A DNA stretch of 64,000 bases. Origin: Fibrobacter sp. UWB2. Lineage in GTDB: Bacteria > Fibrobacterota > Fibrobacteria > Fibrobacterales > Fibrobacteraceae. The stretch is taken from assembly GCF_002210425.1 (NCBI RefSeq), contig NZ_MWQK01000001.1:434001-498000 (forward strand), given 5' to 3'. The position numbers and the translations under genes were made by a program. Position 1 is the stretch's first letter. Every line of letters begins with the position of its first letter. The notes beneath the pieces were generated by a model. It worked only from the letters and a program-made list of their open reading frames with translations, did no database searches and was not told the DNA's origin. Positions 1 to 64,000 of this stretch are shown one piece after another.

Positions 1-980
<980 letters not shown>

Positions 981-1062
981 TTAGATTGTTAGTGTTTTAA
1001 CGGTTGTAAAGATAGTAAAGGGTGTTAGGAAAAAGTGAAAAAGGAGTAAAAATCTTCAATTT

Positions 1063-1160
1063 CTTACATTTTTGTAAGTTAGTTTTTCAGCAGTTTTACC
1101 GATTGCTTTTTTTCGCTAAAAATCGAGGGTCAAGAGAGCAAACACTTACATTTTTGTAAG
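1063..1160. promoter_or_regulatory. Pair of identical 16-bp palindromes upstream of gdhA
   Basis: CTTACATTTTTGTAAG occurs at 1063-1078 and again at 1145-1160, 82 bp apart, a little over 100 and 185 bp upstream of the gdhA start. The arms are CTTACA and TGTAAG. A half-site-like TTTGTAAGG follows at about 1180. The spacing is close to eight helical turns, which fits a regulator binding two operators, but the regulator is unknown. Confidence 0.45.
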
Positions 1161-1235
1161 TTGCAACATCTCCTAAAAGTTTGTAAGGAAAATTTTACAT
1201 TCAATGCAATGTTTTTTCTTTTTACGAGAAGGCGG

Positions 1236-1373
1236 TGCCCGCTCGGAGGCGGGCATGACATAGCAAAAAAGTCCGCGCGGAGGCGGACATGACAAGGTAA
1301 AAAATAATGGATCCTATCGCTGCGCTCCAGGATGACAGCAAAAAAATTGCCCGGCACGGTGGCCGGGGTGACA
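1236..1373. repeat. Cluster of four intergenic ATGACA-type hairpin repeats
   Basis: Four elements in tandem: 1236-1260 (arms TGCCCGC and GCGGGCA), 1271-1294 (GTCCGC/GCGGAC), 1308-1337 (GGATCCT...CCAGGATGACA) and 1349-1373 (GCCCGG/CCGGGG). Each is a short hairpin followed by (A/G)TGACA. Related elements lie in many other gene gaps of this window. Confidence 0.7.
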
Positions 1374-1381
1374 ATGTGAAA

Positions 1382-2230
1382 CTAGATTTCCATGAAGGCT
1401 TTGAGGTCGCCCATGCGGCGCTTGGCGTATTCAAGCCCCATGTTGTAGGATTCGTCGAGCTCGTTACGATCCGTTGCAAAGAGGTCGCAGACTTCTTTTT
1501 CCGGGCGGAAAATCAAGAGCTTGCCTGATTTTTCGAGCTTTTCCATCTCAGCAAACATCTTCTCGTAACGCTTGTAACGCAACATGAGCGCACGGAAGAA
1601 ATCCGGATACTTGCGCTTGAACATCGGATTCAAAATCACGCGATACTTGCGGAAGTCCGTCACGATTTCGCCAGGGTAATGCGTCGAAACTACAACGACC
1701 TTGTCGCAGCCCTTCTCGAATGCACGCTGGTACGGAATCGGAGAGGTCACGCAGCCGTCTGCATAATGCTTGCCGTCAATCTGCGCAATCGGGAATAACA
1801 TCGGGAGGGCACTGCTCGCGTTCACGATATCGAGCAAACGCTTTTCGCTCATGTATTCCTGGAAGAATTCCGAGCGACCCGTTTCGAGGCACGTCAGGCC
1901 AAATTCGCATTCCACGCCCGAACCAAAGAACAGGTGGAAATCGAACGGCATATCGCCATACGCAGCATTGTAATGGAGCGCATAGCATTCCTTCTGGATT
2001 CCATCAAAAATGCGGTGAGCCTTATCCCTACCCTGCTGGATTTTGGTCGGCTGGATAATGTAGCGGAAACGGCCGCGCTGGCGCGTGACAAAGTTCATGG
2101 CCGCATGGCAACCGGCGCTTACGCCCGAAATATACGGGAAATAAACACCTTCATCGAGCCAAGCGTCCAATACGCCTGCCGAGAAAATCGTCTGACGCGA
2201 ACCGCCTTCTAGAGCCAAGCCAATCTTCAT
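1382..2230 (-). CDS. Patatin-like phospholipase
   Basis: Predicted cytoplasmic serine lipase or acyl hydrolase of the patatin family (282 aa). The oxyanion-hole glycines (LALEGGSRQ), the nucleophile elbow GVSAG (Ser38) and the catalytic dyad Asp in ADGC (Asp158) are all present, so the Ser-Asp dyad is intact. No signal peptide is seen. It is the last gene of a two-gene unit: its ATG overlaps the stop codon of the upstream plsC-type gene by one base (TAATG), which suggests translational coupling and a shared role in phospholipid turnover or acyl editing. The substrate cannot be told from sequence. Confidence 0.88.
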   Translation of the reverse strand: MKIGLALEGGSRQTIFSAGVLDAWLDEGVYFPYISGVSAGCHAAMNFVTRQRGRFRYIIQPTKIQQGRDKAHRIFDGIQKECYALHYNAAYGDMPFDFHLFFGSGVECEFGLTCLETGRSEFFQEYMSEKRLLDIVNASSALPMLFPIAQIDGKHYADGCVTSPIPYQRAFEKGCDKVVVVSTHYPGEIVTDFRKYRVILNPMFKRKYPDFFRALMLRYKRYEKMFAEMEKLEKSGKLLIFRPEKEVCDLFATDRNELDESYNMGLEYAKRRMGDLKAFMEI

Positions 2231-2940
2231 TACTTGCTCTCCTCAGGCAAAACTTCAGCAGGAGTTTCGGCGGCAACAGGGAGAATAGCCCCCGTCTGGC
2301 CCAAAGCGCGCTGCTTGAGTTCCCAGACCTTCTGGCGGAAATATTCGCTGCGTTCTGCAAGATGCTTGGAAGACGGAATTCCCTTGACGCGTTCAATCTT
2401 TTCGGGTTCGTCCACCACAATCTGCGTGCGGTGACCCATCTTGTAAATGCCGTCAATGCCGACAGAAAGGACCGGATAACCCGTACTGCGAGCGAGGAAT
2501 GCAAAACCCGTCTTGAACTCGTTCAAGAGGCCATCGTAACGGCACTTGCCTTCCGGGAAAATAATGACGGAATTGCCCTTTTCAAGTTCCTTCTTGGCAA
2601 GGAGCGCCCATTCGGTATCGAGGTTAAAGCGGTCGCAAGGAATCACGTTCTTGAAACGCTTCAAGGCCCAGCTGAAATGCGGGTCTTCGACCTGGTCCTT
2701 AGCCACAACGATACTGCGCTTATGGAAGAACAGAGACTGCACCATCAAGGGATCGAGCATGCTCGTGTGGTTAGCAATAATAATCATCGGTTCCTTAAGG
2801 TCAGTCGACTTGACAGACCCTAAGAACGTCATCTTGGGACGATAAACGACTAACAAGTAAGTGCGCACCCCGTAAACAACGAGGAAGAGCACAAACTTCC
2901 AGAACAAACCAGCAATTATATTTTTCGCTTTCTCAATCAT
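2230..2940 (-). CDS. 1-acyl-sn-glycerol-3-phosphate acyltransferase (PlsC family)
   Basis: Transfers an acyl chain to lysophosphatidic acid or a similar acceptor at the inner membrane. The 236-residue product has an N-terminal hydrophobic helix (about 10-33), the NHX4D catalytic motif as NHTSMLD (His58, Asp63) and the FPEG acceptor motif (128-131). The frame is open 26 codons further upstream, but that extension is translated from an intergenic hairpin repeat, so the ATG at 2938-2940 was chosen. The C-terminal 20 residues are Ala/Pro/Glu-rich and probably disordered. Its position behind FabZ, FabG, the KS fusion and ACP suggests it may use acyl chains made by that set. Specific substrate is unknown. 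Confidence 0.9.
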   Translation of the reverse strand: MIEKAKNIIAGLFWKFVLFLVVYGVRTYLLVVYRPKMTFLGSVKSTDLKEPMIIIANHTSMLDPLMVQSLFFHKRSIVVAKDQVEDPHFSWALKRFKNVIPCDRFNLDTEWALLAKKELEKGNSVIIFPEGKCRYDGLLNEFKTGFAFLARSTGYPVLSVGIDGIYKMGHRTQIVVDEPEKIERVKGIPSSKHLAERSEYFRQKVWELKQRALGQTGAILPVAAETPAEVLPEESK

Positions 2941-2969
2941 CCGCAAACGTATTTTTCTATTTGGAGATT

Positions 2970-3050
2970 CCGTCCCGGAACAAGTCCGGGATGACAGGCC
3001 GGAATGACAGATCGTCATAGTTCAGCACACTAGGCCGGAATGACACAAAG
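2970..3050. repeat. Intergenic hairpin repeat plus partial copies
   Basis: A complete element (GTCCCGG...CCGGGATGACA, about 2972-2996) is followed by two short GGCCGGAATGACA fragments (2997-3009 and 3034-3046). They separate plsC from fabZ and create the spurious N-terminal extension of the PlsC frame. Confidence 0.6.
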
Positions 3051-3060
3051 GACAATTAAT

Positions 3061-3504
3061 TTATTTGCCCAAGGATTCCTTGGGGATGCTCGTAAACGTC
3101 AACGAGCCCTTGGCGTGGACATTGCCGTTCACCTTGACAACGCAGTCAAAGCCGACGATGACTCCACCACCCTTCGTCTTGTTGACGGAGATTTCGAGCT
3201 GGTCGCCCGGAATCACAGGCTTCACGAACTTGAAACCGTCAATCTTCAAAAGAACGTACAAGTTCTTTTCGAGGTCTTCGGCCGGCTTCTCGATAACGAG
3301 CGAGCAGAGCTGGGCGCAGGCTTCGCAAATGAGGACGCCCGGCATAATCGGGGTGCCCGGGAAGTGGCCCATGAAGTACGGTTCGTTTACAGAGACATTC
3401 TTGATGCCCGTTGCAGATTCGTTCGGAACGAGTTCCGTGACCTTTTCGATCATCTGGAACGGCGGACGCTGGGCAATCTTTTCGCTGATCTGGTAAATGT
3501 TCAT
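3061..3504 (-). CDS. fabZ: 3-hydroxyacyl-ACP dehydratase (FabZ-type hotdog fold)
   Basis: Dehydrates 3-hydroxyacyl-ACP to trans-2-enoyl-ACP in the elongation cycle. The 147-residue product has the diagnostic block GHFPGTPIMPGVLICEACAQ with catalytic His47 and Glu61 both present, and normal FabZ length. A GTG one codon upstream (3505-3507) is possible, but the ATG at 3502-3504 is preferred; it overlaps the TGA of the upstream fabG by one base, so the two are probably translationally coupled. Whether it serves bulk fatty acid synthesis or a dedicated pathway with the adjacent KS fusion is not decidable from the sequence. Confidence 0.92.
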   Translation of the reverse strand: MNIYQISEKIAQRPPFQMIEKVTELVPNESATGIKNVSVNEPYFMGHFPGTPIMPGVLICEACAQLCSLVIEKPAEDLEKNLYVLLKIDGFKFVKPVIPGDQLEISVNKTKGGGVIVGFDCVVKVNGNVHAKGSLTFTSIPKESLGK

Positions 3505-4235
3505 CACAGGGAAAGGCCTCCATCCAAAACGATGACCTGACCCGTCACATAGGCGAACTGGTCAGAAGCGAGAGCAGAAACGACGTTTGCGACTTCGTCA
3601 GCAGAGGCAAAGCGCTTGAGCGGCACCTTTTCGAGGTAGCCCTTGCGGGTTTCTTCCGGGATGGCTTCGATCATTTCTGTAGCGACAAAGCCCGGAGCGA
3701 CTGCGTTCACGCGGATGCCGTAACCGCCAAGTTCCTTGGCGAGCGTCTGCGTAAAGGAGTTCACGGCGCCCTTCGTAGCGCTGTAAACAGCCTGGCCTGC
3801 GAGAGCGAACTTGGAAGAAACAGAAGACATGTTGATGATAACGCCAGACTTCTGCTTGTACATCTTGACAGCGACCTGCTGTGCGCAGTAGAAGTAGCCC
3901 TTCACGTTCAAGTCAAAGCACTTGTCGAGCGTATCCGGGTTCATCATCAAAAGATATTCGTCACGGACGATACCGGCGTTGTTCACGAGCACGTCGATAC
4001 GGCCATAAGCCTTGAACACATCGCGCACCATCTGCTTGACTTCGGCAAGAACAGCGACGTTAGCCTTGTAGACCATGCCATCGCCACCTTCAGCCTTAAT
4101 TTGTTCAAGCGTCTGGAGTGCAGCTTCATCAGAGCTGGAGTAGTTTACGACGACTGTGTAGCCGTCACGAGCGAGGCGGAGGGCACAAGCCTTGCCAATC
4201 CCCTTAGAAGAACCAGTAACGATTGCAACTTTCAT
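3504..4235 (-). CDS. fabG: 3-oxoacyl-ACP reductase (FabG, SDR family)
   Basis: NADPH-dependent reduction of 3-oxoacyl-ACP. It is a 243-residue classical short-chain dehydrogenase with the nucleotide-binding TGSSKGIG at 7-14, NNAG at 85-88, and the catalytic set Ser138, Tyr151 and Lys155 (YSATK). The C-terminus VIVLDGGLSL is typical of FabG. It follows the KS fusion gene by 21 bp and overlaps fabZ, so it is part of the ACP-KS-fabG-fabZ operon. Family assignment is firm; the acyl specificity is not known. Confidence 0.93.
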   Translation of the reverse strand: MKVAIVTGSSKGIGKACALRLARDGYTVVVNYSSSDEAALQTLEQIKAEGGDGMVYKANVAVLAEVKQMVRDVFKAYGRIDVLVNNAGIVRDEYLLMMNPDTLDKCFDLNVKGYFYCAQQVAVKMYKQKSGVIINMSSVSSKFALAGQAVYSATKGAVNSFTQTLAKELGGYGIRVNAVAPGFVATEMIEAIPEETRKGYLEKVPLKRFASADEVANVVSALASDQFAYVTGQVIVLDGGLSL

Positions 4236-4256
4236 TATAAATTCTCCTTCAAAAAA

Positions 4257-6650
4257 TTATTTACCGAGCACGACGGCGCTGTAAGAACCGCCCGTAGCAA
4301 AGGACGTGACCAAGATTTTCTTGAAGCCCGCAGTTGCGACCTTCTTCTTAGAAACTTCGCCATTTGCGATAAAGTAGGCGTTTTCTTCAGCAAGTTCACC
4401 ACCGAGCATGAGAGCGGCTTCGGCAGCGGCGAGTGTCGCAGAAGCGGCACGGCCTTCGCCCACGCGTTCCTTCACCTGGAAGAGCGGGAGGCTTGCAAGC
4501 TTGTCGCCAAACACGCGTGCGTATGCACCCTTTTCGATATCGTCAATCTTCTTGAAGCCGTTTGCAAAACCGCAGACAGCGTCAATTTCGTCAATGCTCA
4601 CGCCTGCATCGTTGAGAGCATCCTTGATAGCAAGGTCAAGAGCTTCGTCAGAACCGGAGATGTGGCCGAACTTCACGTTCTTGCGGCCGTTGCCGTAACC
4701 GAGGGCGTAGCAGTAAACCTTTGCACCACGGGACTTGGCGTAGTCTTCGGTTTCCATGATGATAGAAACAGAGCCATCGCCCACCACAAAGCCATTGGAG
4801 TTGGAATACGGTTCCACCACCTTGTCGGCGGCGACGTTCATCTTCTGGCAGAGTTCGGTGATGATCGGGAGGTTTTCGTCCGTACCCGTAGCCATCATAG
4901 CCTCTTCCTGACCGTCGTGGATGACGTTCATGGAGTAGCCGATGCTATCGAGACCGGAGAGCGGACCCGTCGTGATGGTGACGCCGTAGCCCTTAATTCC
5001 AGAGAGAATCGAGAGGTAACCACCGGCGGCATTATAAACTGTGTGAGGGAACTTGAAGGCGCTACCGCCAGCATTACCAGCTTCGGCAATGAGTTCCTCG
5101 AAATCGTAAGTGGCACCGAGGCCGCCTTCGCTAGTACCCACGATGATACCAATCTGCTTGGCGTTGTCTTCAGTGACCGTAAAGTTTGCATCCTTGAGGG
5201 CGCGCATGCCGGACACGGTCTGGAGCTGGCCCAGATTGTCGAGCTTGCGGTAGAAGGCCATCTTGATGCCGAGTTCCTTGTAGTCGTCGTTCGTAACGGT
5301 CGAGCAAATGGAAGCGGATTCCGGGAGCTTACCGTTCTTGACGGCGTCAAGGTAAATTTCCTTGCTGTTACCGATCGGGCTTACAATGCCAATACCTGTC
5401 ACAGCAATCTTCTTATCCTTAGCGACCTGGCTCTGCACATCGCCCGGCTTCTTGCTGAACACGATACTTGCGTTCGTGCCGCCGAAAGCGACGTTGTTGC
5501 TCATGACGCATTCGAGTTCCTTGGCACGCGGGGTGTTCTGCACGTAGTCCATCGAGCCGACCTTAGCCTTGAGGGCTTCGGAATCTTCGGCAGTGTAATG
5601 GAGTGTCGGGAGCACAGTGTTCGTCGTGAGAGCCTTGATGCTGAACACGGCTTCGATTGCACCGGCGGCGCCGAGGCAGTGGCCCGTCATTACCTTGGTC
5701 GAACTGACACTCAAGGTCGGATTTTCTTCGTCGAAGAACTTGTGGAATGCATTGATTTCTGCATTGTCGTTCTTGCCCGTACCCGTACCATGAGCGTTCA
5801 GATAACCGATGTCAGACTTCTTGATGCCAGAATTCTTGACAGCGCGGTCCATCGCTTCGAGGAGGCAGACGCCATCTTCGCGAGGAGCCGTAATGTGGTG
5901 AGCGTCGCTTGTGACACCTGCGCCGAGAACTTCGCAATAACGTTTGGCGTTACGCTTTTCGGCATGTTCCAGAGATTCGACAATCACGATGCCAGCGCCT
6001 TCACCGAGGGTGATGCCGTTGCAGTGGTTGAACGGAGAGCAACCGTTTTCGTCCAAGGCATGGAGAGATAGGAAGCCAGAGTACGGAACAGAAGCAAAGG
6101 AGTCGGAGCCACCGGCGATCACGACATCAGCCTTGCCTGCGCGGATAAGGTCGCAAGCAAGAGCAATGGAAATCGTACCGGCAGCGCAAGCGTTGCCCAC
6201 GTTTGTGACAATGCCGCCCGCATGGCAAGCTTCGGCCACCTGGGAGGCGATTGCGGCAATGGGCATCTTCGGAATTTCGTTGACGTTCTTACCGTGGCGG
6301 TGGTACTGTTCAATGCTGAGGACTCCACCCACGCAGCTACCGATGATGACGCTTACGCGGCTGCTATCGGCAAAGTCACCGAGACCAGCATCATTCAGGG
6401 CTTCTTTCATAGCCTTGATGCAGAGCTTGGAGGCGCGGTCCTTTTCGTCCGGGCATTCGATATCGTCCAGCGTATCACAGTTCACTTCGGCAGCGAGGTC
6501 TGCATAGCAGTTCTTGGTATCGAGCGAAGTAGTCTTGTGAATACCGGAGACGGAATTCAGGGCGTTTTTCCAGGTTTCTTCAACATTGTTGCCTACGGCG
6601 CAGATAACGCCAAGGCCAGAAACAACACAGCGACGATTATTAGAAGTCAT
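4257..6650 (-). CDS. Fused ketosynthase and chain-length-factor-like protein (KS-CLF in one ORF)
   Basis: A 797-residue protein made of two complete thiolase-fold ketosynthase units. The first (about 1-400) is catalytically intact: Cys155 in GNACAAGT, His287 in AHGTGT, His324 in GHCLGAAGA, and the NNVAFGGTNAS end motif. A short Lys/Gln-rich linker leads to a second unit (about 413-797) beginning IAVTGIGIVSPIG. There the Cys position reads TTGPLSG (Pro), the HGTGT position reads GFANGF and the GH position reads GEGRAAS, so all three catalytic residues are missing, as in chain-length factors. The ATG at 6648-6650 has GGA just upstream and is preferred over an ATG five codons earlier. This arrangement resembles type II PKS KS-alpha/KS-beta or the KS-CLF pair of PUFA synthases, but as a stand-alone protein beside ACP, FabG and FabZ. 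Product unknown. Confidence 0.9.
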   Translation of the reverse strand: MTSNNRRCVVSGLGVICAVGNNVEETWKNALNSVSGIHKTTSLDTKNCYADLAAEVNCDTLDDIECPDEKDRASKLCIKAMKEALNDAGLGDFADSSRVSVIIGSCVGGVLSIEQYHRHGKNVNEIPKMPIAAIASQVAEACHAGGIVTNVGNACAAGTISIALACDLIRAGKADVVIAGGSDSFASVPYSGFLSLHALDENGCSPFNHCNGITLGEGAGIVIVESLEHAEKRNAKRYCEVLGAGVTSDAHHITAPREDGVCLLEAMDRAVKNSGIKKSDIGYLNAHGTGTGKNDNAEINAFHKFFDEENPTLSVSSTKVMTGHCLGAAGAIEAVFSIKALTTNTVLPTLHYTAEDSEALKAKVGSMDYVQNTPRAKELECVMSNNVAFGGTNASIVFSKKPGDVQSQVAKDKKIAVTGIGIVSPIGNSKEIYLDAVKNGKLPESASICSTVTNDDYKELGIKMAFYRKLDNLGQLQTVSGMRALKDANFTVTEDNAKQIGIIVGTSEGGLGATYDFEELIAEAGNAGGSAFKFPHTVYNAAGGYLSILSGIKGYGVTITTGPLSGLDSIGYSMNVIHDGQEEAMMATGTDENLPIITELCQKMNVAADKVVEPYSNSNGFVVGDGSVSIIMETEDYAKSRGAKVYCYALGYGNGRKNVKFGHISGSDEALDLAIKDALNDAGVSIDEIDAVCGFANGFKKIDDIEKGAYARVFGDKLASLPLFQVKERVGEGRAASATLAAAEAALMLGGELAEENAYFIANGEVSKKKVATAGFKKILVTSFATGGSYSAVVLGK

Positions 6651-6686
6651 AGAAATTCCAAACAATACTCAAATAAAAAGGCTTGA

Positions 6687-6932
6687 TTAAGCCTTGTTCT
6701 TTTCGATGAAAGCGGCGATGGTGTCGATGCTCTGGAAGTTTTCCTTAGCAACGCCAGTCATAGAAACGCCGAAGTTGTCATCGACGAAGGAGATGATTTC
6801 AAGGGAGTCCACGGAGTCAAGACCGATTTCTTCGCCGAAAAGCGGAGTATCGTAATTCAGGACATCGCCATCTACGCCGAGATCGGACATAAAGAATGCC
6901 TTGAGTTTGCTCTTGATTTCTTCGTTTGCCAT
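6687..6932 (-). CDS. acpP: Acyl carrier protein
   Basis: A small acidic carrier protein of 81 residues that holds growing acyl chains on a phosphopantetheine arm. The attachment site is Ser40 in GLDSVDSLE, the usual DS(L/V)D context on helix II. It is the first gene of the minus-strand operon and lies 36 bp before the KS fusion start. The sequence is somewhat unlike housekeeping AcpP (for example SVDSLE in place of SLDTVE), so it could be dedicated to the KS-CLF protein. The symbol is given for the family only. Confidence 0.92.
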   Translation of the reverse strand: MANEEIKSKLKAFFMSDLGVDGDVLNYDTPLFGEEIGLDSVDSLEIISFVDDNFGVSMTGVAKENFQSIDTIAAFIEKNKA

Positions 6933-7036
6933 ATTTTTGTATCCTCTTTTGATAAAATTTTAGTGCAAAGATAGAAAAATATTCTTTCGTAAATTGCAGT
7001 TTTCACAAAAAACGTACAAAATGCAGTTTTCGAGGA

Positions 7037-7145
7037 TAAATGGTAAATACGCATCACACCTATATTAGTTAGTGTGTTTAGGGCAAAATGCGTATTGTAA
7101 ACTTTTTTAAAAAGTATGTTTTCTGTAATATATAAATACCATTTA
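7037..7145. promoter_or_regulatory. Nested inverted repeats in the ACP/fabD divergent promoter
   Basis: The 241-bp gap between ACP (minus) and fabD (plus) contains an outer perfect inverted repeat TAAATGGTA (7037-7045) / TACCATTTA (7137-7145), and directly inside it a second one, AATACGCAT (7046-7054) / ATGCGTATT (7088-7096), plus CACAC (7055-7059) / GTGTG (7072-7076). The left arms are contiguous. This fits operator sites controlling both operons together; no regulator gene is adjacent. Confidence 0.5.
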
Positions 7146-7173
7146 CAGTAATATTATTTACTAAATTTGAGCC

Positions 7174-8022
7174 ATGATTTCATACGTATTTCCCGGTCAG
7201 GGTTCTCAGTTCCCAGGAATGGGCAAAGATTTATTCGAATCGAACGCCGACGTAAAGTCGATGTTCCTCAAGGCAAACGAAATTCTCGGCTTCAACATCA
7301 CTGACGTGATGTTCAATGGCACCGCAGAAGACCTCAAGCAGACGAAAGTCACGCAGCCGGCAGTGTTCCTGCTCTCTGTTGCTATGGCAAAGGTCCAGGG
7401 TGGTAAGCCGGATATGGCCGCAGGTCACTCGCTCGGCGAATTCTCTGCACTCACGGCCACGGGCGCCATCACTTTTGAAGCAGGCCTCAAGCTCGTTGCA
7501 AAGCGTGCCGAAGCCATGCAGAAGGCTTGCGAACTCCGCCCGGGCACGATGGCCGCTGTTCTCGGCGGTTCTGATGAACTCGTCGAAGAAGCTTGCGCAC
7601 AGGTCAAAGACGCAGCCGTTGTTCCGGCAAACTTCAACAGCCCGGGACAGGTCGTGATTTCTGGCGAAAAGGCCGGCATCGACGCTGTTGCAGCATACCT
7701 CACCGGCAAGGTGAAGCGCGTCGTTCCGCTGCAGGTCGGTGGTGCATTCCACTCCCCGCTCATGGAAAGCGCCCGTGCAGAACTTGCAAAGGCTATCGAA
7801 GAAACTGAATTTTCGACTCCGGTCTGCCCAGTCTACCAGAACGTAGACGCCAAGCCGCACACAGACCCGAACGAAATTAAGGCAAACCTTCTCACTCAGC
7901 TCACCTCCCCCGTCCGTTGGACACAGACGGTCAAGAACATGATTGCAGACGGTGCCACGGAATTTAAGGAACTTGGCCCCGGCGAAGTCCTTACCAACCT
8001 TATCAAGCGCATTCAGAAGTAA
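7174..8022 (+). CDS. fabD: Malonyl-CoA:ACP transacylase
   Basis: Loads malonyl units from CoA onto ACP. The 282-residue product has GQGSQFPGMG at 8-17, the nucleophile elbow GHSLGE with Ser86, and a GAFHSPLM block supplying the catalytic His; length is slightly below the usual 300-310 residues. It is transcribed divergently from ACP and the KS fusion and followed after 21 bp by a carboxyltransferase that could make its malonyl or methylmalonyl substrate. Whether it is the cell's only FabD cannot be judged here. Confidence 0.94.
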   Translation: MISYVFPGQGSQFPGMGKDLFESNADVKSMFLKANEILGFNITDVMFNGTAEDLKQTKVTQPAVFLLSVAMAKVQGGKPDMAAGHSLGEFSALTATGAITFEAGLKLVAKRAEAMQKACELRPGTMAAVLGGSDELVEEACAQVKDAAVVPANFNSPGQVVISGEKAGIDAVAAYLTGKVKRVVPLQVGGAFHSPLMESARAELAKAIEETEFSTPVCPVYQNVDAKPHTDPNEIKANLLTQLTSPVRWTQTVKNMIADGATEFKELGPGEVLTNLIKRIQK

Positions 8023-8043
8023 GCGCAAACACACAGGAATACT

Positions 8044-9585
8044 ATGTGGGATAAATCGTATTTAGAAAAGTTGAGCGAACGCAACGCCAAGGCACAGGCC
8101 GGTGGTGGCGCCGCTCGTGTAGAAAAGCAGCATTCCCAGGGCAAGCTCACCGCTCGCGAACGCCTTGAGATCCTTTTTGACAAGGGAACATTCAAGGAAA
8201 TCGGTGCCATGCGCCTTTCCCAGAGCATCGAGCTCCCGGAATCCAAGCGCATTTACGGTGACGGTGTCGTGACGGGTTACGGCAAGATCAATGGCCGCCC
8301 GGTTTACGCCTGCTCCCAGGACTTCACGGTGAGCGGCGGTTCTCTCGGTTCCGCACACGCGAAGAAGATTTGCCACGTGATGGACCTCGCCCTTGATTCC
8401 ATGGTGCCGTTTATCAGCATCAACGATGGCGGTGGTGCCCGTATCGAAGAAGGCGTTAGCTCCCTCGACGGTTACAGTGGCATTTTTGCCCGTAACACTT
8501 GGGCAAGCGGCGTGATTCCGCAGATTTCCGTGATTCTCGGACCGTGCGCAGGTGGTGCTTGCTACTCCCCGGCTATTACAGACTTTATCTTCATGACCGA
8601 AAAGACGAGCCAGATGTTCATCACGGGCCCGGCCGTCGTGAAGGCTGTGACTGCTGAAGTCGTGACCCCGGACCAGCTCGGTGGCGCAGGCGTTCATTCT
8701 TCCAAGTCCGGCGTTGCACACTTCGTGTACAAGGACGACAAGGAATGCCTCGAAGGCGTGCGTAACTTGCTCAAGTACCTCCCGCAGAGCAACACAGACA
8801 AGTCTGTCGCTCAGGCCGGTACGATCGTGGACAAGTCCGCCGACATCGAAGAAATCATTCCGGACAACTTCAAGCGCGCTTACGATGTCCGTGACGTGCT
8901 CAACTGCTTTGCCGATAAGGATTCCTTCCTCGAAATCCAGCCGGAATTTGCAAAAAACGTTGTCATCGGCTTTATCCGCCTCGACGGTAACGTGATTGGC
9001 GTTGTCGCTAACCAGCCGAAGTACCTCGCCGGTTCTTTGGACGTGGACGCTAGCGATAAGGCTGCACGCTTTGTCCGCTTCTGCGATAGCTTCAACATTC
9101 CTATCCTTACGCTCGAAGACGTTCCGGGTTACATGCCGGGTACGAAGCAGGAACACAACGGCATTATCCGCCACGGTGCAAAGCTCCTCTTTGCATACGC
9201 CGAAGCAACAGTGCCGCGCGTGACGCTCATCCTCCGCAAGGCTTACGGTGGCGCATACATCGCCATGAACAGCAAGAACCTCGGTGCAGACTGCGTGTTC
9301 GCTCTCCCGATCGCTCAGATCGCCGTTATGGGTGCTGAAGGCGCTGTCGACATTCTCCGCAGAAAGGAAATCGCCGCTTCTGCTGAACCGGCCAAGCTCC
9401 GCGAACAGTACATCAACGAATACGAAGAAAAGTACTTGAACCCGTACATTGCCGCTGGCAACGGATTCATTGACGAAGTCATTGAACCGAAGAGCGTTCG
9501 TGACCGCCTTGTTTCTGCGTTCGAAAACTTGAAGAACAAGAAGAAGGCTGTGCTTTGGAAGAAGCACGGAAATATTCCGCTGTAA
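8044..9585 (+). CDS. Biotin-dependent acyl-CoA carboxyltransferase subunit (PCC-beta/MmdA family)
   Basis: A 513-residue carboxyltransferase that moves CO2 between carboxybiotin and an acyl-CoA, or acts as methylmalonyl-CoA decarboxylase subunit. It shows the two crotonase-like halves of the family: N-terminal half with HSQGKLTARERLEILFD, GGGARIEEGV and GPCAGGACYSP, and C-terminal half with LEDVPGYMPGTKQEHNGIIRHGAK, RKAYGGAYIAMNSK and GAEGAVDILRRKE. No biotin-carrier subunit lies nearby. The neighbourhood (FabD, ACP, KS) makes an acetyl- or propionyl-CoA carboxylase role plausible, while MmdA of the succinate-propionate pathway is the alternative. A terminator follows. Confidence 0.88.
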   Translation: MWDKSYLEKLSERNAKAQAGGGAARVEKQHSQGKLTARERLEILFDKGTFKEIGAMRLSQSIELPESKRIYGDGVVTGYGKINGRPVYACSQDFTVSGGSLGSAHAKKICHVMDLALDSMVPFISINDGGGARIEEGVSSLDGYSGIFARNTWASGVIPQISVILGPCAGGACYSPAITDFIFMTEKTSQMFITGPAVVKAVTAEVVTPDQLGGAGVHSSKSGVAHFVYKDDKECLEGVRNLLKYLPQSNTDKSVAQAGTIVDKSADIEEIIPDNFKRAYDVRDVLNCFADKDSFLEIQPEFAKNVVIGFIRLDGNVIGVVANQPKYLAGSLDVDASDKAARFVRFCDSFNIPILTLEDVPGYMPGTKQEHNGIIRHGAKLLFAYAEATVPRVTLILRKAYGGAYIAMNSKNLGADCVFALPIAQIAVMGAEGAVDILRRKEIAASAEPAKLREQYINEYEEKYLNPYIAAGNGFIDEVIEPKSVRDRLVSAFENLKNKKKAVLWKKHGNIPL

Positions 9586-9610
9586 TTCAGTTTATTGCGA
9601 AATTAAAAGT

Positions 9611-9638
9611 CCCGATTCGAAAGAATCGGGATTTTTTT
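9611..9638 (+). terminator. Rho-independent terminator after fabD-carboxyltransferase operon
   Basis: Stem CCCGATTC (9611-9618) / GAATCGGG (9623-9630), GAAA loop, followed by ATTTTTTT. It sits 26 bp after the carboxyltransferase stop. Confidence 0.9.
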
Positions 9639-9653
9639 GTTATACGAGAAATT

Positions 9654-9690
9654 ATGGGTCCTATCGGCACTTCGTGCCTCCAGGATGACA
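9654..9690. repeat. Intergenic repeat, GGATCCTATCG...CCAGGATGACA type
   Basis: GGTCCTATCGGCACTTCGTGCCTCCAGGATGACA-like element with an internal GGCAC/GTGCC hairpin. It is related to those at 1308-1337 and 55329-55360 and lies in the convergent gap. Confidence 0.6.
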
Positions 9691-9697
9691 ACGCGTT

Positions 9698-10483
9698 TTA
9701 AGCGAGGGTTTTCACGAGGGTGTCGTGCAAGAGGCCGTTGGTAAAGATGACTTGTTCGGCGTCGACGAACTGCATGGGAGAGCCATCGATGTGTGTGGAC
9801 TTGCCACCCGCTTCTTCGACGAGGAGCGCAATTGCCGCGATGTCCCACGGATAGCTCATGGTCATCACAAAGCAATCAATGCGGCCGCAGGCCGTGAAGC
9901 AGCCTTCAATCACTGCAGAGCCCAGGCACTTCACGCGTTCGAACGTTTCGGCTTCACGGGCAAAATTGTGCGAATTCTGCGCATTGATTTTTGCGGCATC
10001 GCCCACGTTAAAGTCTCCGTTCGAAACAATTGCATGAGTCGGATTCGATTCGCGGCTCACGTGAATTTGTTTGCCATTCATGAATGCGCCCATGCCTTTT
10101 GCGGCTGTGTAGAGTTCACCGAGTTTGGGCAAATTAACAACCGCCACCAGCGGTTTGCCTTCGAAATGGAGCGCAATAGAAATTCCCCACAGCGGAATAC
10201 CACGGCTAAAGTTCACCGTGCCATCGACCGGGTCGATAATCCAGCGGTAGCGCGGGTCGGAGCCTTCGATAATGCCCGCTTCTTCGGTGCGGATGGAGTG
10301 CGTCGGGAAAGCAGCACGAAGCCCTTCGACAATAAGCTTTTCACTAGAGACATCGGCAATGGTCACAACGTCTTTGGCAGTCTTGTAGCGGACATTGCCA
10401 AGGTTATTTTGGAGTTCAAGGCAAAGGTCGCCTGCTTTAAGAGCTAGTTCCTTTGCGACATTCAAAAAGTCTTCTGTATTCAT
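9698..10483 (-). CDS. Inositol-monophosphatase family phosphatase
   Basis: A magnesium-dependent sugar- or polyol-phosphatase of 261 residues. The metal-binding motifs of the family are present: TEE at 66-68, DPVDGT at 84-89 (Asp84, Asp87) and, near the C-terminus, PWDIAAIALLVEEAGG. Bacterial members include SuhB, histidinol-phosphatase HisN and CysQ, and motif content does not separate these. The genome region has hisI and hisD but not next to it, so a histidine role is only a possibility. It starts directly after the large lipoprotein gene (6 bp gap), so the two may be cotranscribed. Confidence 0.88.
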   Translation of the reverse strand: MNTEDFLNVAKELALKAGDLCLELQNNLGNVRYKTAKDVVTIADVSSEKLIVEGLRAAFPTHSIRTEEAGIIEGSDPRYRWIIDPVDGTVNFSRGIPLWGISIALHFEGKPLVAVVNLPKLGELYTAAKGMGAFMNGKQIHVSRESNPTHAIVSNGDFNVGDAAKINAQNSHNFAREAETFERVKCLGSAVIEGCFTACGRIDCFVMTMSYPWDIAAIALLVEEAGGKSTHIDGSPMQFVDAEQVIFTNGLLHDTLVKTLA

Positions 10484-10489
10484 TTCTTT

Positions 10490-12859
10490 TTATTTCTTGT
10501 ACGCGCAGCAGCGGAAGCCGATCGTCGAGGACTTGTAGAACGAGGCGGCAGCACGGTAATAAAGCTTTTCACCTGTGAGGAATACAGCTTCCTTGGTTGT
10601 CGGCTTGTATGTGAGCCCGTTTGCAAGAGAATCAAGCCAGGCATCGCCACCCTTCTTGTACTCGGAATAAAGCGAGAAGTCCTTCCCTATCACCTTTCCA
10701 TTGGCATCTACAACATCATAGAACTGGAGCGTGTCCTTGAAGTCCTTTGTTGTCAATTTTTGGTACAAAGTTCTAGTCGTATCGGCAGCATAGACCGTAT
10801 CGACCTTTGTGCCTTCGCGGTAGAGATAAACAGTATCTTGCGTATAGCCCGGACGCGTGTAATACGGGAAAGCGCGGTTGGTGCAATAGGCAATCGATTC
10901 ACGGTCAAGGCCTTCATAAATCATATAGCTAGAACCCTTCACCACGGCGACAGAATCTTCAGAACGGCCCATCACCCATTCCTGGAACTGGCCGGGCAAG
11001 TCCCTCACGCCCATCGGATTCATGCACTGGGGGTCGCGCTTCGCGATATCTTCTGCAATTGCGGCATTCCCTGTGCTCACATTGCAATACCTGAAGAGAT
11101 AATCCGAAGACTTGTCATCTTCTTCAATCACGCCGTACGGGAGCGAACCGCCCGAGAGACAAGTCAGTTCCCAGTCGCGTTCCTTGCAAAGAGAAACTTC
11201 AAAACCGCTTGCAGAAATTGCTTCGCAAGCTGCAACCGCTTCGGAATGCAGAACATTCGTCATGAACTTTCCATCGGCACTGCGGTGTTCATACCGCTCC
11301 ATGCAGAACGATGTCGTATCAGACGTCGAGACGGCGACAAAGCCTTCCGGGCATTTCAATTCATCACCGAGCTTACCCGGCGAAACAAAAACCGTATCCT
11401 GCAAGACACCGGACTTGTAGCCCGAGCTGTCGACAGAATTGAGGCGCAAGATTATCGTATCACCAGGAGCGACTCTACGGATCGTATAAGAGATAAAGCT
11501 TGCGGTATCCAAGGCGTCATACTCGAAACCGCCCTTTCCGTCTCTGCGGTAGCGGGAATAGATACCATCCTTATCCGCATCTGCATACAGGTTCCAGGAC
11601 TTGTCTAGTTTGTTGTAATATCTAACTGTATACTTCGAGACATCTTCATAGCATTCCTGGATATTGCACCCTCTCGGAATCACGAGTTCGGAATCCACAG
11701 AAATCCCATGCTTAAACTTGAGCGGGTCCACGCTGCGGTTCCAATAGATACGGACATGGTTATTGCTATCCAGCTTGGCAAATCCTGGGAAGAGAGAATC
11801 TTCTTCGAAGAAAACCTTTTTCGGCATCAACGGAGCGATGGAGTCCGTCGTCATGAATCCGCGCCAGTCCTTAGGATCGACCTGAGGGTCGCCCTGGGAA
11901 CCGCTTCGATTGCCGACTTCGTCCCAAGCCGAGAATCCAATCTTGTATTCATAGTCTTCGGTATTGGAGCGCGTGCGAAGCCCTTCGATAATAAGCCTGA
12001 AATTGTTCTTTGCGGGGTCTTGCGTATTGTAGCCTTCCCCATCAAAAATGACGAGGCGAAGGTAGTTTTTCACCTTGTCGCTGCGTTCCACATTCTGGAC
12101 ATAGAAGGAATCAACCGAGCGTACAATCTGGGCATCGCGCTTGAAATACTTATCCCCTGTGTAATCCGTCCCCTTCGGCGTCTGAACGGAGACCTTGAGA
12201 TCGCGGATATCTTCGTCCGGGCGGTCGATGGCGTAAATGACGACGTTATAGCCAAAAATTTTTCCGTCATTCACCCCTTGCTTATGGAAGCTCGTCTGGT
12301 CCGTCGGACGGTCCCAAGAAATCAGCACACCCTTAGACCAAACGGAATCCTCGGGCACGACATTTGAAGGAGCGATATTATCCTTAAAACGAAGGACGGT
12401 ACGCTGCACGGCCCCCGGATCCCTGCCATCGGAATATTCGCAGAAGAGGGCGACCTGAAGCGAGTCATAACCGTCATCGATAAACTGGGCGACCCTGTCC
12501 GTCAAATCGAGCGTATCGTAGTAACGTCCATTCGTCTTGTATTCAAAGAAAAAGGCTTCTTTATTCGACGAATCATGCGCCTGCGCAATCTGCTTATTGT
12601 TCACAGCCTTCGACGTATCGTCGACAATGAACCTATCGAGCCAAACGCACAAACCGGAATAATCATCGAGGTGGTAAGGGTATCGATAGCGAATTTTATA
12701 GCAAGGGCGACCGTCGGCAGTGTCCGCACCGCAATCTTCAAGGACTGAAATTTCAGAAATTTCCCTATCAAAAGAGAACTCCGGACCTTCATCATCGTCG
12801 GAGCAGGCCAAGAGGAACAGAGCAAAAACAGATAAGAGATAAAGTTTTAAAAAGCGCAT
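10490..12859 (-). CDS. Lipoprotein with formylglycine-generating-enzyme-like C-terminal domain
   Basis: A 789-residue envelope lipoprotein. The N-terminus MRFLKLYLLSVFALFLLAC is a signal peptide with lipobox LLAC. The middle (about 150-490) looks like two fibronectin-type-III-like beta domains (VLISWDRPTD..., VRIYWNRSVDPLKF...). The last about 290 residues resemble the FGE/SUMF1 C-type-lectin-like fold: FCMERYEHR, VSLCKERDWELTC, MNPMGVRDLPGQFQEWV and the end GFRCCAYKK, with an unusually long insertion before the end. Conserved cysteines may only be disulfides, so enzymatic activity is uncertain. A GTG three codons upstream is open, but the ATG at 12857-12859 fits the signal peptide. Probably a surface-exposed binding protein. 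Confidence 0.75.
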   Translation of the reverse strand: MRFLKLYLLSVFALFLLACSDDDEGPEFSFDREISEISVLEDCGADTADGRPCYKIRYRYPYHLDDYSGLCVWLDRFIVDDTSKAVNNKQIAQAHDSSNKEAFFFEYKTNGRYYDTLDLTDRVAQFIDDGYDSLQVALFCEYSDGRDPGAVQRTVLRFKDNIAPSNVVPEDSVWSKGVLISWDRPTDQTSFHKQGVNDGKIFGYNVVIYAIDRPDEDIRDLKVSVQTPKGTDYTGDKYFKRDAQIVRSVDSFYVQNVERSDKVKNYLRLVIFDGEGYNTQDPAKNNFRLIIEGLRTRSNTEDYEYKIGFSAWDEVGNRSGSQGDPQVDPKDWRGFMTTDSIAPLMPKKVFFEEDSLFPGFAKLDSNNHVRIYWNRSVDPLKFKHGISVDSELVIPRGCNIQECYEDVSKYTVRYYNKLDKSWNLYADADKDGIYSRYRRDGKGGFEYDALDTASFISYTIRRVAPGDTIILRLNSVDSSGYKSGVLQDTVFVSPGKLGDELKCPEGFVAVSTSDTTSFCMERYEHRSADGKFMTNVLHSEAVAACEAISASGFEVSLCKERDWELTCLSGGSLPYGVIEEDDKSSDYLFRYCNVSTGNAAIAEDIAKRDPQCMNPMGVRDLPGQFQEWVMGRSEDSVAVVKGSSYMIYEGLDRESIAYCTNRAFPYYTRPGYTQDTVYLYREGTKVDTVYAADTTRTLYQKLTTKDFKDTLQFYDVVDANGKVIGKDFSLYSEYKKGGDAWLDSLANGLTYKPTTKEAVFLTGEKLYYRAAASFYKSSTIGFRCCAYKK

Positions 12860-12901
12860 AGAATTCACGCTATTAATTTAGAAAAAATGCTGAATAAAAA
12901 C

Positions 12902-12926
12902 AAAAACCGGGCGCTTTCGCGTCCGG
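12902..12926 (-). terminator. Terminator after rplU-rpmA
   Basis: On the minus strand: CCGGACGC, GAAA loop, GCGCCCGG, then a T-run (A-run at 12902-12906 on the plus strand). It lies about 25 bp after the rpmA stop. Confidence 0.85.
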
Positions 12927-12949
12927 CTTTTAAAAGCTAACCAAAGTTA

Positions 12950-13210
12950 TTAGGCTTCTTCAGGATAGACAGAGACCTTCTGGCGCTTTGCATCGAGGCG
13001 TTCGAACTTCACAGTGCCATCAACGAGGGAGAACAAGGTAAAGTCCTTGCCCATACCGACATTGTTGCCCTTGTGGAAGTGAGAACCGCGCTGACGAACG
13101 ATGATGTTGCCAGCCTTGACGGTTTCGCCCGCATACTTCTTAACACCAAGGTACTTGGCGTTACTGTCGCGGCCGTTACGTACTGAACCTTGACCTTTCT
13201 TATGTGCCAT
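12950..13210 (-). CDS. rpmA: 50S ribosomal protein L27
   Basis: Large-subunit protein near the peptidyl-transferase centre. The 86-residue sequence starts [24 protein letters not shown], with the canonical basic N-terminus and no Firmicutes-type cleavable extension, followed by [15 protein letters not shown] and [15 protein letters not shown]. It lies 3 bp after rplU, the usual rplU-rpmA pair, and ends in a strong terminator. obgE is not present nearby. Confidence 0.97.
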
Positions 13211-13213
13211 GGA

Positions 13214-13699
13214 TTAAGCCTCCTTAGCCTTACGCAAAGAGTTCTTCTTGACCTTAGCCGGCTTCGGAAGTCCCTGAGCGATCTTTTCCTTGCGAGTGAG
13301 CGGCTTGTTCTGAGCCTTCTGCTTAGCAAGGGCAGCCACGCGAGCGCGGTTGCGGGTAATAACTTGAGGGTCTACGACTGCAGATTCAGCGCCAGAGCGG
13401 AGTTCCGTGACGAGCACCTCGGTATAGCCCTGACGATGACCGTTACGACGTTCGTAACGAGTACGACGCTTCTTCTTGAACACGATGATCGTGTCTTCCT
13501 TGCCATGGGCGAGAATTTCGACCTTGACAGAAGCATCATTCAGGACAGGGGTGCCGACTTGCACTTCTTTTCCGGAGAAAAGAAGGACGGACTTGAGCTC
13601 CAGTTCAGAACCAACAGCGGCGTCGATCAACGGGAGCTTGTAGGCCTTGCCGAGCTCGACTTTATACTGGAAACCACCTGCTTCAACAATAGAATACAT
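13214..13699 (-). CDS. rplU: 50S ribosomal protein L21 with C-terminal extension
   Basis: Binds 23S rRNA in the large subunit. The first about 100 residues are ordinary L21 (MYSIVEAGGFQYKVELGKAY, GTPVLNDASVKVEI, KKKRRTRYERRNGHRQ, YTEVLVTEL). The protein then continues for about 60 residues of Lys/Ala/Arg-rich sequence (KQKAQNKPLTRKEK, LPKPAKVKKNSLRKAKEA), making 161 aa against the usual 100-105. Upstream is a short leader with no gene. The extension is probably a flexible rRNA-contacting tail. Confidence 0.95.
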   Translation of the reverse strand: MYSIVEAGGFQYKVELGKAYKLPLIDAAVGSELELKSVLLFSGKEVQVGTPVLNDASVKVEILAHGKEDTIIVFKKKRRTRYERRNGHRQGYTEVLVTELRSGAESAVVDPQVITRNRARVAALAKQKAQNKPLTRKEKIAQGLPKPAKVKKNSLRKAKEA

Positions 13700-13904
13700 T
13701 TTGTAATCCTTTTTAGTTTGCTATTGGGACCACAAATTTAGTAATAGTGCACAGAAAATCAAAGGGGCACAGGAGTGAAAAATGATAAAAAAATGAATTT
13801 TCGAGAAATAAGCAGCTCGTTTAAGCCTATTCTCTCGTCTCTCATCACTCGTCTCACATCTCTTTTTGCTAAATTGTCTTCGGAATTTTATAAAGGATCC
13901 CCTA

Positions 13905-16736
13905 ATGAGCAAAATTATCAGCCTTGATGGCGATTGGCAGATGATCTGGGACACGGAAGACACCGGCATCTCCAATCGTTGGTATGCAACGTATCCTGAA
14001 AAAACACAGACTGTTAGCGTTCCCCACATCTGGGAAAGAGCTTTTGACAAGCTTTTGATGGCCCAGGACTGCGCATTCTATTTCAAGAGATTCACGATTG
14101 ACGACGAAAAGCAAGTCACAAAGCGCATTTTCCTCCGCTTTGAAAAGATCGCAACACACGCCACCATCTGGCTTAACGGTAAGCTTTTGGGCGACCACTT
14201 TGGCGCCTACACGTCCTTTGTCATTGAAACGCAGAAGGCTATCAAGCTCGGCGAAGAAAACATCCTTTGCATCCGCGTTGCAAACATGGGTGCAACAAAT
14301 AGCCGCATCGACTTCGGTCGCGAAAGCAAGGAAGGCGCAAATGACCGCTATGCCCACCCGGGCGAAATGCCGGTTGGCCTCCCCTGGTCGCAGTATCCGT
14401 ATGGCGGTATCTGCGGTCACGTGGACTTGATTCTCGGCAACGCCGCATTCATTTCTGACATTCACGTCGAACCGGACATGGACCAGGAACGCGTTTCTGT
14501 CGAAGCATTCTTCAACAACCCGCGCGGTTACCAGTCCCGCCTCCGCATCCTCATGAAGAACCCGAACGGCGACGTTTACGAATTCTTCAAGGACATCAAG
14601 CTCGAAAAGGAAAACGCCACGCAGAAGTTCTTGCTTGGCATCAAGGACTGGAAGAAGGACAAGTGCGTCTGGAGTCCGGAACGTCCGAACCTGTTTGCCA
14701 TCGAAATGCAGCTCGAAATCAAGGGCGCCAAGGGCAAGGCTCCGGAATACACCTTCCCTGTCGTGAAGACGTTCGGTTTCCGCAAGTTCGACTGCCTCAA
14801 GGGTGACTACTACATCAACGACTCCATCGTGAAGCTCATGGGCGTGAGCTACAACCAGCAGTGGAGCGAAGGCGGCCTCTGGACCGACCAGAACCCGGCT
14901 CTCGAAAAAGACTTGAACGCCGTGAAGGCAGCAGGCTTCAACGTCATCCGTTCTTGCGGCGCTCCGCTCAGCAGCACGGCTCTCGACATCTGCGACAAGA
15001 TTGGTTTGTTCGTGTTCCAGGAATTCCCAATCCACACGATGCGTTCTACCGCACAGGGCCTCGAAATCACGAAGAAGCTCATCAACGACATGGTGCGCGA
15101 CCAACACAACCATCCGTGTATCGCAGCCTGGATTCTTGGTTCCGAAAACGGAACATTCATGCTCCAGAACGGTAACAAGCTTTTGAACGCTATTAGCCCG
15201 ATCGACACCTGCCGCCCGGCGATTAGCAACTTCAACAGTATCTACCTCGACAACGAAGCAAACTTCCACAAGGATACGGGTAAGATTATCCCGGTCTCCA
15301 TCGACCGCATTTCGCAGTACGCTACGATGCGCGTGAACCCGCGTTTAAACCCGAGTGCCGCTTACACGCACTACCTCGCCCACATGCTGGACAAGGAAGA
15401 CGAAGAGCTCATGGTGCCGGATACGGGTCTTGGCGACAGCCACTTCCAGGATGAAGAAGAACCGATTTTGAACGACATCGAGAACAAGGTCTTGGTGACG
15501 CTCAAGAACAATACGCTCTTCCCGAAACGCGCGACCACCATTGCCGGTCCTCGCAGCGTCAAGAGCCAGAAGGCTATCAAGAACGAATTCAAGTCTGTGG
15601 AAACGTTCGTCGACGATAGCAAGCTCTCCATTTGGCCGAACTTCGAATCGTTCAACGCCGATGTTTACCGCATTGCGCTCAAGAGCAAGTACGACCAGAT
15701 TACGGCTTTCCAGAGCAACCCGCAGATTTCCGGATTCTTCCTCGACCAGTGGGCCGACAACGGCACCGACTTCAGCGGTCTTAACGACGAAAACAGAAAG
15801 TCCAAGGGCGTCCAGAATTTCGCTCGCGAAATCACAACTCCGAGCCGCGTGCTCATCAGCGAACTTGAACACGTCGCCACACCGCAGAGCGAAGTCAGCT
15901 TCCAGCTCACGCTTTTGAACAACAGCCGTTTGGAAGATGTGGAAATCGAAGTTTCGCTCCTCGACGCTAAGGACAAAGTCCTCAACACGCAAAAGGTCAT
16001 GCCGGAAGAACCTGCAGAAAAGAAGACTCTTACGCAGCTTGGCATTTGCACGTTGATGGCTCCGCGCGCAACCGGCATGTACAAGATTAAGCTCACGCTC
16101 AAGGATTGCGGCAAGGAAATCCATTCCAGCTACGAAGACTTGATCGTGATTGAACAGGCCGACGTGAAGGACGCCATGAGCAAGGTCTGCTTCTTGGATA
16201 ACTATGACGAATCGAGCGATGTGCTCGCCGCTCTCGACGGTTCCGAACAAATTATCTTCACTGCAAACTTGAGTTCTTGGCCAGATGAAATCTTGGAAAA
16301 GATTATCGATGTCACGAAGAACGGCGGCAAGACTTTGTTGCTCTCCGATATGACGACTGAAGATATCGACCTCTTGAACCAGAGCCACAACTTTGAAAAC
16401 AAGATTGAAGCACACTGGACAACGGGTGCAAACGAATTCAGCTTGCACTACTTGCCGAAGGATTCTCCGCTCCTCGCTGTGTTCGGTGGCAACGGCGTTC
16501 TCGACCACAACTCTGCATCGGCCATGCCGGGCATTTCGTTGAACGAGCTCGCTGGCGCTAAGGTTTACGCACGTTCCGTGACACTCAAGGATGGCGAAAT
16601 CAAGACGGGTGTGGACTTGCAGCTCGTGCCGTTTGGCAAGGGTCAGATCATGTTCAACCAGTTCAGCGTGATTGAAGGCTTGGAAACGAACGCCCTTTCG
16701 GATGCTCTGTTCACGGCAATCGTGAACTTGCTGTAA
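13905..16736 (+). CDS. Glycoside hydrolase family 2-type protein (beta-galactosidase/mannosidase/glucuronidase superfamily)
   Basis: A 943-residue protein with GH2 layout: N-terminal jelly roll (LDGDWQMIWDTED, VSVPHIWERAF, ATIWLNGKLLGDHFGAYTSF), immunoglobulin-like domain ending VWSPERPNLF, then a TIM barrel (GFRKF..., KLMGVSYNQQW, AAGFNVIRSCGAP). The acid/base region NHPCIAAWILGSENG provides Glu414. I could not find a clear nucleophile motif of the SEFG/TEYG kind; the expected strand seems to read TTIAGPRS. No signal peptide, so cytoplasmic. The ATG at 13905-13907 follows AAAGG and is preferred over an ATG 13 codons upstream. Specific sugar unknown. Confidence 0.8.
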   Translation: MSKIISLDGDWQMIWDTEDTGISNRWYATYPEKTQTVSVPHIWERAFDKLLMAQDCAFYFKRFTIDDEKQVTKRIFLRFEKIATHATIWLNGKLLGDHFGAYTSFVIETQKAIKLGEENILCIRVANMGATNSRIDFGRESKEGANDRYAHPGEMPVGLPWSQYPYGGICGHVDLILGNAAFISDIHVEPDMDQERVSVEAFFNNPRGYQSRLRILMKNPNGDVYEFFKDIKLEKENATQKFLLGIKDWKKDKCVWSPERPNLFAIEMQLEIKGAKGKAPEYTFPVVKTFGFRKFDCLKGDYYINDSIVKLMGVSYNQQWSEGGLWTDQNPALEKDLNAVKAAGFNVIRSCGAPLSSTALDICDKIGLFVFQEFPIHTMRSTAQGLEITKKLINDMVRDQHNHPCIAAWILGSENGTFMLQNGNKLLNAISPIDTCRPAISNFNSIYLDNEANFHKDTGKIIPVSIDRISQYATMRVNPRLNPSAAYTHYLAHMLDKEDEELMVPDTGLGDSHFQDEEEPILNDIENKVLVTLKNNTLFPKRATTIAGPRSVKSQKAIKNEFKSVETFVDDSKLSIWPNFESFNADVYRIALKSKYDQITAFQSNPQISGFFLDQWADNGTDFSGLNDENRKSKGVQNFAREITTPSRVLISELEHVATPQSEVSFQLTLLNNSRLEDVEIEVSLLDAKDKVLNTQKVMPEEPAEKKTLTQLGICTLMAPRATGMYKIKLTLKDCGKEIHSSYEDLIVIEQADVKDAMSKVCFLDNYDESSDVLAALDGSEQIIFTANLSSWPDEILEKIIDVTKNGGKTLLLSDMTTEDIDLLNQSHNFENKIEAHWTTGANEFSLHYLPKDSPLLAVFGGNGVLDHNSASAMPGISLNELAGAKVYARSVTLKDGEIKTGVDLQLVPFGKGQIMFNQFSVIEGLETNALSDALFTAIVNLL

Positions 16737-16770
16737 TCCAGAATCGGCATAGTTCAAACGCAATTACAAG

Positions 16771-16797
16771 AGTCCCGCCCTGGTGCGGGACTTTTTC
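16771..16797 (+). terminator. Terminator after GH2 gene
   Basis: AGTCCCGC (16771-16778), CCTGGT loop, GCGGGACT (16785-16792), then TTTTC. It lies 34 bp after the stop codon. Confidence 0.85.
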
Positions 16798-16806
16798 GTT
16801 AAAAAG

Positions 16807-16886
16807 GAGGTGCCCGCTCGGAGCGGAGGCGGGCATGACAAAGCACGCAAACCGTCATCCTGAGGGCGACAGCCCGAAGGATCCAG
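16807..16886. repeat. Two intergenic repeats in opposite orientation
   Basis: The first, 16811-16840, is TGCCCGCTCGGAG...GCGGGCATGACA with a small internal duplication of the loop. The second, 16853-16886, reads GTCATCCTGAGGGCGACAG...GAAGGATCCAGT, the family in reverse orientation. They sit directly before proA and leave little space for its promoter. Confidence 0.6.
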
Positions 16887-16919
16887 TGCAGAACTTATTA
16901 AATTTCTATATTACTCAAT

Positions 16920-18191
16920 ATGACACAGAATAACATTAATTTGGAAAAATACTCTGACGAGCTCGCCAACAAAGCAAAGAACGCGAGCAAGAAAATTCGT
17001 ACATTGAGCGCCGAAAAGCGCGCAGCCGTGCTCGCACGTGTTGCAGAAATCCTCCGTGCAAAGAAGCCGGAAATTCTCGCCGCCAACAAGCTTGACCTCG
17101 AAGCTGCCGCCGGCAAGCTCGACGATTCCAAGATGGATCGCCTGACGTTGAACGATGCCCGCATCGAATCCATGGCCAAGGGCGCCGAAGAAATCGCCGC
17201 ATTTACCGACCCGCTCGGTCGTGTTCTTGAATCTCGTGAACTCAAGAACGGCATCAAGATTAGCCGTGTCGCGGTGCCGATAGGTTCTGTGTTCTTTATT
17301 TTTGAAAGCCGCCCGAACGTGACGATTGACGGCGCTTGCCTTTGCTTTAAGGCGGGCAATGCCGTGATTCTCCGTGGCGGTAAGGAATCGCTAAACTCTG
17401 CTAAGTGCCTCGCCGGAATTTTCCACCAGGCTCTTGAAGAAAACGGCGTCGACAAGGATGCCGTGCAGCTCGTGACCGAAACGAGCCATGACCTCGTGGG
17501 CATGCTCTTGCAGCGCAACGATTGCCTCGACCTCGTAATTCCTCGCGGTGGCGAACGCTTGATCCGCGCCGTCGTGGAACAGAGCAAGATTCCTGTCATC
17601 AAGCACTTCAACGGCATCTGCCATGTGTACGTGGACAAGTCCGCCGACATGGAAAAGGCAGTGAACATTCTCATCAACGCGAAGACTCAGCGCACGGGCG
17701 TGTGCAACGCCATGGAATGCGTGATTATCGACCGCCATATCGACGATGCCAACGTGAAAAAGCTCATTGATTGCCTCGCCGACCGTGGCGTGGAACTCTT
17801 TGGCAACAAAGATGCTCAAAGTCACGACAGCCGCATCAAGGACATCGGTGACGACAGCAACTACCATCACGAATACCTCGCCCTCAAGGCTAGCGTCAAG
17901 TTCGTCGATAACGTCGAAGAAGCCTGCGACCACATCGAAAAGAACAGCAGCCGCCACACGGAAGCTGTCGTTGCAGAAGACGCAAGCGTTCAAGATTACT
18001 TCGTCGCAAACGTCGATAGCAGCAGCGTGATGGTGAACGCCAGCACACGCTTTGCAGACGGTGGCGAATACGGTCTCGGTGCCGAAGTGGGAATTTCTAC
18101 GGACAAGCTCCATGCACGCGGCCCAATGGGCGTCGAAAGCCTCTGCAGCTACAAGTGGATTTTGCGCGGTAACGGACAGGTTAGAGGTTAA
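16920..18191 (+). CDS. proA: Glutamate-5-semialdehyde dehydrogenase (gamma-glutamyl phosphate reductase)
   Basis: Reduces gamma-glutamyl phosphate to glutamate-5-semialdehyde in proline synthesis. The 423-residue aldehyde-dehydrogenase-fold protein has [31 protein letters not shown], the catalytic cysteine in [10 protein letters not shown], and the end motif [24 protein letters not shown]. There is little Shine-Dalgarno complementarity before the ATG at 16920. proB is not in the window. It is followed after 2 bp by hisI, suggesting cotranscription of two unrelated amino-acid genes. Confidence 0.96.
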
Positions 18192-18193
18192 TC

Positions 18194-18544
18194 ATGAAGT
18201 TTGAAGACTTAATCAAAGAAGTAAAGTTCGAAGTGGAATTCGGTGGCGTGAAGCTCGCACCGGCAATCGTTCAGGACGCCGACAAGGGCGATGTGCTGAT
18301 GATGGCATGGATGAACGAAGAAGCACTCCGCCGCACGCACGAATGTGGCGAAATGGTTTTCTGGAGCCGTAGCCGCAAAGAATACTGGCACAAGGGCGAC
18401 ACAAGCGGAAACGTGATGACGGTAGTCGAATGGGCCGCTGACTGCGACTCCGATGCGCTGCTTTTCAAAGTGCGAATGCAAGGGCCGCAAGTCGCTTGCC
18501 ACACAGGCGCTCGCAGCTGTTTCTTCAAAACTTGCGATAAGTAA
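18194..18544 (+). CDS. hisI: Phosphoribosyl-AMP cyclohydrolase
   Basis: Third step of histidine synthesis: opens the purine ring of phosphoribosyl-AMP. The 116-residue stand-alone HisI contains [31 protein letters not shown] and the zinc/magnesium-binding block [11 protein letters not shown]...[10 protein letters not shown]. There is no fused HisE (pyrophosphohydrolase) domain. It follows proA by 2 bp and precedes a strong terminator. hisD is at the other end of the window, so his genes are scattered. Confidence 0.95.
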
Positions 18545-18550
18545 AAATTT

Positions 18551-18578
18551 AGCTCGGCCAAATGCCGAGCTTTTTTTA
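18551..18578 (+). terminator. Terminator after proA-hisI, possibly bidirectional
   Basis: AGCTCGGC (18551-18558), CAAAT loop, GCCGAGCT (18564-18571), then a T-run. An A-rich left flank could also serve the convergent barrel operon. Confidence 0.85.
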
Positions 18579-18579
18579 A

Positions 18580-19818
18580 TTACCAAAGATTCACGCCGAG
18601 CGAAACTCCAAACATGTGATAGACTGCGCCAAAGGATTTTGGATAATCGCTATTCCTAGAACCCTCAGGTTCTGCAGTACCAAACATCACTTTATACTTA
18701 ATTCTTAATAGAAAAGCAACTGATAACGAGCCAACGCGTTCAGGCTTGGTCGCAAAAAAGCGGACATCCACATTCGTGCCGAGCACCCAATGCGGAACAA
18801 TATAATAGTCTTCGAGCGCCCCCATATGCGTTTGCGCAATACCTACAAAAGGTTCAACACGCAATGCATGCGAGTCATAGGCATTGAAGCCAAGCGTCAA
18901 GCCCTCCGTTCCATCACGATTCGAACTTTCATTACCAGGCTCATCCCATTTCGGCTGATTATTCAAGCCAAATTCCATAAAAAATGACAGCGCAAAACGC
19001 TTGTATCGCAATTGGGCTTCTAGCTGGAACGCCCCTGCCATTTTATCTTTGACATAGTCTGTAATCTCGCCACTGACAAAGCCACTCCATGTACCGATGT
19101 AAAGGTCTAGACCTCCAGTATAGAATTTATGCGCAATCGGGTCTTTCTGGAACAAGCGCTGTTGAGCCATATACTTTTCAACAAAAGGAATGATCTGTTC
19201 CTTCAAGTATCGCGCGTGTTCATCGTGAGAATATTCTTCTACATATTGCTTTGCATTCTTCAGGAAGTCTTCTGCCGCAGTCGTATCTGCAATCTCTTTA
19301 AAAAAGTATCCGCCTTCGCCACCAAAGGAATAGCCCCTTAAAATAATAACGATATCCGCATAGACAAGAGCCTTAAAAAGCGCCTTATTTTGTTGTTTGG
19401 CATCAGAACTATCCACCAATGCAATCAGGGAATCGGCCTTCGGCTTTGTAAACGAAGTAAAATTGCGGAAAAGGTAAAAACGCAAAATATCATCCCCCGC
19501 ATCGACAAGCCTATCGTTTCGAGGGGAATACGTAGAATCGAGCACAAGTCGGCGCGTATCGGCGTAAATGGGAATAGCCTCATCGTACTCCCCCATTTCC
19601 ATCAAGGCCAAATACTCTTCAAAATACGACAATGGAGCACCCTCGGCAAGATTTTGCTTCAGGTAATCAATAGCGAGCCTAGAGCGAGCAAAGTCCTTTG
19701 ATTCAAGCGATGTTTTCAAAGCGTCGCGGGCACGCGAAAACAGTTCCTTTTTCGAAGGAGTGGCAAAAGACACCACAACAGAAATCAGCAGGACAAGAAC
19801 AAATAAAGTTTTCCTCAT
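18580..19818 (-). CDS. Envelope protein: helical N-terminal half plus outer-membrane barrel-like C-terminal half
   Basis: A 412-residue secreted protein of unknown function. A signal peptide (MRKTLFVLVLLISVVVSFA) precedes a helical, TPR-like region (about 20-215) rich in Ala, Glu and Lys, then FYTGGLDLYIG starts a beta-rich half with alternating hydrophobic residues ending in an aromatic residue (GVSLGVNLW), typical of outer-membrane barrels. It is a diverged paralogue of the two upstream genes (shared IPFVEKY/FYTGG junction, YDSHALRVEPFVG, end pattern). The ATG at 19816-19818 follows the upstream stop by 5 bp; a TTG four codons earlier is unlikely. Last gene of the operon. Confidence 0.7.
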   Translation of the reverse strand: MRKTLFVLVLLISVVVSFATPSKKELFSRARDALKTSLESKDFARSRLAIDYLKQNLAEGAPLSYFEEYLALMEMGEYDEAIPIYADTRRLVLDSTYSPRNDRLVDAGDDILRFYLFRNFTSFTKPKADSLIALVDSSDAKQQNKALFKALVYADIVIILRGYSFGGEGGYFFKEIADTTAAEDFLKNAKQYVEEYSHDEHARYLKEQIIPFVEKYMAQQRLFQKDPIAHKFYTGGLDLYIGTWSGFVSGEITDYVKDKMAGAFQLEAQLRYKRFALSFFMEFGLNNQPKWDEPGNESSNRDGTEGLTLGFNAYDSHALRVEPFVGIAQTHMGALEDYYIVPHWVLGTNVDVRFFATKPERVGSLSVAFLLRIKYKVMFGTAEPEGSRNSDYPKSFGAVYHMFGVSLGVNLW

Positions 19819-19823
19819 TTGCT

Positions 19824-21146
19824 TTACCAAAAATACAAGCCCAAGCCAAGAGCAAAGAACACATCATGACCATTCCCGCGCGTGACAGGGAATCCCTTTT
19901 TCATATCCAGTTGAGATACCCCGAATTTACTCACAACCGCAACAGACCAAACTCCATAACTATCTATGCTCCTAAAAGATGTGGCAAATTTTAAGTCGAC
20001 ATTCACGCCCAGTGTTAAGGCGGATCCAAAAAACTCCGTATCTTCACTGCCCCAATCATCAAAACTATAATATGAATAATCTTTACCATTGTGGACGGAA
20101 TCAAAATAAGGTTTCACAGGATCGGCGTTAAATAGGCACTTGCTAAAGCCCACATACGGGCGAATTTTCCAATAACGGCTATCATACGCCACAAATCCAA
20201 AGGACATACCCAAATTTATAACACCTTTATGCCCCGCATTTATCAGTTCTCCCGAAACAGAAAGGCGGCTTAATTGCAAATAAACTTCACCATTTACAGG
20301 ATAGCTTGATGGTTTTGCAAGATCCTTACGGTAATGGCCACTGTAACCAAAGCCACCACCCAAAAAATAAACATTAAAGCCAATTCCGCCCGTATAGAAC
20401 CGACTGGCAATAATTTCTTCTGAGCGGGCATTGCGGTCTTTGAGGAACTCCACTCTAAAAGAAGCTCGTTCCAAGGGTTCCAAAACACATGTCCGCACCC
20501 ACTCCGCATCAGGATGGTCGCTATAATTTTCAACAAAGTATGACGCAAGCGTTCTGACTTTTTCAATGTTATCACGACTGTCATACGCCATTGGCAAATA
20601 CAGCATCAGCCTCAGTTCGTGAATTTCGGCTTCCGTCAAGTCTGATTCGGTATCGAGATAACGTTCAATGCCTTCATAGAGGCTTTTCGAAGCAAATTTG
20701 TTAATATAGTCCTCTGCATAAGCCATCAAGCCATCATTTCCGACATAAGCTTCGTTTTGCAAGCTGGTAGAATCGTACGCATTCTGAAGACGTTGCACAA
20801 GCATCTTAAGCATGGCTCGATACATTTTCAAGTCGTTGTACGCCGCAAACTTTTCACCCGCATGAATCGTTTTTACAGGGTACGACTGCATATTTTCCAG
20901 TTCTTCAATTTTTTGAGAAACAGCGGCAGTATCCTTGTTACGAATGGCATCAAGCAGCTCTTCACGGGCTTTGTAGACGGGCTCTAACTCAGAGCCTTCC
21001 TGATTCAAAAGAGACTGTTCAAATTCATTTTGCGACGTTTGAACATCCATCAATGAACGTTCAAAATCACTCAGTGCCGATGAATCTGCAGCGTACAAAG
21101 TCTTTAGGAATACGCAAACGAAAATAGCAAGTACACTCCGTTTCAT
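19824..21146 (-). CDS. Envelope protein paralogue, helical plus barrel-like (copy B)
   Basis: A 440-residue secreted protein. Signal peptide MKRSVLAIFVCVFLKTLYA, then a helical part with EPVYKAREELLDAIRNKDTAAVSQKIEELE, a DHPDAEWVRTCVLEPLERASF segment, then the barrel-like half starting RFYTGGIGFNVYFLGGGFG and ending VFFALGLGLYFW. It is clearly homologous over its whole length to the gene at 21797-23053. Its ATG overlaps the stop of the upstream lipoprotein gene (ATGA), so the two are coupled. Function is unknown; a pairing of a lipoprotein with an outer-membrane barrel is suggested by the repeated gene order. Confidence 0.72.
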   Translation of the reverse strand: MKRSVLAIFVCVFLKTLYAADSSALSDFERSLMDVQTSQNEFEQSLLNQEGSELEPVYKAREELLDAIRNKDTAAVSQKIEELENMQSYPVKTIHAGEKFAAYNDLKMYRAMLKMLVQRLQNAYDSTSLQNEAYVGNDGLMAYAEDYINKFASKSLYEGIERYLDTESDLTEAEIHELRLMLYLPMAYDSRDNIEKVRTLASYFVENYSDHPDAEWVRTCVLEPLERASFRVEFLKDRNARSEEIIASRFYTGGIGFNVYFLGGGFGYSGHYRKDLAKPSSYPVNGEVYLQLSRLSVSGELINAGHKGVINLGMSFGFVAYDSRYWKIRPYVGFSKCLFNADPVKPYFDSVHNGKDYSYYSFDDWGSEDTEFFGSALTLGVNVDLKFATSFRSIDSYGVWSVAVVSKFGVSQLDMKKGFPVTRGNGHDVFFALGLGLYFW

Positions 21147-21535
21147 TTTGCACCTCCAAAATCGACGCGATAAAAATCAGCCGTCGCAATTATACAGGGA
21201 GGTACGAAAAAACGGCTCATCGTGGGGATTTCATTTGGAATCGTAAATCCTTTTATGAAAACAAAATTTGCACCGACAGAACGAGCAGCGTCAATCAGCA
21301 CTTTTTCGGGATGACCTTCTGGGCAGTTTCCGGAACCATCCGTTTCAGCAATTCCCAAATACGTGCTATTTTGCGGTATCACAGGGATATCGGAGGCGTA
21401 AACCACACGCACTGTAGCATTTGAATCCAGCGGAGATTCTTGATTTCGAGATTTCACAAGAGAATACGGCGCTGAAGTGCACGAAGCGAGCACATATAGG
21501 CAAGTAGCAATAACAAAATAAAATACAGGTTTCAT
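21143..21535 (-). CDS. Small lipoprotein (copy B partner)
   Basis: A 130-residue predicted lipoprotein: signal sequence ending in the lipobox LASC (Cys19), then a soluble domain with VRVVYASDIPVIPQNSTYLG and VLIDAARSVGANFVFIKGF, ending ADFYRVDFGGAK. It is homologous to the lipoprotein at 23050-23442, including the pattern IPVIP-N-TYLG, the SVGAN motif and the VDFGGA end. The alternation of hydrophobics around SVGAN resembles small YajQ/DUF4156-like lipoproteins, but that is not a firm call. It precedes and overlaps a barrel gene, as its paralogue does. Confidence 0.72.
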   Translation of the reverse strand: MKPVFYFVIATCLYVLASCTSAPYSLVKSRNQESPLDSNATVRVVYASDIPVIPQNSTYLGIAETDGSGNCPEGHPEKVLIDAARSVGANFVFIKGFTIPNEIPTMSRFFVPPCIIATADFYRVDFGGAK

Positions 21536-21542
21536 GGTCAGC

Positions 21543-21803
21543 CTATTGTTGACTTCTTAAATACACCCAAGCATGGTCAGCACATACATATATATCGTTT
21601 TTAAATCCACCATGGGAGCGACGATCGTACAAAGCCACCTGACCTTCTCTTTGAGAATTGCATTCAGGCCATTTTTTAAATTCCTCAACAGTACGATTTA
21701 TAAATTGCTTATCTTGATACTGTTCTGAAGGGTTGACGCCATTGTCCGCATAGCAGCCAACCAAAACAAGCCCGACAATCGAAAAAAGGATACTTTTTAC
21801 CAT
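21543..21803 (-). CDS. Very small lipoprotein, unknown function
   Basis: An 86-residue predicted lipoprotein with signal peptide MVKSILFSIVGLVLVGC (lipobox LVGC, Cys17) and a short polar mature part ending YVCADHAWVYLRSQQ; two further cysteines could pair. It overlaps the 3' end of the upstream barrel gene by 7 bp and lies 7 bp before the next lipoprotein, so it belongs to the operon. No paralogue in the window and no recognised family. Confidence 0.65.
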   Translation of the reverse strand: MVKSILFSIVGLVLVGCYADNGVNPSEQYQDKQFINRTVEEFKKWPECNSQREGQVALYDRRSHGGFKNDIYVCADHAWVYLRSQQ

Positions 21804-23053
21804 AAATAAACACCTAAACCTAAAGCCATGAAGACATCCAAGCCCTTGCCTCTCGTCACTGGATAATCTTCTTCCAAATTCATGTACGACATGCCAAATT
21901 TACCCACGATTGAAAAAGAAGAAAGATATCTGTTTGAAGAAAAGAGGTACAACGTGGCAAACTTATAATCAATGTTTACACCCAAAGTATAAGCGGTACC
22001 CCATTCAGGGCTTTCGTATCTATAGCCTTGAGGGACTCCCTCAAAAATCATGTGGTCATAATCATCACGTCCGGTGCTAAAACTTTTGACTTTTGTATTT
22101 CCGCCAAAGATGCAACCACTAATTTCTATATACGGGCGAATTTTAAGATAACGGCTATCATGCACGACGTAGCCCAGCGCAGCCCCTAAATCAAGCACGC
22201 CCTTATGACCAGAATTAACAAATTCTCCTGAAATAGAGAACCGCTTTATTTGCAGATAAATTTCTCCCGTTACAGGATAGTTATCCGGTTTAATCCAATC
22301 TTTGCGGTAGTAATTCTTGAAGCCGCCACCAGTACTCAGAAGATAGATGTTTACGCCAAGACCTCCTGTATACAAGCTATTTTGGATAACATGTTCCTTG
22401 CGGTTTGCACGGTCCTTATAGAACATTTCGATAAAGTCCATGCGATCTAGCGGAGCCATGATACTTTTACGTACCCATTCAGCATCGGGATGGTCACCAT
22501 CATTCGAGAGAAAAACCTGAGCCCGTCTTTTCACCTTTTCGAGATACTCATTATCGTAATAAGTCAGCGGCAAATACAGCATCAAGCGCATTTCACGTAT
22601 TTCGGTCTCATCCAAATCAGAGTCGGCCAATTCGCGCTCAATTTCTTCATGAATCTTTTTTGAACGAGACATCTCAAAATACATTTGAGTAAATGTCGTA
22701 AGGCCGTCGTTTCCGGCATATCTCGTATTTTTGGCCTTCTTAACATACGCATTTTTGTGGTATTGCACTAAGAACTTGAGCATTGCACGGTACATTTTCA
22801 ATTCATTGTAAATGCCAAATTTTTCGGCATCATGAATCGTTATGAGAGAATCAGTCTGCATCGCTTCAAGTTCAGCTAATTTTTGAGAAACCGTCGCTGT
22901 ATCCCTATCACGGGCGGCATCAAGCAATTCACCACGGACTCTGTAAACGGGGCCCAATTCAGGGTCACTCAGATCAAATGTCGTAAATACATCAGCGGCA
23001 AATAGCGTTGCTGAGAAAAGGCACATCACAAACATCAAAATTTTGATTTTCAT
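21797..23053 (-). CDS. Envelope protein paralogue, helical plus barrel-like (copy A)
   Basis: A 418-residue secreted protein. Signal peptide MKIKILMFVMCLFSATLFA, helical part with GPVYRVRGELLDAARDRDTATVSQKLAELE, DHPDAEWVRKSIMAPLDRMDF, then SLYTGGLGVNIYLLSTGGG opening the barrel-like half; last residues VFMALGLGVYLW. Full-length homologue of the 19824-21146 gene, with similar motifs at the same spacing. The ATG overlaps the stop of the upstream lipoprotein gene. The helical half probably sits in the periplasm. No known family could be named. Confidence 0.72.
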   Translation of the reverse strand: MKIKILMFVMCLFSATLFAADVFTTFDLSDPELGPVYRVRGELLDAARDRDTATVSQKLAELEAMQTDSLITIHDAEKFGIYNELKMYRAMLKFLVQYHKNAYVKKAKNTRYAGNDGLTTFTQMYFEMSRSKKIHEEIERELADSDLDETEIREMRLMLYLPLTYYDNEYLEKVKRRAQVFLSNDGDHPDAEWVRKSIMAPLDRMDFIEMFYKDRANRKEHVIQNSLYTGGLGVNIYLLSTGGGFKNYYRKDWIKPDNYPVTGEIYLQIKRFSISGEFVNSGHKGVLDLGAALGYVVHDSRYLKIRPYIEISGCIFGGNTKVKSFSTGRDDYDHMIFEGVPQGYRYESPEWGTAYTLGVNIDYKFATLYLFSSNRYLSSFSIVGKFGMSYMNLEEDYPVTRGKGLDVFMALGLGVYLW

Positions 23054-23442
23054 TCTGCGCCTCCAAAATCAACATACAGCAAATCCGCCGTTACAATGTC
23101 ACAACGAGTAGGAGAAAAAATGCCGTCAGAATAGCGGCTATCGCGTTCAGAGAACTTTTTAATGTAAATAAGATTCGCACCTACAGATTGAGCAACATCC
23201 AACAGCACTTGTGCAGAATTTTCAAGAGAGCAAGCGCCATCATTCGTCTGAACCGTTCCCAAATACGTATTGTTTTCAGGAATCACGGGGATTTCAGCGG
23301 CATCGACAACACGTACGACAGCGCCTGGCTGAAGCGGAGTCGGATTTTTAGGAGCGTTTACAAGAACATACGGAATCTGACTGCACGATGTTAGCGCCAT
23401 TAAGCAAAAGCAAGCCAATAGAATTAAAATTTTCACCTTCAT
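23050..23442 (-). CDS. Small lipoprotein (copy A partner)
   Basis: A 130-residue predicted lipoprotein and the first gene of the accessory operon. Signal peptide MKVKILILLACFCLMALTSC with lipobox LTSC; mature part has VRVVDAAEIPVIPENNTYLG, VLLDVAQSVGANLIYIKKF and the end DLLYVDFGGAE. It is the same length as its paralogue at 21143-21535 and overlaps the following barrel gene in the same ATGA manner, so lipoprotein plus barrel was duplicated as a unit. Confidence 0.72.
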   Translation of the reverse strand: MKVKILILLACFCLMALTSCSQIPYVLVNAPKNPTPLQPGAVVRVVDAAEIPVIPENNTYLGTVQTNDGACSLENSAQVLLDVAQSVGANLIYIKKFSERDSRYSDGIFSPTRCDIVTADLLYVDFGGAE

Positions 23443-23495
23443 AAGCTATACGTTATAATAATTTTTATAAACAATATAGCATTATTATTTCAAAC

Positions 23496-23527
23496 AAAAA
23501 AAGAACCCGCAAGCGGATTCTTTTTTA
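23496..23527 (-). terminator. Terminator after glyS
   Basis: An imperfect hairpin AGAACCCGC / GCGGATTCT with one internal mismatch is flanked by A-runs on the left and T-runs on the right, so it could work on both strands. It lies just after the glyS stop (minus strand). Confidence 0.7.
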
Positions 23528-23546
23528 AGCTTATTTTGGAGGCTGA

Positions 23547-24959
23547 TTAGCAACCGAGCTTTTCGAAGAGGTAAGCTTCGAGCTTGTCGATTGCGACGAG
23601 TTCCTGCTTCATGGAGTCGCGTTCGCGAACAGTCACGTAGCCAAGCTTTGCCGGATCGGATTCACCCTCGCCAACGGTGTCGAAGTCGACAGTCACGCAG
23701 AACGGCGTGCCGAGTTCGTCCTGACGGCGGTAGCGCTTACCGATGGACTGCGTTTCGTCGTATTCAACGTTCCAGCGGTTGAGGAGCTTCTGGTAAAGTT
23801 CTTCGGCCTTTTCCTTGACCTTGCCCTTCTTCACGAGCGGGAGCACGGCAACCTTGACCGGAGCGACCTTCGGATCGAAGTGGAGCACGGTACGTTCGTC
23901 GTTTTCGAGCTTTTCGACTTCGTAAGCGTTGCAGAGAAGCACGAGGAGCAAACGTTCCACACCGAGAGACGGTTCGACAACGTACGGGATGTAGCGCTTG
24001 TTCTGGACCGGGTCAATGTATTCCTGCTTGACCTTGGATTCGTTCTGGTGCTGCGTGAGGTCGTAGTTCGTACGAGAAGCGATACCCCAGAGTTCGCCCC
24101 AACCGAACGGGAATTCGTATTCGACGTCGGTGGTGCCGTTACTGTAGTGAGAAAGTTCTTCCTTGGCATGTTCGCGGAGGCGGAGCTTTTCACGCTTCAC
24201 ACCGAGATCGTTCACGAGCCATTCGAAGCAGTACTTACGCCAGAAGTTGTACCAATCGAGTTCAGTACCCGGTTCGCAGAAGAACTCAAGTTCCATCTGT
24301 TCGAATTCGCGAGTACGGAAGATGAAGTTACCCGGAGTAATTTCGTTACGGAAAGACTTACCGATCTGACCGACACCGAACGGGATGCGCGGACGGACGT
24401 TGTCAACGATGTTGCGGAAGTCCACGAAGATACCCTGAGCGGTTTCCGGACGGAGATAAACCTTGTTGCCTTCGCCTTCAATCACGCCGATTTCAGTCTG
24501 GAACATGAGGTTGAAAGCACGCGGCTTTGTCCAATCGGTCTTGCCGCAAGTCGGGCATTCGATCTTGTTGTCCACCATCATCTGGTGAACTTCGTCAAAA
24601 TTCTTACCAGCGCAGCAGCCTTCACCGAGCTTTTCTTCGAGGAGCTGGTCAGCGCGGAAACGTTCGTGGCAAGCGAGGCAGTCCACGAGCGGGTCAGAGA
24701 AGTTGCCCACGTGGCCAGAAGCCTTCCAAACGCGGGGGTTCAAAAGAATAGAGCTATCGAGACCAAGCACATCGTGGCGGGAAGTCACGAACTTCTTCCA
24801 CCAGAGATTCTTGATGTTGCGCTTGAGTTCCACGCCATACGGACCGTAGTCCCAAGTATTGGCGAGGCCATCGTAAATTTCGGAGCCGGGGAAAATGAAG
24901 CCGCGGCGTTTGCAGAGGGAGATGATGTCCTTGAGGGCATCCTGAACTTTCTTTGCCAT
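23547..24959 (-). CDS. glyS: Glycyl-tRNA synthetase, dimeric class II type
   Basis: Charges tRNA-Gly in the cytoplasm. The 470-residue single-chain enzyme has class II motifs: FPGSEIYDGLANTWDYGPYG at the start, motif 2 GKSFRNEI...RTREFEQMELEFF, motif 3 EPSLGVERLLLVLL, and a C-terminal anticodon-binding domain (VAVLPLVKKGK...YRRQDELGTPFCVTVD). An insertion carries four cysteines (CLAC, CPTCGK) that probably bind zinc. The ATG at 24957-24959 (MAKKVQDALKD) is preferred over a non-ATG codon nine residues earlier. A structured GC-rich leader lies immediately upstream. Confidence 0.96.
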   Translation of the reverse strand: MAKKVQDALKDIISLCKRRGFIFPGSEIYDGLANTWDYGPYGVELKRNIKNLWWKKFVTSRHDVLGLDSSILLNPRVWKASGHVGNFSDPLVDCLACHERFRADQLLEEKLGEGCCAGKNFDEVHQMMVDNKIECPTCGKTDWTKPRAFNLMFQTEIGVIEGEGNKVYLRPETAQGIFVDFRNIVDNVRPRIPFGVGQIGKSFRNEITPGNFIFRTREFEQMELEFFCEPGTELDWYNFWRKYCFEWLVNDLGVKREKLRLREHAKEELSHYSNGTTDVEYEFPFGWGELWGIASRTNYDLTQHQNESKVKQEYIDPVQNKRYIPYVVEPSLGVERLLLVLLCNAYEVEKLENDERTVLHFDPKVAPVKVAVLPLVKKGKVKEKAEELYQKLLNRWNVEYDETQSIGKRYRRQDELGTPFCVTVDFDTVGEGESDPAKLGYVTVRERDSMKQELVAIDKLEAYLFEKLGC

Positions 24960-24963
24960 TATA

Positions 24964-25045
24964 TATCCTTTATCGGCCGTGCCCAAGGGGCGTGTTTTGG
25001 CCGGACTAGGAACCTACCTGGATGATAGGCCCTGACGGGAGCAAA
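24964..25045 (-). promoter_or_regulatory. Structured leader upstream of glyS
   Basis: The about 80 bases before glyS are much richer in GC than other gaps and can fold on either strand. One hairpin has outer arms CGGCC (24974-24978)/GGCCG (24999-25003) and inner arms GCCC (24981-24984)/GGGC (24988-24991); a second pairs CCTA (25013-25016)/TAGG (25026-25029). No known riboswitch or T-box consensus was recognised. Could be an attenuator or a small RNA. Confidence 0.4.
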
Positions 25046-25083
25046 TATAGAAATTAGACGAGAGACGTGGAAAATTTTAACGC

Positions 25084-25110
25084 AAAAAAGACCCCACTTG
25101 CGCAGGGTCT
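25084..25110 (-). terminator. Terminator after the poly-Ser protein gene
   Basis: On the minus strand AGACCC...GGGTCT with a 10-base loop (arms 25105-25110 and 25089-25094), followed by a T-run (A-run at 25084-25089 on the plus strand). Confidence 0.75.
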
Positions 25111-25143
25111 AGTTTACTCAGGGAGTCTTAAATCTCTATTTTC

Positions 25144-26586
25144 TTATCGGACGTTTACAATTCTCTGTTGAGCCCCAATGCGAAGCACGTAGGACCCGCT
25201 ACGAGGAGCATTCATCGAGAAGTTCGCATCATTCGCGCGACCGTTGTAAATCACACGACCCTGCATATCGAGCAAATTAACATTAGCACCGATTTTAGCG
25301 CCTGAAATCTGGAGACTGCGGCCGTTTAAAGTTGCAGAGAATTTTGCGACAGTTCTAAGATTTGCAATTTTCATACCAGGGTTAAACTTTGTCCAAACTC
25401 TAGACTTGCAAACGAATACCGTCTTGAGTTCTGTAACATAGAACGTCATATTTTCACGTTTTACAGTACAGCTCGGCATATCTTCTTCAGTACCGACAGC
25501 TTCGACAACGATATCCTGGATGGCGCTAGAGCTAGAAGATTCAACCTTAACGCTGGAGCTAGAAGCAGGTTCTACGCTACTTGAAGATGCAGGGGCTTCA
25601 CTGCTAGAAGAAACAAATTCCTCGCTGCTAGAACTTACATCTTCTCCGAGAGAACTCGAAGATTCTACGCTCTCGCTAGAACTTGAAGCGACATCGGCAC
25701 TGGAGCTAGACTGCACTTCGCTAGAGCTAGAAGCGACATCGGCACTGCTTGAAGATGCAAGAATCTCGCTGCTAGAGCTTACCTCGTCATTGCGAGAACT
25801 CGAAGAGTTCGATGCAATCTCCGCACTGCTCGAAGATTCAAGCAATACGCTGCTAGAACTGACGTTTCCATCGCTGGAAGACTCGAGAATCACACTCGAG
25901 CTAGACAAAATATTTTCTGAGCTCGACGAAGACAAATCCACAGAAGTCGAAACAAAGACCGCGCTTACTTCAACATCGAAATTCGGCATATCAAAGGCAC
26001 AGCTACCTTCGGCGGCAGAGCCACCCATCCCCCACATGCCAGGCGTCGACGAACCAGTTTCTGCCTTTGTGCAAGGCACGACTGTATTAGCATCAAGGGC
26101 CCGGACAACGCTAACAGAGGCCACTTTGTAGCCGTTTGACGCATTCGGATTCACGGTCACCTTTACACCCGGCTTTGTGCGGTCTCGATAGCGGTCATTA
26201 AACGAAAGCGAAATTCTTCCGTTATCCGTATTTTTTACAGTAAGGTAATAACGTAAGGATTCAAAAGATGCCGTTACAAAGACGTCATGGTCCGGCATCA
26301 CGAACTGCGAATCATTCTTTTCTGTAGTCGAAACCTTACGCTGTTCGCGAGAATCGCCGTATTCATCATAAACAGTAAAGCCTTTAAAGACCTTACCTTC
26401 AGGCGTATTCGGAGTCACGCTAAGCCATGATCCCGCCACAGTTTCTTCGACAAGATTTTGTTCAAACAAGACGTTAAACGATTTTTCTTCATCGTTTCCG
26501 ACTTTGTTAATTTTGTAGTTTTGTGCATAAGCACTTACGGCGAACGCAAGCGTCGCCCTCAATCCAAGGCAGATATTTTTCCTCAT
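25144..26586 (-). CDS. Secreted protein with Ser-rich linker and type-IX-secretion-like C-terminal domain
   Basis: A 480-residue secreted protein. After signal peptide MRKNICLGLRATLAFAVSAYA come two beta repeats of the InlB/Flg_new-like kind, marked by FVMPDHDVFVTASFE and AFDMPNFDVEVSAVFV. The centre (about 215-375) is a linker of at least a dozen SSSS blocks separated by short acidic spacers. A small domain follows (MPSCTVKRENMTFYVTELKTV). The last about 70 residues, with NLLDMQGRVIYNG and SGSYVLRIG...IVNVR, look like a Por-type secretion C-terminal domain. The ATG at 26584-26586 matches the signal peptide; the longer frame does not. Probably a surface-bound or exported adhesin-like protein. 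Confidence 0.8.
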   Translation of the reverse strand: MRKNICLGLRATLAFAVSAYAQNYKINKVGNDEEKSFNVLFEQNLVEETVAGSWLSVTPNTPEGKVFKGFTVYDEYGDSREQRKVSTTEKNDSQFVMPDHDVFVTASFESLRYYLTVKNTDNGRISLSFNDRYRDRTKPGVKVTVNPNASNGYKVASVSVVRALDANTVVPCTKAETGSSTPGMWGMGGSAAEGSCAFDMPNFDVEVSAVFVSTSVDLSSSSSENILSSSSVILESSSDGNVSSSSVLLESSSSAEIASNSSSSRNDEVSSSSEILASSSSADVASSSSEVQSSSSADVASSSSESVESSSSLGEDVSSSSEEFVSSSSEAPASSSSVEPASSSSVKVESSSSSAIQDIVVEAVGTEEDMPSCTVKRENMTFYVTELKTVFVCKSRVWTKFNPGMKIANLRTVAKFSATLNGRSLQISGAKIGANVNLLDMQGRVIYNGRANDANFSMNAPRSGSYVLRIGAQQRIVNVR

Positions 26587-26873
26587 ACAAATCCCTAACT
26601 TTTGTATTCTAAAATTTAGTATAAGTTTTTTCATCTGCAATGCATGACAACAAACAAAATATTACAAATAAGAAATTTATATGCAAATAAAAATTGTTAA
26701 AACGTTTAAAATAACGCATCACATCCACATTGAGAATACCGCAACGGATTTGCACTATTAGCAATCTTTTTACTGATTTCAAAGGAACAAAAAAGCCCGT
26801 CCTTTACAATCGCGATTAAAAGACTTTTTATTTTTTTGATATATTTCAATCGTTATTTAAGCAAGTAGAGAAT

Positions 26874-28073
26874 ATGGAAGAACCAAAGAAAAAAGGCGTA
26901 AAACCGGTCGAGCACAAGAAAGAACAGGAACGATGCATTCTCGTAGGCATCGCAACCCCTAAAGTTCGTCCGTGGCTTGCAGGCGAACAACTCGCAGAAC
27001 TCGGCCGCCTCGCCGAAACCGCGGGTGCATTCGTCACACGCAGCTTTTTGCAGCGCGTGCAAAACTTCAGCCCGGCAACGCTCATTGGCGAAGGCAAGGT
27101 TGGCGAAGTCAAGCGTGCTCTCGAAGAAGACAACGCCAAGATGGTCGTTTTTGACGATGACCTCTCGGGTTCACAAGTGCGTAATCTCGAAGAACGCATG
27201 CCCGGCATCAAGGTTCTCGACCGCACAGGACTTATTCTCGATATTTTCGCAAAGCACGCCGTCACGGCAGAAAGCCGCCTGATGGTCGAAGTGGCGCAAT
27301 TGCAGTACATGATGCCGCGTCTCACCGGTGCGTGGACGCACCTTTGCCGCCAACACAATGGCGGCATCGGCACCAAGGGGCCGGGTGAGACGCAGCTCGA
27401 AACGGACCGCCGTATGATCCGCAAGCGCATCCAGGAACTCAAGAAAAAGCTTGAGAAAATCGAGGATGCGCGCGAGCAGCAAGCAGATAAACGAAATGAT
27501 ATTTTCCAGGTTGGCATCGTCGGTTACACAAACGCGGGCAAGTCCACGCTCACAAACCGCTTGACCGGCGCCGACGTTTACGTTGAAGACAAACTCTTTG
27601 CAACGCTCGACAGCACCACGCGAAAGCTATTCCTCGATGGCGAAAATATCATCTTGAGCGACACGGTCGGGTTCATTCGCAAGCTCCCCCACAACTTGAT
27701 TGAAACGTTCAAGAGCACGCTCGGCGTGGCCGCACATGCGGACTGCATCTTGGAAGTCGTTGACGGGAGCGCCCCGGACTACCGCGACCACTTGGAAGTC
27801 ACGCACAAGACACTCGAAAGCATTATCGACAAAGGTACTCCGAGACTCCGCGTTTTCAACAAAGTCGAAGTCGCAAGCGAAGCGCGCCGCACGGAACTTT
27901 TGCAAAACTACCCGGACGCCATCCAAATCAGCGCCAAGGAAAACATCGGCATGGAACGATTGCGTGCCGCCTTCAAGGAACAGCTCGAACGCTGGCACGA
28001 GAAGCGCGCCGCCGCAGAAGCCAAAGAAAAAGAAATTGCAGAAGCCCCATGGCCGCCGGAAGACAATTCGTAA
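26874..28073 (+). CDS. hflX: Ribosome-associated GTPase HflX
   Basis: Splits or rescues stalled ribosomes in the family. The 399-residue protein has the HflX N-terminal domain (LAETAGAFVTRSFLQRVQNFSPATLIGEGK), the glycine-rich linker GGIGTKGPGETQLETDRR, a coiled coil (IQELKKKLEKIED), and the G domain: GYTNAGKST (G1), DTVGFIRKLP (G3), NKVE in place of NKxD (G4) and a SAKENIG G5 region. An Ala/Glu/Lys-rich tail ends the protein. The start at 26874 is preceded by GTAGAG. Monocistronic. Confidence 0.94.
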   Translation: MEEPKKKGVKPVEHKKEQERCILVGIATPKVRPWLAGEQLAELGRLAETAGAFVTRSFLQRVQNFSPATLIGEGKVGEVKRALEEDNAKMVVFDDDLSGSQVRNLEERMPGIKVLDRTGLILDIFAKHAVTAESRLMVEVAQLQYMMPRLTGAWTHLCRQHNGGIGTKGPGETQLETDRRMIRKRIQELKKKLEKIEDAREQQADKRNDIFQVGIVGYTNAGKSTLTNRLTGADVYVEDKLFATLDSTTRKLFLDGENIILSDTVGFIRKLPHNLIETFKSTLGVAAHADCILEVVDGSAPDYRDHLEVTHKTLESIIDKGTPRLRVFNKVEVASEARRTELLQNYPDAIQISAKENIGMERLRAAFKEQLERWHEKRAAAEAKEKEIAEAPWPPEDNS

Positions 28074-28086
28074 TCGAAAAAAAATT

Positions 28087-28213
28087 GTCATGCCCAATTT
28101 AATCGGGCATCTCCCTTCTCAAAAAAATCGAAAGGAGATTCCCGCTCGGTGGCGGGAATGACAAATAAACAAAAAAAAACTTAACTGGATGCTTCGTTTC
28201 ACTCAGCATGACG
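28087..28213. repeat. Three intergenic repeats between hflX and pgpA
   Basis: 28087-28115 (TGTCATGCCC...GGGCATCTCC, reverse orientation), 28137-28163 (TTCCCGCTCGGTGGCGGGAATGACA, forward) and 28184-28213 (ACTGGATGCTTCGTTTCACTCAGCATGACG, another subtype). Together they fill nearly the entire gap. Confidence 0.6.
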
Positions 28214-28235
28214 TTAAAAAAGGAATGAGTTTTGA

Positions 28236-28865
28236 ATGAACAAACAAGAACTTAAAGAAAAGTATGGCAAGAAGCGCGTTCCGCATGAATGGCGCAAGAC
28301 AGACAAGATTTCTACGCTGATTACGACGTTTTTCGGCTCGGGAATGAGCCCGAAGGCGCCCGGTACTATGGGAAGTCTCGCCGCGGCAATCGTTGCCTAC
28401 CCCTTGGCCATGTTAAGTTACGCCTACCCCATCGTCATCAACGACAACGCATTCAACACAAAAGATGCAAATGCACTTGAATCATTAGCCGCCATTTTCC
28501 TCGCGGTTCCCAAAAACTTTATGATTGCAGCGCTGCTCGTTTTTTTTGCAGCCATCCCGTTTGTGAAAAAAGCGATGAGGGATACCGGCACAGAAGACCC
28601 CGGCTGGATTGTGATTGACGAAGTCTGCGGGATTTTCATGACATTCGCCTTCATCCGCCCCGAATGGATTCTGAACGCCCCCTGGATCCTAATCATCGGC
28701 TTTGCGCTATTCCGCTTTTTCGATATTCTCAAACCGCTCGGCATCCATAAAATGGAAAAACTCCCCGGAGCTTGGGGAGTTATGGCCGATGACTTGCTCG
28801 GCGGAATCTATGCCGGGTTAGTACTCACCATTGGCCTTGTTTTACCCGCCGTATTTTTGATGTAA
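28236..28865 (+). CDS. pgpA: Phosphatidylglycerophosphatase A
   Basis: Dephosphorylates phosphatidylglycerophosphate to phosphatidylglycerol at the inner membrane. The 209-residue protein has the PgpA motif blocks GSGMSPKAPGTMGSL and DPGWIVIDEVCGI plus ILKPLGIHKMEKLPGAWGVMADDLLGG, with about four hydrophobic membrane segments. It has a longer hydrophilic insertion (about 75-95) than usual. A good ribosome binding site (AAAGGAATGAG) precedes the ATG. Convergent with the next gene, 9 bp apart. Confidence 0.92.
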   Translation: MNKQELKEKYGKKRVPHEWRKTDKISTLITTFFGSGMSPKAPGTMGSLAAAIVAYPLAMLSYAYPIVINDNAFNTKDANALESLAAIFLAVPKNFMIAALLVFFAAIPFVKKAMRDTGTEDPGWIVIDEVCGIFMTFAFIRPEWILNAPWILIIGFALFRFFDILKPLGIHKMEKLPGAWGVMADDLLGGIYAGLVLTIGLVLPAVFLM

Positions 28866-28874
28866 GGCTATTTA

Positions 28875-29612
28875 TCACAGCGGGTTAAACGTCACGCCAG
28901 CCTTGATAGCGACCGAAGACCAATCGGCCAAACCATCAGCAAAGTGATCGTTGAACTTGTGATAGAACTTGGCATCCAAAAGCAGGTCTAAATAGATTCG
29001 TTCATTGACGCGGAAACCCACGCCCAAAAGCACACTAAATTCCATAGACGAGTCCAGTTCCCTATCGCGTGCACCATCTAACTCCAAATTATCGAAAAGC
29101 GGTATGGAAATCTGAGGGCCAAATTCGAACGATACAAAGCTAGACCGCGGCTTGACTGCAAAAAGAATCGGGAACGCAATCCGCCCCTGCGACAGGCCTC
29201 CTCCAGTAACACGCTTGTCTTCCCCATTACCATCTTCAATGTATAGAGGTTCCGACAAAAACAACGGAGCATATTCAAACAGCACGCCAAGCCTTACCGC
29301 CAAATGGTATTGCAGCAAAGGCCATTGAACAGACGCTCCCGCCTGAAAAAAAGTGCCCTCAAAAAAGACAATCCGTTCAATCTTTTCGTAATGGTTCAAC
29401 TGCGTCTCGTTATTTATAACTTTAAAACCCATATTAATCGTCATTCCGACTAAGAAATCGAACGGGACCGAATTTTTCTGAATCCGTTCCGCATTCCTGA
29501 CGCTATCGCGGTGTGCCTTCGCTTGCATCCAACGGTCATAATCACTAACGCTTTCGTCTTGGGCGAAAGTAAAAGCAGCAAGCAACAGAACAAGTCCAAA
29601 AACGCGAAACAT
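28875..29612 (-). CDS. Predicted outer-membrane beta-barrel protein
   Basis: A 245-residue secreted protein with signal peptide MFRVFGLVLLLAAFTFA, a short polar helix (DYDRWMQAKAHRDSVRNAERI) and then beta strands with alternating pattern (PFDFLVGMTINMGFKV, FQAGASVQW, FSVLLGVGFRVNERIYLDLLLDAKF) ending AIKAGVTFNPL. This fits a small 8- to 10-stranded barrel of the OmpA/porin-like superfamily. No family name can be given. A perfect 18-bp palindrome lies about 50 bp upstream of the start. Confidence 0.7.
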   Translation of the reverse strand: MFRVFGLVLLLAAFTFAQDESVSDYDRWMQAKAHRDSVRNAERIQKNSVPFDFLVGMTINMGFKVINNETQLNHYEKIERIVFFEGTFFQAGASVQWPLLQYHLAVRLGVLFEYAPLFLSEPLYIEDGNGEDKRVTGGGLSQGRIAFPILFAVKPRSSFVSFEFGPQISIPLFDNLELDGARDRELDSSMEFSVLLGVGFRVNERIYLDLLLDAKFYHKFNDHFADGLADWSSVAIKAGVTFNPL

Positions 29613-29659
29613 ACCACAGCCCTCGATAAATGCAATTCAACAACGAACCGTCTTTAATC

Positions 29660-29677
29660 TATACAAAACTTTGTATA
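29660..29677. promoter_or_regulatory. 18-bp palindrome upstream of barrel gene
   Basis: TATACAAAACTTTGTATA is a perfect inverted repeat (8-bp arms, 2-bp centre) 48 bp before the start of the barrel gene at 29612. AT-rich operator-like site; regulator unknown. Confidence 0.35.
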
Positions 29678-29742
29678 AAAAGTGATGTTCTTATAAACAT
29701 CCCGACCAAAAGCAATAAGGCCGTACAGGCGGTAAAAAGGTG

Positions 29743-29768
29743 ATGCCCGCTCGGAGGCGGGCATGACA
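29743..29768. repeat. Intergenic ATGACA-type hairpin repeat
   Basis: TGCCCGCTCGGAGGCGGGCATGACA, identical in its core to the copy at 1236-1260. It sits in the gap between the NSS transporter and the barrel gene. Confidence 0.65.
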
Positions 29769-29785
29769 AACTATCGGCTAAAAAA

Positions 29786-31195
29786 TTATTCAAATATCTT
29801 GTTGTACAAGCTCGGAGCGAACTTCTGCATGTACCCGAGCACGAAAATCACGGAAATGATAATCGGCAAGCCCCACTTGAAGTAGAGATGCAAAATCTTT
29901 AACTTCGGGAACTTCATGCCAACGCCCAAATTCGCTTCAGAGATAAACTTGAACTGTCCCCAGCCATAGCGGGAGTTGCAGAACAGCACAAAGATAAGCG
30001 AACCCAGCGGCAAAAGCGTATTCGAGACCAAGAAGTCTTCCAAGTCCAGAACGCAACTTCCCGGACCAAACGGTTCAAAGCTCGAAAGCACGTTAAAGCC
30101 GAGCGCGCACGGGAGCGACAAAATCGTAATTGCGACAAAGTTCCACTTCACCGCCTTCTTGCGTTCTACATTGCGCACGTCCATCCAATAAGCAACAATG
30201 TTTTCGAACACGGCCACAAGCGTCGAGAGCGCCGCAAAAGACATAAAGAGGAAGAACGCGGCACCGCAAATACGGCCTGCTGGCATCTGCGCAAACACGT
30301 TCGGGAGCGTTGCAAAAATAAGCCCCGGACCAGCATCCGGCTTGAGTCCAAACGCAAAGCACGCCGGAATAATGATAAGACCAGCAATCAAGGCAACGCC
30401 CGTATCGAGCACACAAATGTGAGCCGCTTCGGTCAAAAGCGAATGCTGTTTCTTGATGTAGCTACCGAAAATGCTCATGGAGCCAATGCCAATGCTAAGC
30501 GTAAAGAACGACTGGCCAAGAGCCGCAAACACGACCTCGCCAATACCTGCTTCCTTGAGCTTTGCAAAGTCCGGCAACAAGTAGAACTTAAGACCTTCGC
30601 CTGCACCCGGGAGCGTGAGCACGCGGACCATCAAGATGAGCATAATGATAAGGAGCGCAGACATCATCGTCTTCGTGATGCGTTCCACACCGCGCTGGAG
30701 CCCAAGTGCCACAATCGAAAGGCCCGCGAAAGTTGCGACCACCATCCAGAACGAGAGCAAGGGGCCATTGCCGAGCATATTCGTAAATTCAGCACCGACT
30801 TCAGCAGGAGACAAATGCATGAGGTCGCCCATCGTCACCATGCGGTAGAAGTAATAGAGCATCCACCCCGTCACTGTCGTATAGAACATCATGAGAAGGT
30901 AGTTACCCGCAATCATCGGAACACCTGCATAATGCCACTTTTGCCCCGGCTTTTCAAGGATGGCAAACGAACGGCCCACGCCACGCTTGGACGAGCGGCC
31001 AACAGCAAATTCCATCACGAGAATCGGGAAACCGAAAATCAACAAGAAGAAGAGGTAAATCAGCACAAAGGCGGCACCGCCATACTGCCCCGTGATAAAC
31101 GGGAAACGCCAAACGTTGCCAAGCCCAATGGCGCAACCAGCAGCAATCAAGATAAAACCAAGACGGGATTTAAAGTTTTCTCTTTCTGTCATCAT
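29786..31195 (-). CDS. Sodium-dependent transporter of the NSS (SNF/LeuT) family
   Basis: Sodium-coupled import of an amino acid or related amine across the inner membrane. The 469-residue protein carries the TM1 signature AIGLGNVWRFPFI with the unwound sodium-binding segment and about 11-12 hydrophobic helices, including GQSFFTLSIGIGSMSIFGSY (TM6 region) and FFLFMSFAALSTLVAVFENIV (TM8 region). Two adjacent ATGs are possible (31195 and 31192); GAGG lies just before. It is 17 bp downstream of the DUF2279-like gene. Substrate cannot be assigned. Confidence 0.92.
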   Translation of the reverse strand: MMTERENFKSRLGFILIAAGCAIGLGNVWRFPFITGQYGGAAFVLIYLFFLLIFGFPILVMEFAVGRSSKRGVGRSFAILEKPGQKWHYAGVPMIAGNYLLMMFYTTVTGWMLYYFYRMVTMGDLMHLSPAEVGAEFTNMLGNGPLLSFWMVVATFAGLSIVALGLQRGVERITKTMMSALLIIMLILMVRVLTLPGAGEGLKFYLLPDFAKLKEAGIGEVVFAALGQSFFTLSIGIGSMSIFGSYIKKQHSLLTEAAHICVLDTGVALIAGLIIIPACFAFGLKPDAGPGLIFATLPNVFAQMPAGRICGAAFFLFMSFAALSTLVAVFENIVAYWMDVRNVERKKAVKWNFVAITILSLPCALGFNVLSSFEPFGPGSCVLDLEDFLVSNTLLPLGSLIFVLFCNSRYGWGQFKFISEANLGVGMKFPKLKILHLYFKWGLPIIISVIFVLGYMQKFAPSLYNKIFE

Positions 31196-31212
31196 TTACC
31201 TCATGCACAAAT

Positions 31213-32169
31213 CTAGAACTTGATCGGGTACAGCAAGTACCAATGGAACTCCGGATACACCTGAATCGTAGGTGCCGGGAGCTTAAAGTAGTTCAACGCC
31301 TTGACAATCGTGCGCGCCAAACGGCTCTGCGGACGGAACGCCTCCAAATCATAATCGAGAGCGATATAGACTTCACGATGCGGATGCGGTTCCTTGGTAA
31401 ATACCCTGTCGTCAATACTCAGGCCAACGGCAATGGCAAGCCAACTCGGATAATACTTGCGGGCCGCTTCCGGCAACATCCTATAGGGCTTCAGCGAAAG
31501 CCAGAAAGTCTGGTTCACATAGTCATCCGTGAAAACCCCGCCAGAAGCATCATGCTCCTGATCATAATAGGCATTGGAATTGATCCAGTAGCTCCACTTG
31601 AGGTCAATATACTTGAATACGGGAACATAGCGTTCCGCCATCGGCAAGAATCCGCCAAGGCCGCCCGAAAGCACATCAAAAATGCTAAAGCCCCACTTAG
31701 GAGCAAAGCCATCCTTGATATCAATCGCAATATGGGTCGCCAAGGCCGTAAAGCCTGCAAACAAATAAGACTGGAACTCGCTTGCGCCCGCCCAGCGGTA
31801 GCCTTCGTAAAAGGCCTCGCCAATGACGACGCCCGCCGCAAAATGCCCAAACTTGTCCAGGTTCAAGGCGTAATCAAAATCGTTCTCGAAATGAAAACCA
31901 CGGCCACCGTTATCGTCCCACCAGCCTTTTTCAAAGACAAAGCCATAGGCCGCGCCATAGGCAATCAAGGTGAGGGATGCCACGCCAAAAAGCTTAGCGG
32001 GTTCAATTTCGGGTTTAACATCCGTTGGATCTTCACTTCGATAATCCCAGGTCGAATCGCGCCACGTGAGCGAATCCCCTGGAGACGACAAAGCTGCCGC
32101 CGGGAACACCAGCGACAGCATAAGCACAAACGCGAGTAAGCCAATAGCAGAACTGTTGGCCTTACGCAT
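31213..32169 (-). CDS. Secreted or envelope protein, DUF2279-like
   Basis: A 318-residue protein with an N-terminal signal (LLAFVLMLSLVFPAAALSS) and a second hydrophobic stretch (about 62-80). The block DKFGHFAAGVVIGEAFYEGYRWAGAS, followed by AGFTALATHIAIDIKDGFAPKWGFSIFDVLSGGLG, resembles the DUF2279/YfiM-like predicted periplasmic proteins with conserved DK-GH and D residues. The C-terminal third is beta-rich and ends HWYLLYPIKF. Its ATG overlaps the fabF stop by one base (TAATG), so it is coupled to fabF. Function unknown. Confidence 0.65.
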   Translation of the reverse strand: MRKANSSAIGLLAFVLMLSLVFPAAALSSPGDSLTWRDSTWDYRSEDPTDVKPEIEPAKLFGVASLTLIAYGAAYGFVFEKGWWDDNGGRGFHFENDFDYALNLDKFGHFAAGVVIGEAFYEGYRWAGASEFQSYLFAGFTALATHIAIDIKDGFAPKWGFSIFDVLSGGLGGFLPMAERYVPVFKYIDLKWSYWINSNAYYDQEHDASGGVFTDDYVNQTFWLSLKPYRMLPEAARKYYPSWLAIAVGLSIDDRVFTKEPHPHREVYIALDYDLEAFRPQSRLARTIVKALNYFKLPAPTIQVYPEFHWYLLYPIKF

Positions 32170-33413
32170 TAATTCCTCGCGAAAATGATAACTCCATTTT
32201 GGCCTCCGAAGCCAAAGCCGTTGCTCATAGCGTAGTCAATCTTCTGGTTGACAGCACCATTTGCGCAGACATCGAGATGAATTTCCGGATCCTGTTCGAA
32301 CACGTTGAGTGTACCATGAATCTTCTGGTTCATCACAGACATGATGGTCACGACGGATTCGAGAGCACCTGCAGCACCCAGGCAGTGGCCGATCATAGAC
32401 TTGGACGAATTGACCTTAAGGTTTTCGAGAGCCGATGCAGAGGACTGCTTGAAGAGCGTTTCGATGGCAGAGCATTCTGCAATGTCACCGAGCGGTGTGG
32501 ATGTACCGTGAGTGTTAATATAGCTAATATCCTTAGCTTCGATGCCAGCTTCCTTCATGGCGTTGGCCATTGCGAGCATCACACCCTTGCCATCCGGACG
32601 CGGAGCGGAGATGTGGTGAGCGTCAGAGCTTGCACCGACACCAGCGATACGGGCGAGAATATTTGCACCACGAGCCTTAGCGTGAGATTCGCTTTCGAGC
32701 ACGAGGACTGCAGCGCCTTCACCGATCACGAAGCCATCGCGATCCTTATCGAACGGGCGGGAAGCCTGTTCCGGAGCGTCATTGCGCTTGCTGACGGCCT
32801 TCATGCTGGTAAAGCCAGCAAGGCTGAGCGGGTTCACCGTTTCGTCGGCACCACCAGCGAGCATCACATCGCAGCGGCCGAGACGAATCATGTCATAGGC
32901 ATTGGCGATGGAGTGGTTGGAAGTTGCGCAAGCGGAAGTGACCGTGTAGGACGGGCCCATCCAGCCAGTCTTGTTGCAAACTTCACCTGCCGGCATATTC
33001 ACGATGGCCATCGGAATATAGAACGGGGAAACGCGGGACGGACCACGATTGCTGAGAGCCACAGCGGCATCATAGCAATACTGCAAACCACCGATACTGC
33101 TACCAATGATAGCGCCGCAACGTTCCGGATTTTCGTTTTCCGGAGAGATGCCAGCCATCTTCAAGGCCTGGAATGCCGAGTAAACGGCATACTGGATGCA
33201 GCGGGAGAACCTAGACTGGTCTCTGGTGCTGTAGATTTCCGAAGCGTCGAACTCACGGATTTCGCTAGCCATGCGAGATGTGTAAGCCGAAGCGTCGAAA
33301 CGCTGAATGGGAGCAATGCCAGACTTGCCCTGGAGCAAGTTCTGCCACAATAATTCGGGGGAGTTTCCGAGAGAGGAAACGCAGCCCATACCTGTAATAA
33401 CAACATTTTCCAT
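32169..33413 (-). CDS. fabF: 3-oxoacyl-ACP synthase II (FabF-type)
   Basis: Elongates acyl-ACP by condensation with malonyl-ACP. The 414-residue protein has all catalytic residues: Cys162 in VTSACATS, His in NTHGTSTPLGD, His in GHCLGAAGA, and the end GFGFGGQNG. It begins MENVVITGMGCVSSLGNS at the ATG 33411-33413; the frame upstream is AT-rich and not coding. As a normal single KS, it probably serves primary fatty acid synthesis, in contrast to the KS-CLF fusion at 4257-6650. It is translationally coupled to the DUF2279-like gene. Confidence 0.93.
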   Translation of the reverse strand: MENVVITGMGCVSSLGNSPELLWQNLLQGKSGIAPIQRFDASAYTSRMASEIREFDASEIYSTRDQSRFSRCIQYAVYSAFQALKMAGISPENENPERCGAIIGSSIGGLQYCYDAAVALSNRGPSRVSPFYIPMAIVNMPAGEVCNKTGWMGPSYTVTSACATSNHSIANAYDMIRLGRCDVMLAGGADETVNPLSLAGFTSMKAVSKRNDAPEQASRPFDKDRDGFVIGEGAAVLVLESESHAKARGANILARIAGVGASSDAHHISAPRPDGKGVMLAMANAMKEAGIEAKDISYINTHGTSTPLGDIAECSAIETLFKQSSASALENLKVNSSKSMIGHCLGAAGALESVVTIMSVMNQKIHGTLNVFEQDPEIHLDVCANGAVNQKIDYAMSNGFGFGGQNGVIIFARN

Positions 33414-33774
33414 AATGCGCCAAATATAATAAAAAAAACGGTAACATTTTCGTAAGCGACGCAAGAAAAAGACAATTTGTAACAAAAAATTACAATTTCG
33501 AAAATATTTTTATAATTTCGAGAGAATTTGTCCATATATATAGGTTTATCTTTTATTTTCATTACGCAATACTTACAGCAATTCTGTGTGCAGTTAAATG
33601 TTTGGAGTTTTCAAAGTCATCCTGGATGGAGCGCAAGCGACTGACGGGATCCATCAAATTATTATGCAAGAAAAGGAGATTCCCGCTCAGTGGCGGGAAT
33701 GACAAGTCAAGAAGCGGGAATGACAGAAACGAGGCGGGAACGACGAATCAAAAAAAATGCTATTATTCGCGCGT
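33414..33774. other. Divergent intergenic region between fabF and orn
   Basis: About 360 bp without a gene. The left part (33414-33600) is very AT-rich and presumably holds the fabF promoter. The right part (33616-33744) is filled with repeat copies: 33616-33655 (GTCATCCTGGAT...GGGATCCATC, reverse), 33679-33704 (TTCCCGCTCAGTGGCGGGAATGACA) and two short GCGGGAA(T/C)GAC fragments at 33713-33725 and 33734-33744. Confidence 0.65.
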
Positions 33775-34314
33775 ATGCCAAAGAGTTCTCGAAATTTAGT
33801 GTGGATGGACCTGGAAATGTCCGGTCTCTATCCTGAAAAAGATGTCATTCTCGAAATTGCGACCATTGTTACCGACGCCAATTTGAACATTCTCGCCGAA
33901 GGCCCCGTCATTGCTATTCACCAGCCCGAAAACGTTTTCGAAAGCATGGACGAATGGAACACTCGGCACCACAACCAGAGCGGACTCGTAGACCGTTGTC
34001 GCCGTTCACAGTATTCCCTCAAGGATGCCGAACTCGAAACACTCCGATTCATCAAGCCGTTTACCGAAAAAGGCAAGAACCTCCTCTGCGGAAATTCCAT
34101 CACGCAGGACAGGCGCTTTTTGTACAAGTACATGCCCGAAATTTCGGAATGGCTCTGCTACCGCAATGTCGACGTGAGCTCCATCAAGGAACTCAGTTAC
34201 CGCTGGTACCCGAACCTCGAAGATTTCCAGAAAGAAAAACGCCACGAAGCTTTAAACGACATCCGCGAAAGCATCGCCGAACTCGCCTACTACCGAAAGA
34301 CCATCTTCAAGTAA
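33775..34314 (+). CDS. orn: Oligoribonuclease
   Basis: 3'-to-5' exoribonuclease degrading very short oligoribonucleotides such as pGpG. The 179-residue DEDDh protein starts MPKSSRNLVWMDLEMSGL with catalytic Asp12 and Glu14, followed by WNTRHHNQSGL, CGNSITQDRRFLYKYMPE and KRHEALNDIRESIAELAYYR, so all DEDDh residues are visible. The ATG at 33775-33777 is preferred to one six codons earlier because it matches family starts. The next gene follows after 4 bp. Confidence 0.94.
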   Translation: MPKSSRNLVWMDLEMSGLYPEKDVILEIATIVTDANLNILAEGPVIAIHQPENVFESMDEWNTRHHNQSGLVDRCRRSQYSLKDAELETLRFIKPFTEKGKNLLCGNSITQDRRFLYKYMPEISEWLCYRNVDVSSIKELSYRWYPNLEDFQKEKRHEALNDIRESIAELAYYRKTIFK

Positions 34315-34318
34315 TTTT

Positions 34319-35695
34319 ATGGAAAGACTCCCCTACGCCCAGAGAATGCGCAACCGCTGCATTGCGATTACCATCCTCGTTACGATTATTGTTGCCATTG
34401 TTCACTGTTCCACCAAAGACGATCCTGAAGAATCCGCTAAACAGCTAAGCGAGCAGCAAACCGCAATAACAGCAGACACGCTCGCCCAAGCCATCGCTCC
34501 AAGCGACACCAACCCCTTCGACGAACCGATTACCGCTGACACCTCAGCAAAAGAAAACCCGAATGGTCTCGCCGCCCTGAAAGGCATCGAAGATGAAGAC
34601 TTCGAAAACTCGGGCAACACCGCCGCCGGAAATGCAGCAAGCGCCACAAACGCAACAGTCGAAAGCACAGACAACGTCCGCGACACCGTTCACATCAAGT
34701 CACAAAAGGATCCAATTCTCGCCGATAAAATCGACATTCTCCTCCGCCGCTACCGCCCGGATTTGGGAGTCATCCTTGTCGTGAATACCAGGACAAACGA
34801 AATCATCGCCTGGGGCGAACGCCGAGATGGCAAGGTGCAGAACAAGCCAGACTGGATTGGACGCCCCACCTTCCCCGCCGCCTCGCTAGCCAAGCTCGTG
34901 ACGATTGCCGCCGCCATGGAAAGCAACCGTTACTCGCTCAACACGCCCATCCCGATGATCGGCCGCCACCACACGCTTTACCTGAACCAGCTCCGCGTCC
35001 CCGAAAAATACAACGGCCCCACGATGGATCTTTCCGAAGCGTTCGCCCGCTCTGCAAACCCGCCGATGGCTATCGTCGGGAAAACCATCGGTGCAAAGCG
35101 CCTCAACGCAGCCGCCGCAAAGCTCGGCTACAACAAGCGATTCCCCGGGAATGCCCCAAACGCGTCAAGTTACACAGCCCCGGACACGGGTTACGGCCTT
35201 GCCGAAGTTGCCTGCGGTTTTACAACCTCGACAACCCTTACGCCGCTTCTCGCCGCGGCGCAAGTCCGCGCCATTCTCACCAAGAAGCCTCTTGAAATTC
35301 CATGGGCTCGTGACATGGCTCCGTTCGCCCCGCAAAAGCCCCTCGCCCTCGACGTCGGAAAGTTCAGCGAAAACACGTACTACGGCCTTCGCGAATCCAT
35401 GCTCCGCTCCGTGACGCAGGGAACCGCCCACAAGCACATGTCCACAAAGAACATGGCCCGCAAGAATTTTGAAGCGCTCCGCCTCGGCGGAAAGACCGGC
35501 TCTCTCGACGGTACAGACCCCGCCGGCCGTTACGACTGGTTCATGGGATTTGCCGAAGCGAAAAACGACCCGAGCAAGTCCATCGTCGTCATCGTGATGC
35601 AGATGCACAAGGAAATTCGTTCGCAACCGGCAACGCAAGTGGCCGCCACCGTCATCAATTACTGGGCGCACCAAAACTTGGATTTGAAAAAATAA
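34319..35695 (+). CDS. Membrane-anchored penicillin-binding protein with only a transpeptidase domain
   Basis: A 458-residue predicted inner-membrane protein with one N-terminal membrane helix (about 14-30), a low-complexity acidic Ala/Thr/Asn-rich spacer to about 130 and a transpeptidase domain. The three active-site motifs are present: SLAK (Ser189, Lys192), SAN (245-247) and KTG in LGGKTGSLDG. No transglycosylase, PASTA or dimerisation domain is seen, so it is shorter than typical class B PBPs. The membrane segment ends in IVHC, but a lipobox is not convincing. It sits between orn and lgt. A role in peptidoglycan crosslinking is inferred. Confidence 0.85.
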   Translation: MERLPYAQRMRNRCIAITILVTIIVAIVHCSTKDDPEESAKQLSEQQTAITADTLAQAIAPSDTNPFDEPITADTSAKENPNGLAALKGIEDEDFENSGNTAAGNAASATNATVESTDNVRDTVHIKSQKDPILADKIDILLRRYRPDLGVILVVNTRTNEIIAWGERRDGKVQNKPDWIGRPTFPAASLAKLVTIAAAMESNRYSLNTPIPMIGRHHTLYLNQLRVPEKYNGPTMDLSEAFARSANPPMAIVGKTIGAKRLNAAAAKLGYNKRFPGNAPNASSYTAPDTGYGLAEVACGFTTSTTLTPLLAAAQVRAILTKKPLEIPWARDMAPFAPQKPLALDVGKFSENTYYGLRESMLRSVTQGTAHKHMSTKNMARKNFEALRLGGKTGSLDGTDPAGRYDWFMGFAEAKNDPSKSIVVIVMQMHKEIRSQPATQVAATVINYWAHQNLDLKK

Positions 35696-35728
35696 TTTAG
35701 ATTTAAGCACAAAAGAAGAAGGATTATC

Positions 35729-36598
35729 ATGGAATTATCTTGGTGGAACTTAATACCGACTTATTTTGATGGAACCGCATTCCAGCTCGGAAGTTTTCCG
35801 GTGCGCTGGTACGGTATCATGTACATTTTTGCGTTCGTGACCGCCTACATCACCATGTGGAAAATCAGCCAGAAAGAAAAGCTCGGCTACACCAAGGACC
35901 AGCTCGACAACTTCTTCACCTGGATTATCGCAGGCATCCTGCTCGGCGCACGCCTCGGTTACGTGTTCTTCTACAAGGCAAGCTATTACCTTGCGAATCC
36001 GACCGAAATTATTTTCCCGATGATTCATGACGATCTCGGTTACCACTTTGTCGGAATTTCCGGAATGTCGTACCATGGCGGTCTCATCGTCGGATTCATC
36101 TTCATGTACATCGGAGCCAAGCGCAACAAGCTCGACGTTTGGAAAACCATCAACCTCGCCTTTTTGGTCACGCCACTCGCCTACACCTGGGGACGCTGGG
36201 GCAACTTCATCAACGGTGAACTTTTTGGAGAAGCTACGACAAGCGCTATCGGCATGTGGTTCCCGCTTGCCCACGACAGCACGCTTGCAAACCCGATTCT
36301 CCACCACCCGAGCCAGCTTTACGAAATGGTCTTTGAAGGCATCGTGCTTTTCGTTCTTTTGTACAACCTTCGCAAGATTCCGAAACTCCACGATAAAATG
36401 CCTTGCCTCTATTTGATGGGTTACGGCCTGTTCCGCTTCTTCATCGAATTTTTCCGCAAGCCGGATGCACACCTCGGACGCGTCGACCTCTTTGGCATGA
36501 GCCGTGGACAGACGCTTTGCTCGGCAATGATTATTGCCGGTCTCGTGTGGATGATTTATTTATTCTATCGCGAAAAGAAAAAAGCTAATAACCCTTAA
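35729..36598 (+). CDS. lgt: Prolipoprotein diacylglyceryl transferase
   Basis: Transfers diacylglycerol from phosphatidylglycerol to the lipobox cysteine of prolipoproteins at the inner membrane. The 289-residue protein has about seven membrane segments, the Lgt signature region GRWGNFINGELFGEATT, and HHPSQLYEM. A good ribosome binding site (AGAAGGA) precedes the ATG at 35729. This enzyme would process the many lipoproteins seen in this window. Its last 14 bp overlap, tail to tail, the end of the DAC-like gene on the opposite strand. Confidence 0.95.
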   Translation: MELSWWNLIPTYFDGTAFQLGSFPVRWYGIMYIFAFVTAYITMWKISQKEKLGYTKDQLDNFFTWIIAGILLGARLGYVFFYKASYYLANPTEIIFPMIHDDLGYHFVGISGMSYHGGLIVGFIFMYIGAKRNKLDVWKTINLAFLVTPLAYTWGRWGNFINGELFGEATTSAIGMWFPLAHDSTLANPILHHPSQLYEMVFEGIVLFVLLYNLRKIPKLHDKMPCLYLMGYGLFRFFIEFFRKPDAHLGRVDLFGMSRGQTLCSAMIIAGLVWMIYLFYREKKKANNP

Positions 36599-38279
36599 AC
36601 AGGTTTTCCCAGAGGCTTCGTTCTTCTTCGAACTTCTGGGCAAATAGCTTGCTCACCTTCTTATAAACAGCCTTGATGTGCGTAGCCAATTCATCGGTCA
36701 CGTACTTTTCGGTCTTGCCGTCATCAGTACCCGCCTCGTTCATGAGCTTGAGCCACTGGCTTTCCTGATTTTTGCTGCCAAGCGTCGAAGACAGCGACGT
36801 ATCTTCGAAACACTTGTTCTTCATGTAATCTTTCCAGACCGACTGCGGAATCTTTTCCAGGAACTTCTTAATGAACGGTTCCGCATTTGTCGAGTAGCCG
36901 TAAGAGTTACCAATCAGGCAAATAAGCGGCACGTTGATGACACGCCCCACATTGACGCGGCTCCACAATTCGTCCGTCATTTCAATCGTGGCGTTATACA
37001 AATCTTCAGCGGGCTTGGGTTCATTATAGAAATTGTCGATTCCCAAGTGGGCATCGCGCAAGCGATTGAGGTAGTCTGTCAAAGGCAAGTTATCATCCGC
37101 AGACGCCGTTTCTGTAACGCTAGCGTTGACAGCAGATGCAAGCGATGCAGCCTTGCCGTCTACAAATTCCATGGGCTTAATTTTGACGTTTTCAGATTCG
37201 CTGGCGGCATCGCACTGGTCCATCACGGTCGAATCAAACGATGGAGAAACTCGGAACTTGTAATAGAAACGGACGTTGCCTTCTTGTGACTGGAAGTACA
37301 AAGCCTTGTAGCATTCGTTGTCTTTAAACAAATTAGCAAGAGCCCTGTAAGCGCGGTGTCTTGCGCCACCTGACGTAAACTTACCACGGTGGATAGAGAC
37401 AAAGCAATGGAACGCGCGTACGCAGCCATTCGTGTCAATCACCGTAATGCCGTCGTAGTTCAGCATCGAAATGAACATCTTGCGGATAAAATTCTGTTCG
37501 TACAGGTCACGGAACGTCTGCGTTTCAAGCATGGAATCCGGCTTGATTTGCATTTCCTTGTAGTCGTCAAAGACGATTTTACCACTGTCAAAGTTTTCGT
37601 CTTCGTTACCGTTCCAGGACGGATCGACAAAGAGGCAAATGGTACCGTGAACCTCTCTCTTGATTTGCGAAAAAAGTCCCGCCCAGAATCCACTCGGGTA
37701 AGAATCCAAATCCTTGTCTTCGAGATTATCGGAAAATTCGTTTTCGTCGAGGTCAAAGCGGATTAGCAAGGGATCACTCACGCCCGACGATGTATGCGAG
37801 TTGATGCAAATCTTGGAACGGTTGACGCATTCAATCAGTAAAAAGCCTTTTTCGAGAAGGGCGCGTTCTGTTTCGCCGGCATTTCCAAGGTCCGACTGGA
37901 ACACCCCCACCTCAATCGATGATTCCGATTTTTCACGACCCGAGAGTTGCTGGATAATCAAGTCGCAGCCGCTCTTGCAAAAGTGGATAACGTCCTTCAA
38001 GCAAGCCTTGACGCGTTCCTTGAACAAGTTTTCAAGAGCATCGCCCGAAAATTCATAGATGCGGCGATTCCAGCCCATCGGCGGGTTGCCGTTTCCCATG
38101 ATAATTCTAAAAGTAAAGTGGTCGTTCTCTTCTTGATAATGAGGAACGCTCGGCAACATTTCGATAATAGCATCAATAACAGCTTCCTTCATTTCTGGAA
38201 GCTTACGCAAAAAGAAATCCTTGATTTTCTTGCGGTCGAGCCCAATGACGCTCGAAGGATTTTCGTTTTCTCCACTCAT
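36585..38279 (-). CDS. Protein with a diadenylate-cyclase (DisA_N/DAC)-like domain
   Basis: A 564-residue cytoplasmic protein with no signal peptide. Residues about 205-345 show the DAC core layout: HGTICLFVDP, then YDGITVID with Asp276-Gly277, then, 31 residues later, GARHRAYRAL with Arg307-His308-Arg309, then a YFQSQEGNVRFYYK strand. In known cyclases the equivalents are DGA, G(T/A)RHRA and SEE-G-I at almost the same spacing. The third DGA residue is Ile here. The regions before and after (about 1-200, 370-564) match nothing I know. It may be a divergent c-di-AMP synthase or one of the DAC-derived sensor domains described in bacterial signalling and conflict systems. The call rests on motif spacing only. 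Confidence 0.55.
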   Translation of the reverse strand: MSGENENPSSVIGLDRKKIKDFFLRKLPEMKEAVIDAIIEMLPSVPHYQEENDHFTFRIIMGNGNPPMGWNRRIYEFSGDALENLFKERVKACLKDVIHFCKSGCDLIIQQLSGREKSESSIEVGVFQSDLGNAGETERALLEKGFLLIECVNRSKICINSHTSSGVSDPLLIRFDLDENEFSDNLEDKDLDSYPSGFWAGLFSQIKREVHGTICLFVDPSWNGNEDENFDSGKIVFDDYKEMQIKPDSMLETQTFRDLYEQNFIRKMFISMLNYDGITVIDTNGCVRAFHCFVSIHRGKFTSGGARHRAYRALANLFKDNECYKALYFQSQEGNVRFYYKFRVSPSFDSTVMDQCDAASESENVKIKPMEFVDGKAASLASAVNASVTETASADDNLPLTDYLNRLRDAHLGIDNFYNEPKPAEDLYNATIEMTDELWSRVNVGRVINVPLICLIGNSYGYSTNAEPFIKKFLEKIPQSVWKDYMKNKCFEDTSLSSTLGSKNQESQWLKLMNEAGTDDGKTEKYVTDELATHIKAVYKKVSKLFAQKFEEERSLWENLFKGY

Positions 38280-38429
38280 ATACGCCCAATAGGTTTCTTA
38301 TTATTAATATACATTGCTATAGAGGTATTTGGGGAAACACCCCCTATTTTTTTGGTCCAAATTGCGGTATTTTTGCAAAGAAACACAAAAAAGACTATCT
38401 TTTGCTTGGATTTTAGCAGGAGTTTTAAA

Positions 38430-39029
38430 ATGGCAGGAATTACTTACGAAGTTGACGACAAGAATATTGTTGAACAGATCAAGTCTGATGCCATAAACGT
38501 CGCGGCAGAGCTTGTCGAAGTGGCGAAACTCAAAAAAGGCGACATCGTCGTTGTCGGTTGCAGCACCAGCGAGACTTTGGGAAACCAGGTCGGGAGCCAC
38601 TCCGTCCCAGAAGTCGGCAAGGCCATTTACGACGGTCTCCAGAGAGTCTTTGGCGCAAAGGGCATCTACATTGCGGCCCAGTGCTGCGAGCACCTGAACC
38701 GCGCCATCATCATCGAGCACGAAGCCGTCCCGAATGCTGAAATCGTAAATGTCGTGCCACAGCCGAAAGCAGGCGGCTCCTTCGCTACCGCTTGCTACGC
38801 AAGCTTCAAGGCTCCCGTAGCGCTCGAGCATATCAAGGCAAACGCAGGGATAGATATTGGCGGGACCCTTATCGGTATGCACCTCCGCGAAGTCGCCGTC
38901 CCCGTCCGCTTAAAGCAGAACCACATCGGCAAGGCTATCATCATTGCCGCCCGCACCCGCCCCAAGTTCATCGGCGGCGAACGAGCCCACTACAATGATG
39001 CACTCAAGGACGGATACCCCGAGTTTTAG
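38430..39029 (+). CDS. UPF0340/YwlG family protein
   Basis: A 199-residue cytoplasmic protein of the TIGR01440/UPF0340 family: KKGDIVVVGCSTSETLGNQVGSHSVPEVG, GIYIAAQCCEHLNRAIIIE, AGGSFATACYASFKAPVALE, GIDIGGTLIGMHLREVAVPVR and RPKFIGGERAHYNDA are characteristic. The biochemical role of the family is not established. The ATG at 38430 follows AGGAG and is clearly the true start; the longer open frame upstream overlaps the divergent gene. No obvious operon partner; the next gene begins 47 bp later. Confidence 0.85.
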   Translation: MAGITYEVDDKNIVEQIKSDAINVAAELVEVAKLKKGDIVVVGCSTSETLGNQVGSHSVPEVGKAIYDGLQRVFGAKGIYIAAQCCEHLNRAIIIEHEAVPNAEIVNVVPQPKAGGSFATACYASFKAPVALEHIKANAGIDIGGTLIGMHLREVAVPVRLKQNHIGKAIIIAARTRPKFIGGERAHYNDALKDGYPEF

Positions 39030-39076
39030 CAACTTTTCTGTTGCATTTTGATTTTTTTTTCTTACATTTAGCGTAT

Positions 39077-40711
39077 ATGAGAAAACGAGTTGCTTTACTT
39101 TTCGTTGTTTTCGGTGTATTCTTAGCGATCTGCACCGGTTGTAATGGATTTTCCGAAGAGCCCCCCGCACAAGCCTCTAAAGCCAATTCGTCCAAATACA
39201 AAATCGGCGTCGAAGAAAAATCAAGTATATCAGAAGGGGTTGCAAGCCAGCTCCCTAAAGCACAAATCAAGCATTATCCCGACTTAATAACCGCCTATTT
39301 TGCCCTTCAGGTTGGCGATATCGATATTTTGGCTTATGACGAGAACGTCCTCACGCATACATTCAACGACAGCATGAGCGGTCTCACATACATCGAAAAC
39401 GATATCGACGTTCCAAACGAATTCGTTATCGCCATGAACAAGCACAGTTCCATTCCTGACTTAAAAGGAATCATCAACCGCCTCATCGATAGCTTGAACG
39501 CTGCAGGCACACTCACCGAGCTCAACGAGCACTGGAACAAGAACTTAAAGACTAATCCACTGATTAGCACCAAGGAAAGTGACTCTGAACAAATCTTGAG
39601 GATCGCCACTTCAGCAGATGTTCCTCCGTTCTCTTTCATGAGCGGGAACCAGATCGTAGGCCTTGACGTAGACATTGCAAAGCTCCTCGAAGAAAAGCTG
39701 AACATCAAGACTTCTATTATCAAGATGGACCGCAATAAACTTGTCACGGCCCTCAAGAACAACGATGCAGACCTTATCATTTCGGCATTTACCATCTGCG
39801 AATGCCTACGACACGAAATCGATTATTCAAAGCCCTACTTCATCGGAAAAACGACATTCGCCATCCGCAACGACTTTGATAAAGAAGCGACACTCAGCAA
39901 AGTTCCCAAGATGACATACCTCGAACCGAAGAAGCCCGACGAAATCTACAAGTTAGCAGACCTTTCCGGGAAATCTATCGGAGTCCAGAGTGGCACAACA
40001 CTTGACGAACAAGTGCAACAGCTTATCAAGCTCCCACGCATCCAGTATTTCGCAAACATCCCCGAAATGACGTCAGCCCTGGAACAAAGAGACCTGGACG
40101 GCATCGCCGTGGACTACTCGGTTGCAGAATCCATCCTCATGCACCACTCAGATTTTTCAATCTTGAAAGAACGCCTGAACAAGGATGAATTTGGCATTGC
40201 CATGGGCAAGAACAGCCCGCTCAAGTCAAGCATCGATTCCTGCATCAGCATTCTGCAAAAGAAAGGCGAAATCCAGAAAATCAAGGATAAGTGGTCCAAG
40301 AACAAGTCTGCCGTCAGAGCCATGAAGCAAGACTGGGTCGGTACAGACACACTCGTCGTTGGCACCGAAGCACTTTACGCTCCATACGAATTCTACCAGT
40401 GGGGCGAACTTTCGGGCATCGACATCGATATCATGTACACCATCGGCAAGATGCTGAACAAGAACATCAAGTTTGCGGATATGAACTTTGACGTGCTCAT
40501 CCCGTCTCTTGTGAACGAGAAGACGGACCTTTGCATTGCCGCCATGAGCATCACCGAAGAGCGCAGCAACTTCATTGACTTTTCGATTCCTTACGACAAG
40601 AACGAGTCCGTGATTGTCGTACACACGCCGCAACACGCGCTCGAAAAAATCGGTGACTCGACCGGCGTCTTAAGCCATATTTTCCAGAAAATACAAGACT
40701 TGTTTGATTAA
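39077..40711 (+). CDS. Lipoprotein with solute-binding (SBP_bac_3) modules in half-full-half order
   Basis: A 544-residue predicted lipoprotein (signal sequence to Cys22 in ICTGC). It contains one complete family-3 solute-binding module (about 172-415: LRIATSADVPPFSFMSGNQIVGLDVDIAKLLEE ... GKSIGVQSGTTLDEQVQ ... KIKDKWSKN). Before it (about 40-158) stands what looks like only the second half of such a module (YKIGVEEKSS, DIDILAYDENVL, LNEHWNKN). After it (about 425-525) stands only the first half (LVVGTEALYAPYEFYQWGELSGIDIDIM, AAMSITEERSNFIDFSIPYDKN). No permease or ATPase gene is adjacent, so it may be a sensor or an orphan binding protein for amino-acid-like ligands. Confidence 0.8.
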   Translation: MRKRVALLFVVFGVFLAICTGCNGFSEEPPAQASKANSSKYKIGVEEKSSISEGVASQLPKAQIKHYPDLITAYFALQVGDIDILAYDENVLTHTFNDSMSGLTYIENDIDVPNEFVIAMNKHSSIPDLKGIINRLIDSLNAAGTLTELNEHWNKNLKTNPLISTKESDSEQILRIATSADVPPFSFMSGNQIVGLDVDIAKLLEEKLNIKTSIIKMDRNKLVTALKNNDADLIISAFTICECLRHEIDYSKPYFIGKTTFAIRNDFDKEATLSKVPKMTYLEPKKPDEIYKLADLSGKSIGVQSGTTLDEQVQQLIKLPRIQYFANIPEMTSALEQRDLDGIAVDYSVAESILMHHSDFSILKERLNKDEFGIAMGKNSPLKSSIDSCISILQKKGEIQKIKDKWSKNKSAVRAMKQDWVGTDTLVVGTEALYAPYEFYQWGELSGIDIDIMYTIGKMLNKNIKFADMNFDVLIPSLVNEKTDLCIAAMSITEERSNFIDFSIPYDKNESVIVVHTPQHALEKIGDSTGVLSHIFQKIQDLFD

Positions 40712-40714
40712 GTT

Positions 40715-40796
40715 GGCAGAACTTAGTCGGCAGAACTTAGAGATCTGAGCATTGTTCTAAGCTCTAAGTTCTAAGAGCGAAGCGAGCTAAGTTCTA
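40715..40796. repeat. Multi-copy AGAACTTAG/CTAAGTTCT palindromic array
   Basis: Two direct copies of GGCAGAACTTAG (40715-40726, 40729-40740) face two copies of CTAAGTTCT (40764-40772, 40787-40795). The best pair is AGAACTTAGAG (40732-40742) with CTCTAAGTTCT (40762-40772), a perfect 11-bp inverted repeat. It occupies the convergent gap and overlaps the last codon of the SprT-like gene. It may act as a bidirectional terminator although no T-run follows. Confidence 0.55.
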
Positions 40797-41582
40797 AATA
40801 GCCTTGTGATGCCGCATAGCGCGGATGTTGCGCGGCAAGACTTCCTTGTGCCACTTAATCCATTCATCGTAATAGATGTAGCGTTTTTCGCGCTGGCGGA
40901 ACTCGCGTCCATGCACAATGCGGCGTCCTTCACGTTCTTCGACAGGAATCACGATATGCAGGCACTCGTGATAGACGACACCTGCAATTGCATACAAAGG
41001 ACAATTAGCAGCATCGTAGCCTCGGCTGATGCTAATCAAGTGGAAGCTTTCGCCCGTCACAGGATCCTTGCGCACAGAATGGAAACTCAAGCCGCCCACG
41101 CGGTTGCTCCACGTGATTCTACAAGTGAGCGTACCGTCAAAATACGTGTCGTTAATTGCGGCTAGCACATCTGTCAAGTTGTGGTGTACACCCTGCGGAC
41201 GGATTGGCGGCAAGCGCCCCTTGCTCGCTAGCGGAGCTTCACCTTTGTCTGTAAAAATCTGATCGACCGTCTGCCAAAAACGGTTTACCAAGTCCTTGAT
41301 AATTGCCTTGTTCTTTTGCGTTTTACGGCGTACCGCATGTTCAGCCCATTCCGCCGCTAGTTCACGGGCGTCGGCAAATTCGGGAGCCTTCATGTACGCA
41401 GGCAACAGAACTTCCGGGTGACCAAAGAGGAACCCGCCCTTGCAGCGGATGCTCTTTTTCATGAGCGGATTGTACTTGAAGTGCACAAGGCCATTCGCCG
41501 AGCAGTCCGGCGACGGGACCTTGACTTCGGGCTCCTTCGGGGGCGCTACAAAGCCGAACAAGTCTAACTGTCCGTCGTTCAC
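40794..41582 (-). CDS. SprT-like zinc metalloprotease-related protein
   Basis: A 262-residue cytoplasmic protein. The C-terminal half has a zinc-peptidase motif HECLH in VVYHECLHIVIPVEER, followed by a further His in RIVHGREFRQRE, the layout of SprT-like domains; upstream is LAAINDTYFDGTLTCRITWSNR, also typical. The N-terminal about 110 residues are Lys/Pro-rich and unassigned (FGHPEVLLPAYMKAPE). Its start is a GTG at 41580-41582 overlapping the TGA of the upstream YkgJ-type gene (GTGA), so the two are coupled. SprT-like proteins act on DNA-protein crosslinks in eukaryotes; the bacterial role is unclear. Confidence 0.78.
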   Translation of the reverse strand: MNDGQLDLFGFVAPPKEPEVKVPSPDCSANGLVHFKYNPLMKKSIRCKGGFLFGHPEVLLPAYMKAPEFADARELAAEWAEHAVRRKTQKNKAIIKDLVNRFWQTVDQIFTDKGEAPLASKGRLPPIRPQGVHHNLTDVLAAINDTYFDGTLTCRITWSNRVGGLSFHSVRKDPVTGESFHLISISRGYDAANCPLYAIAGVVYHECLHIVIPVEEREGRRIVHGREFRQREKRYIYYDEWIKWHKEVLPRNIRAMRHHKAI

Positions 41583-42334
41583 GCGCCAAGAACTCCTTCA
41601 TAGCCATTCAGCGCCAACAGTCCACCAAAAAAGCTTTCTGGCAAATCGAGCGCTGCGTAATGTTCCGAGATTCCGTACACGGCATCTTCGACAACATCTG
41701 GCATATAAACTATATAGCTATCGTTCTTTTCGGTCTGAAGCATATCAGGCGTGCAATACTTCGGGTCCGTCTCGCTAAAGTACATACGGCAAGAGACGGT
41801 TCGCAGCGGGTAGACGGTGCAGTCCCCCACCCCGTTCGAGAACGGGCACGAGCGCCACCAGGCAAAGTAATCGTGCAAAGCCTTATCTTCGGCATCGTCT
41901 TCGGAAAGCCCCTCATCCTTGCGCGACTCGAACAACGTTTCAAACTTGTCCGAACGCATCTGGCAGGCTTCCATCAACGAGAGGAGGTCGTCCCTCTTGC
42001 GCAGTTCGCTGTACATGAAAATCAGTTCGAAAGGTTCCACCGACATCGGGTAGTGGTGGCAGCAGTTTCCGCAGGCGGGCCTGCACTGTATGGGTCTCGG
42101 CTGTTGTACGAGCACTGCCTTCAGGTACTGGTCGTAAGCGGCATGATAAGCTTCAGTAAACTTGAGTATTTCGGGCAACTGCTCCCGCAGATTGTCGGGA
42201 CCAATGGCCGATTCGCGACCTAAGGACGTAGCAATTGCATCTAGGCGATCTCTCTCGACCCGGAGCAGGGTTGAAAGTCGCATCTCGGCAATACGGTAGG
42301 CCTTCGTCGGAAAATACTCTTTATAAGCATTCAT
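41579..42334 (-). CDS. YkgJ-type cysteine-cluster protein
   Basis: A 251-residue cytoplasmic protein with the cysteine cluster CRPACGNCCHHYP at about 90-102 and further cysteines in WRSCPFSNGVGDCTVYPLRTVSCRMYF, the pattern of the YkgJ/CxxCxCC (UPF0153-like) family believed to bind zinc or an iron-sulfur cluster. The ATG at 42332-42334 (MNAYKEYF) is used; a TTG three codons earlier extends the frame but is unlikely. It overlaps the following SprT-like gene by 4 bp. Cellular role unknown. Confidence 0.82.
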   Translation of the reverse strand: MNAYKEYFPTKAYRIAEMRLSTLLRVERDRLDAIATSLGRESAIGPDNLREQLPEILKFTEAYHAAYDQYLKAVLVQQPRPIQCRPACGNCCHHYPMSVEPFELIFMYSELRKRDDLLSLMEACQMRSDKFETLFESRKDEGLSEDDAEDKALHDYFAWWRSCPFSNGVGDCTVYPLRTVSCRMYFSETDPKYCTPDMLQTEKNDSYIVYMPDVVEDAVYGISEHYAALDLPESFFGGLLALNGYEGVLGA

Positions 42335-42466
42335 TGAGCGCAAATATATTTTTTTACGGGAATACCGTAAAAACGGGCATTAAAAAAAAGCAAATTATTC
42401 ATTTTTGTAAGAATGAAGTTATTTTATTGTACGGAGTAATGGAATAAAATTTTCAGGACTGGCTTT

Positions 42467-43888
42467 ATGAGAAAAAAACTGCAAGGCAAATGGATGTGGT
42501 CTCTCACAATCGCGTTGTCGCTTGGCTTCGCCGGTTGCAACCTGTTCCACCCAACGGGTAGTCGCGACGCCGACAATGACGATGCAGCCGCACTGACTCA
42601 TGACGGTTACCTAGAGTATCAAAAGGCAAACTACGACGCCGCCCGTAATTTTTTCAGCAAGGCCATCCGAGCCGATTCCGGCTATTCCGAAGCATGGATT
42701 GGCCTCACCAAGACAGTCCTTAAAGCGCAAGAAGGTATCGATGCATTTGAGCTCGCCTCTTACGCCCAAAGCTATGAAGACGCTAACGGCAAGAAGACCA
42801 ACGGGTTCCTCGTCATGAGCGACGAAAAAGCGGACTCCATCTCGCGGGGTATCGATTCTGTCATGTTCTACCTGAACCAGTTTGTCGCCCGCGACACAAC
42901 CGACAGGACAGACAAGAAAGTTCGATTCAGCAACATCGCCGATAGCTACACTATACTCCAGCTCACCAAGGCGGCTCTCCGCGTCAGGGCCGTAAACACG
43001 CAGCTTTCAAACGTTGTCTCCGCCAACAGCTCCGGCATGATGATGGACCTCAACGTGCTGAACGATTTAGGCGATAGTCTCAAGCCGTTCCTCAATGACA
43101 TGGCCGCAGCAGCCGAAGCCATCAAGGTTGCACCAGAAGCCGCTGCCGAAATCATCAAGGCCTACCTGCCCGACTCCACCCGCCAGGATTTTGAAGATGA
43201 CGATTACGCCGAAATCTCGGTCGGACTTGCCAATACGGTCATCCAGATGAACGACAGAGCACAAACCGTTCCTGAGGATCGTGAAGACGTATTCTTCAAC
43301 TTTGGAAACGGTCGCGACGACGATGGCGACGGATGCGTTGACGAAGAAGCGCTTGACAATTACGACAACGATGGTGACGGCGAAATCGATGAAGACGTCC
43401 GTGATAGCCGTTCGATTGTCCTCGTCAAGAAGAGACCGACAAACTACCAAGAGCTCAAGGATCTTGGCCAAGATCCGACAACATACGATTTGACGAAGGC
43501 CCAGCTCGACTCCCTCAGCGTCCTCGAAAAGTACAACATCATCGATATCGACATGGACGGAAAGACGACCAAGGATGACTTGGACGAATGGGAATTCATT
43601 TACCGCGACCCCAACGAGCGCGATGAAAAGAAGAACCACAGGCTCAAGTTCACGACGACGATCAACTTCATGTACGCCGATGGTGGTATGTTCCCAGAAG
43701 ACCAGGACGACAAAATTACTGAAAAGGTCAATTCCCTCATTGAAAAGAAGGAACTTATCCGTAAGGATAAAGACATCAACAACATCAAGTACGACTGGAG
43801 AAAGCGTGCAGAGATGGTCGGCGGATGCTGGACAAATTACGATGACGAAAAGTTCCTCAAGTGGTTTGAAGGGAGAATCGTAAAATGA
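42467..43888 (+). CDS. TPR lipoprotein with calcium-loop motifs
   Basis: A 473-residue predicted lipoprotein with lipobox FAGC (Cys24). A tetratricopeptide-like segment follows (DGYLEYQKANYDAARNFFSKAIRADSGYSEAWIGL), then a long helical region, then two acidic calcium-binding-type loops (RDDDGDGCVDEE and NDNDGDGEIDED style, about 282-308) similar to thrombospondin-3 or EF-hand loops, and a third DIDMDGKTTKDD. The C-terminal part has no recognised domain. It is coupled (ATGA overlap) to the next gene, an outer-membrane barrel protein, so the two probably work together at the outer membrane. Confidence 0.72.
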   Translation: MRKKLQGKWMWSLTIALSLGFAGCNLFHPTGSRDADNDDAAALTHDGYLEYQKANYDAARNFFSKAIRADSGYSEAWIGLTKTVLKAQEGIDAFELASYAQSYEDANGKKTNGFLVMSDEKADSISRGIDSVMFYLNQFVARDTTDRTDKKVRFSNIADSYTILQLTKAALRVRAVNTQLSNVVSANSSGMMMDLNVLNDLGDSLKPFLNDMAAAAEAIKVAPEAAAEIIKAYLPDSTRQDFEDDDYAEISVGLANTVIQMNDRAQTVPEDREDVFFNFGNGRDDDGDGCVDEEALDNYDNDGDGEIDEDVRDSRSIVLVKKRPTNYQELKDLGQDPTTYDLTKAQLDSLSVLEKYNIIDIDMDGKTTKDDLDEWEFIYRDPNERDEKKNHRLKFTTTINFMYADGGMFPEDQDDKITEKVNSLIEKKELIRKDKDINNIKYDWRKRAEMVGGCWTNYDDEKFLKWFEGRIVK

Positions 43889-45156
43889 ATAAACTAACAA
43901 TACTTGCCATTCTCGCCTGCGCTTTTGGAATTGTCTCTGCTAAGTCACCAACGCATTTTTCGCTCCGTGCAGAATCTATGGGTGGCGCCCACGTCGCCGT
44001 TGTCGACGACAAGGAAGCTTTGCATTACAACTATGCAGGTTTGAGCCAGATTAACAGACTCGGCAACTTTGAAAAACGCCCAGAACAGGGTTACTACCCG
44101 CGTAACTGGATTGGCGACATGCGGCTCACCTTCGGCGGTGCAGGCGACATTTTCAAGTTCCTCACGACTTACAGCGATGTGAAGGATGTTCAGGATTTGT
44201 TCCGTGCGGCACAGAACGATGCTGACCGCATAACCGCAGATCATCCGATGCCATCTAGCAGAACTGGCGCTATTCTCGATTCCCTTATTGCAAATCCCAA
44301 ATACGTCAAGACGATTAACTCTTACGACCACAAGACGATGGAAGCAAGAGTCAAGTTCGATGCGGAATTAGCGTTCCACAACTTCGGTGCCGCCTTCTGG
44401 ATGAACGGAAGCGTTGCACCTTACGTTGATGCAGGTATCATCCTCCCCTACGTCGTTGTAGATACATTCATCATTGATGCTGTTGCGCAGATGGGTGGCG
44501 CCTACGAAATCATCCCGAATCAACTTTCTGTCGGTTTGGGCGGTAAAATCGTCAAGCGCCACAAGACCAACATGGTGACCGTTGGTCTTGCCAATTACAG
44601 TTCAATTGTAGACACCCTTAAAGATCAAGCGGGCGATGCGACTGACAACTTCTTTGATTCCAAGACATTCTCGTTTGGCATCGACTTGGGCGTACTTTAC
44701 CAGTTCAACCGCGAAATTCGCTTTGGTGCATCGCTCAGAGACATTTACTTCAAGCAGCTCGCCGGCGAAACGCTGATTCCGAATTTCACCATCGGTGCAA
44801 ATTACAGCCCGAAATTCATGAACAGCAATACAGGCTTTGGCCGCAAATTTAACGTGGCCGTAGACTTTGCCGACATGTTCAATGCCGATAGGAATTACAA
44901 GTTCTTTACGCACTTGAACTTCGGTTTTGAACTGGAACAGACACTCGCCGCAATTCCAGGCCTCAATAATGAAATTCGCTTTATCACCCTCAGGCTTGCA
45001 GGCGGTTTCAGAGGCGGTTACCCCTCTGCAGGTGTCGGGCTAGAAATACTACGCTTCTTCACGGTCGAAGCGGCCACCTGGGGCGAAGAACGCGGCTACT
45101 ACACTGGCCAGGACGAGAACCGAATCTACATGGTCCAGGCAAGCATCGGATTCTAA
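43885..45156 (+). CDS. Outer-membrane barrel protein (FadL/PorV-like)
   Basis: A 423-residue secreted protein with signal peptide MNKLTILAILACAFGIVSA. The start of the mature part, LRAESMGGAHVAVVDDKEALHYNYAGLSQI, is the pattern seen in FadL/TraF/PorV-type barrels (MGGA-VA-DD-A---NPAGL). The rest is beta-rich with GGAYEIIPNQLSVGLGGKIV, FSFGIDLGVLYQFN, IRFGASLRDIYF and a final aromatic residue (VQASIGF). Its upstream partner is the calcium-loop lipoprotein. Could be a transporter or a secretion-associated barrel; the family is not certain. Confidence 0.75.
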   Translation: MNKLTILAILACAFGIVSAKSPTHFSLRAESMGGAHVAVVDDKEALHYNYAGLSQINRLGNFEKRPEQGYYPRNWIGDMRLTFGGAGDIFKFLTTYSDVKDVQDLFRAAQNDADRITADHPMPSSRTGAILDSLIANPKYVKTINSYDHKTMEARVKFDAELAFHNFGAAFWMNGSVAPYVDAGIILPYVVVDTFIIDAVAQMGGAYEIIPNQLSVGLGGKIVKRHKTNMVTVGLANYSSIVDTLKDQAGDATDNFFDSKTFSFGIDLGVLYQFNREIRFGASLRDIYFKQLAGETLIPNFTIGANYSPKFMNSNTGFGRKFNVAVDFADMFNADRNYKFFTHLNFGFELEQTLAAIPGLNNEIRFITLRLAGGFRGGYPSAGVGLEILRFFTVEAATWGEERGYYTGQDENRIYMVQASIGF

Positions 45157-45167
45157 GTTAGACAAAG

Positions 45168-45197
45168 GTCGCGCATTGAAAAGCGCGACTTTTTTTA
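45168..45197 (+). terminator. Terminator after the lipoprotein-barrel operon
   Basis: GTCGCGC (45168-45174) / GCGCGAC (45183-45189) with an 8-base loop, then a run of seven T residues. Confidence 0.88.
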
Positions 45198-45205
45198 TGA
45201 CGAGA

Positions 45206-45230
45206 AAAGGCGGAGTTCAGCTCCGCCTTT
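45206..45230 (-). terminator. Terminator after the GH5 gene
   Basis: AAAGGCGGAG (45206-45215) / CTCCGCCTTT (45221-45230), loop TTCAG. It is a perfect 10-bp stem 23 bp from the GH5 stop; on the minus strand it ends TTTTCTCG, so the T-run is short. Confidence 0.7.
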
Positions 45231-45252
45231 GATGTATGAGGTTAGGGATGAC

Positions 45253-46680
45253 TTATTTCTTAACTTTCACGACTCTTGCCTGCGGGTTCTGCTTGCCGAG
45301 CAAGTCGTAAGTGCGGGAGGTGCGCAAGCTGCGGGACTGCACCGGACGATTACGCTTGAAAATGGAAATCGTTCCATCGTCGGTCTTGAAGTTTTCCACA
45401 TGCGTAATGCCGTTGTTCACGTAATCCGCAAGGCCATAAGCGTGACGCATGATGTTCAGGATATCCATATCAAATACGGAGCCATCCGGATCTGTTTGGC
45501 GGCGGATAATGGTCATATTGTTTTCGCCTTCGTGACCGGTATCCCAAGCAATCGGCACGACCTTGTTTTGTTTTGCAAGTTTCATCACGGCTTCGTAATA
45601 AGCGAGGCGGCCCTTGCGGTGTTTCGCATAATTGTCACCCGTCAACACGCCCACGCGGTCATTCGCACCGAACTCGCCGATAATCACAGGCACGCCCTTA
45701 TCGACAAAGTTCTTTTTCATCTTGCCAAACTGGTCCTGAATTTGTGCGCTGGTGCACTTGTCGCCCATAGCTCCCGCCCAGGCGTTGTAGCCACAGTTAT
45801 GCACGATATCCGCACCTGTCGCGAGGTCATCGCCCCAGTAGTACTGCGGGTAAACCTGCGCGCCCCAATCAACAACGTCATTCAATAGCGTGTAGGTATA
45901 AGGGTCATAGAAATGCACTTCGACCATCAGGCGGTTTGCAATCACATCCTTCGGGAGCTTGCTCACAGGCATCACTTCGCAACTGCGGTCCACACTCGTC
46001 GAAGGTCCCTGAATCACGAGCGTACGGCTAGCGTTATTGCCACCCGTTGCACGCACGGCGTCCACAAACGACTGGTGGTACGTCATCAGGATTTCGGTTT
46101 CATGCTTGTAATTGTCGTCCGTTGTCGCAGGCTCGTTTGCACTGGCGAAAAGCAAGTTTTCGTTGTAATTCTTGAAGCGGTTTGCAATCTGCGTCCAGAA
46201 ATCCTTCTGGCGGGCATTCACCTTGTCCTTTTCCTGATCGTTCAGATTGCCTTCGAGCCAGCCGTTATCCCAATGGATGTTCAAAATCGTCACAAGGCCT
46301 GCGCGCATGCAGTAATCCACTACAGTCTGCACCGAATCCATCCAGCTAGACGCAATTTCGTTCGGGCCAGCGCCCGGAACAATGTCCGCCCTGCTAGAAT
46401 CGCGAGACAAGGCGTTCGAATGGCTGTACCACGCGCACGGAATGCGAATCGTGCTGAAGCCCGCCGCCTTGACCGAATCAATGTACGCCTCAGTCGGGAA
46501 CTTGTTACCCCACCATGTCGGATTCTGAGGAACTTCCATCGTGTTCCCGATATTTATGCCAAAGCCCATCTTGGCAAACATTTCGTTTGCCGTCGGCAAA
46601 TCTGCCGCGAAGGAATTTGACGCCAATGCAAAAGAGAACGCGCTGCAAAGAGCAGCAACGCGAATGTGCTGTTTCAACAT
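45253..46680 (-). CDS. Glycoside hydrolase family 5 cellulase (endoglucanase)
   Basis: A secreted 475-residue enzyme that likely cuts beta-1,4-glucan. Signal peptide MLKQHIRVAALCSAFSFALASNSFA, then a GH5 barrel beginning MGFGINIGNTMEVPQNPTWWGN, with IRIPCAWY, acid/base Glu183 in ASANEPA, HFYDPY and nucleophile Glu336 in VIIGEFG. After the barrel ends (about 400), a short basic tail (FKRNRPVQSRSLRTSRTYDLLGKQNPQ...VVKVKK) is reminiscent of the basic C-terminal regions of Fibrobacter glycanases. The ATG at 46678-46680 fits the signal peptide; a longer frame does not. No carbohydrate-binding module is seen. Confidence 0.92.
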   Translation of the reverse strand: MLKQHIRVAALCSAFSFALASNSFAADLPTANEMFAKMGFGINIGNTMEVPQNPTWWGNKFPTEAYIDSVKAAGFSTIRIPCAWYSHSNALSRDSSRADIVPGAGPNEIASSWMDSVQTVVDYCMRAGLVTILNIHWDNGWLEGNLNDQEKDKVNARQKDFWTQIANRFKNYNENLLFASANEPATTDDNYKHETEILMTYHQSFVDAVRATGGNNASRTLVIQGPSTSVDRSCEVMPVSKLPKDVIANRLMVEVHFYDPYTYTLLNDVVDWGAQVYPQYYWGDDLATGADIVHNCGYNAWAGAMGDKCTSAQIQDQFGKMKKNFVDKGVPVIIGEFGANDRVGVLTGDNYAKHRKGRLAYYEAVMKLAKQNKVVPIAWDTGHEGENNMTIIRRQTDPDGSVFDMDILNIMRHAYGLADYVNNGITHVENFKTDDGTISIFKRNRPVQSRSLRTSRTYDLLGKQNPQARVVKVKK

Positions 46681-46824
46681 AGTTAATCCTTTGGTTCTAT
46701 GCCATTCGCGTTTTATCCCCAAACAACGAAAGATCATACACCAAACCTAAATATACATCTATGCTCAGCAAAAGCCCAAGATTTGCCGTTAAAAGCATTG
46801 ACGATTTGTCAAATGAGGTGTTAG

Positions 46825-48087
46825 CTAAGGCTCAAAGCAGGCCGGAATTTTGAGGGTTACGACTTGATTTAAAGAAAGGTCTTCTTTGGCGTACATCGCA
46901 TGGTACCTATCAAAAAGGGTCGAAGCTTTCGCAGGTTTAACCGGCTTTTTGGGGAACAGCGGATCTCTTTTAGCCTTCCCTTGTATGCATCGTAAATAAT
47001 TTATCCCACCTGTAGCGAGGTCTTTGGAAAATCGAATTTCATCACAGTGTTCTTTGATGACGTCAGAATAGCCGACAATCTCAATGGAATCTTTTTCACT
47101 TTCCTCGCCATTACATTCTTGGAAATATTCTCTAGAAAACGAAAGATGGACCTTTTCTGACTTGACAATTTCTTGTGCTGCGATCTTGCCAAAAATACGC
47201 CGAGAACGCAATTCAGGAGGAAGGTATTCGGTAAATATAGGACACGTTTGACGAACAACAAGCTGCGTTCGCACTTCTGGCGGCATCCATGCATAATATA
47301 GAATGGATTTGACTTCTTCCAAGAAATCTTTATACTCAGGATGATCAGTATCCATTGAAACATTCGTAACACGGCCACTATCGCCAAATGTAATCGTAGC
47401 ATCAACAGAAAGATTAAAGCCCTCTTTATAATATCGTTTGAAAGTTCTGTCAAGAAGCCAACGACAAGGCCTTTTCACACTATTAACAAGTCCCGTTTCA
47501 AATTCGCGTGGTGGCATCGTATCACTAAGAAATTTTCCTTCTTTTAATTCAAATGTATCAACATATATATTCACTTTCAATGCTGGTAGATTCGGTCGTG
47601 TTTTGAATTCTGCCGTTTTGCCCTCTGTAGAAACATTTCGATCTTTGAAAAAAGTATAAATAGGGGCCAGTTTTTTCATTCTGCCGTAGCCTTGCAGCGA
47701 ATACACAATTCCTTCAAACAGGGTATCCCAAGAATAAGAATTTTCATAGTAGAACAAATAATCAATCAGTTTCCCTTTTTGAAATAAGCTAACAGACAAA
47801 TTCGCTTCATCCAGATAAACGTCTTTAAGATTTCTTTCAAATTCAACATATTCTTCATCAAGCACTGCAGCCTTGGCAAATTTTTTTATTTCCTTCAAAC
47901 TATTCGTTGTGTAGGCCAAGCCCTGCGCGTTATAAACAACCATAGAATCCGCAAGCGCTAAAGATTCTTGCAAAAGTCGCGGTTTTCCAGGAATAAAATC
48001 CACAGAAACTTCATCGCGTTTCTGTTCGCAGGAGAGCAGAACGCATGCAGCGAGGACGAGGAAAAAGAATTTGTAAAAGCGATGCAT
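46825..48087 (-). CDS. DUF4419-array lipoprotein lacking the DUF4419 domain
   Basis: A 420-residue predicted lipoprotein (signal MHRFYKFFFLVLAACVLLSC, Cys20, followed by EQKRDE). About 10 residues later it joins FIPGKPRLLQESLALADSM, which in its three neighbours comes only after a DUF4419 domain of about 380 residues. The rest matches the neighbours' C-terminal region: a domain around FNLSVDATITFGDSGRVTNVSMDTDHPEYKDFLEEVKSILYYAWMPPE (shape like TonB-C/AgmX C-terminal domains), then FSKDLATGGINYLRC and the end LNQVVTLKIPACFEP. Last gene of the array, 3 bp after the next. Confidence 0.75.
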   Translation of the reverse strand: MHRFYKFFFLVLAACVLLSCEQKRDEVSVDFIPGKPRLLQESLALADSMVVYNAQGLAYTTNSLKEIKKFAKAAVLDEEYVEFERNLKDVYLDEANLSVSLFQKGKLIDYLFYYENSYSWDTLFEGIVYSLQGYGRMKKLAPIYTFFKDRNVSTEGKTAEFKTRPNLPALKVNIYVDTFELKEGKFLSDTMPPREFETGLVNSVKRPCRWLLDRTFKRYYKEGFNLSVDATITFGDSGRVTNVSMDTDHPEYKDFLEEVKSILYYAWMPPEVRTQLVVRQTCPIFTEYLPPELRSRRIFGKIAAQEIVKSEKVHLSFSREYFQECNGEESEKDSIEIVGYSDVIKEHCDEIRFSKDLATGGINYLRCIQGKAKRDPLFPKKPVKPAKASTLFDRYHAMYAKEDLSLNQVVTLKIPACFEP

Positions 48088-48090
48088 AAT

Positions 48091-50388
48091 TTATTTTTCT
48101 TCCACAAAGCAAGGCGGAATTTTGAGTTTTATAACCTGCGACAACGGAAAATTGCGAAAATTCACTGCGTAAGACAGATCAAAACTATAATTAGTAAAAA
48201 CAGGAATGATTTTATTTTTTAATCGTCGAAATCCCTTATTAAACTCATTACATCTATAATAATTTACACCACCTGTGGCAAGATCTTTTGTAAAGATAAT
48301 CTCACTGCAAAGGTTCTTTTGTGCATTTGAATAACCCACAAACTCAACAGAATCTTTTGCGGGTTGTCCATTCTGCTTACAGGCCATGCGGTATTTTCTT
48401 GAAAAGGATAAATGCAATTTCATTGATTTTATAATAAAATCGCCAACTCCGTCATTATCTATTTTGGGACTATCCCATACGTAATAAAGAGCGTCCTTAA
48501 CATCTTCTAAAAAAGCTTTGTACTTAGGACGCTTTGTATTCATAATAACATTTACAACTTGCCCATTTTCGCCATACACAAGTTTTGCATCAACCGATAA
48601 ATTAAAATCTTTTTTATAGTGCTTATAAAAGGCCTTTTTCAACAACCAAACGAAAGTCCCATCGAAATCCGGTCTTTTAAACTTGTAATAAAATTCTCCA
48701 CCAATAACGTCACCATCTTTATGTTCAAAAGAATCAACAAAGACCTCTACATCTAATTTGGGAATACTCTTATCATTTGTAAATTCATTAAACTCATCCC
48801 CCAAGGAAACAAGGCGTTCCTTAAGAAAAGTTTCCAAAGACAGAGAATCATTCAGAACCCCGATATTCTGTAAAAGAACAACATATTTTTTATTCAGCTG
48901 CTTATACAGGCTCAAATGTTCTATAATTTTTCCACTTTTATATAAGTTAATTACACAAATCGGTTCGGAGTCAGCAATTTTTTCTCTAATTTCATAAGTA
49001 TCGTATGATTCATCCGTTTCTTTTTTGAACGATGATGCAACGGCAAAGTTTTCAATTTCCTTCGGATTGTTTGTCGCATAAGCCAATCCCTGCGCATTAT
49101 AGACATCAATAGAATCCGAGATTGCCAAAGACTCGTGTAATCGCAGCGGTTTTCCAGGAATATATTTGATATTCTTTGCAATAGATTTCATATCGCACCA
49201 ACCGCAATAAGACATGAGTGCGTATCCACGAGAAGCTTTCAGCATATTTCTTGTTGTGTCGACCTGAATCCCGACGAAACCCGTATAAATTTTCAAAGGA
49301 ATTTTCTTACCATAATAAATCCAATTAACGTCAACATCCGTCAACCCCATCGGGACATCATAATAATCAACGCCTTCATTCCAATCCGTACGACGTTCTA
49401 GGTTATCACGGCCTATATAAGGATAAAATTTGGTAATCCAACCATTAACCGGATCTGTTCCGCAATCATCAGATTCAACATACTTATAGATATTTTTCCA
49501 ATGGCTTAAATTGATTTTTCCATCAAAAATATTGATAAACTCATCCAGAACAGGATTCAACTCTTTCGCCCACCATTCCAAATCCAATCGTGAAGCAAGT
49601 TTGTTAAAAGAATCCTTAAGCAAGCTCCAATCCAATTTCGTACCATTCACCTTAATTTTCGGAATTCCACAAGATTCAATCAAGGTATAAGTGTAATATT
49701 CCGACGCTACCGCCATCACCATAGAACGAGATACGTTGTAATCAATTGGATTCGTCGTCGAGAATTTAATATTCAGCGGTTCTCCAGTTTCTACAGGCAT
49801 TTTCATTTGCAGAGAATCAAACAAATCCGCAATAACGCCATGCCATTTTTCATACGTAGTATCCCACGAAAGGGAGTTATTCACGATTGCAATGGCAGTA
49901 TCTGTCCCCGGTGACACAAAGCGTTCTTTCAACGAATCACGGTTGCTTTTTACATGGAGTCGAATGCCATCCAAAATTGTAAGCCATATATCGTCAGGAT
50001 TTATTTCTATGGAATTATGATCAGCATACGCACGTTCCACCACATTTATAAAGGCCATTTCCATAGAAGACGACTCCCTAATAAAAGGACTTGTGGAATC
50101 CGAATACGCATAAAACATCTTTTTCGCATTCGTTCCTTCTTGCGAATAGCCTTTAAAATATTCAGTAAAACCACCTTGATTTACTGGAATCAATTCGCCA
50201 TTGATGGCACTGTCGTGAACGGCTGTATCTACAACCATCACGTACGCACTCGTATCACGGACAAAGCTCGCATTTTCTTTTACGAGTCTCGACGAATTTT
50301 CGGGAACATTATCACGTTTCTGTTCGCAGGAGAACAGAACGCATGCGGCAAGGACGAGGAGAAGGTATTTAGAAACGGAAATCTTCAT
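48091..50388 (-). CDS. DUF4419 domain lipoprotein (array copy 3)
   Basis: A 765-residue predicted lipoprotein (lipobox LFSC followed by EQKRDN). Residues about 30-390 are a DUF4419 domain: NPDDIWLTILDGIRLHVKSN, FSTTNPIDYNVSRSM, SCGIPKIKVNGTKLDWSLL, LDLEWWAKELNPVLDEFI and GWITKFYPYIG match the family pattern. The second half is the array's common region with YIPGKPLRLHESLAISDSI, FNLSVDAKLVYGENGQVVNVIM and ATGGVNYYRC. The ATG at 50386-50388 (MKISVSKY) is used; an ATG six codons earlier is equally open and overlaps the upstream gene more. Base composition is AT-rich. Function of DUF4419 is unknown. Confidence 0.82.
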   Translation of the reverse strand: MKISVSKYLLLVLAACVLFSCEQKRDNVPENSSRLVKENASFVRDTSAYVMVVDTAVHDSAINGELIPVNQGGFTEYFKGYSQEGTNAKKMFYAYSDSTSPFIRESSSMEMAFINVVERAYADHNSIEINPDDIWLTILDGIRLHVKSNRDSLKERFVSPGTDTAIAIVNNSLSWDTTYEKWHGVIADLFDSLQMKMPVETGEPLNIKFSTTNPIDYNVSRSMVMAVASEYYTYTLIESCGIPKIKVNGTKLDWSLLKDSFNKLASRLDLEWWAKELNPVLDEFINIFDGKINLSHWKNIYKYVESDDCGTDPVNGWITKFYPYIGRDNLERRTDWNEGVDYYDVPMGLTDVDVNWIYYGKKIPLKIYTGFVGIQVDTTRNMLKASRGYALMSYCGWCDMKSIAKNIKYIPGKPLRLHESLAISDSIDVYNAQGLAYATNNPKEIENFAVASSFKKETDESYDTYEIREKIADSEPICVINLYKSGKIIEHLSLYKQLNKKYVVLLQNIGVLNDSLSLETFLKERLVSLGDEFNEFTNDKSIPKLDVEVFVDSFEHKDGDVIGGEFYYKFKRPDFDGTFVWLLKKAFYKHYKKDFNLSVDAKLVYGENGQVVNVIMNTKRPKYKAFLEDVKDALYYVWDSPKIDNDGVGDFIIKSMKLHLSFSRKYRMACKQNGQPAKDSVEFVGYSNAQKNLCSEIIFTKDLATGGVNYYRCNEFNKGFRRLKNKIIPVFTNYSFDLSYAVNFRNFPLSQVIKLKIPPCFVEEK

Positions 50389-52831
50389 TGTATTTTTTTT
50401 CTTCATTGAGTTTTTCTTCTACAAAGCATGGCGGAATTTTAAGTTTTACGACTTGCGATATCGAAAGGCGACCATCATACACAGCGTCATACTTGTTAAA
50501 GCGGACGTTTGTATGTCTCGGTTCGATTTCTTCAGAGCGTTCCCCGTACTTCACTTTTTTATTGTATTCTATACATTCATAGCGGACAACACCGCCAGTC
50601 GCAAGGTCTTTCGAGAACGTAATCTCGTTACAAAGATCTTTCTTTACATCTGGTCCGACAATATCGACAGAATCTTTAGCATTTCGCCCATTCTCCTTAC
50701 AAACCATGCGGTAATCCCTTGTAAAAGTAAGATGAATTAAGACATAGTCGATAATATCTTGAGCGATTTCTTCATTGCCTATATCCGTATGAACTTTCGG
50801 CGGCATCCATCCGTAATACAAAATGTCACGAAGCTCTTTATCAAAAGCCTTATTTTTCCATCCGTAATACAAAATATCACGAAGTTCTTTATCAAAAGCC
50901 TTATTTTTACTCGTACTCGCGGACGGTAAAAATACAGAACCATCATCCTTATACGACAATGAGGCAAGACCAGATAAATTAAAATCTTCCTTATAATAGC
51001 GATACAACAACCTTTTGAGTCGCCAACCCATAGAATTATTCATCGCTCGGACAATTCCTGTTTTAAAAGCACGCATTTCTAGACCATCTCTAAGAGATTT
51101 TCCACTCTTAAGGAAAACTGAATCCACAAAAATTTCGACATTCAATTTCGGGAGAGATTTTTCATTTTCAAATTCATTGACAGTCCCGCTTATAGGAATA
51201 TCGCGTTCCTTAAAAAAATTCTTGATTGCAGCAGGCTTTTTCCATCGCCCAACGCCCTGCAACGAAAGCATAGCGCCATCATAATCCGAAGTCAAAAAAT
51301 CGAGTACGCGCTCCTTGAATGTTTCCTTTCGAGGTTTCGCATAATAAAGCAAATGATCCACTAGCTTGCCATCTCGGTACAAATTGATAGATAGATTGGG
51401 TTCACCAACCCCGACCATTTCCCTACGCCACGATTCGGTTTCAGGATATTCTTCATCAAAGGAAGAAAATTCAGCAAATTCCTCTATTTCGTCAGCGTTA
51501 TTAGTTGCATAAACCAAGCCTTTTTCCCCATAAATATTCATGGAATCCGAAAGGGCCAAAGATTCCACCAAACGATATGCTTTTCCAGGAATATACTTTG
51601 TATTCCGAGCAACATTTTTTAACTTTTGCATTCCATAAGAGACAAGAGCATAACCTCTAGAAGCCTTCAACATATTATTTGTGGTATCCACCTGCATACC
51701 GATAAAACCGGTATAAAGTTTCAATGGAATTATCTCCTGAAAGTATTCCCATCGGATATCTATAAAAGTAATTCCCCTAGGAACTTGTTTAAAATCTAAT
51801 TTTTTATTCCAATCATTGCGTTTGATATATTTTTCCGTATCAGAATACAAATCTTTTGTATAAGGAAACAATCTTGAAATCCAGCCACTAAAATCAGGAG
51901 CACCACAACCTTCGGGTTCGTAATACTTATAAATATTTTTCCAATGTTTTAGATTTATTTTGCCATCATAAATATTGATAAACTCATCTAAAATAGGATT
52001 AAGTCCATCCGCCCACCATTTCATATCCAACTGTGAAGCTAGTCTGTTAAAGGAATCCTTGAGTAAAGTCCAGTCCTCTTTTGTACCATTCACTTTTATT
52101 TTCGGAATTCCACAAAGCGTTGTAACCCTATACGAATAATATTCCGATGCCACAGCCATCGTCATCGTACGAGAAATATTTGCATCCACAGGGCTTGTCG
52201 TCGAAAATTTCGTTCGCAACGGAGCGCCCGTTTCTAGAGGCAACTTCGCCTGCAATGAATCAAACAGTTCCGAGAGCGTATAGAACCATTCCTTGTGCGT
52301 AGATTCTAGAGTCAACGAATTATCCATAACCGAGACAACAGTATCAGTACCCGGAGCTACAAAGCGGTCCTTGAGGGCTTTGCGATTATTCTTGACATGT
52401 AGACGGAAGCCGTCCAAAATCATAAGCCAGATATCATCTGGATTTATTTCCATAGCATAATGCTTGGCGTATGCAAGGGCGACAAGATTAATGAAAGAAG
52501 GTTCTTCAGAATAACCTTTAACAAACGGATTCACGGAATCGGAATACGTATAGAAAATTTTTTGCCCGTTCGTTCCTAAATTCTCCGCTTCGTTTGCAAA
52601 ATACTCTACGAAGCCGCCTCTTTTTACATGGACGATTTTTCCATTGAATACGCTATCACGAACGGTCGTATCGATGACCATTGCATAAGCACTTGTGTCG
52701 CGAACAAAGCCTTCAAAACTCTCGGTCGGTTTCGAAGAAATCTCAATCACCGGCTCATCACGTTTCTGTTCGCAAGAAGAGAGAACACATGCGGCAAGGA
52801 AGAGGAAAAGGAATTTGTAAAGGCTATGCAT
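50369..52831 (-). CDS. DUF4419 domain lipoprotein (array copy 2) with internal 17-residue tandem duplication
   Basis: An 820-residue predicted lipoprotein (MHSLYKFLFLFLAACVLSSC). DUF4419 region: NPDDIWLMILDGFRLHVKNN, FSTTSPVDANISRTMTM, LCGIPKIKVNGTKEDWTLL, LDMKWWADGLNPILDEFI, FSGWISRLFPY. The common C-terminal region follows. Within it NKAFDKELRDILYYGW occurs twice in direct tandem (DNA 50807-50857 and 50858-50908, 51 bp each, nearly identical). Relative to its neighbours, which end CFVEE(K), this protein runs on for about 15 more residues (KLNEEKKYNEDFRF) into the start of the next gene, giving a 20-bp overlap. Confidence 0.82.
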   Translation of the reverse strand: MHSLYKFLFLFLAACVLSSCEQKRDEPVIEISSKPTESFEGFVRDTSAYAMVIDTTVRDSVFNGKIVHVKRGGFVEYFANEAENLGTNGQKIFYTYSDSVNPFVKGYSEEPSFINLVALAYAKHYAMEINPDDIWLMILDGFRLHVKNNRKALKDRFVAPGTDTVVSVMDNSLTLESTHKEWFYTLSELFDSLQAKLPLETGAPLRTKFSTTSPVDANISRTMTMAVASEYYSYRVTTLCGIPKIKVNGTKEDWTLLKDSFNRLASQLDMKWWADGLNPILDEFINIYDGKINLKHWKNIYKYYEPEGCGAPDFSGWISRLFPYTKDLYSDTEKYIKRNDWNKKLDFKQVPRGITFIDIRWEYFQEIIPLKLYTGFIGMQVDTTNNMLKASRGYALVSYGMQKLKNVARNTKYIPGKAYRLVESLALSDSMNIYGEKGLVYATNNADEIEEFAEFSSFDEEYPETESWRREMVGVGEPNLSINLYRDGKLVDHLLYYAKPRKETFKERVLDFLTSDYDGAMLSLQGVGRWKKPAAIKNFFKERDIPISGTVNEFENEKSLPKLNVEIFVDSVFLKSGKSLRDGLEMRAFKTGIVRAMNNSMGWRLKRLLYRYYKEDFNLSGLASLSYKDDGSVFLPSASTSKNKAFDKELRDILYYGWKNKAFDKELRDILYYGWMPPKVHTDIGNEEIAQDIIDYVLIHLTFTRDYRMVCKENGRNAKDSVDIVGPDVKKDLCNEITFSKDLATGGVVRYECIEYNKKVKYGERSEEIEPRHTNVRFNKYDAVYDGRLSISQVVKLKIPPCFVEEKLNEEKKYNEDFRF
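50807..50908. repeat. 51-bp tandem duplication inside DUF4419 lipoprotein gene
   Basis: Two adjacent 51-bp units (50807-50857, 50858-50908) differ at only two positions and keep the frame. The paralogues have only one copy of the segment (for example DVLHYGYMPLKV), so this is a recent slippage-type duplication. Confidence 0.9.
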
Positions 52832-52837
52832 AATCTA

Positions 52838-55255
52838 TCATTCTTCCACGAAACAAGCTGGAATTTTAAGCTTTACGACTTGCGATATCGGGAGGTTATA
52901 ACGAGTATCATATACGTCGTTACGCTTGTTAAAATACGCATTTGTATAAGTGGAACGAATTCTTTCACGAGGTTCCCCATACAAAGCGTTGAACCTAGCC
53001 ATAAGAGAGTCTGCAAGTGTAGAATCTTTAGAGTTCAACATCTTTTCTCGTTTCTTAGGCACTATTATTTTATTGTATTCTATACATTCATAGCGGACAA
53101 CGCCGCCTGTTGCAAGGTCTTTAGAGAACTTAATTTCACTGCAAAGGCTCTTTTTTGCAGACGGAGCTCCAATGATATCGACAGAATCTTTGGCATCTTG
53201 CCCATTCTGCTTGCAAACCATGCGGTATTCCCTTGTAAACGCAAGATGGATTTTAACGAAATCAACAATTTCTTGTGCGATTTCATTATTGCCAACATCC
53301 GTATGAACTTTCAGAGGCATATAACCGTAATGTAACACATCCCTCAATTCCTCTTTGAATTCTTTATTGGAATCAGGCTCCAAGGATAAGGATACATGCT
53401 CATCTACACGACCATTTTCTTTATACTTCATTGACGCTACTGCGGATAAATTAAAATCATCATTATAATAGCGATACAACAATCTCTTGAGGCGCCAGCC
53501 CATTGAGTTTTTGAAGGCTTGGATTATCCCTGTTTTAAATGCACTCATTTCTAGATTTTCTCTAAGAGATTTACCTTCTCTAAGGGCCACCGAATCCACA
53601 AAGATTTCAACGTCTAATTTCGGGAGGGATTGTTCATTTTCAAAATCCTTAACCACGCCATCAATAGCGATATTTCGCTCCTTAAAGAAGGATTCAATAC
53701 GTTCCTTGTCATTTATTGCAACCACGCCCTGAAGGGTAAGAATCCCGCCAGCATTCTCTTCAGGCACAACGAAATATTGCAAGTGATCTAAGAGTTTTCC
53801 ATCTTTGAACAGGTTGACCGACAAAATCGATTTATACTTTTTTTCTATTCTGGACCGTATAGATGGTTCCATATATTCGTCTTTGTAGTTCGAAGCCTTT
53901 ATAAAATTCTCAATTTCTTTGCGGTCGTGTGTCGCAAAAGAGAGGCCGTTCTTATCATAGATATTCATTGAATCCGAGATGGCCAACATCTCTAGCATAC
54001 GATGCGGTTTCCCAGGAATGTAAGTCAATGTATCCGCAACATTCTTTATATTGCACCAGCCACATTGCGAGCGCAAAGCGTACCCTCTAGCAGCCTTCAG
54101 CATTTTCGAAGCCGTATCCACCTGAACTCCGACAAATCCTGTATAAAGTTTCAAAGGAACTTCTTGACCCAAATAGTTCCATTTAACATCAACAGACGTA
54201 AGAGCATTCGGCAGGGTTTCGAAATCGACATCATGTTCCCAATCTGTACGTTTTACAAACTCCATTTTATCAGAATATCCCATCAAGTACGGATAGAACT
54301 TGGAGAACCAGCCATTGAATTTAGGATTTCCACATCCTTTGGGTTCGTATAGCTTATATATATTTTTCCAAAAAGCGATAGAACTATTTCCATCGAAAGC
54401 TTTAACAAATTCATCAAGAATCGGATTTAACTGTTGTGACCACCATTCCATATCAAGGCGAGTTGCAAGCTTATTAAAAGAATCCTTCAACAAGCTCCAA
54501 TCCTCTTTTGTGCCATTAATCCTTATTTGGGGAATACCGCAAAAAGTATAGGCAAAATATGTATAATATTCAGACGCTATGGCCATAACCATGGAACGTG
54601 AAATATTGTAATCGACCGGGCTTGTGGTCGAAAATTTCGTCCGCAACGGAGCACCCGTTTCTGGCGGCAACTTTTCTTGAAGATTATCGAAAAAATCTGC
54701 AATGACGCCAAACCATTCTTCGTGCGTAGATTCCATAGTCAGATGATTCGCAAAGACCTTAATGTCCGTATCGACATCCGGGCCAACAAAAAGGTCTTTC
54801 AAAGAATCACTATTGCTCTTTACATGTAATCGAAATCCATCTAAAATCAACAGCCAAATATCATCTGGACTTATTTCCATGGCATAGTGTCTAGCATAGG
54901 CCAAAGCGACCAAATCTATAAAAGCCGATTTTTGGGAACGTCCCTTTACAAATGGACTTATAGAATCCGAATAGGCATAGAAGATTTTAGTTTCAGGGGA
55001 ACCCTTTTGGTGAAAACTTGAAAAATACTCCGCAAAGCCCCCTTTCTCTACAGGGACAGTTTCTTCGCGGAAAGCGCTATCGTGAACGGACGTATCGACG
55101 ACCATCGCGTAAGCACTCGTATCACGGACAAAGCCGTAAATCTTGTGTGAAGAATCCGGCGAAACATCAATAGGCTTATTCACTTGCTTGCGTTCGCAAG
55201 AGAGCAGAACGCTTGTAGCAAGGAGGAGGTAAAAGAATTTGTAAAAGCTATGCAT
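52838..55255 (-). CDS. DUF4419 domain lipoprotein (array copy 1)
   Basis: An 805-residue predicted lipoprotein, first of the array. Signal MHSFYKFFYLLLATSVLLSC; the frame is open 22 codons further, but the ATG at 55253-55255 matches the paralogues' starts. DUF4419 region: SPDDIWLLILDGFRLHVKSN, FSTTSPVDYNISRSM, FCGIPQIRINGTKEDWSLL, LDMEWWSQQLNPILDEFV, FNGWFSKFYPYL. The common region has YIPGKPHRMLEMLAISDSM, FNLSAVASMKYKENGRVDEHV and ATGGVVRYEC, plus a longer insertion near the end (KKREKMLNSKDSTLAD) than its siblings. Probably the promoter-proximal gene of a four-gene operon. Function unknown. Confidence 0.82.
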   Translation of the reverse strand: MHSFYKFFYLLLATSVLLSCERKQVNKPIDVSPDSSHKIYGFVRDTSAYAMVVDTSVHDSAFREETVPVEKGGFAEYFSSFHQKGSPETKIFYAYSDSISPFVKGRSQKSAFIDLVALAYARHYAMEISPDDIWLLILDGFRLHVKSNSDSLKDLFVGPDVDTDIKVFANHLTMESTHEEWFGVIADFFDNLQEKLPPETGAPLRTKFSTTSPVDYNISRSMVMAIASEYYTYFAYTFCGIPQIRINGTKEDWSLLKDSFNKLATRLDMEWWSQQLNPILDEFVKAFDGNSSIAFWKNIYKLYEPKGCGNPKFNGWFSKFYPYLMGYSDKMEFVKRTDWEHDVDFETLPNALTSVDVKWNYLGQEVPLKLYTGFVGVQVDTASKMLKAARGYALRSQCGWCNIKNVADTLTYIPGKPHRMLEMLAISDSMNIYDKNGLSFATHDRKEIENFIKASNYKDEYMEPSIRSRIEKKYKSILSVNLFKDGKLLDHLQYFVVPEENAGGILTLQGVVAINDKERIESFFKERNIAIDGVVKDFENEQSLPKLDVEIFVDSVALREGKSLRENLEMSAFKTGIIQAFKNSMGWRLKRLLYRYYNDDFNLSAVASMKYKENGRVDEHVSLSLEPDSNKEFKEELRDVLHYGYMPLKVHTDVGNNEIAQEIVDFVKIHLAFTREYRMVCKQNGQDAKDSVDIIGAPSAKKSLCSEIKFSKDLATGGVVRYECIEYNKIIVPKKREKMLNSKDSTLADSLMARFNALYGEPRERIRSTYTNAYFNKRNDVYDTRYNLPISQVVKLKIPACFVEE

Positions 55256-55328
55256 ACTAACAATATAAAAACATAGCTTTGCAGAAATTTTATAATAAAA
55301 AGTAAAATAATGTAGATACAAGAAATAA

Positions 55329-55360
55329 TGGATCCTATCGCCTTCGGCTCCAGGATGACA
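55329..55360. repeat. Intergenic repeat, GGATCCTATCG...CCAGGATGACA type
   Basis: TGGATCCTATCGCCTTCGGCTCCAGGATGACA-like element. It shares both ends with the copies at 1308-1337 and 9654-9690 while the central loop differs. Confidence 0.65.
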
Positions 55361-55374
55361 TGGTCGAAAAGGGA

Positions 55375-55866
55375 TTACTTACCGCTCATAATGGCGGCGA
55401 GGTCGGCTCCACTCAAATTCGTTTTTTCGCTTAAGGCGGCGACGATTGCGGTGAGCGACTTTTGGCAAGCCATCATGAGATTGTAAACTTGTTCGACAAC
55501 GTTTGTTTCGGCAAGCTGGTAGTAATAGCAAGCAGCCTGGAAACTCTGGTAATCAGGGTCACTCCTGTAAAGCTCCATCGGGAGTTCTTTCATAACAGTG
55601 TCGAAATCGCAAGCAAAATTTTTACGGATTAAAAAGTCCGACATGTGGCCTGCAATAGCGATGTGAGCGGCACCATCGAGCGAGTTTCCAGGCATACGCG
55701 TAGCACTTGGCTTTTCCTTGGAATTATTGATTCTGACGTAATCAATCTGGCGTTTGAACAGGAATGCGATTAGAGCGTGGCCCGCCTCGTGGCGGCAGAG
55801 TTTTTCATATTCTTGTTCACCGAAAAATTCAATTAAGTTTTCGCGAGTTAATGTTTGTTCTGACAT
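55375..55866 (-). CDS. Small HEAGH-motif protein, M41/FtsH-peptidase-like
   Basis: A 163-residue cytoplasmic protein with a zinc-peptidase motif HEAGH (His26, Glu27, His30) in CRHEAGHALIAFLFKR and a later GAAHIAIAGHMSDFLI segment. In FtsH-family M41 peptidases HEAGHA is followed by a similar helical block (...VTAGGRAAE/AG---E). Here there is no AAA domain or membrane anchor, and the third metal ligand is not obvious. It overlaps the hydrolase gene upstream by 19 bp, so both are in one operon. Protease activity is a guess from the motif. Confidence 0.65.
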   Translation of the reverse strand: MSEQTLTRENLIEFFGEQEYEKLCRHEAGHALIAFLFKRQIDYVRINNSKEKPSATRMPGNSLDGAAHIAIAGHMSDFLIRKNFACDFDTVMKELPMELYRSDPDYQSFQAACYYYQLAETNVVEQVYNLMMACQKSLTAIVAALSEKTNLSGADLAAIMSGK

Positions 55867-56456
55867 TTTTCAATCCACCTGTCTAAAAAATCCATCTGTT
55901 CGTCGGTATGGAACCAATGTTCACCGCCTTGCATAATCGTGAGCGACGCATCCACCTTTTGAGCAAATTCGCGCATCGTTTCAAGATCGGTCAAATTGTC
56001 ATTGGAGCCGTACAAAATATGCGTCGGGACATTCCATTTGATGGGATTCTCTCGCACGTAGCAAAGGTATTTCCAGGAAAGCGTCTCGCCGAATGCAGTC
56101 GCGATTTCGCCTTTTTCGCGGAGTTCATCTTCGGAGACGTTCGCCCAAAGCATCATATTGCAAATGAGCTTTTCCAAGTTCACCATCGGCGAAATGAAGA
56201 GCGCTTGTTTGATGCATTTTTCGCCCAAAGCATTCATCGAGAAGAACGCGCCAATGCTATTCGCGATAAGCACGACTTCGTCGTAGTTTGCAGCAACCGA
56301 GTCAAAATACGCCGAAAATTCCTGCTTGGCATCCCACGGAGTTTCAGCCTTGTAATCAAAGCCGACGACATCAAAATCCGGGAAAAGGGGCTTGTAATGA
56401 TTTGCTTCGTCGGCATTGCCGCCTTTCCCATGAACGTAAATAACGAGCTTTTTCAT
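55848..56456 (-). CDS. Alpha/beta hydrolase
   Basis: A 202-residue cytoplasmic hydrolase-fold protein. It opens with KKLVIYVHGKGGNADEANHY (oxyanion-hole HGKGG), has a nucleophile elbow ANSIGA (Ser67; the first Gly of GxSxG is Ala), an Asp in ILYGSNDNLT and a His in GGEHWFHTDEQ, so the Ser-Asp-His triad is complete. It resembles small esterases of the RBBP9/YdeN or YqiA kind. The ATG overlaps the TGA of the upstream secreted-protein gene (ATGA). Substrate unknown. Confidence 0.82.
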   Translation of the reverse strand: MKKLVIYVHGKGGNADEANHYKPLFPDFDVVGFDYKAETPWDAKQEFSAYFDSVAANYDEVVLIANSIGAFFSMNALGEKCIKQALFISPMVNLEKLICNMMLWANVSEDELREKGEIATAFGETLSWKYLCYVRENPIKWNVPTHILYGSNDNLTDLETMREFAQKVDASLTIMQGGEHWFHTDEQMDFLDRWIEKCQNKH

Positions 56457-56881
56457 TTCTTTTTCGCTTTTTTAAATAAAGAATCTGCAAGTGCGTTGAT
56501 TTTGCGAGCATTCTTTAACTTGAAAACCATGTCTAAACTACTGGTAAACTGATTGCAAATTTCGGGCATACCTTTATTTCCGTAGAATTTTTCTATGGGA
56601 TTTTTTTTGTCATAGAAAGAAAAAAACAATTGATCTTCACCGAAACAATCGCAAAGGCATGCTCCAAAAGGGGCCAAATAAACACTATCTACATCTTGAA
56701 GAATCGAATCAAGCACAGAACGAGACATCATTAATTCAACCTTTTCATCATCATTCGAATCAATGACATACAGGACTTTGACACTATCTGTTTCAAGAGG
56801 AACAGATTTTGCAGCAAAGGTAAATACGCTCGATAAAGCAACCAATGTACAAACTAAGCCAAACTTGATTAAATTAAACAT
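56453..56881 (-). CDS. Small secreted protein, unknown function
   Basis: A 142-residue protein with a signal peptide (MFNLIKFGLVCTLVALSSVFTFA). The mature part has VKVLYVIDSNDDEKVELMMSRSVLDSILQDVD, a CLCDC cysteine group and a basic helical end (LADSLFKKAKKK). No family recognised. First gene of a three-gene operon with the hydrolase and the HEAGH protein. Residues around SVYLAPFGACLCDCFG could form a metal or disulfide site. Confidence 0.65.
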   Translation of the reverse strand: MFNLIKFGLVCTLVALSSVFTFAAKSVPLETDSVKVLYVIDSNDDEKVELMMSRSVLDSILQDVDSVYLAPFGACLCDCFGEDQLFFSFYDKKNPIEKFYGNKGMPEICNQFTSSLDMVFKLKNARKINALADSLFKKAKKK

Positions 56882-56935
56882 ATTCTGAAAACAGCCCCAT
56901 TTACTACAGCATTAAATATACAATTTCATAGATGC

Positions 56936-56974
56936 AAAAATCCGCCCCTGCGGTAAAGCAAGAAGCGGATTTTT
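56936..56974 (-). terminator. Terminator after purL
   Basis: AAAAATCCGC (56936-56945) / GCGGATTTTT (56965-56974), a perfect 10-bp stem with a T-run on either strand; it lies 22 bp after the purL stop on the minus strand. Confidence 0.85.
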
Positions 56975-56995
56975 CAAGCGTGTAAGGCGCGGTTA

Positions 56996-59900
56996 TTACC
57001 CTACGAAGATACGGCCGTTGCGGAAGAGCTGCATCCACGGGCCATCTTCACCCCATTCTGCCGGGTGCCAAGAGTATTGGCAGGTGCGGAACACGCGTTC
57101 CGGGTGCGGCATCATCACGAGGGCGCGGCCATCTTCAGAGCAGAGGCCGTTGATGCCAAACGGAGAACCGTTCGGGTTGAGCGGGTAGCGTTCGGTGTAT
57201 TCGTGCTTGCCGTCGACATAGCGGAGAGCCACGAGACCCGTCTTGAGGCAAGCTTCGGCAGCTTCGCGGCTTGCGAATTCAGCACGGCCTTCACCGTGAG
57301 CAACAGCGATTGGGAGGACAGAACCAGCCATACCCTTGAGGAGCACAGCCGGCGTATCTTCGACCTTCAAAGAGCAGTAACGAGCTTCGAAGCGTTCGGA
57401 GATGTTCTGCACAAAGCGCGGCCAGTGTTTGGCACCCGGAATCAAATCCTTGAGGTTCGAGACCATCTGGCAGCCGTTGCAAACGCCGAGCGTGAAGGTA
57501 TCCTTGCGGTTGAAGTAAGCTTCGAATTCAGCGCGAGCCTTCGGGTTGAACAAGATGCTCTTGGCCCAGCCTTCGCCTGCACCGAGAACGTCACCGTAGC
57601 TAAAGCCACCGCAAGCAACGAGACCGTTGAAGTCCTTGAGGCTTACGCGACCAGAGAGGATGTCCGTCATGTGAACGTCGATGGATTCGAAGCCAGCCTT
57701 TGCAAATGCAGCAGCCATTTCGAGTTCGCCGTTGACGCCCTGTTCACGGAGAATAGCCATCTTCGGGCGGCTTGCGTAATCCTTGATGACCTTGGCGCTA
57801 GCAGCGAGATCGAACGTGACCTTCGGCGTGATACCCGGATCGTCCTGTTCGAGCTTAAGCTTGTATTCGCTTTCGGCACATTCCGGATTGTCGCGGAGGG
57901 CGGCAATGCGGCGAGTCGTATCGCTCCAGATGGCACGAAGGTCAGAGAGGCCTTCGGCGTAGTCGCCAATCACAATGTTATACGTATCGTTGAGCTTACC
58001 GATTTCAGAAACGGTATCGCCGAGACCGACAGCTTCGAAAGCTGCCTTCACAGCAGCGAGGTCTGCGTTTGCGACCTGGAGGACTGCACCGAGTTCTTCG
58101 TTAAACAAAGCGTCAATCACATTGCCCTTGAGAGCAGTAGCGTCGAGCGTCACACCCACGTGACCGGCAAATGCCATTTCGACAACCGTCGTGAAGAGGC
58201 CGCCATCGCTCTTGTCGTGGTAAGCCATAATCTTGCCATCGGCATTGAGCTTCTGGATCGTTTCGAAGAAGGCGCGGAGTTCCTTAGCGGAATCGACATC
58301 CGGAGCCTTGTCACCGAGGAGGTTGTAAACCTGAGCGGCAATGGATGCGCCCATGCGGTTCTTGCCACGAGCGAGGTCCACGAGCACAAGCGTCGTGTCC
58401 TTCTTCTGCAAGAGCTGCGGCGTGAGCGTCTTGCGAACGTCAGCGCACGGAGCAAAGGCACTAATCACAAGAGAAATCGGAGCAGTCACGCGGTGGCTAC
58501 CCTTTTCGTCCTGCCACACGGTGCTCATGCTCATGGAGTCCTTACCGACCGGAATCGTAATGCCAAGTTCCGGGCAGAGTTCCATACCGATGGACTTCAC
58601 AGCTTCGTAAAGGTCTGCGCCATCGCCTTCGTAGTTCGGCGTAGCCATCCAGTTTGCGGACAAGTTTACGCGACCCATATCCGGGACGCAAGCGGCAGCC
58701 ATGTTCGTGAGAGATTCTGCAACCGTCATGCGAGCTGCAGCGGCCGGAGAAATGAGAGCAATCGGAGCGCGTTCGCCCATACTCATGACTTCGCCTTCGT
58801 ACGTGTCGAGCGTTGCACTCGTCACGGCGCAGTCAGCAACCGGCACCTGCCACGGACCAACCATCTGGTCACGGCAAATCATACCCGTCACGGAACGGTC
58901 ACCAATGGAAATCAAGAACGTCTTATCTGCAACAGTCGGGTTAGCAAGCACGCGATGTGCAAGGTCCTTCACCGTCACGCCAGCCGGCACCACCTGAGAA
59001 GAGAGCGGGCGCTTCTGGGACTTTTCATTGCGGATCATGCGAGGCGGCTTGCCGAGGAGAACGCCAAGCGGCATGTCGATCGGAGTCGTACCGAAGTGCT
59101 TGTCCGTAAGGGTCAAGTGCTTTTCTGGGATAGCCTCGCCCACCACTGCGTACGGGCAGCGTTCACGCTTACAGATAGCGTCGAACACATCGAGCTTGTC
59201 ACCAGCAATTGCGATAACATAACGTTCCTGGGATTCGTTACTCCAGATTTCGAACGGGCTCATGCCCGGTTCGTCGTTCGGCACGTTGCGGAGTTCAAAC
59301 TTACCACCGAGGCCGCCATCGTTCACGAGTTCCGGGAAGGCGTTCGAAAGTCCACCTGCACCCACGTCATGAATAAATGTAATCGGGTTTTCTTCGTTCA
59401 TCGCCCAGCAGCGGTCGATGACTTCCTGGCAGCGGCGTTCCATTTCCGGGTTTTCACGCTGCACAGAAGCAAAGTCGAGAGATTCATTACCGGCACCGTT
59501 AGCAACAGAGCTCGCAGCACCGCCACCAAGACCGATCAACATGGCCGGACCACCAAGAACGATCAAGTGGTCACCCGGGTCGATGTGGCCCTTTTCAATG
59601 TGCTGGTGCTTGATGTTACCGAGACCGCCAGCAAGCATAATCGGCTTGTGGTAACCACGAACTTCGGTACCCTTTTCAGAAGAAACTTCCTGTTCGAACG
59701 TACGGAAGTAACCGAGGATGTTCGGACGACCGTATTCGTTGTTGAATGCGGCACCACCGAGCGGACCGTCAATCATAATGTCGAGAGCGGATGCAATGCG
59801 GGACGGGCTACCAAAGTCTTTTTCCCACGGCTGAACTGCACCCGGAAGCTTGAGGTTCGAAACGCTGAAGCCCGTAAGGCCGGCCTTCGGCTTGGAACCT

Positions 59901-60871
59901 TTACCCGTAGCACCTTCGTCACGGATTTCACCACCACTACCCGTAGCGGCACCCGGGAACGGAGAAATAGCCGTCGGATGGTTGTGGGTTTCGACCTTCA
60001 TGAGGATGTCGACTTCTTCGTTGTGGAAGTCGTACTTGTTGTTACGCGGGTCAGCGTAGAAGCGGCCAGCCGTAGCCCCCTTCATCACAGCAGCGTTATC
60101 CTTGTAAGCGCTGAAGATGTTGGAATTGTGGAGCTGGTAGGTATTCTTGATCATCTGGAACAAGGACTTGTCCTGCTTCACGCCGTCAATGGTCCATTCG
60201 GCACCGAACACCTTGTGGCGGCAGTGTTCCGAGTTGGCCTGAGCGAACATGTAAAGTTCAACGTCGGTCGGGTTGCGCTTGAGTTCGGTGAAGTTCTTGA
60301 CGAGATAATCGATTTCGTCGGCGGAAAGGGCAAGGCCCATTTCCTTGTCAGCCTTCACGAGAGCGTTGCGGCCTTCGGTAAGGACCGGAATCACATTGAG
60401 CGGACGCGGTTCTTCCTTGCTGAAGAGAACTTCGAGAGCGGCAGTATCAGCAAACACGGCCTGCGTCATGCGGTCGTGAATCTTGGCCGTAATCTTTTCG
60501 CGGGCACCGGCGGGAGCGGCACCTTCAAACTTCACGTAGTAAGCAACGGCGCGTTCGATGCGCTTGATTGATGGGAGGCCGCAAATGTGAGCGATATCGG
60601 TTGCCTTCGAGCTCCACGGGCTAATCGTACCCGGACGCGGGCAGACCACAAAGAGTTCACCTTCGAGCGCCTTGACTTCGCGCATCGGGCCGTAATGAAG
60701 GACCTTTTCGAGCGTTTCCTTTTCGGAAGCGGTCAGGTCGGCGGACAGATCCACCACATGGAGGAATTCGGCATACACAGATGCAACCGGAATCCCAGCG
60801 GCCTTAAAATCAGATGAAAGCTTTTGCAGACGGAAATCCGACAGAGCCGGAGTACCACGAAGAATGAGCAT
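56996..60871 (-). CDS. purL: Phosphoribosylformylglycinamidine synthase, single-chain large type
   Basis: Converts FGAR to FGAM in purine synthesis using glutamine. At 1291 residues it is the fused proteobacterial/eukaryotic form: N-terminal PurS-like part, linker ([26 protein letters not shown] pattern), ATP-binding synthetase halves ([57 protein letters not shown]) and a C-terminal glutaminase with nucleophile Cys in LGVCNGCQM and the end pattern [10 protein letters not shown]. All key blocks are intact. It is monocistronic, with an ATG at 60869-60871 and a terminator. Confidence 0.97.
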
Positions 60872-60942
60872 TTTGACCTCTTTTAGCCTAAATATTTACC
60901 GCCCCAAATATAGCAATTTGAGGATATTTTCAAACGGGAAAA

Positions 60943-60961
60943 GCTCCGCAAAATGCGGAGC
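60943..60961 (-). terminator. Probable terminator after hisD
   Basis: GCTCCGCA (60943-60950) / TGCGGAGC (60954-60961) with an AAA loop; on the minus strand followed by TTTTCCC. The T-run is short, so termination strength is uncertain. Confidence 0.55.
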
Positions 60962-60999
60962 CGTTTCATAAAATGAAAATAGAACTGTGTAAGGCGATT

Positions 61000-61046
61000 C
61001 CGTCATACTTCGACTGCGCTCAGCACAAGCTCCGGCCGGAATGACA
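61000..61046. repeat. Intergenic repeat, composite type
   Basis: CGTCATACTTCGACTGCGCTCAGCACAAGCTCCGGCCGGAATGACA: a CGTCAT...CTGCGCTCAG part joined to a GCCGGAATGACA end. It lies directly before the hisD stop on the minus strand. Confidence 0.55.
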
Positions 61047-61054
61047 ATTCACAA

Positions 61055-62344
61055 TTACAGTCTCTTGAGGACTGCGGCGGCGTGGTGGATGAAGCCTTCT
61101 TCATTAGCCACGACAGCGATTGCCTTCGCATTCTTCTTGATAGCCTTTTCGCTATACTTGATGATGCTCATACGCTTGAGGAAGTCGTAGACGCCCAGCG
61201 GGCTGAAAAAGCGACCTGTGCCGTTCGTGGGGAGAACGTGGTTCGGGCCTGCAAAGTAGTCACCCACCGGTTCAGAAGACCACGGACCGATAAACACGGC
61301 GCCCGCATTTTCGATTTGGGCTGCCATCGATTCAGCTTCGTCCGTCATAATTTCCATGTGTTCCGGAGCAATGGCGTTCGCAATCGCTACACCGTCGAAC
61401 CAGTCCTTCACAACGAGGATGCGACCGAAGTTGTCGAGCACCTTCGTCAAGAGTTCCTTCTTCGGGGAATTTTCGACCTGGATGTCCACACATTCGCTAA
61501 TCATCTGTGCGGTTTCCATGTTGTCCGTAATGCAGATGGCGGCTTCGAAACCGGAACCGTGTTCTGCCTGGCTCAAAAGGTCGGCAGCGACAAAGTCCGG
61601 ATCGCAGGTATTGTCTGCAAGCACGAGCACTTCGGACGGGCCTGCCACCATGTCGATATCGACAATGCCAAAGACTTCCTTCTTCGCGACAGCGGCAAAG
61701 ACGTTACCTGGGCCCACAATTTTATCGACGCGTTCCACGACAACCTTGCCCTTGCCATCCTTGGCACCATAAGCGAGCATGCCGATAGCCTGAGCGCCAC
61801 CAATGTGGTAAACTTCGGTAATGCCGAGTTCGCAAAGCACAAAAGCTACAGCGCGGTTGATTTCGCCCTTGATCGGAGTCACAACGACGATGTCCTTGAC
61901 GCCAGCGACAATGGCCGGAACCGCATTCATAATGACCGTGCTCGGATAAATTCCAGCACCGCCCGGAACGTAAAGGCCCACGCGCTTCATGGGGCGGATA
62001 CGCTGGCCGAGAACCACGCCGTCCTTCCCTTCCATGAGCCAGGAATCTTCCATCTGGTTCACGTGGAAATCGCGAACATTCTTGATAGCCTGCTTGAGCG
62101 CACGCTGCATTTCGGGCGGGCACTTGGCGGCAGACTTCTTGATTTCGGCTTCGGACACGCGGAGGTTCTTACCCTTGAGGCCATCGAACTTCTGAGCGTA
62201 TTCAACAGCCTTGGCATAACCGCCGTTCTTGATGTCGGCGAGAATGTCCATGACCTTGTCGTGAATTTCCTTGCTCGGAGCAACTTCACGACCACAAATT
62301 CTGTCAATCTCTTGAGACTTCGGAGTGACTTTTACGATTTTCAT
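61055..62344 (-). CDS. hisD: Histidinol dehydrogenase
   Basis: Two-step NAD-dependent oxidation of L-histidinol to histidine, zinc dependent. The 429-residue protein has the family blocks RPMKRVGLYVPGGAGIYPSTVIMNAVPAIVAGV, EVYHIGGAQAIGMLAYG, KIVGPGNVFAAVAKK, DMVAGPSEVLVLAD, DLLSQAEHG and GPNHVLPTNGT. The ATG at 62342-62344 (MKIVKVTPKSQ) matches family starts; the frame continues 17 codons upstream without reason. It follows the cimA-type gene by 71 bp on the same strand. Confidence 0.96.
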   Translation of the reverse strand: MKIVKVTPKSQEIDRICGREVAPSKEIHDKVMDILADIKNGGYAKAVEYAQKFDGLKGKNLRVSEAEIKKSAAKCPPEMQRALKQAIKNVRDFHVNQMEDSWLMEGKDGVVLGQRIRPMKRVGLYVPGGAGIYPSTVIMNAVPAIVAGVKDIVVVTPIKGEINRAVAFVLCELGITEVYHIGGAQAIGMLAYGAKDGKGKVVVERVDKIVGPGNVFAAVAKKEVFGIVDIDMVAGPSEVLVLADNTCDPDFVAADLLSQAEHGSGFEAAICITDNMETAQMISECVDIQVENSPKKELLTKVLDNFGRILVVKDWFDGVAIANAIAPEHMEIMTDEAESMAAQIENAGAVFIGPWSSEPVGDYFAGPNHVLPTNGTGRFFSPLGVYDFLKRMSIIKYSEKAIKKNAKAIAVVANEEGFIHHAAAVLKRL

Positions 62345-62415
62345 TTTAACAGACCTTCTATTTTTTAAACTCTTAAAACCGGCGCGGTTTGGCAAATTGT
62401 CGCGGTTCAGCGAAT

Positions 62416-64000
62416 TTACACGGACGCCACATCCAAATGCTTGTATGCATTCGGGATAACGTTGTCTTCAAGCAAAATCTTGTACGTAAGGCCATCGACA
62501 AAAGCAGTCCAGCAGGCCTCAATGATGTTGCTCGAAACGCCGACCATGTTCCAGTAGCCGTGTTCATCGCCAAACGTCGTCCACACGCGAACCGTTGCAT
62601 CGGATGCCACATTGGAACCGAGCACGCGAACCTTAAAGTCGTCCAGGCGCACACTTTCCATGCACGGGAAGAACGGCAATAGAGCCTTACGGAGTGCGGC
62701 ATCGAGTGCGTTCACCGGACCATCGCCCTCGCTCACCTGGTGGCTAATCTTATCGCCCACCTGGAGCTTGACCGTAGCCTGCGACACAGAAACACCCTGC
62801 GGAGTCTTGTCTTCAATCACGCGGTAGTTGAGCACCTTGAACGGTTCCTTGACCATTCCCAAGTGGCGATAGACCAAGAGCTTGAAGCTTGCTTCGGCAG
62901 AGTCGAAATGCCAGCCCGCATTTTCACGTTCCTTGATTTCCTTGAGGAGGCTTGCCACCACCGGATCCTTCTTGTCGATGCCCGGCTTAATCGCCTTGAG
63001 CTTTTCGACAACGAGAGAACCACCGGCCTGGTCGCTTGTCACGAACACGCGGTCATTACCCACCGTATGCGGGTCGATATGTTCAAAGCTGCGAGAAACC
63101 TTCATGACGCCATCGATATGAGCACCGCCCTTATGGGCAAATGCGGCATCGCCCACGTACGGGGCATGCACGTCGCTCGGCAAGTTCACAATCTGGTCGA
63201 TATTGCTGCTCAACTGGCGTAGGTGAGAGAGCTTCTTTGCAGCTGTAAAATCGCAGTCCATCTTGAACTTCAAATCGGCAGCAATCGTCGTGAGGTTTGC
63301 GTTACCGCAGCGTTCGCCGTAGCCATTCACCACGCCCTGCACCATCACGCAGCCCGCCTTCACAGCGTAAATCGAGTTTGCCACGGCAAGTCCACTGTCA
63401 TTATGCACGTGGATGCCAAGCGGCGTAGAAATCTTTTCCTGAACCTTCTTTACGATTTCTTCGATTTCCCACGGCATCGTTCCGCCGTTCGTATCACAAA
63501 GCACGATGCAATCGGCATGGCCAAGTTCGGCCGCCTTGAGAGTTTCAAGCGCGTATTCCGGATTCGCCTTGTAGCCATCAAAGAAATGTTCCGCATCATA
63601 AATCACCTCTTCGGAATGTTCCTTGAGGTAAGCGACAGAAGACTCGATCATGTCGAGATTTTCTTCGAGAGTCGTGCGGATAACGTCCGTCACATGCAAA
63701 TCCCAGCTCTTGCCGAAAATCGTCTTGACCGGAGCTTCGGACTTGATGAGCGCCTGCAAAAGCGGGTCGTTCTCGGGCAAAATACCCGGACGGCGCGTAG
63801 AGCCAAATGCGGCAATCTTTGCATGCTTGAGCTTTACGTCCTTGATGAGCTTGAAAAATTCCTCATCGGTCGGATTGCTGGGGTTCGGCCAACCGCCTTC
63901 AATATAGTCAAATCCAAAGTGGTCCAAAATTCGAGCGATCTGGACTTTATCAGCTAAGGAGAGACTTATTTTACGGTCTTGGTTACCGTCACGGAGCGTT
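62416..64000 (-). CDS. cimA: Citramalate synthase, 5' end cut by window edge
   Basis: Condenses pyruvate and acetyl-CoA to (R)-citramalate, an entry to isoleucine synthesis. About 527 residues are visible, running to the window edge; the family is about 520-540, so only a few N-terminal residues are missing. The visible start TLRDGNQDRKISLSLADKV is the metal/substrate-binding TLRDGxQ motif, followed by DYIEGGWPNPSNPTDEEFF, AFGSTRR, LCDTNGGTMPWEIEE and GIHVHNDSGLAVANS, and a C-terminal LeuA-type regulatory domain. The GGWPNPSNP and FGSTRR features favour the TIGR00977-type CimA over 2-isopropylmalate synthase. It precedes hisD on the same strand. Confidence 0.9.
   Translation of the reverse strand, partial: TLRDGNQDRKISLSLADKVQIARILDHFGFDYIEGGWPNPSNPTDEEFFKLIKDVKLKHAKIAAFGSTRRPGILPENDPLLQALIKSEAPVKTIFGKSWDLHVTDVIRTTLEENLDMIESSVAYLKEHSEEVIYDAEHFFDGYKANPEYALETLKAAELGHADCIVLCDTNGGTMPWEIEEIVKKVQEKISTPLGIHVHNDSGLAVANSIYAVKAGCVMVQGVVNGYGERCGNANLTTIAADLKFKMDCDFTAAKKLSHLRQLSSNIDQIVNLPSDVHAPYVGDAAFAHKGGAHIDGVMKVSRSFEHIDPHTVGNDRVFVTSDQAGGSLVVEKLKAIKPGIDKKDPVVASLLKEIKERENAGWHFDSAEASFKLLVYRHLGMVKEPFKVLNYRVIEDKTPQGVSVSQATVKLQVGDKISHQVSEGDGPVNALDAALRKALLPFFPCMESVRLDDFKVRVLGSNVASDATVRVWTTFGDEHGYWNMVGVSSNIIEACWTAFVDGLTYKILLEDNVIPNAYKHLDVASV

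Follow-up and report, generated by a model that had tools for sequence, protein, structure and literature searches.

The window analysed here, a stretch of 64,000 nucleotides (G000:C1:434001-498000) in a 3.53-Mb genome of 15 contigs, was found to contain an operon built around a fusion of a ketosynthase (KS) with a CLF. The gene order is ACP, KS-CLF, FabG, FabZ, PlsC and patatin, all co-directional on the minus strand, with intergenic gaps of 36, 21, -4, 42 and -1 bp. Genes for FabD and a carboxyltransferase diverge from the operon across an intergenic region of 241 bp. The features, numbered by position within the window, are as follows.

6687..6932, minus strand: acyl carrier protein (ACP), 81 aa, with a GLDSVDS phosphopantetheine site (PF00550)
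4257..6650, minus strand: KS-CLF fusion ORF, 797 aa plus stop
5442..6650, minus strand: KS half, residues 1-403, with intact catalytic residues; groups with ketosynthases in the tree
6186-6188, minus strand: Cys155 of the KS half (NACAAG)
5790-5792, minus strand: His287 of the KS half (NAHGTGT)
5694-5696, minus strand: Lys319 of the KS half
5679-5681, minus strand: His324 of the KS half (TGHCLG)
4257..5420, minus strand: CLF half, residues 411-797, without the catalytic residues; groups with CLFs in the tree
4962-4964, minus strand: Pro563 of the CLF half (TTGPLSG), Cys-equivalent position
4566-4568, minus strand: Phe695 of the CLF half (GFANGF), equivalent of the first His
4455-4457, minus strand: Glu732 of the CLF half (GEGRAAS), equivalent of the second His
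3504..4235, minus strand: FabG-type 3-oxoacyl-ACP reductase, YSATK at 151
3061..3507, minus strand: FabZ-type 3-hydroxyacyl-ACP dehydratase, GTG start, 4-bp overlap with FabG
2230..3018, minus strand: PlsC-family acyltransferase with HTSMLD and FPEG (PF01553 and motifs)
1382..2230, minus strand: patatin-like phospholipase with DUF6363, GVSAG (motif)
7174..8022, plus strand: FabD malonyl-CoA:ACP transacylase, divergent neighbour (TIGR00128 above cut-off)
8044..9585, plus strand: carboxyltransferase subunit of the MmdA/PccB family, divergent neighbour

The initial annotation had given a 797-residue ORF at 4257-6650, and its coordinates and length were found to be right; the strand, which was left unstated, is the minus strand, the plus strand of this interval being interrupted by stop. 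PF00109 and PF02801 each match the ORF twice. The Cys155, His287 and His324 named for the first domain and the Pro, Phe and Glu named for the second were all recovered when the residues were read by position. An alignment of 35 fusions (A3; Fibrobacter, Treponema, Clostridia and Acholeplasmatales, with identity down to 54%) has C155, H287, K319 and H324 of the KS half invariant in every member. In the CLF half, position 563 is occupied by A, P, S, T, M or V, position 695 by F (34/35) or M (1/35) and position 732 by Glu throughout, and none of the 35 fusions has a catalytic Cys or His at the active-site positions of this half. In 22 of them the residue directly after the Cys-equivalent position is Gln. 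Outside Fibrobacter the CLF half keeps an identity of 48-76%. Because the residue pattern is constant over the 35 fusions, the pattern of the dead half is judged from the alignment to be neither chance nor a lone pseudogene.

The whole fusion protein scored 474 bits against the NCBIfam FabF family TIGR03150, below the cut-off of 494, and no CLF family was among its best 25 NCBIfam families, so that the fusion is overlooked by library names alone. In pairwise searches with the CLF half, FabF chains scored above the actinorhodin KS-beta.

A tree of 60 domains was computed under LG+C20+F+G4/PMSF, comprising 26 CLFs (17 of the fusion family, Priestia, L062-L066 and two Streptomyces KS-beta) and 34 ketosynthases, including FabF, FabB, APE and Streptomyces KS-alpha; the PKS references were drawn from two Streptomyces plasmids. 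One branch parts all 26 CLFs from all 34 ketosynthases with a moderate support of 92/75 and long branches. The KS halves of the fusion family are monophyletic (100/100), as are the CLF halves (100/100). The proposal that the second half is a CLF is thus supported by phylogeny, which places it as a CLF/KS-beta and apart from active FabF. Fibrobacter is nested within the Treponema group for both halves and the Treponema group within Bacillota-type sequences, which suggests that the fusion was passed between gut phyla by transfer. Deeper placement is unsure because the CLF branches are long.

The AlphaFold2 model made from A3 has a mean pLDDT of 88.3 and a pTM of 0.92. Its top Foldseek match in the PDB was 6riw, the PfaC KS-CLF (E 6.4e-51, 926 aligned columns, 18% identity), which was the only two-domain match among the 50 listed, the remainder aligning to a single KS domain. 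The halves are predicted to pack like the PfaC KS-CLF didomain.

The motifs expected for function were all found in ACP, FabG, FabZ, PlsC and patatin, and the type II FAS parts ACP, KS, KR, DH and MAT are present as discrete proteins. The ACP adjoins KS-CLF in nearly all related loci with a long enough contig, and the pairing of patatin with PlsC is kept in Fibrobacter and many Treponema. The real start of PlsC probably lies near 2940; its orthologues are shorter. It is possible that the carboxyltransferase supplies malonyl-CoA.

Orthologues of the fusion were found in 23 of 37 same-genus genomes, and those without one include genomes that are 99% complete (G008, G009, G024 and G035); the fusion is an accessory trait within Fibrobacter. 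Fibrobacter MAGs are the nearest named relatives of the window, together with the fusion-positive Fibrobacter intestinalis ATCC 43854 (L085). The block ACP-KS/CLF-FabG-FabZ-PlsC-patatin is mostly intact across at least two genomic contexts. In context A, that of the window, it lies with the divergent FabD and carboxyltransferase genes between GdhA and IMPase; in the other contexts (B), seen in many genomes, it occurs without these two genes, and in some of them it is followed by a flavoprotein gene and MlaE/ABC/MlaD/lipoprotein genes. The dedicated operon proposed in the initial annotation was confirmed, and it moves as a block. Among the neighbours listed there, ACP, FabG, FabZ and PlsC belong to this block, but FabD and the carboxyltransferase, although present, are divergent and lie outside it. 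They were rejected as obligate partners in Fibrobacter, where the block relocates without either.

The window also holds a further condensing enzyme.

32175..33404, minus strand: stand-alone FabF-type synthase, outside the system

Two single FabF-type enzymes and FabV were identified in the genome of the window, together with a separate cluster at C1:201-216 kb that has an aryl-polyene-type (APE-type) KS pair and a nearby aromatic amino acid lyase. The fusion as the sole FAS everywhere was therefore rejected. The initial annotation had named, among the findings that would count against its reading, that the fusion is the only condensing enzyme for bulk fatty acids. In this genome it is not the only one, but in some Bacillota no other ketosynthase was found.

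One scan of a collection of species genomes gave 114 relatives, of which 80 were kept (37 Fibrobacter, 19 Treponema/Spirochaete and 24 Bacillota and Acholeplasmatales/Anaeroplasma); their source records are largely rumen, gut or faeces. The core ACP-KS/CLF-FabG-FabZ was found in Treponema, Acholeplasmatales/Anaeroplasma, Clostridia, Lachnospira eligens ATCC 27750 and Fibrobacter, and in nearly all relatives with enough sequence, FabG and FabZ being missing beside the fusion in L116 and L121. Additional partners differ by group and consist of PlsC with patatin, PlsX, or a full AccBCDA-FabD set. Many Clostridia loci add FabD, AccD, AccA, a flavoprotein and PlsX to the core, and the Acholeplasmatales operon reads ACP-KS/CLF-FabG-FabZ-flavoprotein-ACP-AccB-AccC-AccD-AccA-FabD. 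In L. eligens ATCC 27750 the system is located on a 627-kb plasmid, with PlsX, where the annotations read 'beta-ketoacyl-[ACP] synthase family protein' and 'flavodoxin family protein'; the accessions there are WP_041688922 for KS-CLF, WP_012740555 for the ACP and WP_012740548 for the flavoprotein.

No ORF other than the fusion matches PF00109 in 16 of 32 non-Fibrobacter genomes, although most genomes are MAGs and the locus-derived ones have no completeness figure, so that absences carry some doubt. No KASIII (PF08541) was detected in 14 of these 16, and the same number, of Bacillota type, yielded no FabH, FabK, FabV or FabI. The exceptions are G075, with FabH/FabK, and G068, with one KASIII-like protein; this FabH-like match adjoins a thiolase far from the FAS genes and was set aside. 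Genuine FabK (TIGR03151) occurred in FabF-bearing Clostridia and in G075 and was absent from all other tested sole-fusion genomes (27-28 genomes tested), and FabV was present only in the genome of the window and in Treponema among the genomes tested. When E. coli FabI was used as query, the best match in sole-fusion genomes was the FabG of the operon. A recurrent second match was rejected, as by eye it looks like a KduD-type dehydrogenase, with a KduI-like gene adjoining in L148 and L149.

In a family survey of 36 genomes, 11 had the fusion only, three FabF only, two both and 20 no KS. In another of 51 genomes the corresponding numbers were 13, 13, zero and 25 (Fisher p 0.023, computed without regard to phylogenetic relatedness). 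Because many of the family genomes are without any KS, scavenging of fatty acids is probably common in the surveyed families, and the sole presence of the fusion is therefore suggestive, not proof, of bulk FAS.

The flavoprotein found in many of these loci is of ~250 aa, with a flavodoxin fold of the FMN-reductase type (PF02525/PF03358, model pLDDT 92). It is encoded within the operon in nearly all Bacillota-type loci with a long enough contig and in most Treponema loci. In context-A Fibrobacter the gene is unlinked to the operon, that of the genome analysed here (L164) being located outside the window at G000:C5:97716-98462. The flavoprotein was nevertheless found in all 23 fusion-positive Fibrobacter genomes versus 2 of 14 fusion-negative ones; these two are 74-81% complete, and at a completeness of at least 85% the fusion-negative count is 0/8. 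In the Anaeroplasma-type family it occurs in 13/13 fusion-positive genomes versus 0/12 others (0/3 FabF-only and 0/9 KS-less). Fisher tests of this co-occurrence were computed without regard to relatedness.

Four Cys are invariant in the flavoprotein, arranged as CX2CX2CX7C in 22 of 23 rows and with X8 in the other. The iron-sulfur cluster motif of Isf is a compact CX2CX2CX(5-7)C (PMC3164229), and the arrangement in the flavoprotein is close to it. The best hit of a sequence profile search of the PDB was the flavone reductase 7d38 (E 5.7e-11), over only ~80 residues, and the fold neighbours of the model are azoreductases and quinone reductases. Flavone reductase (FLR) is presented in PMC7862272 as an ene-reductase of a new class, which does not depend directly on NAD(P)H. 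The shortness of the FLR match and the lack of direct NAD(P)H use by FLR count against the flavoprotein as the enoyl reductase of the system. Among the proteins linked to the operon, the flavoprotein alone is a candidate for the enoyl reduction that is otherwise missing, and its co-occurrence with the fusion and similarity to 7d38 suggest that it may be an enoyl-ACP reductase, maybe of a new kind.

It is fairly probable that the genes of the operon specify a self-contained, compact fatty-acyl synthase of type II which feeds phospholipid acyltransferases and is accessory in Fibrobacter, a reading in which we infer the product and the role of the reductase. In such a system the KS half would condense malonyl-ACP and the CLF half would shape the acyl tunnel and set chain length. 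Self-priming of KS-CLF through decarboxylation of malonyl-ACP is proposed because KASIII is absent in most genomes without another KS. FabG and FabZ would process the beta-carbon, the flavodoxin-fold protein with its ISF-type Cys motif would reduce the enoyl group. PlsC in Fibrobacter and Treponema, or PlsX in Clostridia, would then pass the completed chain on to glycerophospholipid, and patatin is presumed to remodel lipids. Of the products suggested in the initial annotation, a membrane lipid is favoured, as partner genes for PlsC, PlsX and Acc suggest acyl chains for membrane lipids; an unusual acyl chain or a pigment is not. In Fibrobacter, Treponema and L. eligens the system would serve as an additional FAS next to the ordinary one based on FabF, and in some Anaeroplasma/Acholeplasmatales and Clostridia no other FAS was detected. 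Against this, the KS-less genomes of the same families may mean that the cells scavenge fatty acids and that the fusion serves another end.

A broader proposal, to which we give somewhat less than an even chance, is that these loci represent a distinct class of FAS, in which a self-priming KS-CLF takes the place of FabH and FabF, while an Fe-S/FMN flavodoxin-fold protein stands in for FabI, FabK or FabV. It would have spread horizontally among gut anaerobes; some lineages would have no other FAS, and elsewhere it would be an additional FAS for membrane lipids, plasmid-borne or relocated.

A conjugated polyene or a partly reduced specialised acyl chain, of the sort made by aryl-polyene and ishigamide KS-CLF systems, attached to lipid by PlsC and with the flavoprotein as a tailoring or redox partner, is a possible but rather unlikely product. 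It would suit a core limited to KS-CLF, KR, DH and ACP, with FabI, FabK and FabV not seen among the operon partners, a normal FAS that Fibrobacter, Treponema and genomes of the L. eligens type already possess, and a closest fold in PfaC, a PUFA-synthase protein. However, genes for an APE-type aromatic starter or export are absent beside the operon and the APE-type cluster of the genome is separate, the Acc, FabD and PlsX of the Bacillota operons are the usual partners of membrane-lipid synthesis, and the fusion is the sole KS of some genomes. It is improbable that KS-CLF acts late, extending a chain made by FabF and FabV to very long or polyunsaturated acids: the single two-domain structural match is to PfaC KS-CLF, which performs the final elongation step of PUFA synthesis (PMC12895367), but Pfa multidomain genes are not nearby, the DH is of FabZ type and the sole-fusion genomes are without another KS to make the earlier chain. 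That the second half is a degenerate FabF copy in an otherwise ordinary FabF is very improbable, since its better pairwise match to FabF chains than to actinorhodin KS-beta is outweighed by its conservation outside Fibrobacter with an invariant Glu732, its grouping with other CLFs and the high confidence of the predicted didomain.

Polyketide and PUFA synthesis are known settings of KS-CLF pairs. The pair described here belongs to the apparent primary FAS of bacteria common in gut and rumen, among them Fibrobacter intestinalis and Lachnospira eligens, a cultured human commensal. If the reading as a fatty-acyl synthase is true, the worlds of FAS and PKS are linked, a new class of enoyl reductase is suggested, and genomes annotated as being without fatty acid synthesis may have it. 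The choice of FAS inhibitors would also change, as some bacteria would have no FabI, FabK or FabH to hit. What is new in this analysis is the set of Bacillota-type genomes (at least 14) with the fusion as sole ketosynthase and a flavoprotein which tracks the fusion even when unlinked; because of the flavoprotein, the system lends itself to a direct test with few purified proteins.

A literature search, with most subscription journals outside its reach, found no paper on a fused KS-CLF family. The words fused, fusion and Fibrobacter are absent from a type II PKS catalogue (PMC10132072), and Fibrobacter, Eubacterium and Treponema are not named by Shulse and Allen (2011; PMC3098273). The fusion resembles PfaC (6riw) in having an active KS followed by an inactive CLF in one chain. 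PfaC, however, belongs to a multidomain synthase that also has DH domains, whereas the fusion is a didomain alone with free ACP, FabG and FabZ; no PfaA/B/C/D multidomain genes, only discrete small ones, were found beside it here or in related loci. The KS-alpha/KS-beta of type II PKS (actinorhodin, Streptomyces) likewise combine an active KS and an inactive CLF, as a heterodimer, with a free ACP, and in the tree the CLFs of both systems share one side of the dividing branch. Their KS and CLF genes are separate, whereas the fusion system has no cyclase or aromatase and does have FabZ and PlsC or PlsX. Classical KS-beta carry a signature Gln at the Cys position, where the fusion CLF has residues such as A, P or S, with the Gln one residue later in 22/35; because of this displacement the fusion is not classed with the classical KS-beta of type II PKS. 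Aryl-polyene and ishigamide systems consist of KS-CLF, KR and DH and are without an enoyl reductase. The fusion locus is similar in having KS-CLF with KR and DH on discrete proteins, but an aromatic amino acid lyase and a large export protein are missing beside it.

The compact two-domain fusion, which the initial annotation set against partners known as separate genes or within huge synthases, is not unique, as compact KS-CLF fusions with ACP, FabG, FabD and FabZ also occur elsewhere in the phylum (Fibrobacterota L065/L066) and on a Priestia megaterium plasmid (L183). These clusters differ in carrying a GcvT-like gene and in the placement of both halves outside the fusion family of the window, and no flavoprotein is annotated beside the Priestia copy. 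We know of no fatty-acyl role for FLR or Isf. The flavoprotein shares the flavodoxin fold and the compact four-Cys motif with FLR (7d38)/Isf, FLR being an ene-reductase. As regards type II FAS, enoyl-ACP reductases of known class (FabI/K/V) were not found in sole-fusion genomes except for FabK in G075, and FabH is absent from some known FAS too. Compared with a FabF/FabK/FabH-type FAS cluster, the Acholeplasmatales loci have no FabH but a similar gene set in partly equal order, with KS-CLF in place of FabF and the flavodoxin-fold protein apparently in place of FabK.

In some Fibrobacter genomes (loci L053, L056 and L059) the operon was found to continue into genes for the flavoprotein, MlaE, an ABC ATPase, MlaD and an ABC auxiliary lipoprotein, which suggests a link to outer-membrane lipid traffic. 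A protein of ~355 aa carrying the motif QRYSVVPILGYTEETEFQ is encoded upstream of the operon in relocated Fibrobacter contexts, and its copy at locus L060 matched no Pfam family.

Genes for the ~355-aa QRYSVVPILGYTEETEFQ protein in relocated contexts
L060:12353-13426, ~355-aa protein
L053:11995-13065, ~355-aa protein
L056:8280-9326, ~355-aa protein

In several Clostridia operons (L131, L134, L141 and L146) the position just upstream of the ACP is taken by genes of cluster c9, which are response regulator/two-component-like in appearance.

Ketosynthase (KS) and CLF are encoded as separate adjoining genes in deep Fibrobacterota genomes (L062:2745-5183 and L063:7698-10997, the latter accompanied by FabG), and these are only distant relatives of the fusion in the window. 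Genome G056, of the same phylum, encodes at L064:7589-13710 a 1263-aa protein with a B12-binding/radical SAM N-terminus and a KS-CLF in one chain, directly followed by a second KS-CLF of 777 aa, with FabG and FabD downstream; this layout matches no familiar architecture. A second compact KS-CLF fusion family, comprising L183:3762-6191 (Priestia megaterium plasmid pBMG6) and loci L065 and L066, clusters with ACP, FabG, FabD, FabZ and a GcvT-like (aminomethyltransferase folate-binding) gene, an association common to Priestia and Fibrobacterota.

The source genome of the window also possesses an aryl-polyene-type cluster (G000:C1:201000-216000, L014), in which two KS genes accompany those for an aromatic amino acid lyase, a thioesterase-like protein and a large membrane protein. 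At G000:C1:404000-412500 (L155), a sugar/glycosyltransferase cluster contains two KASIII-like genes together with three for short-chain dehydrogenases, a setting that is not typical of FabH.
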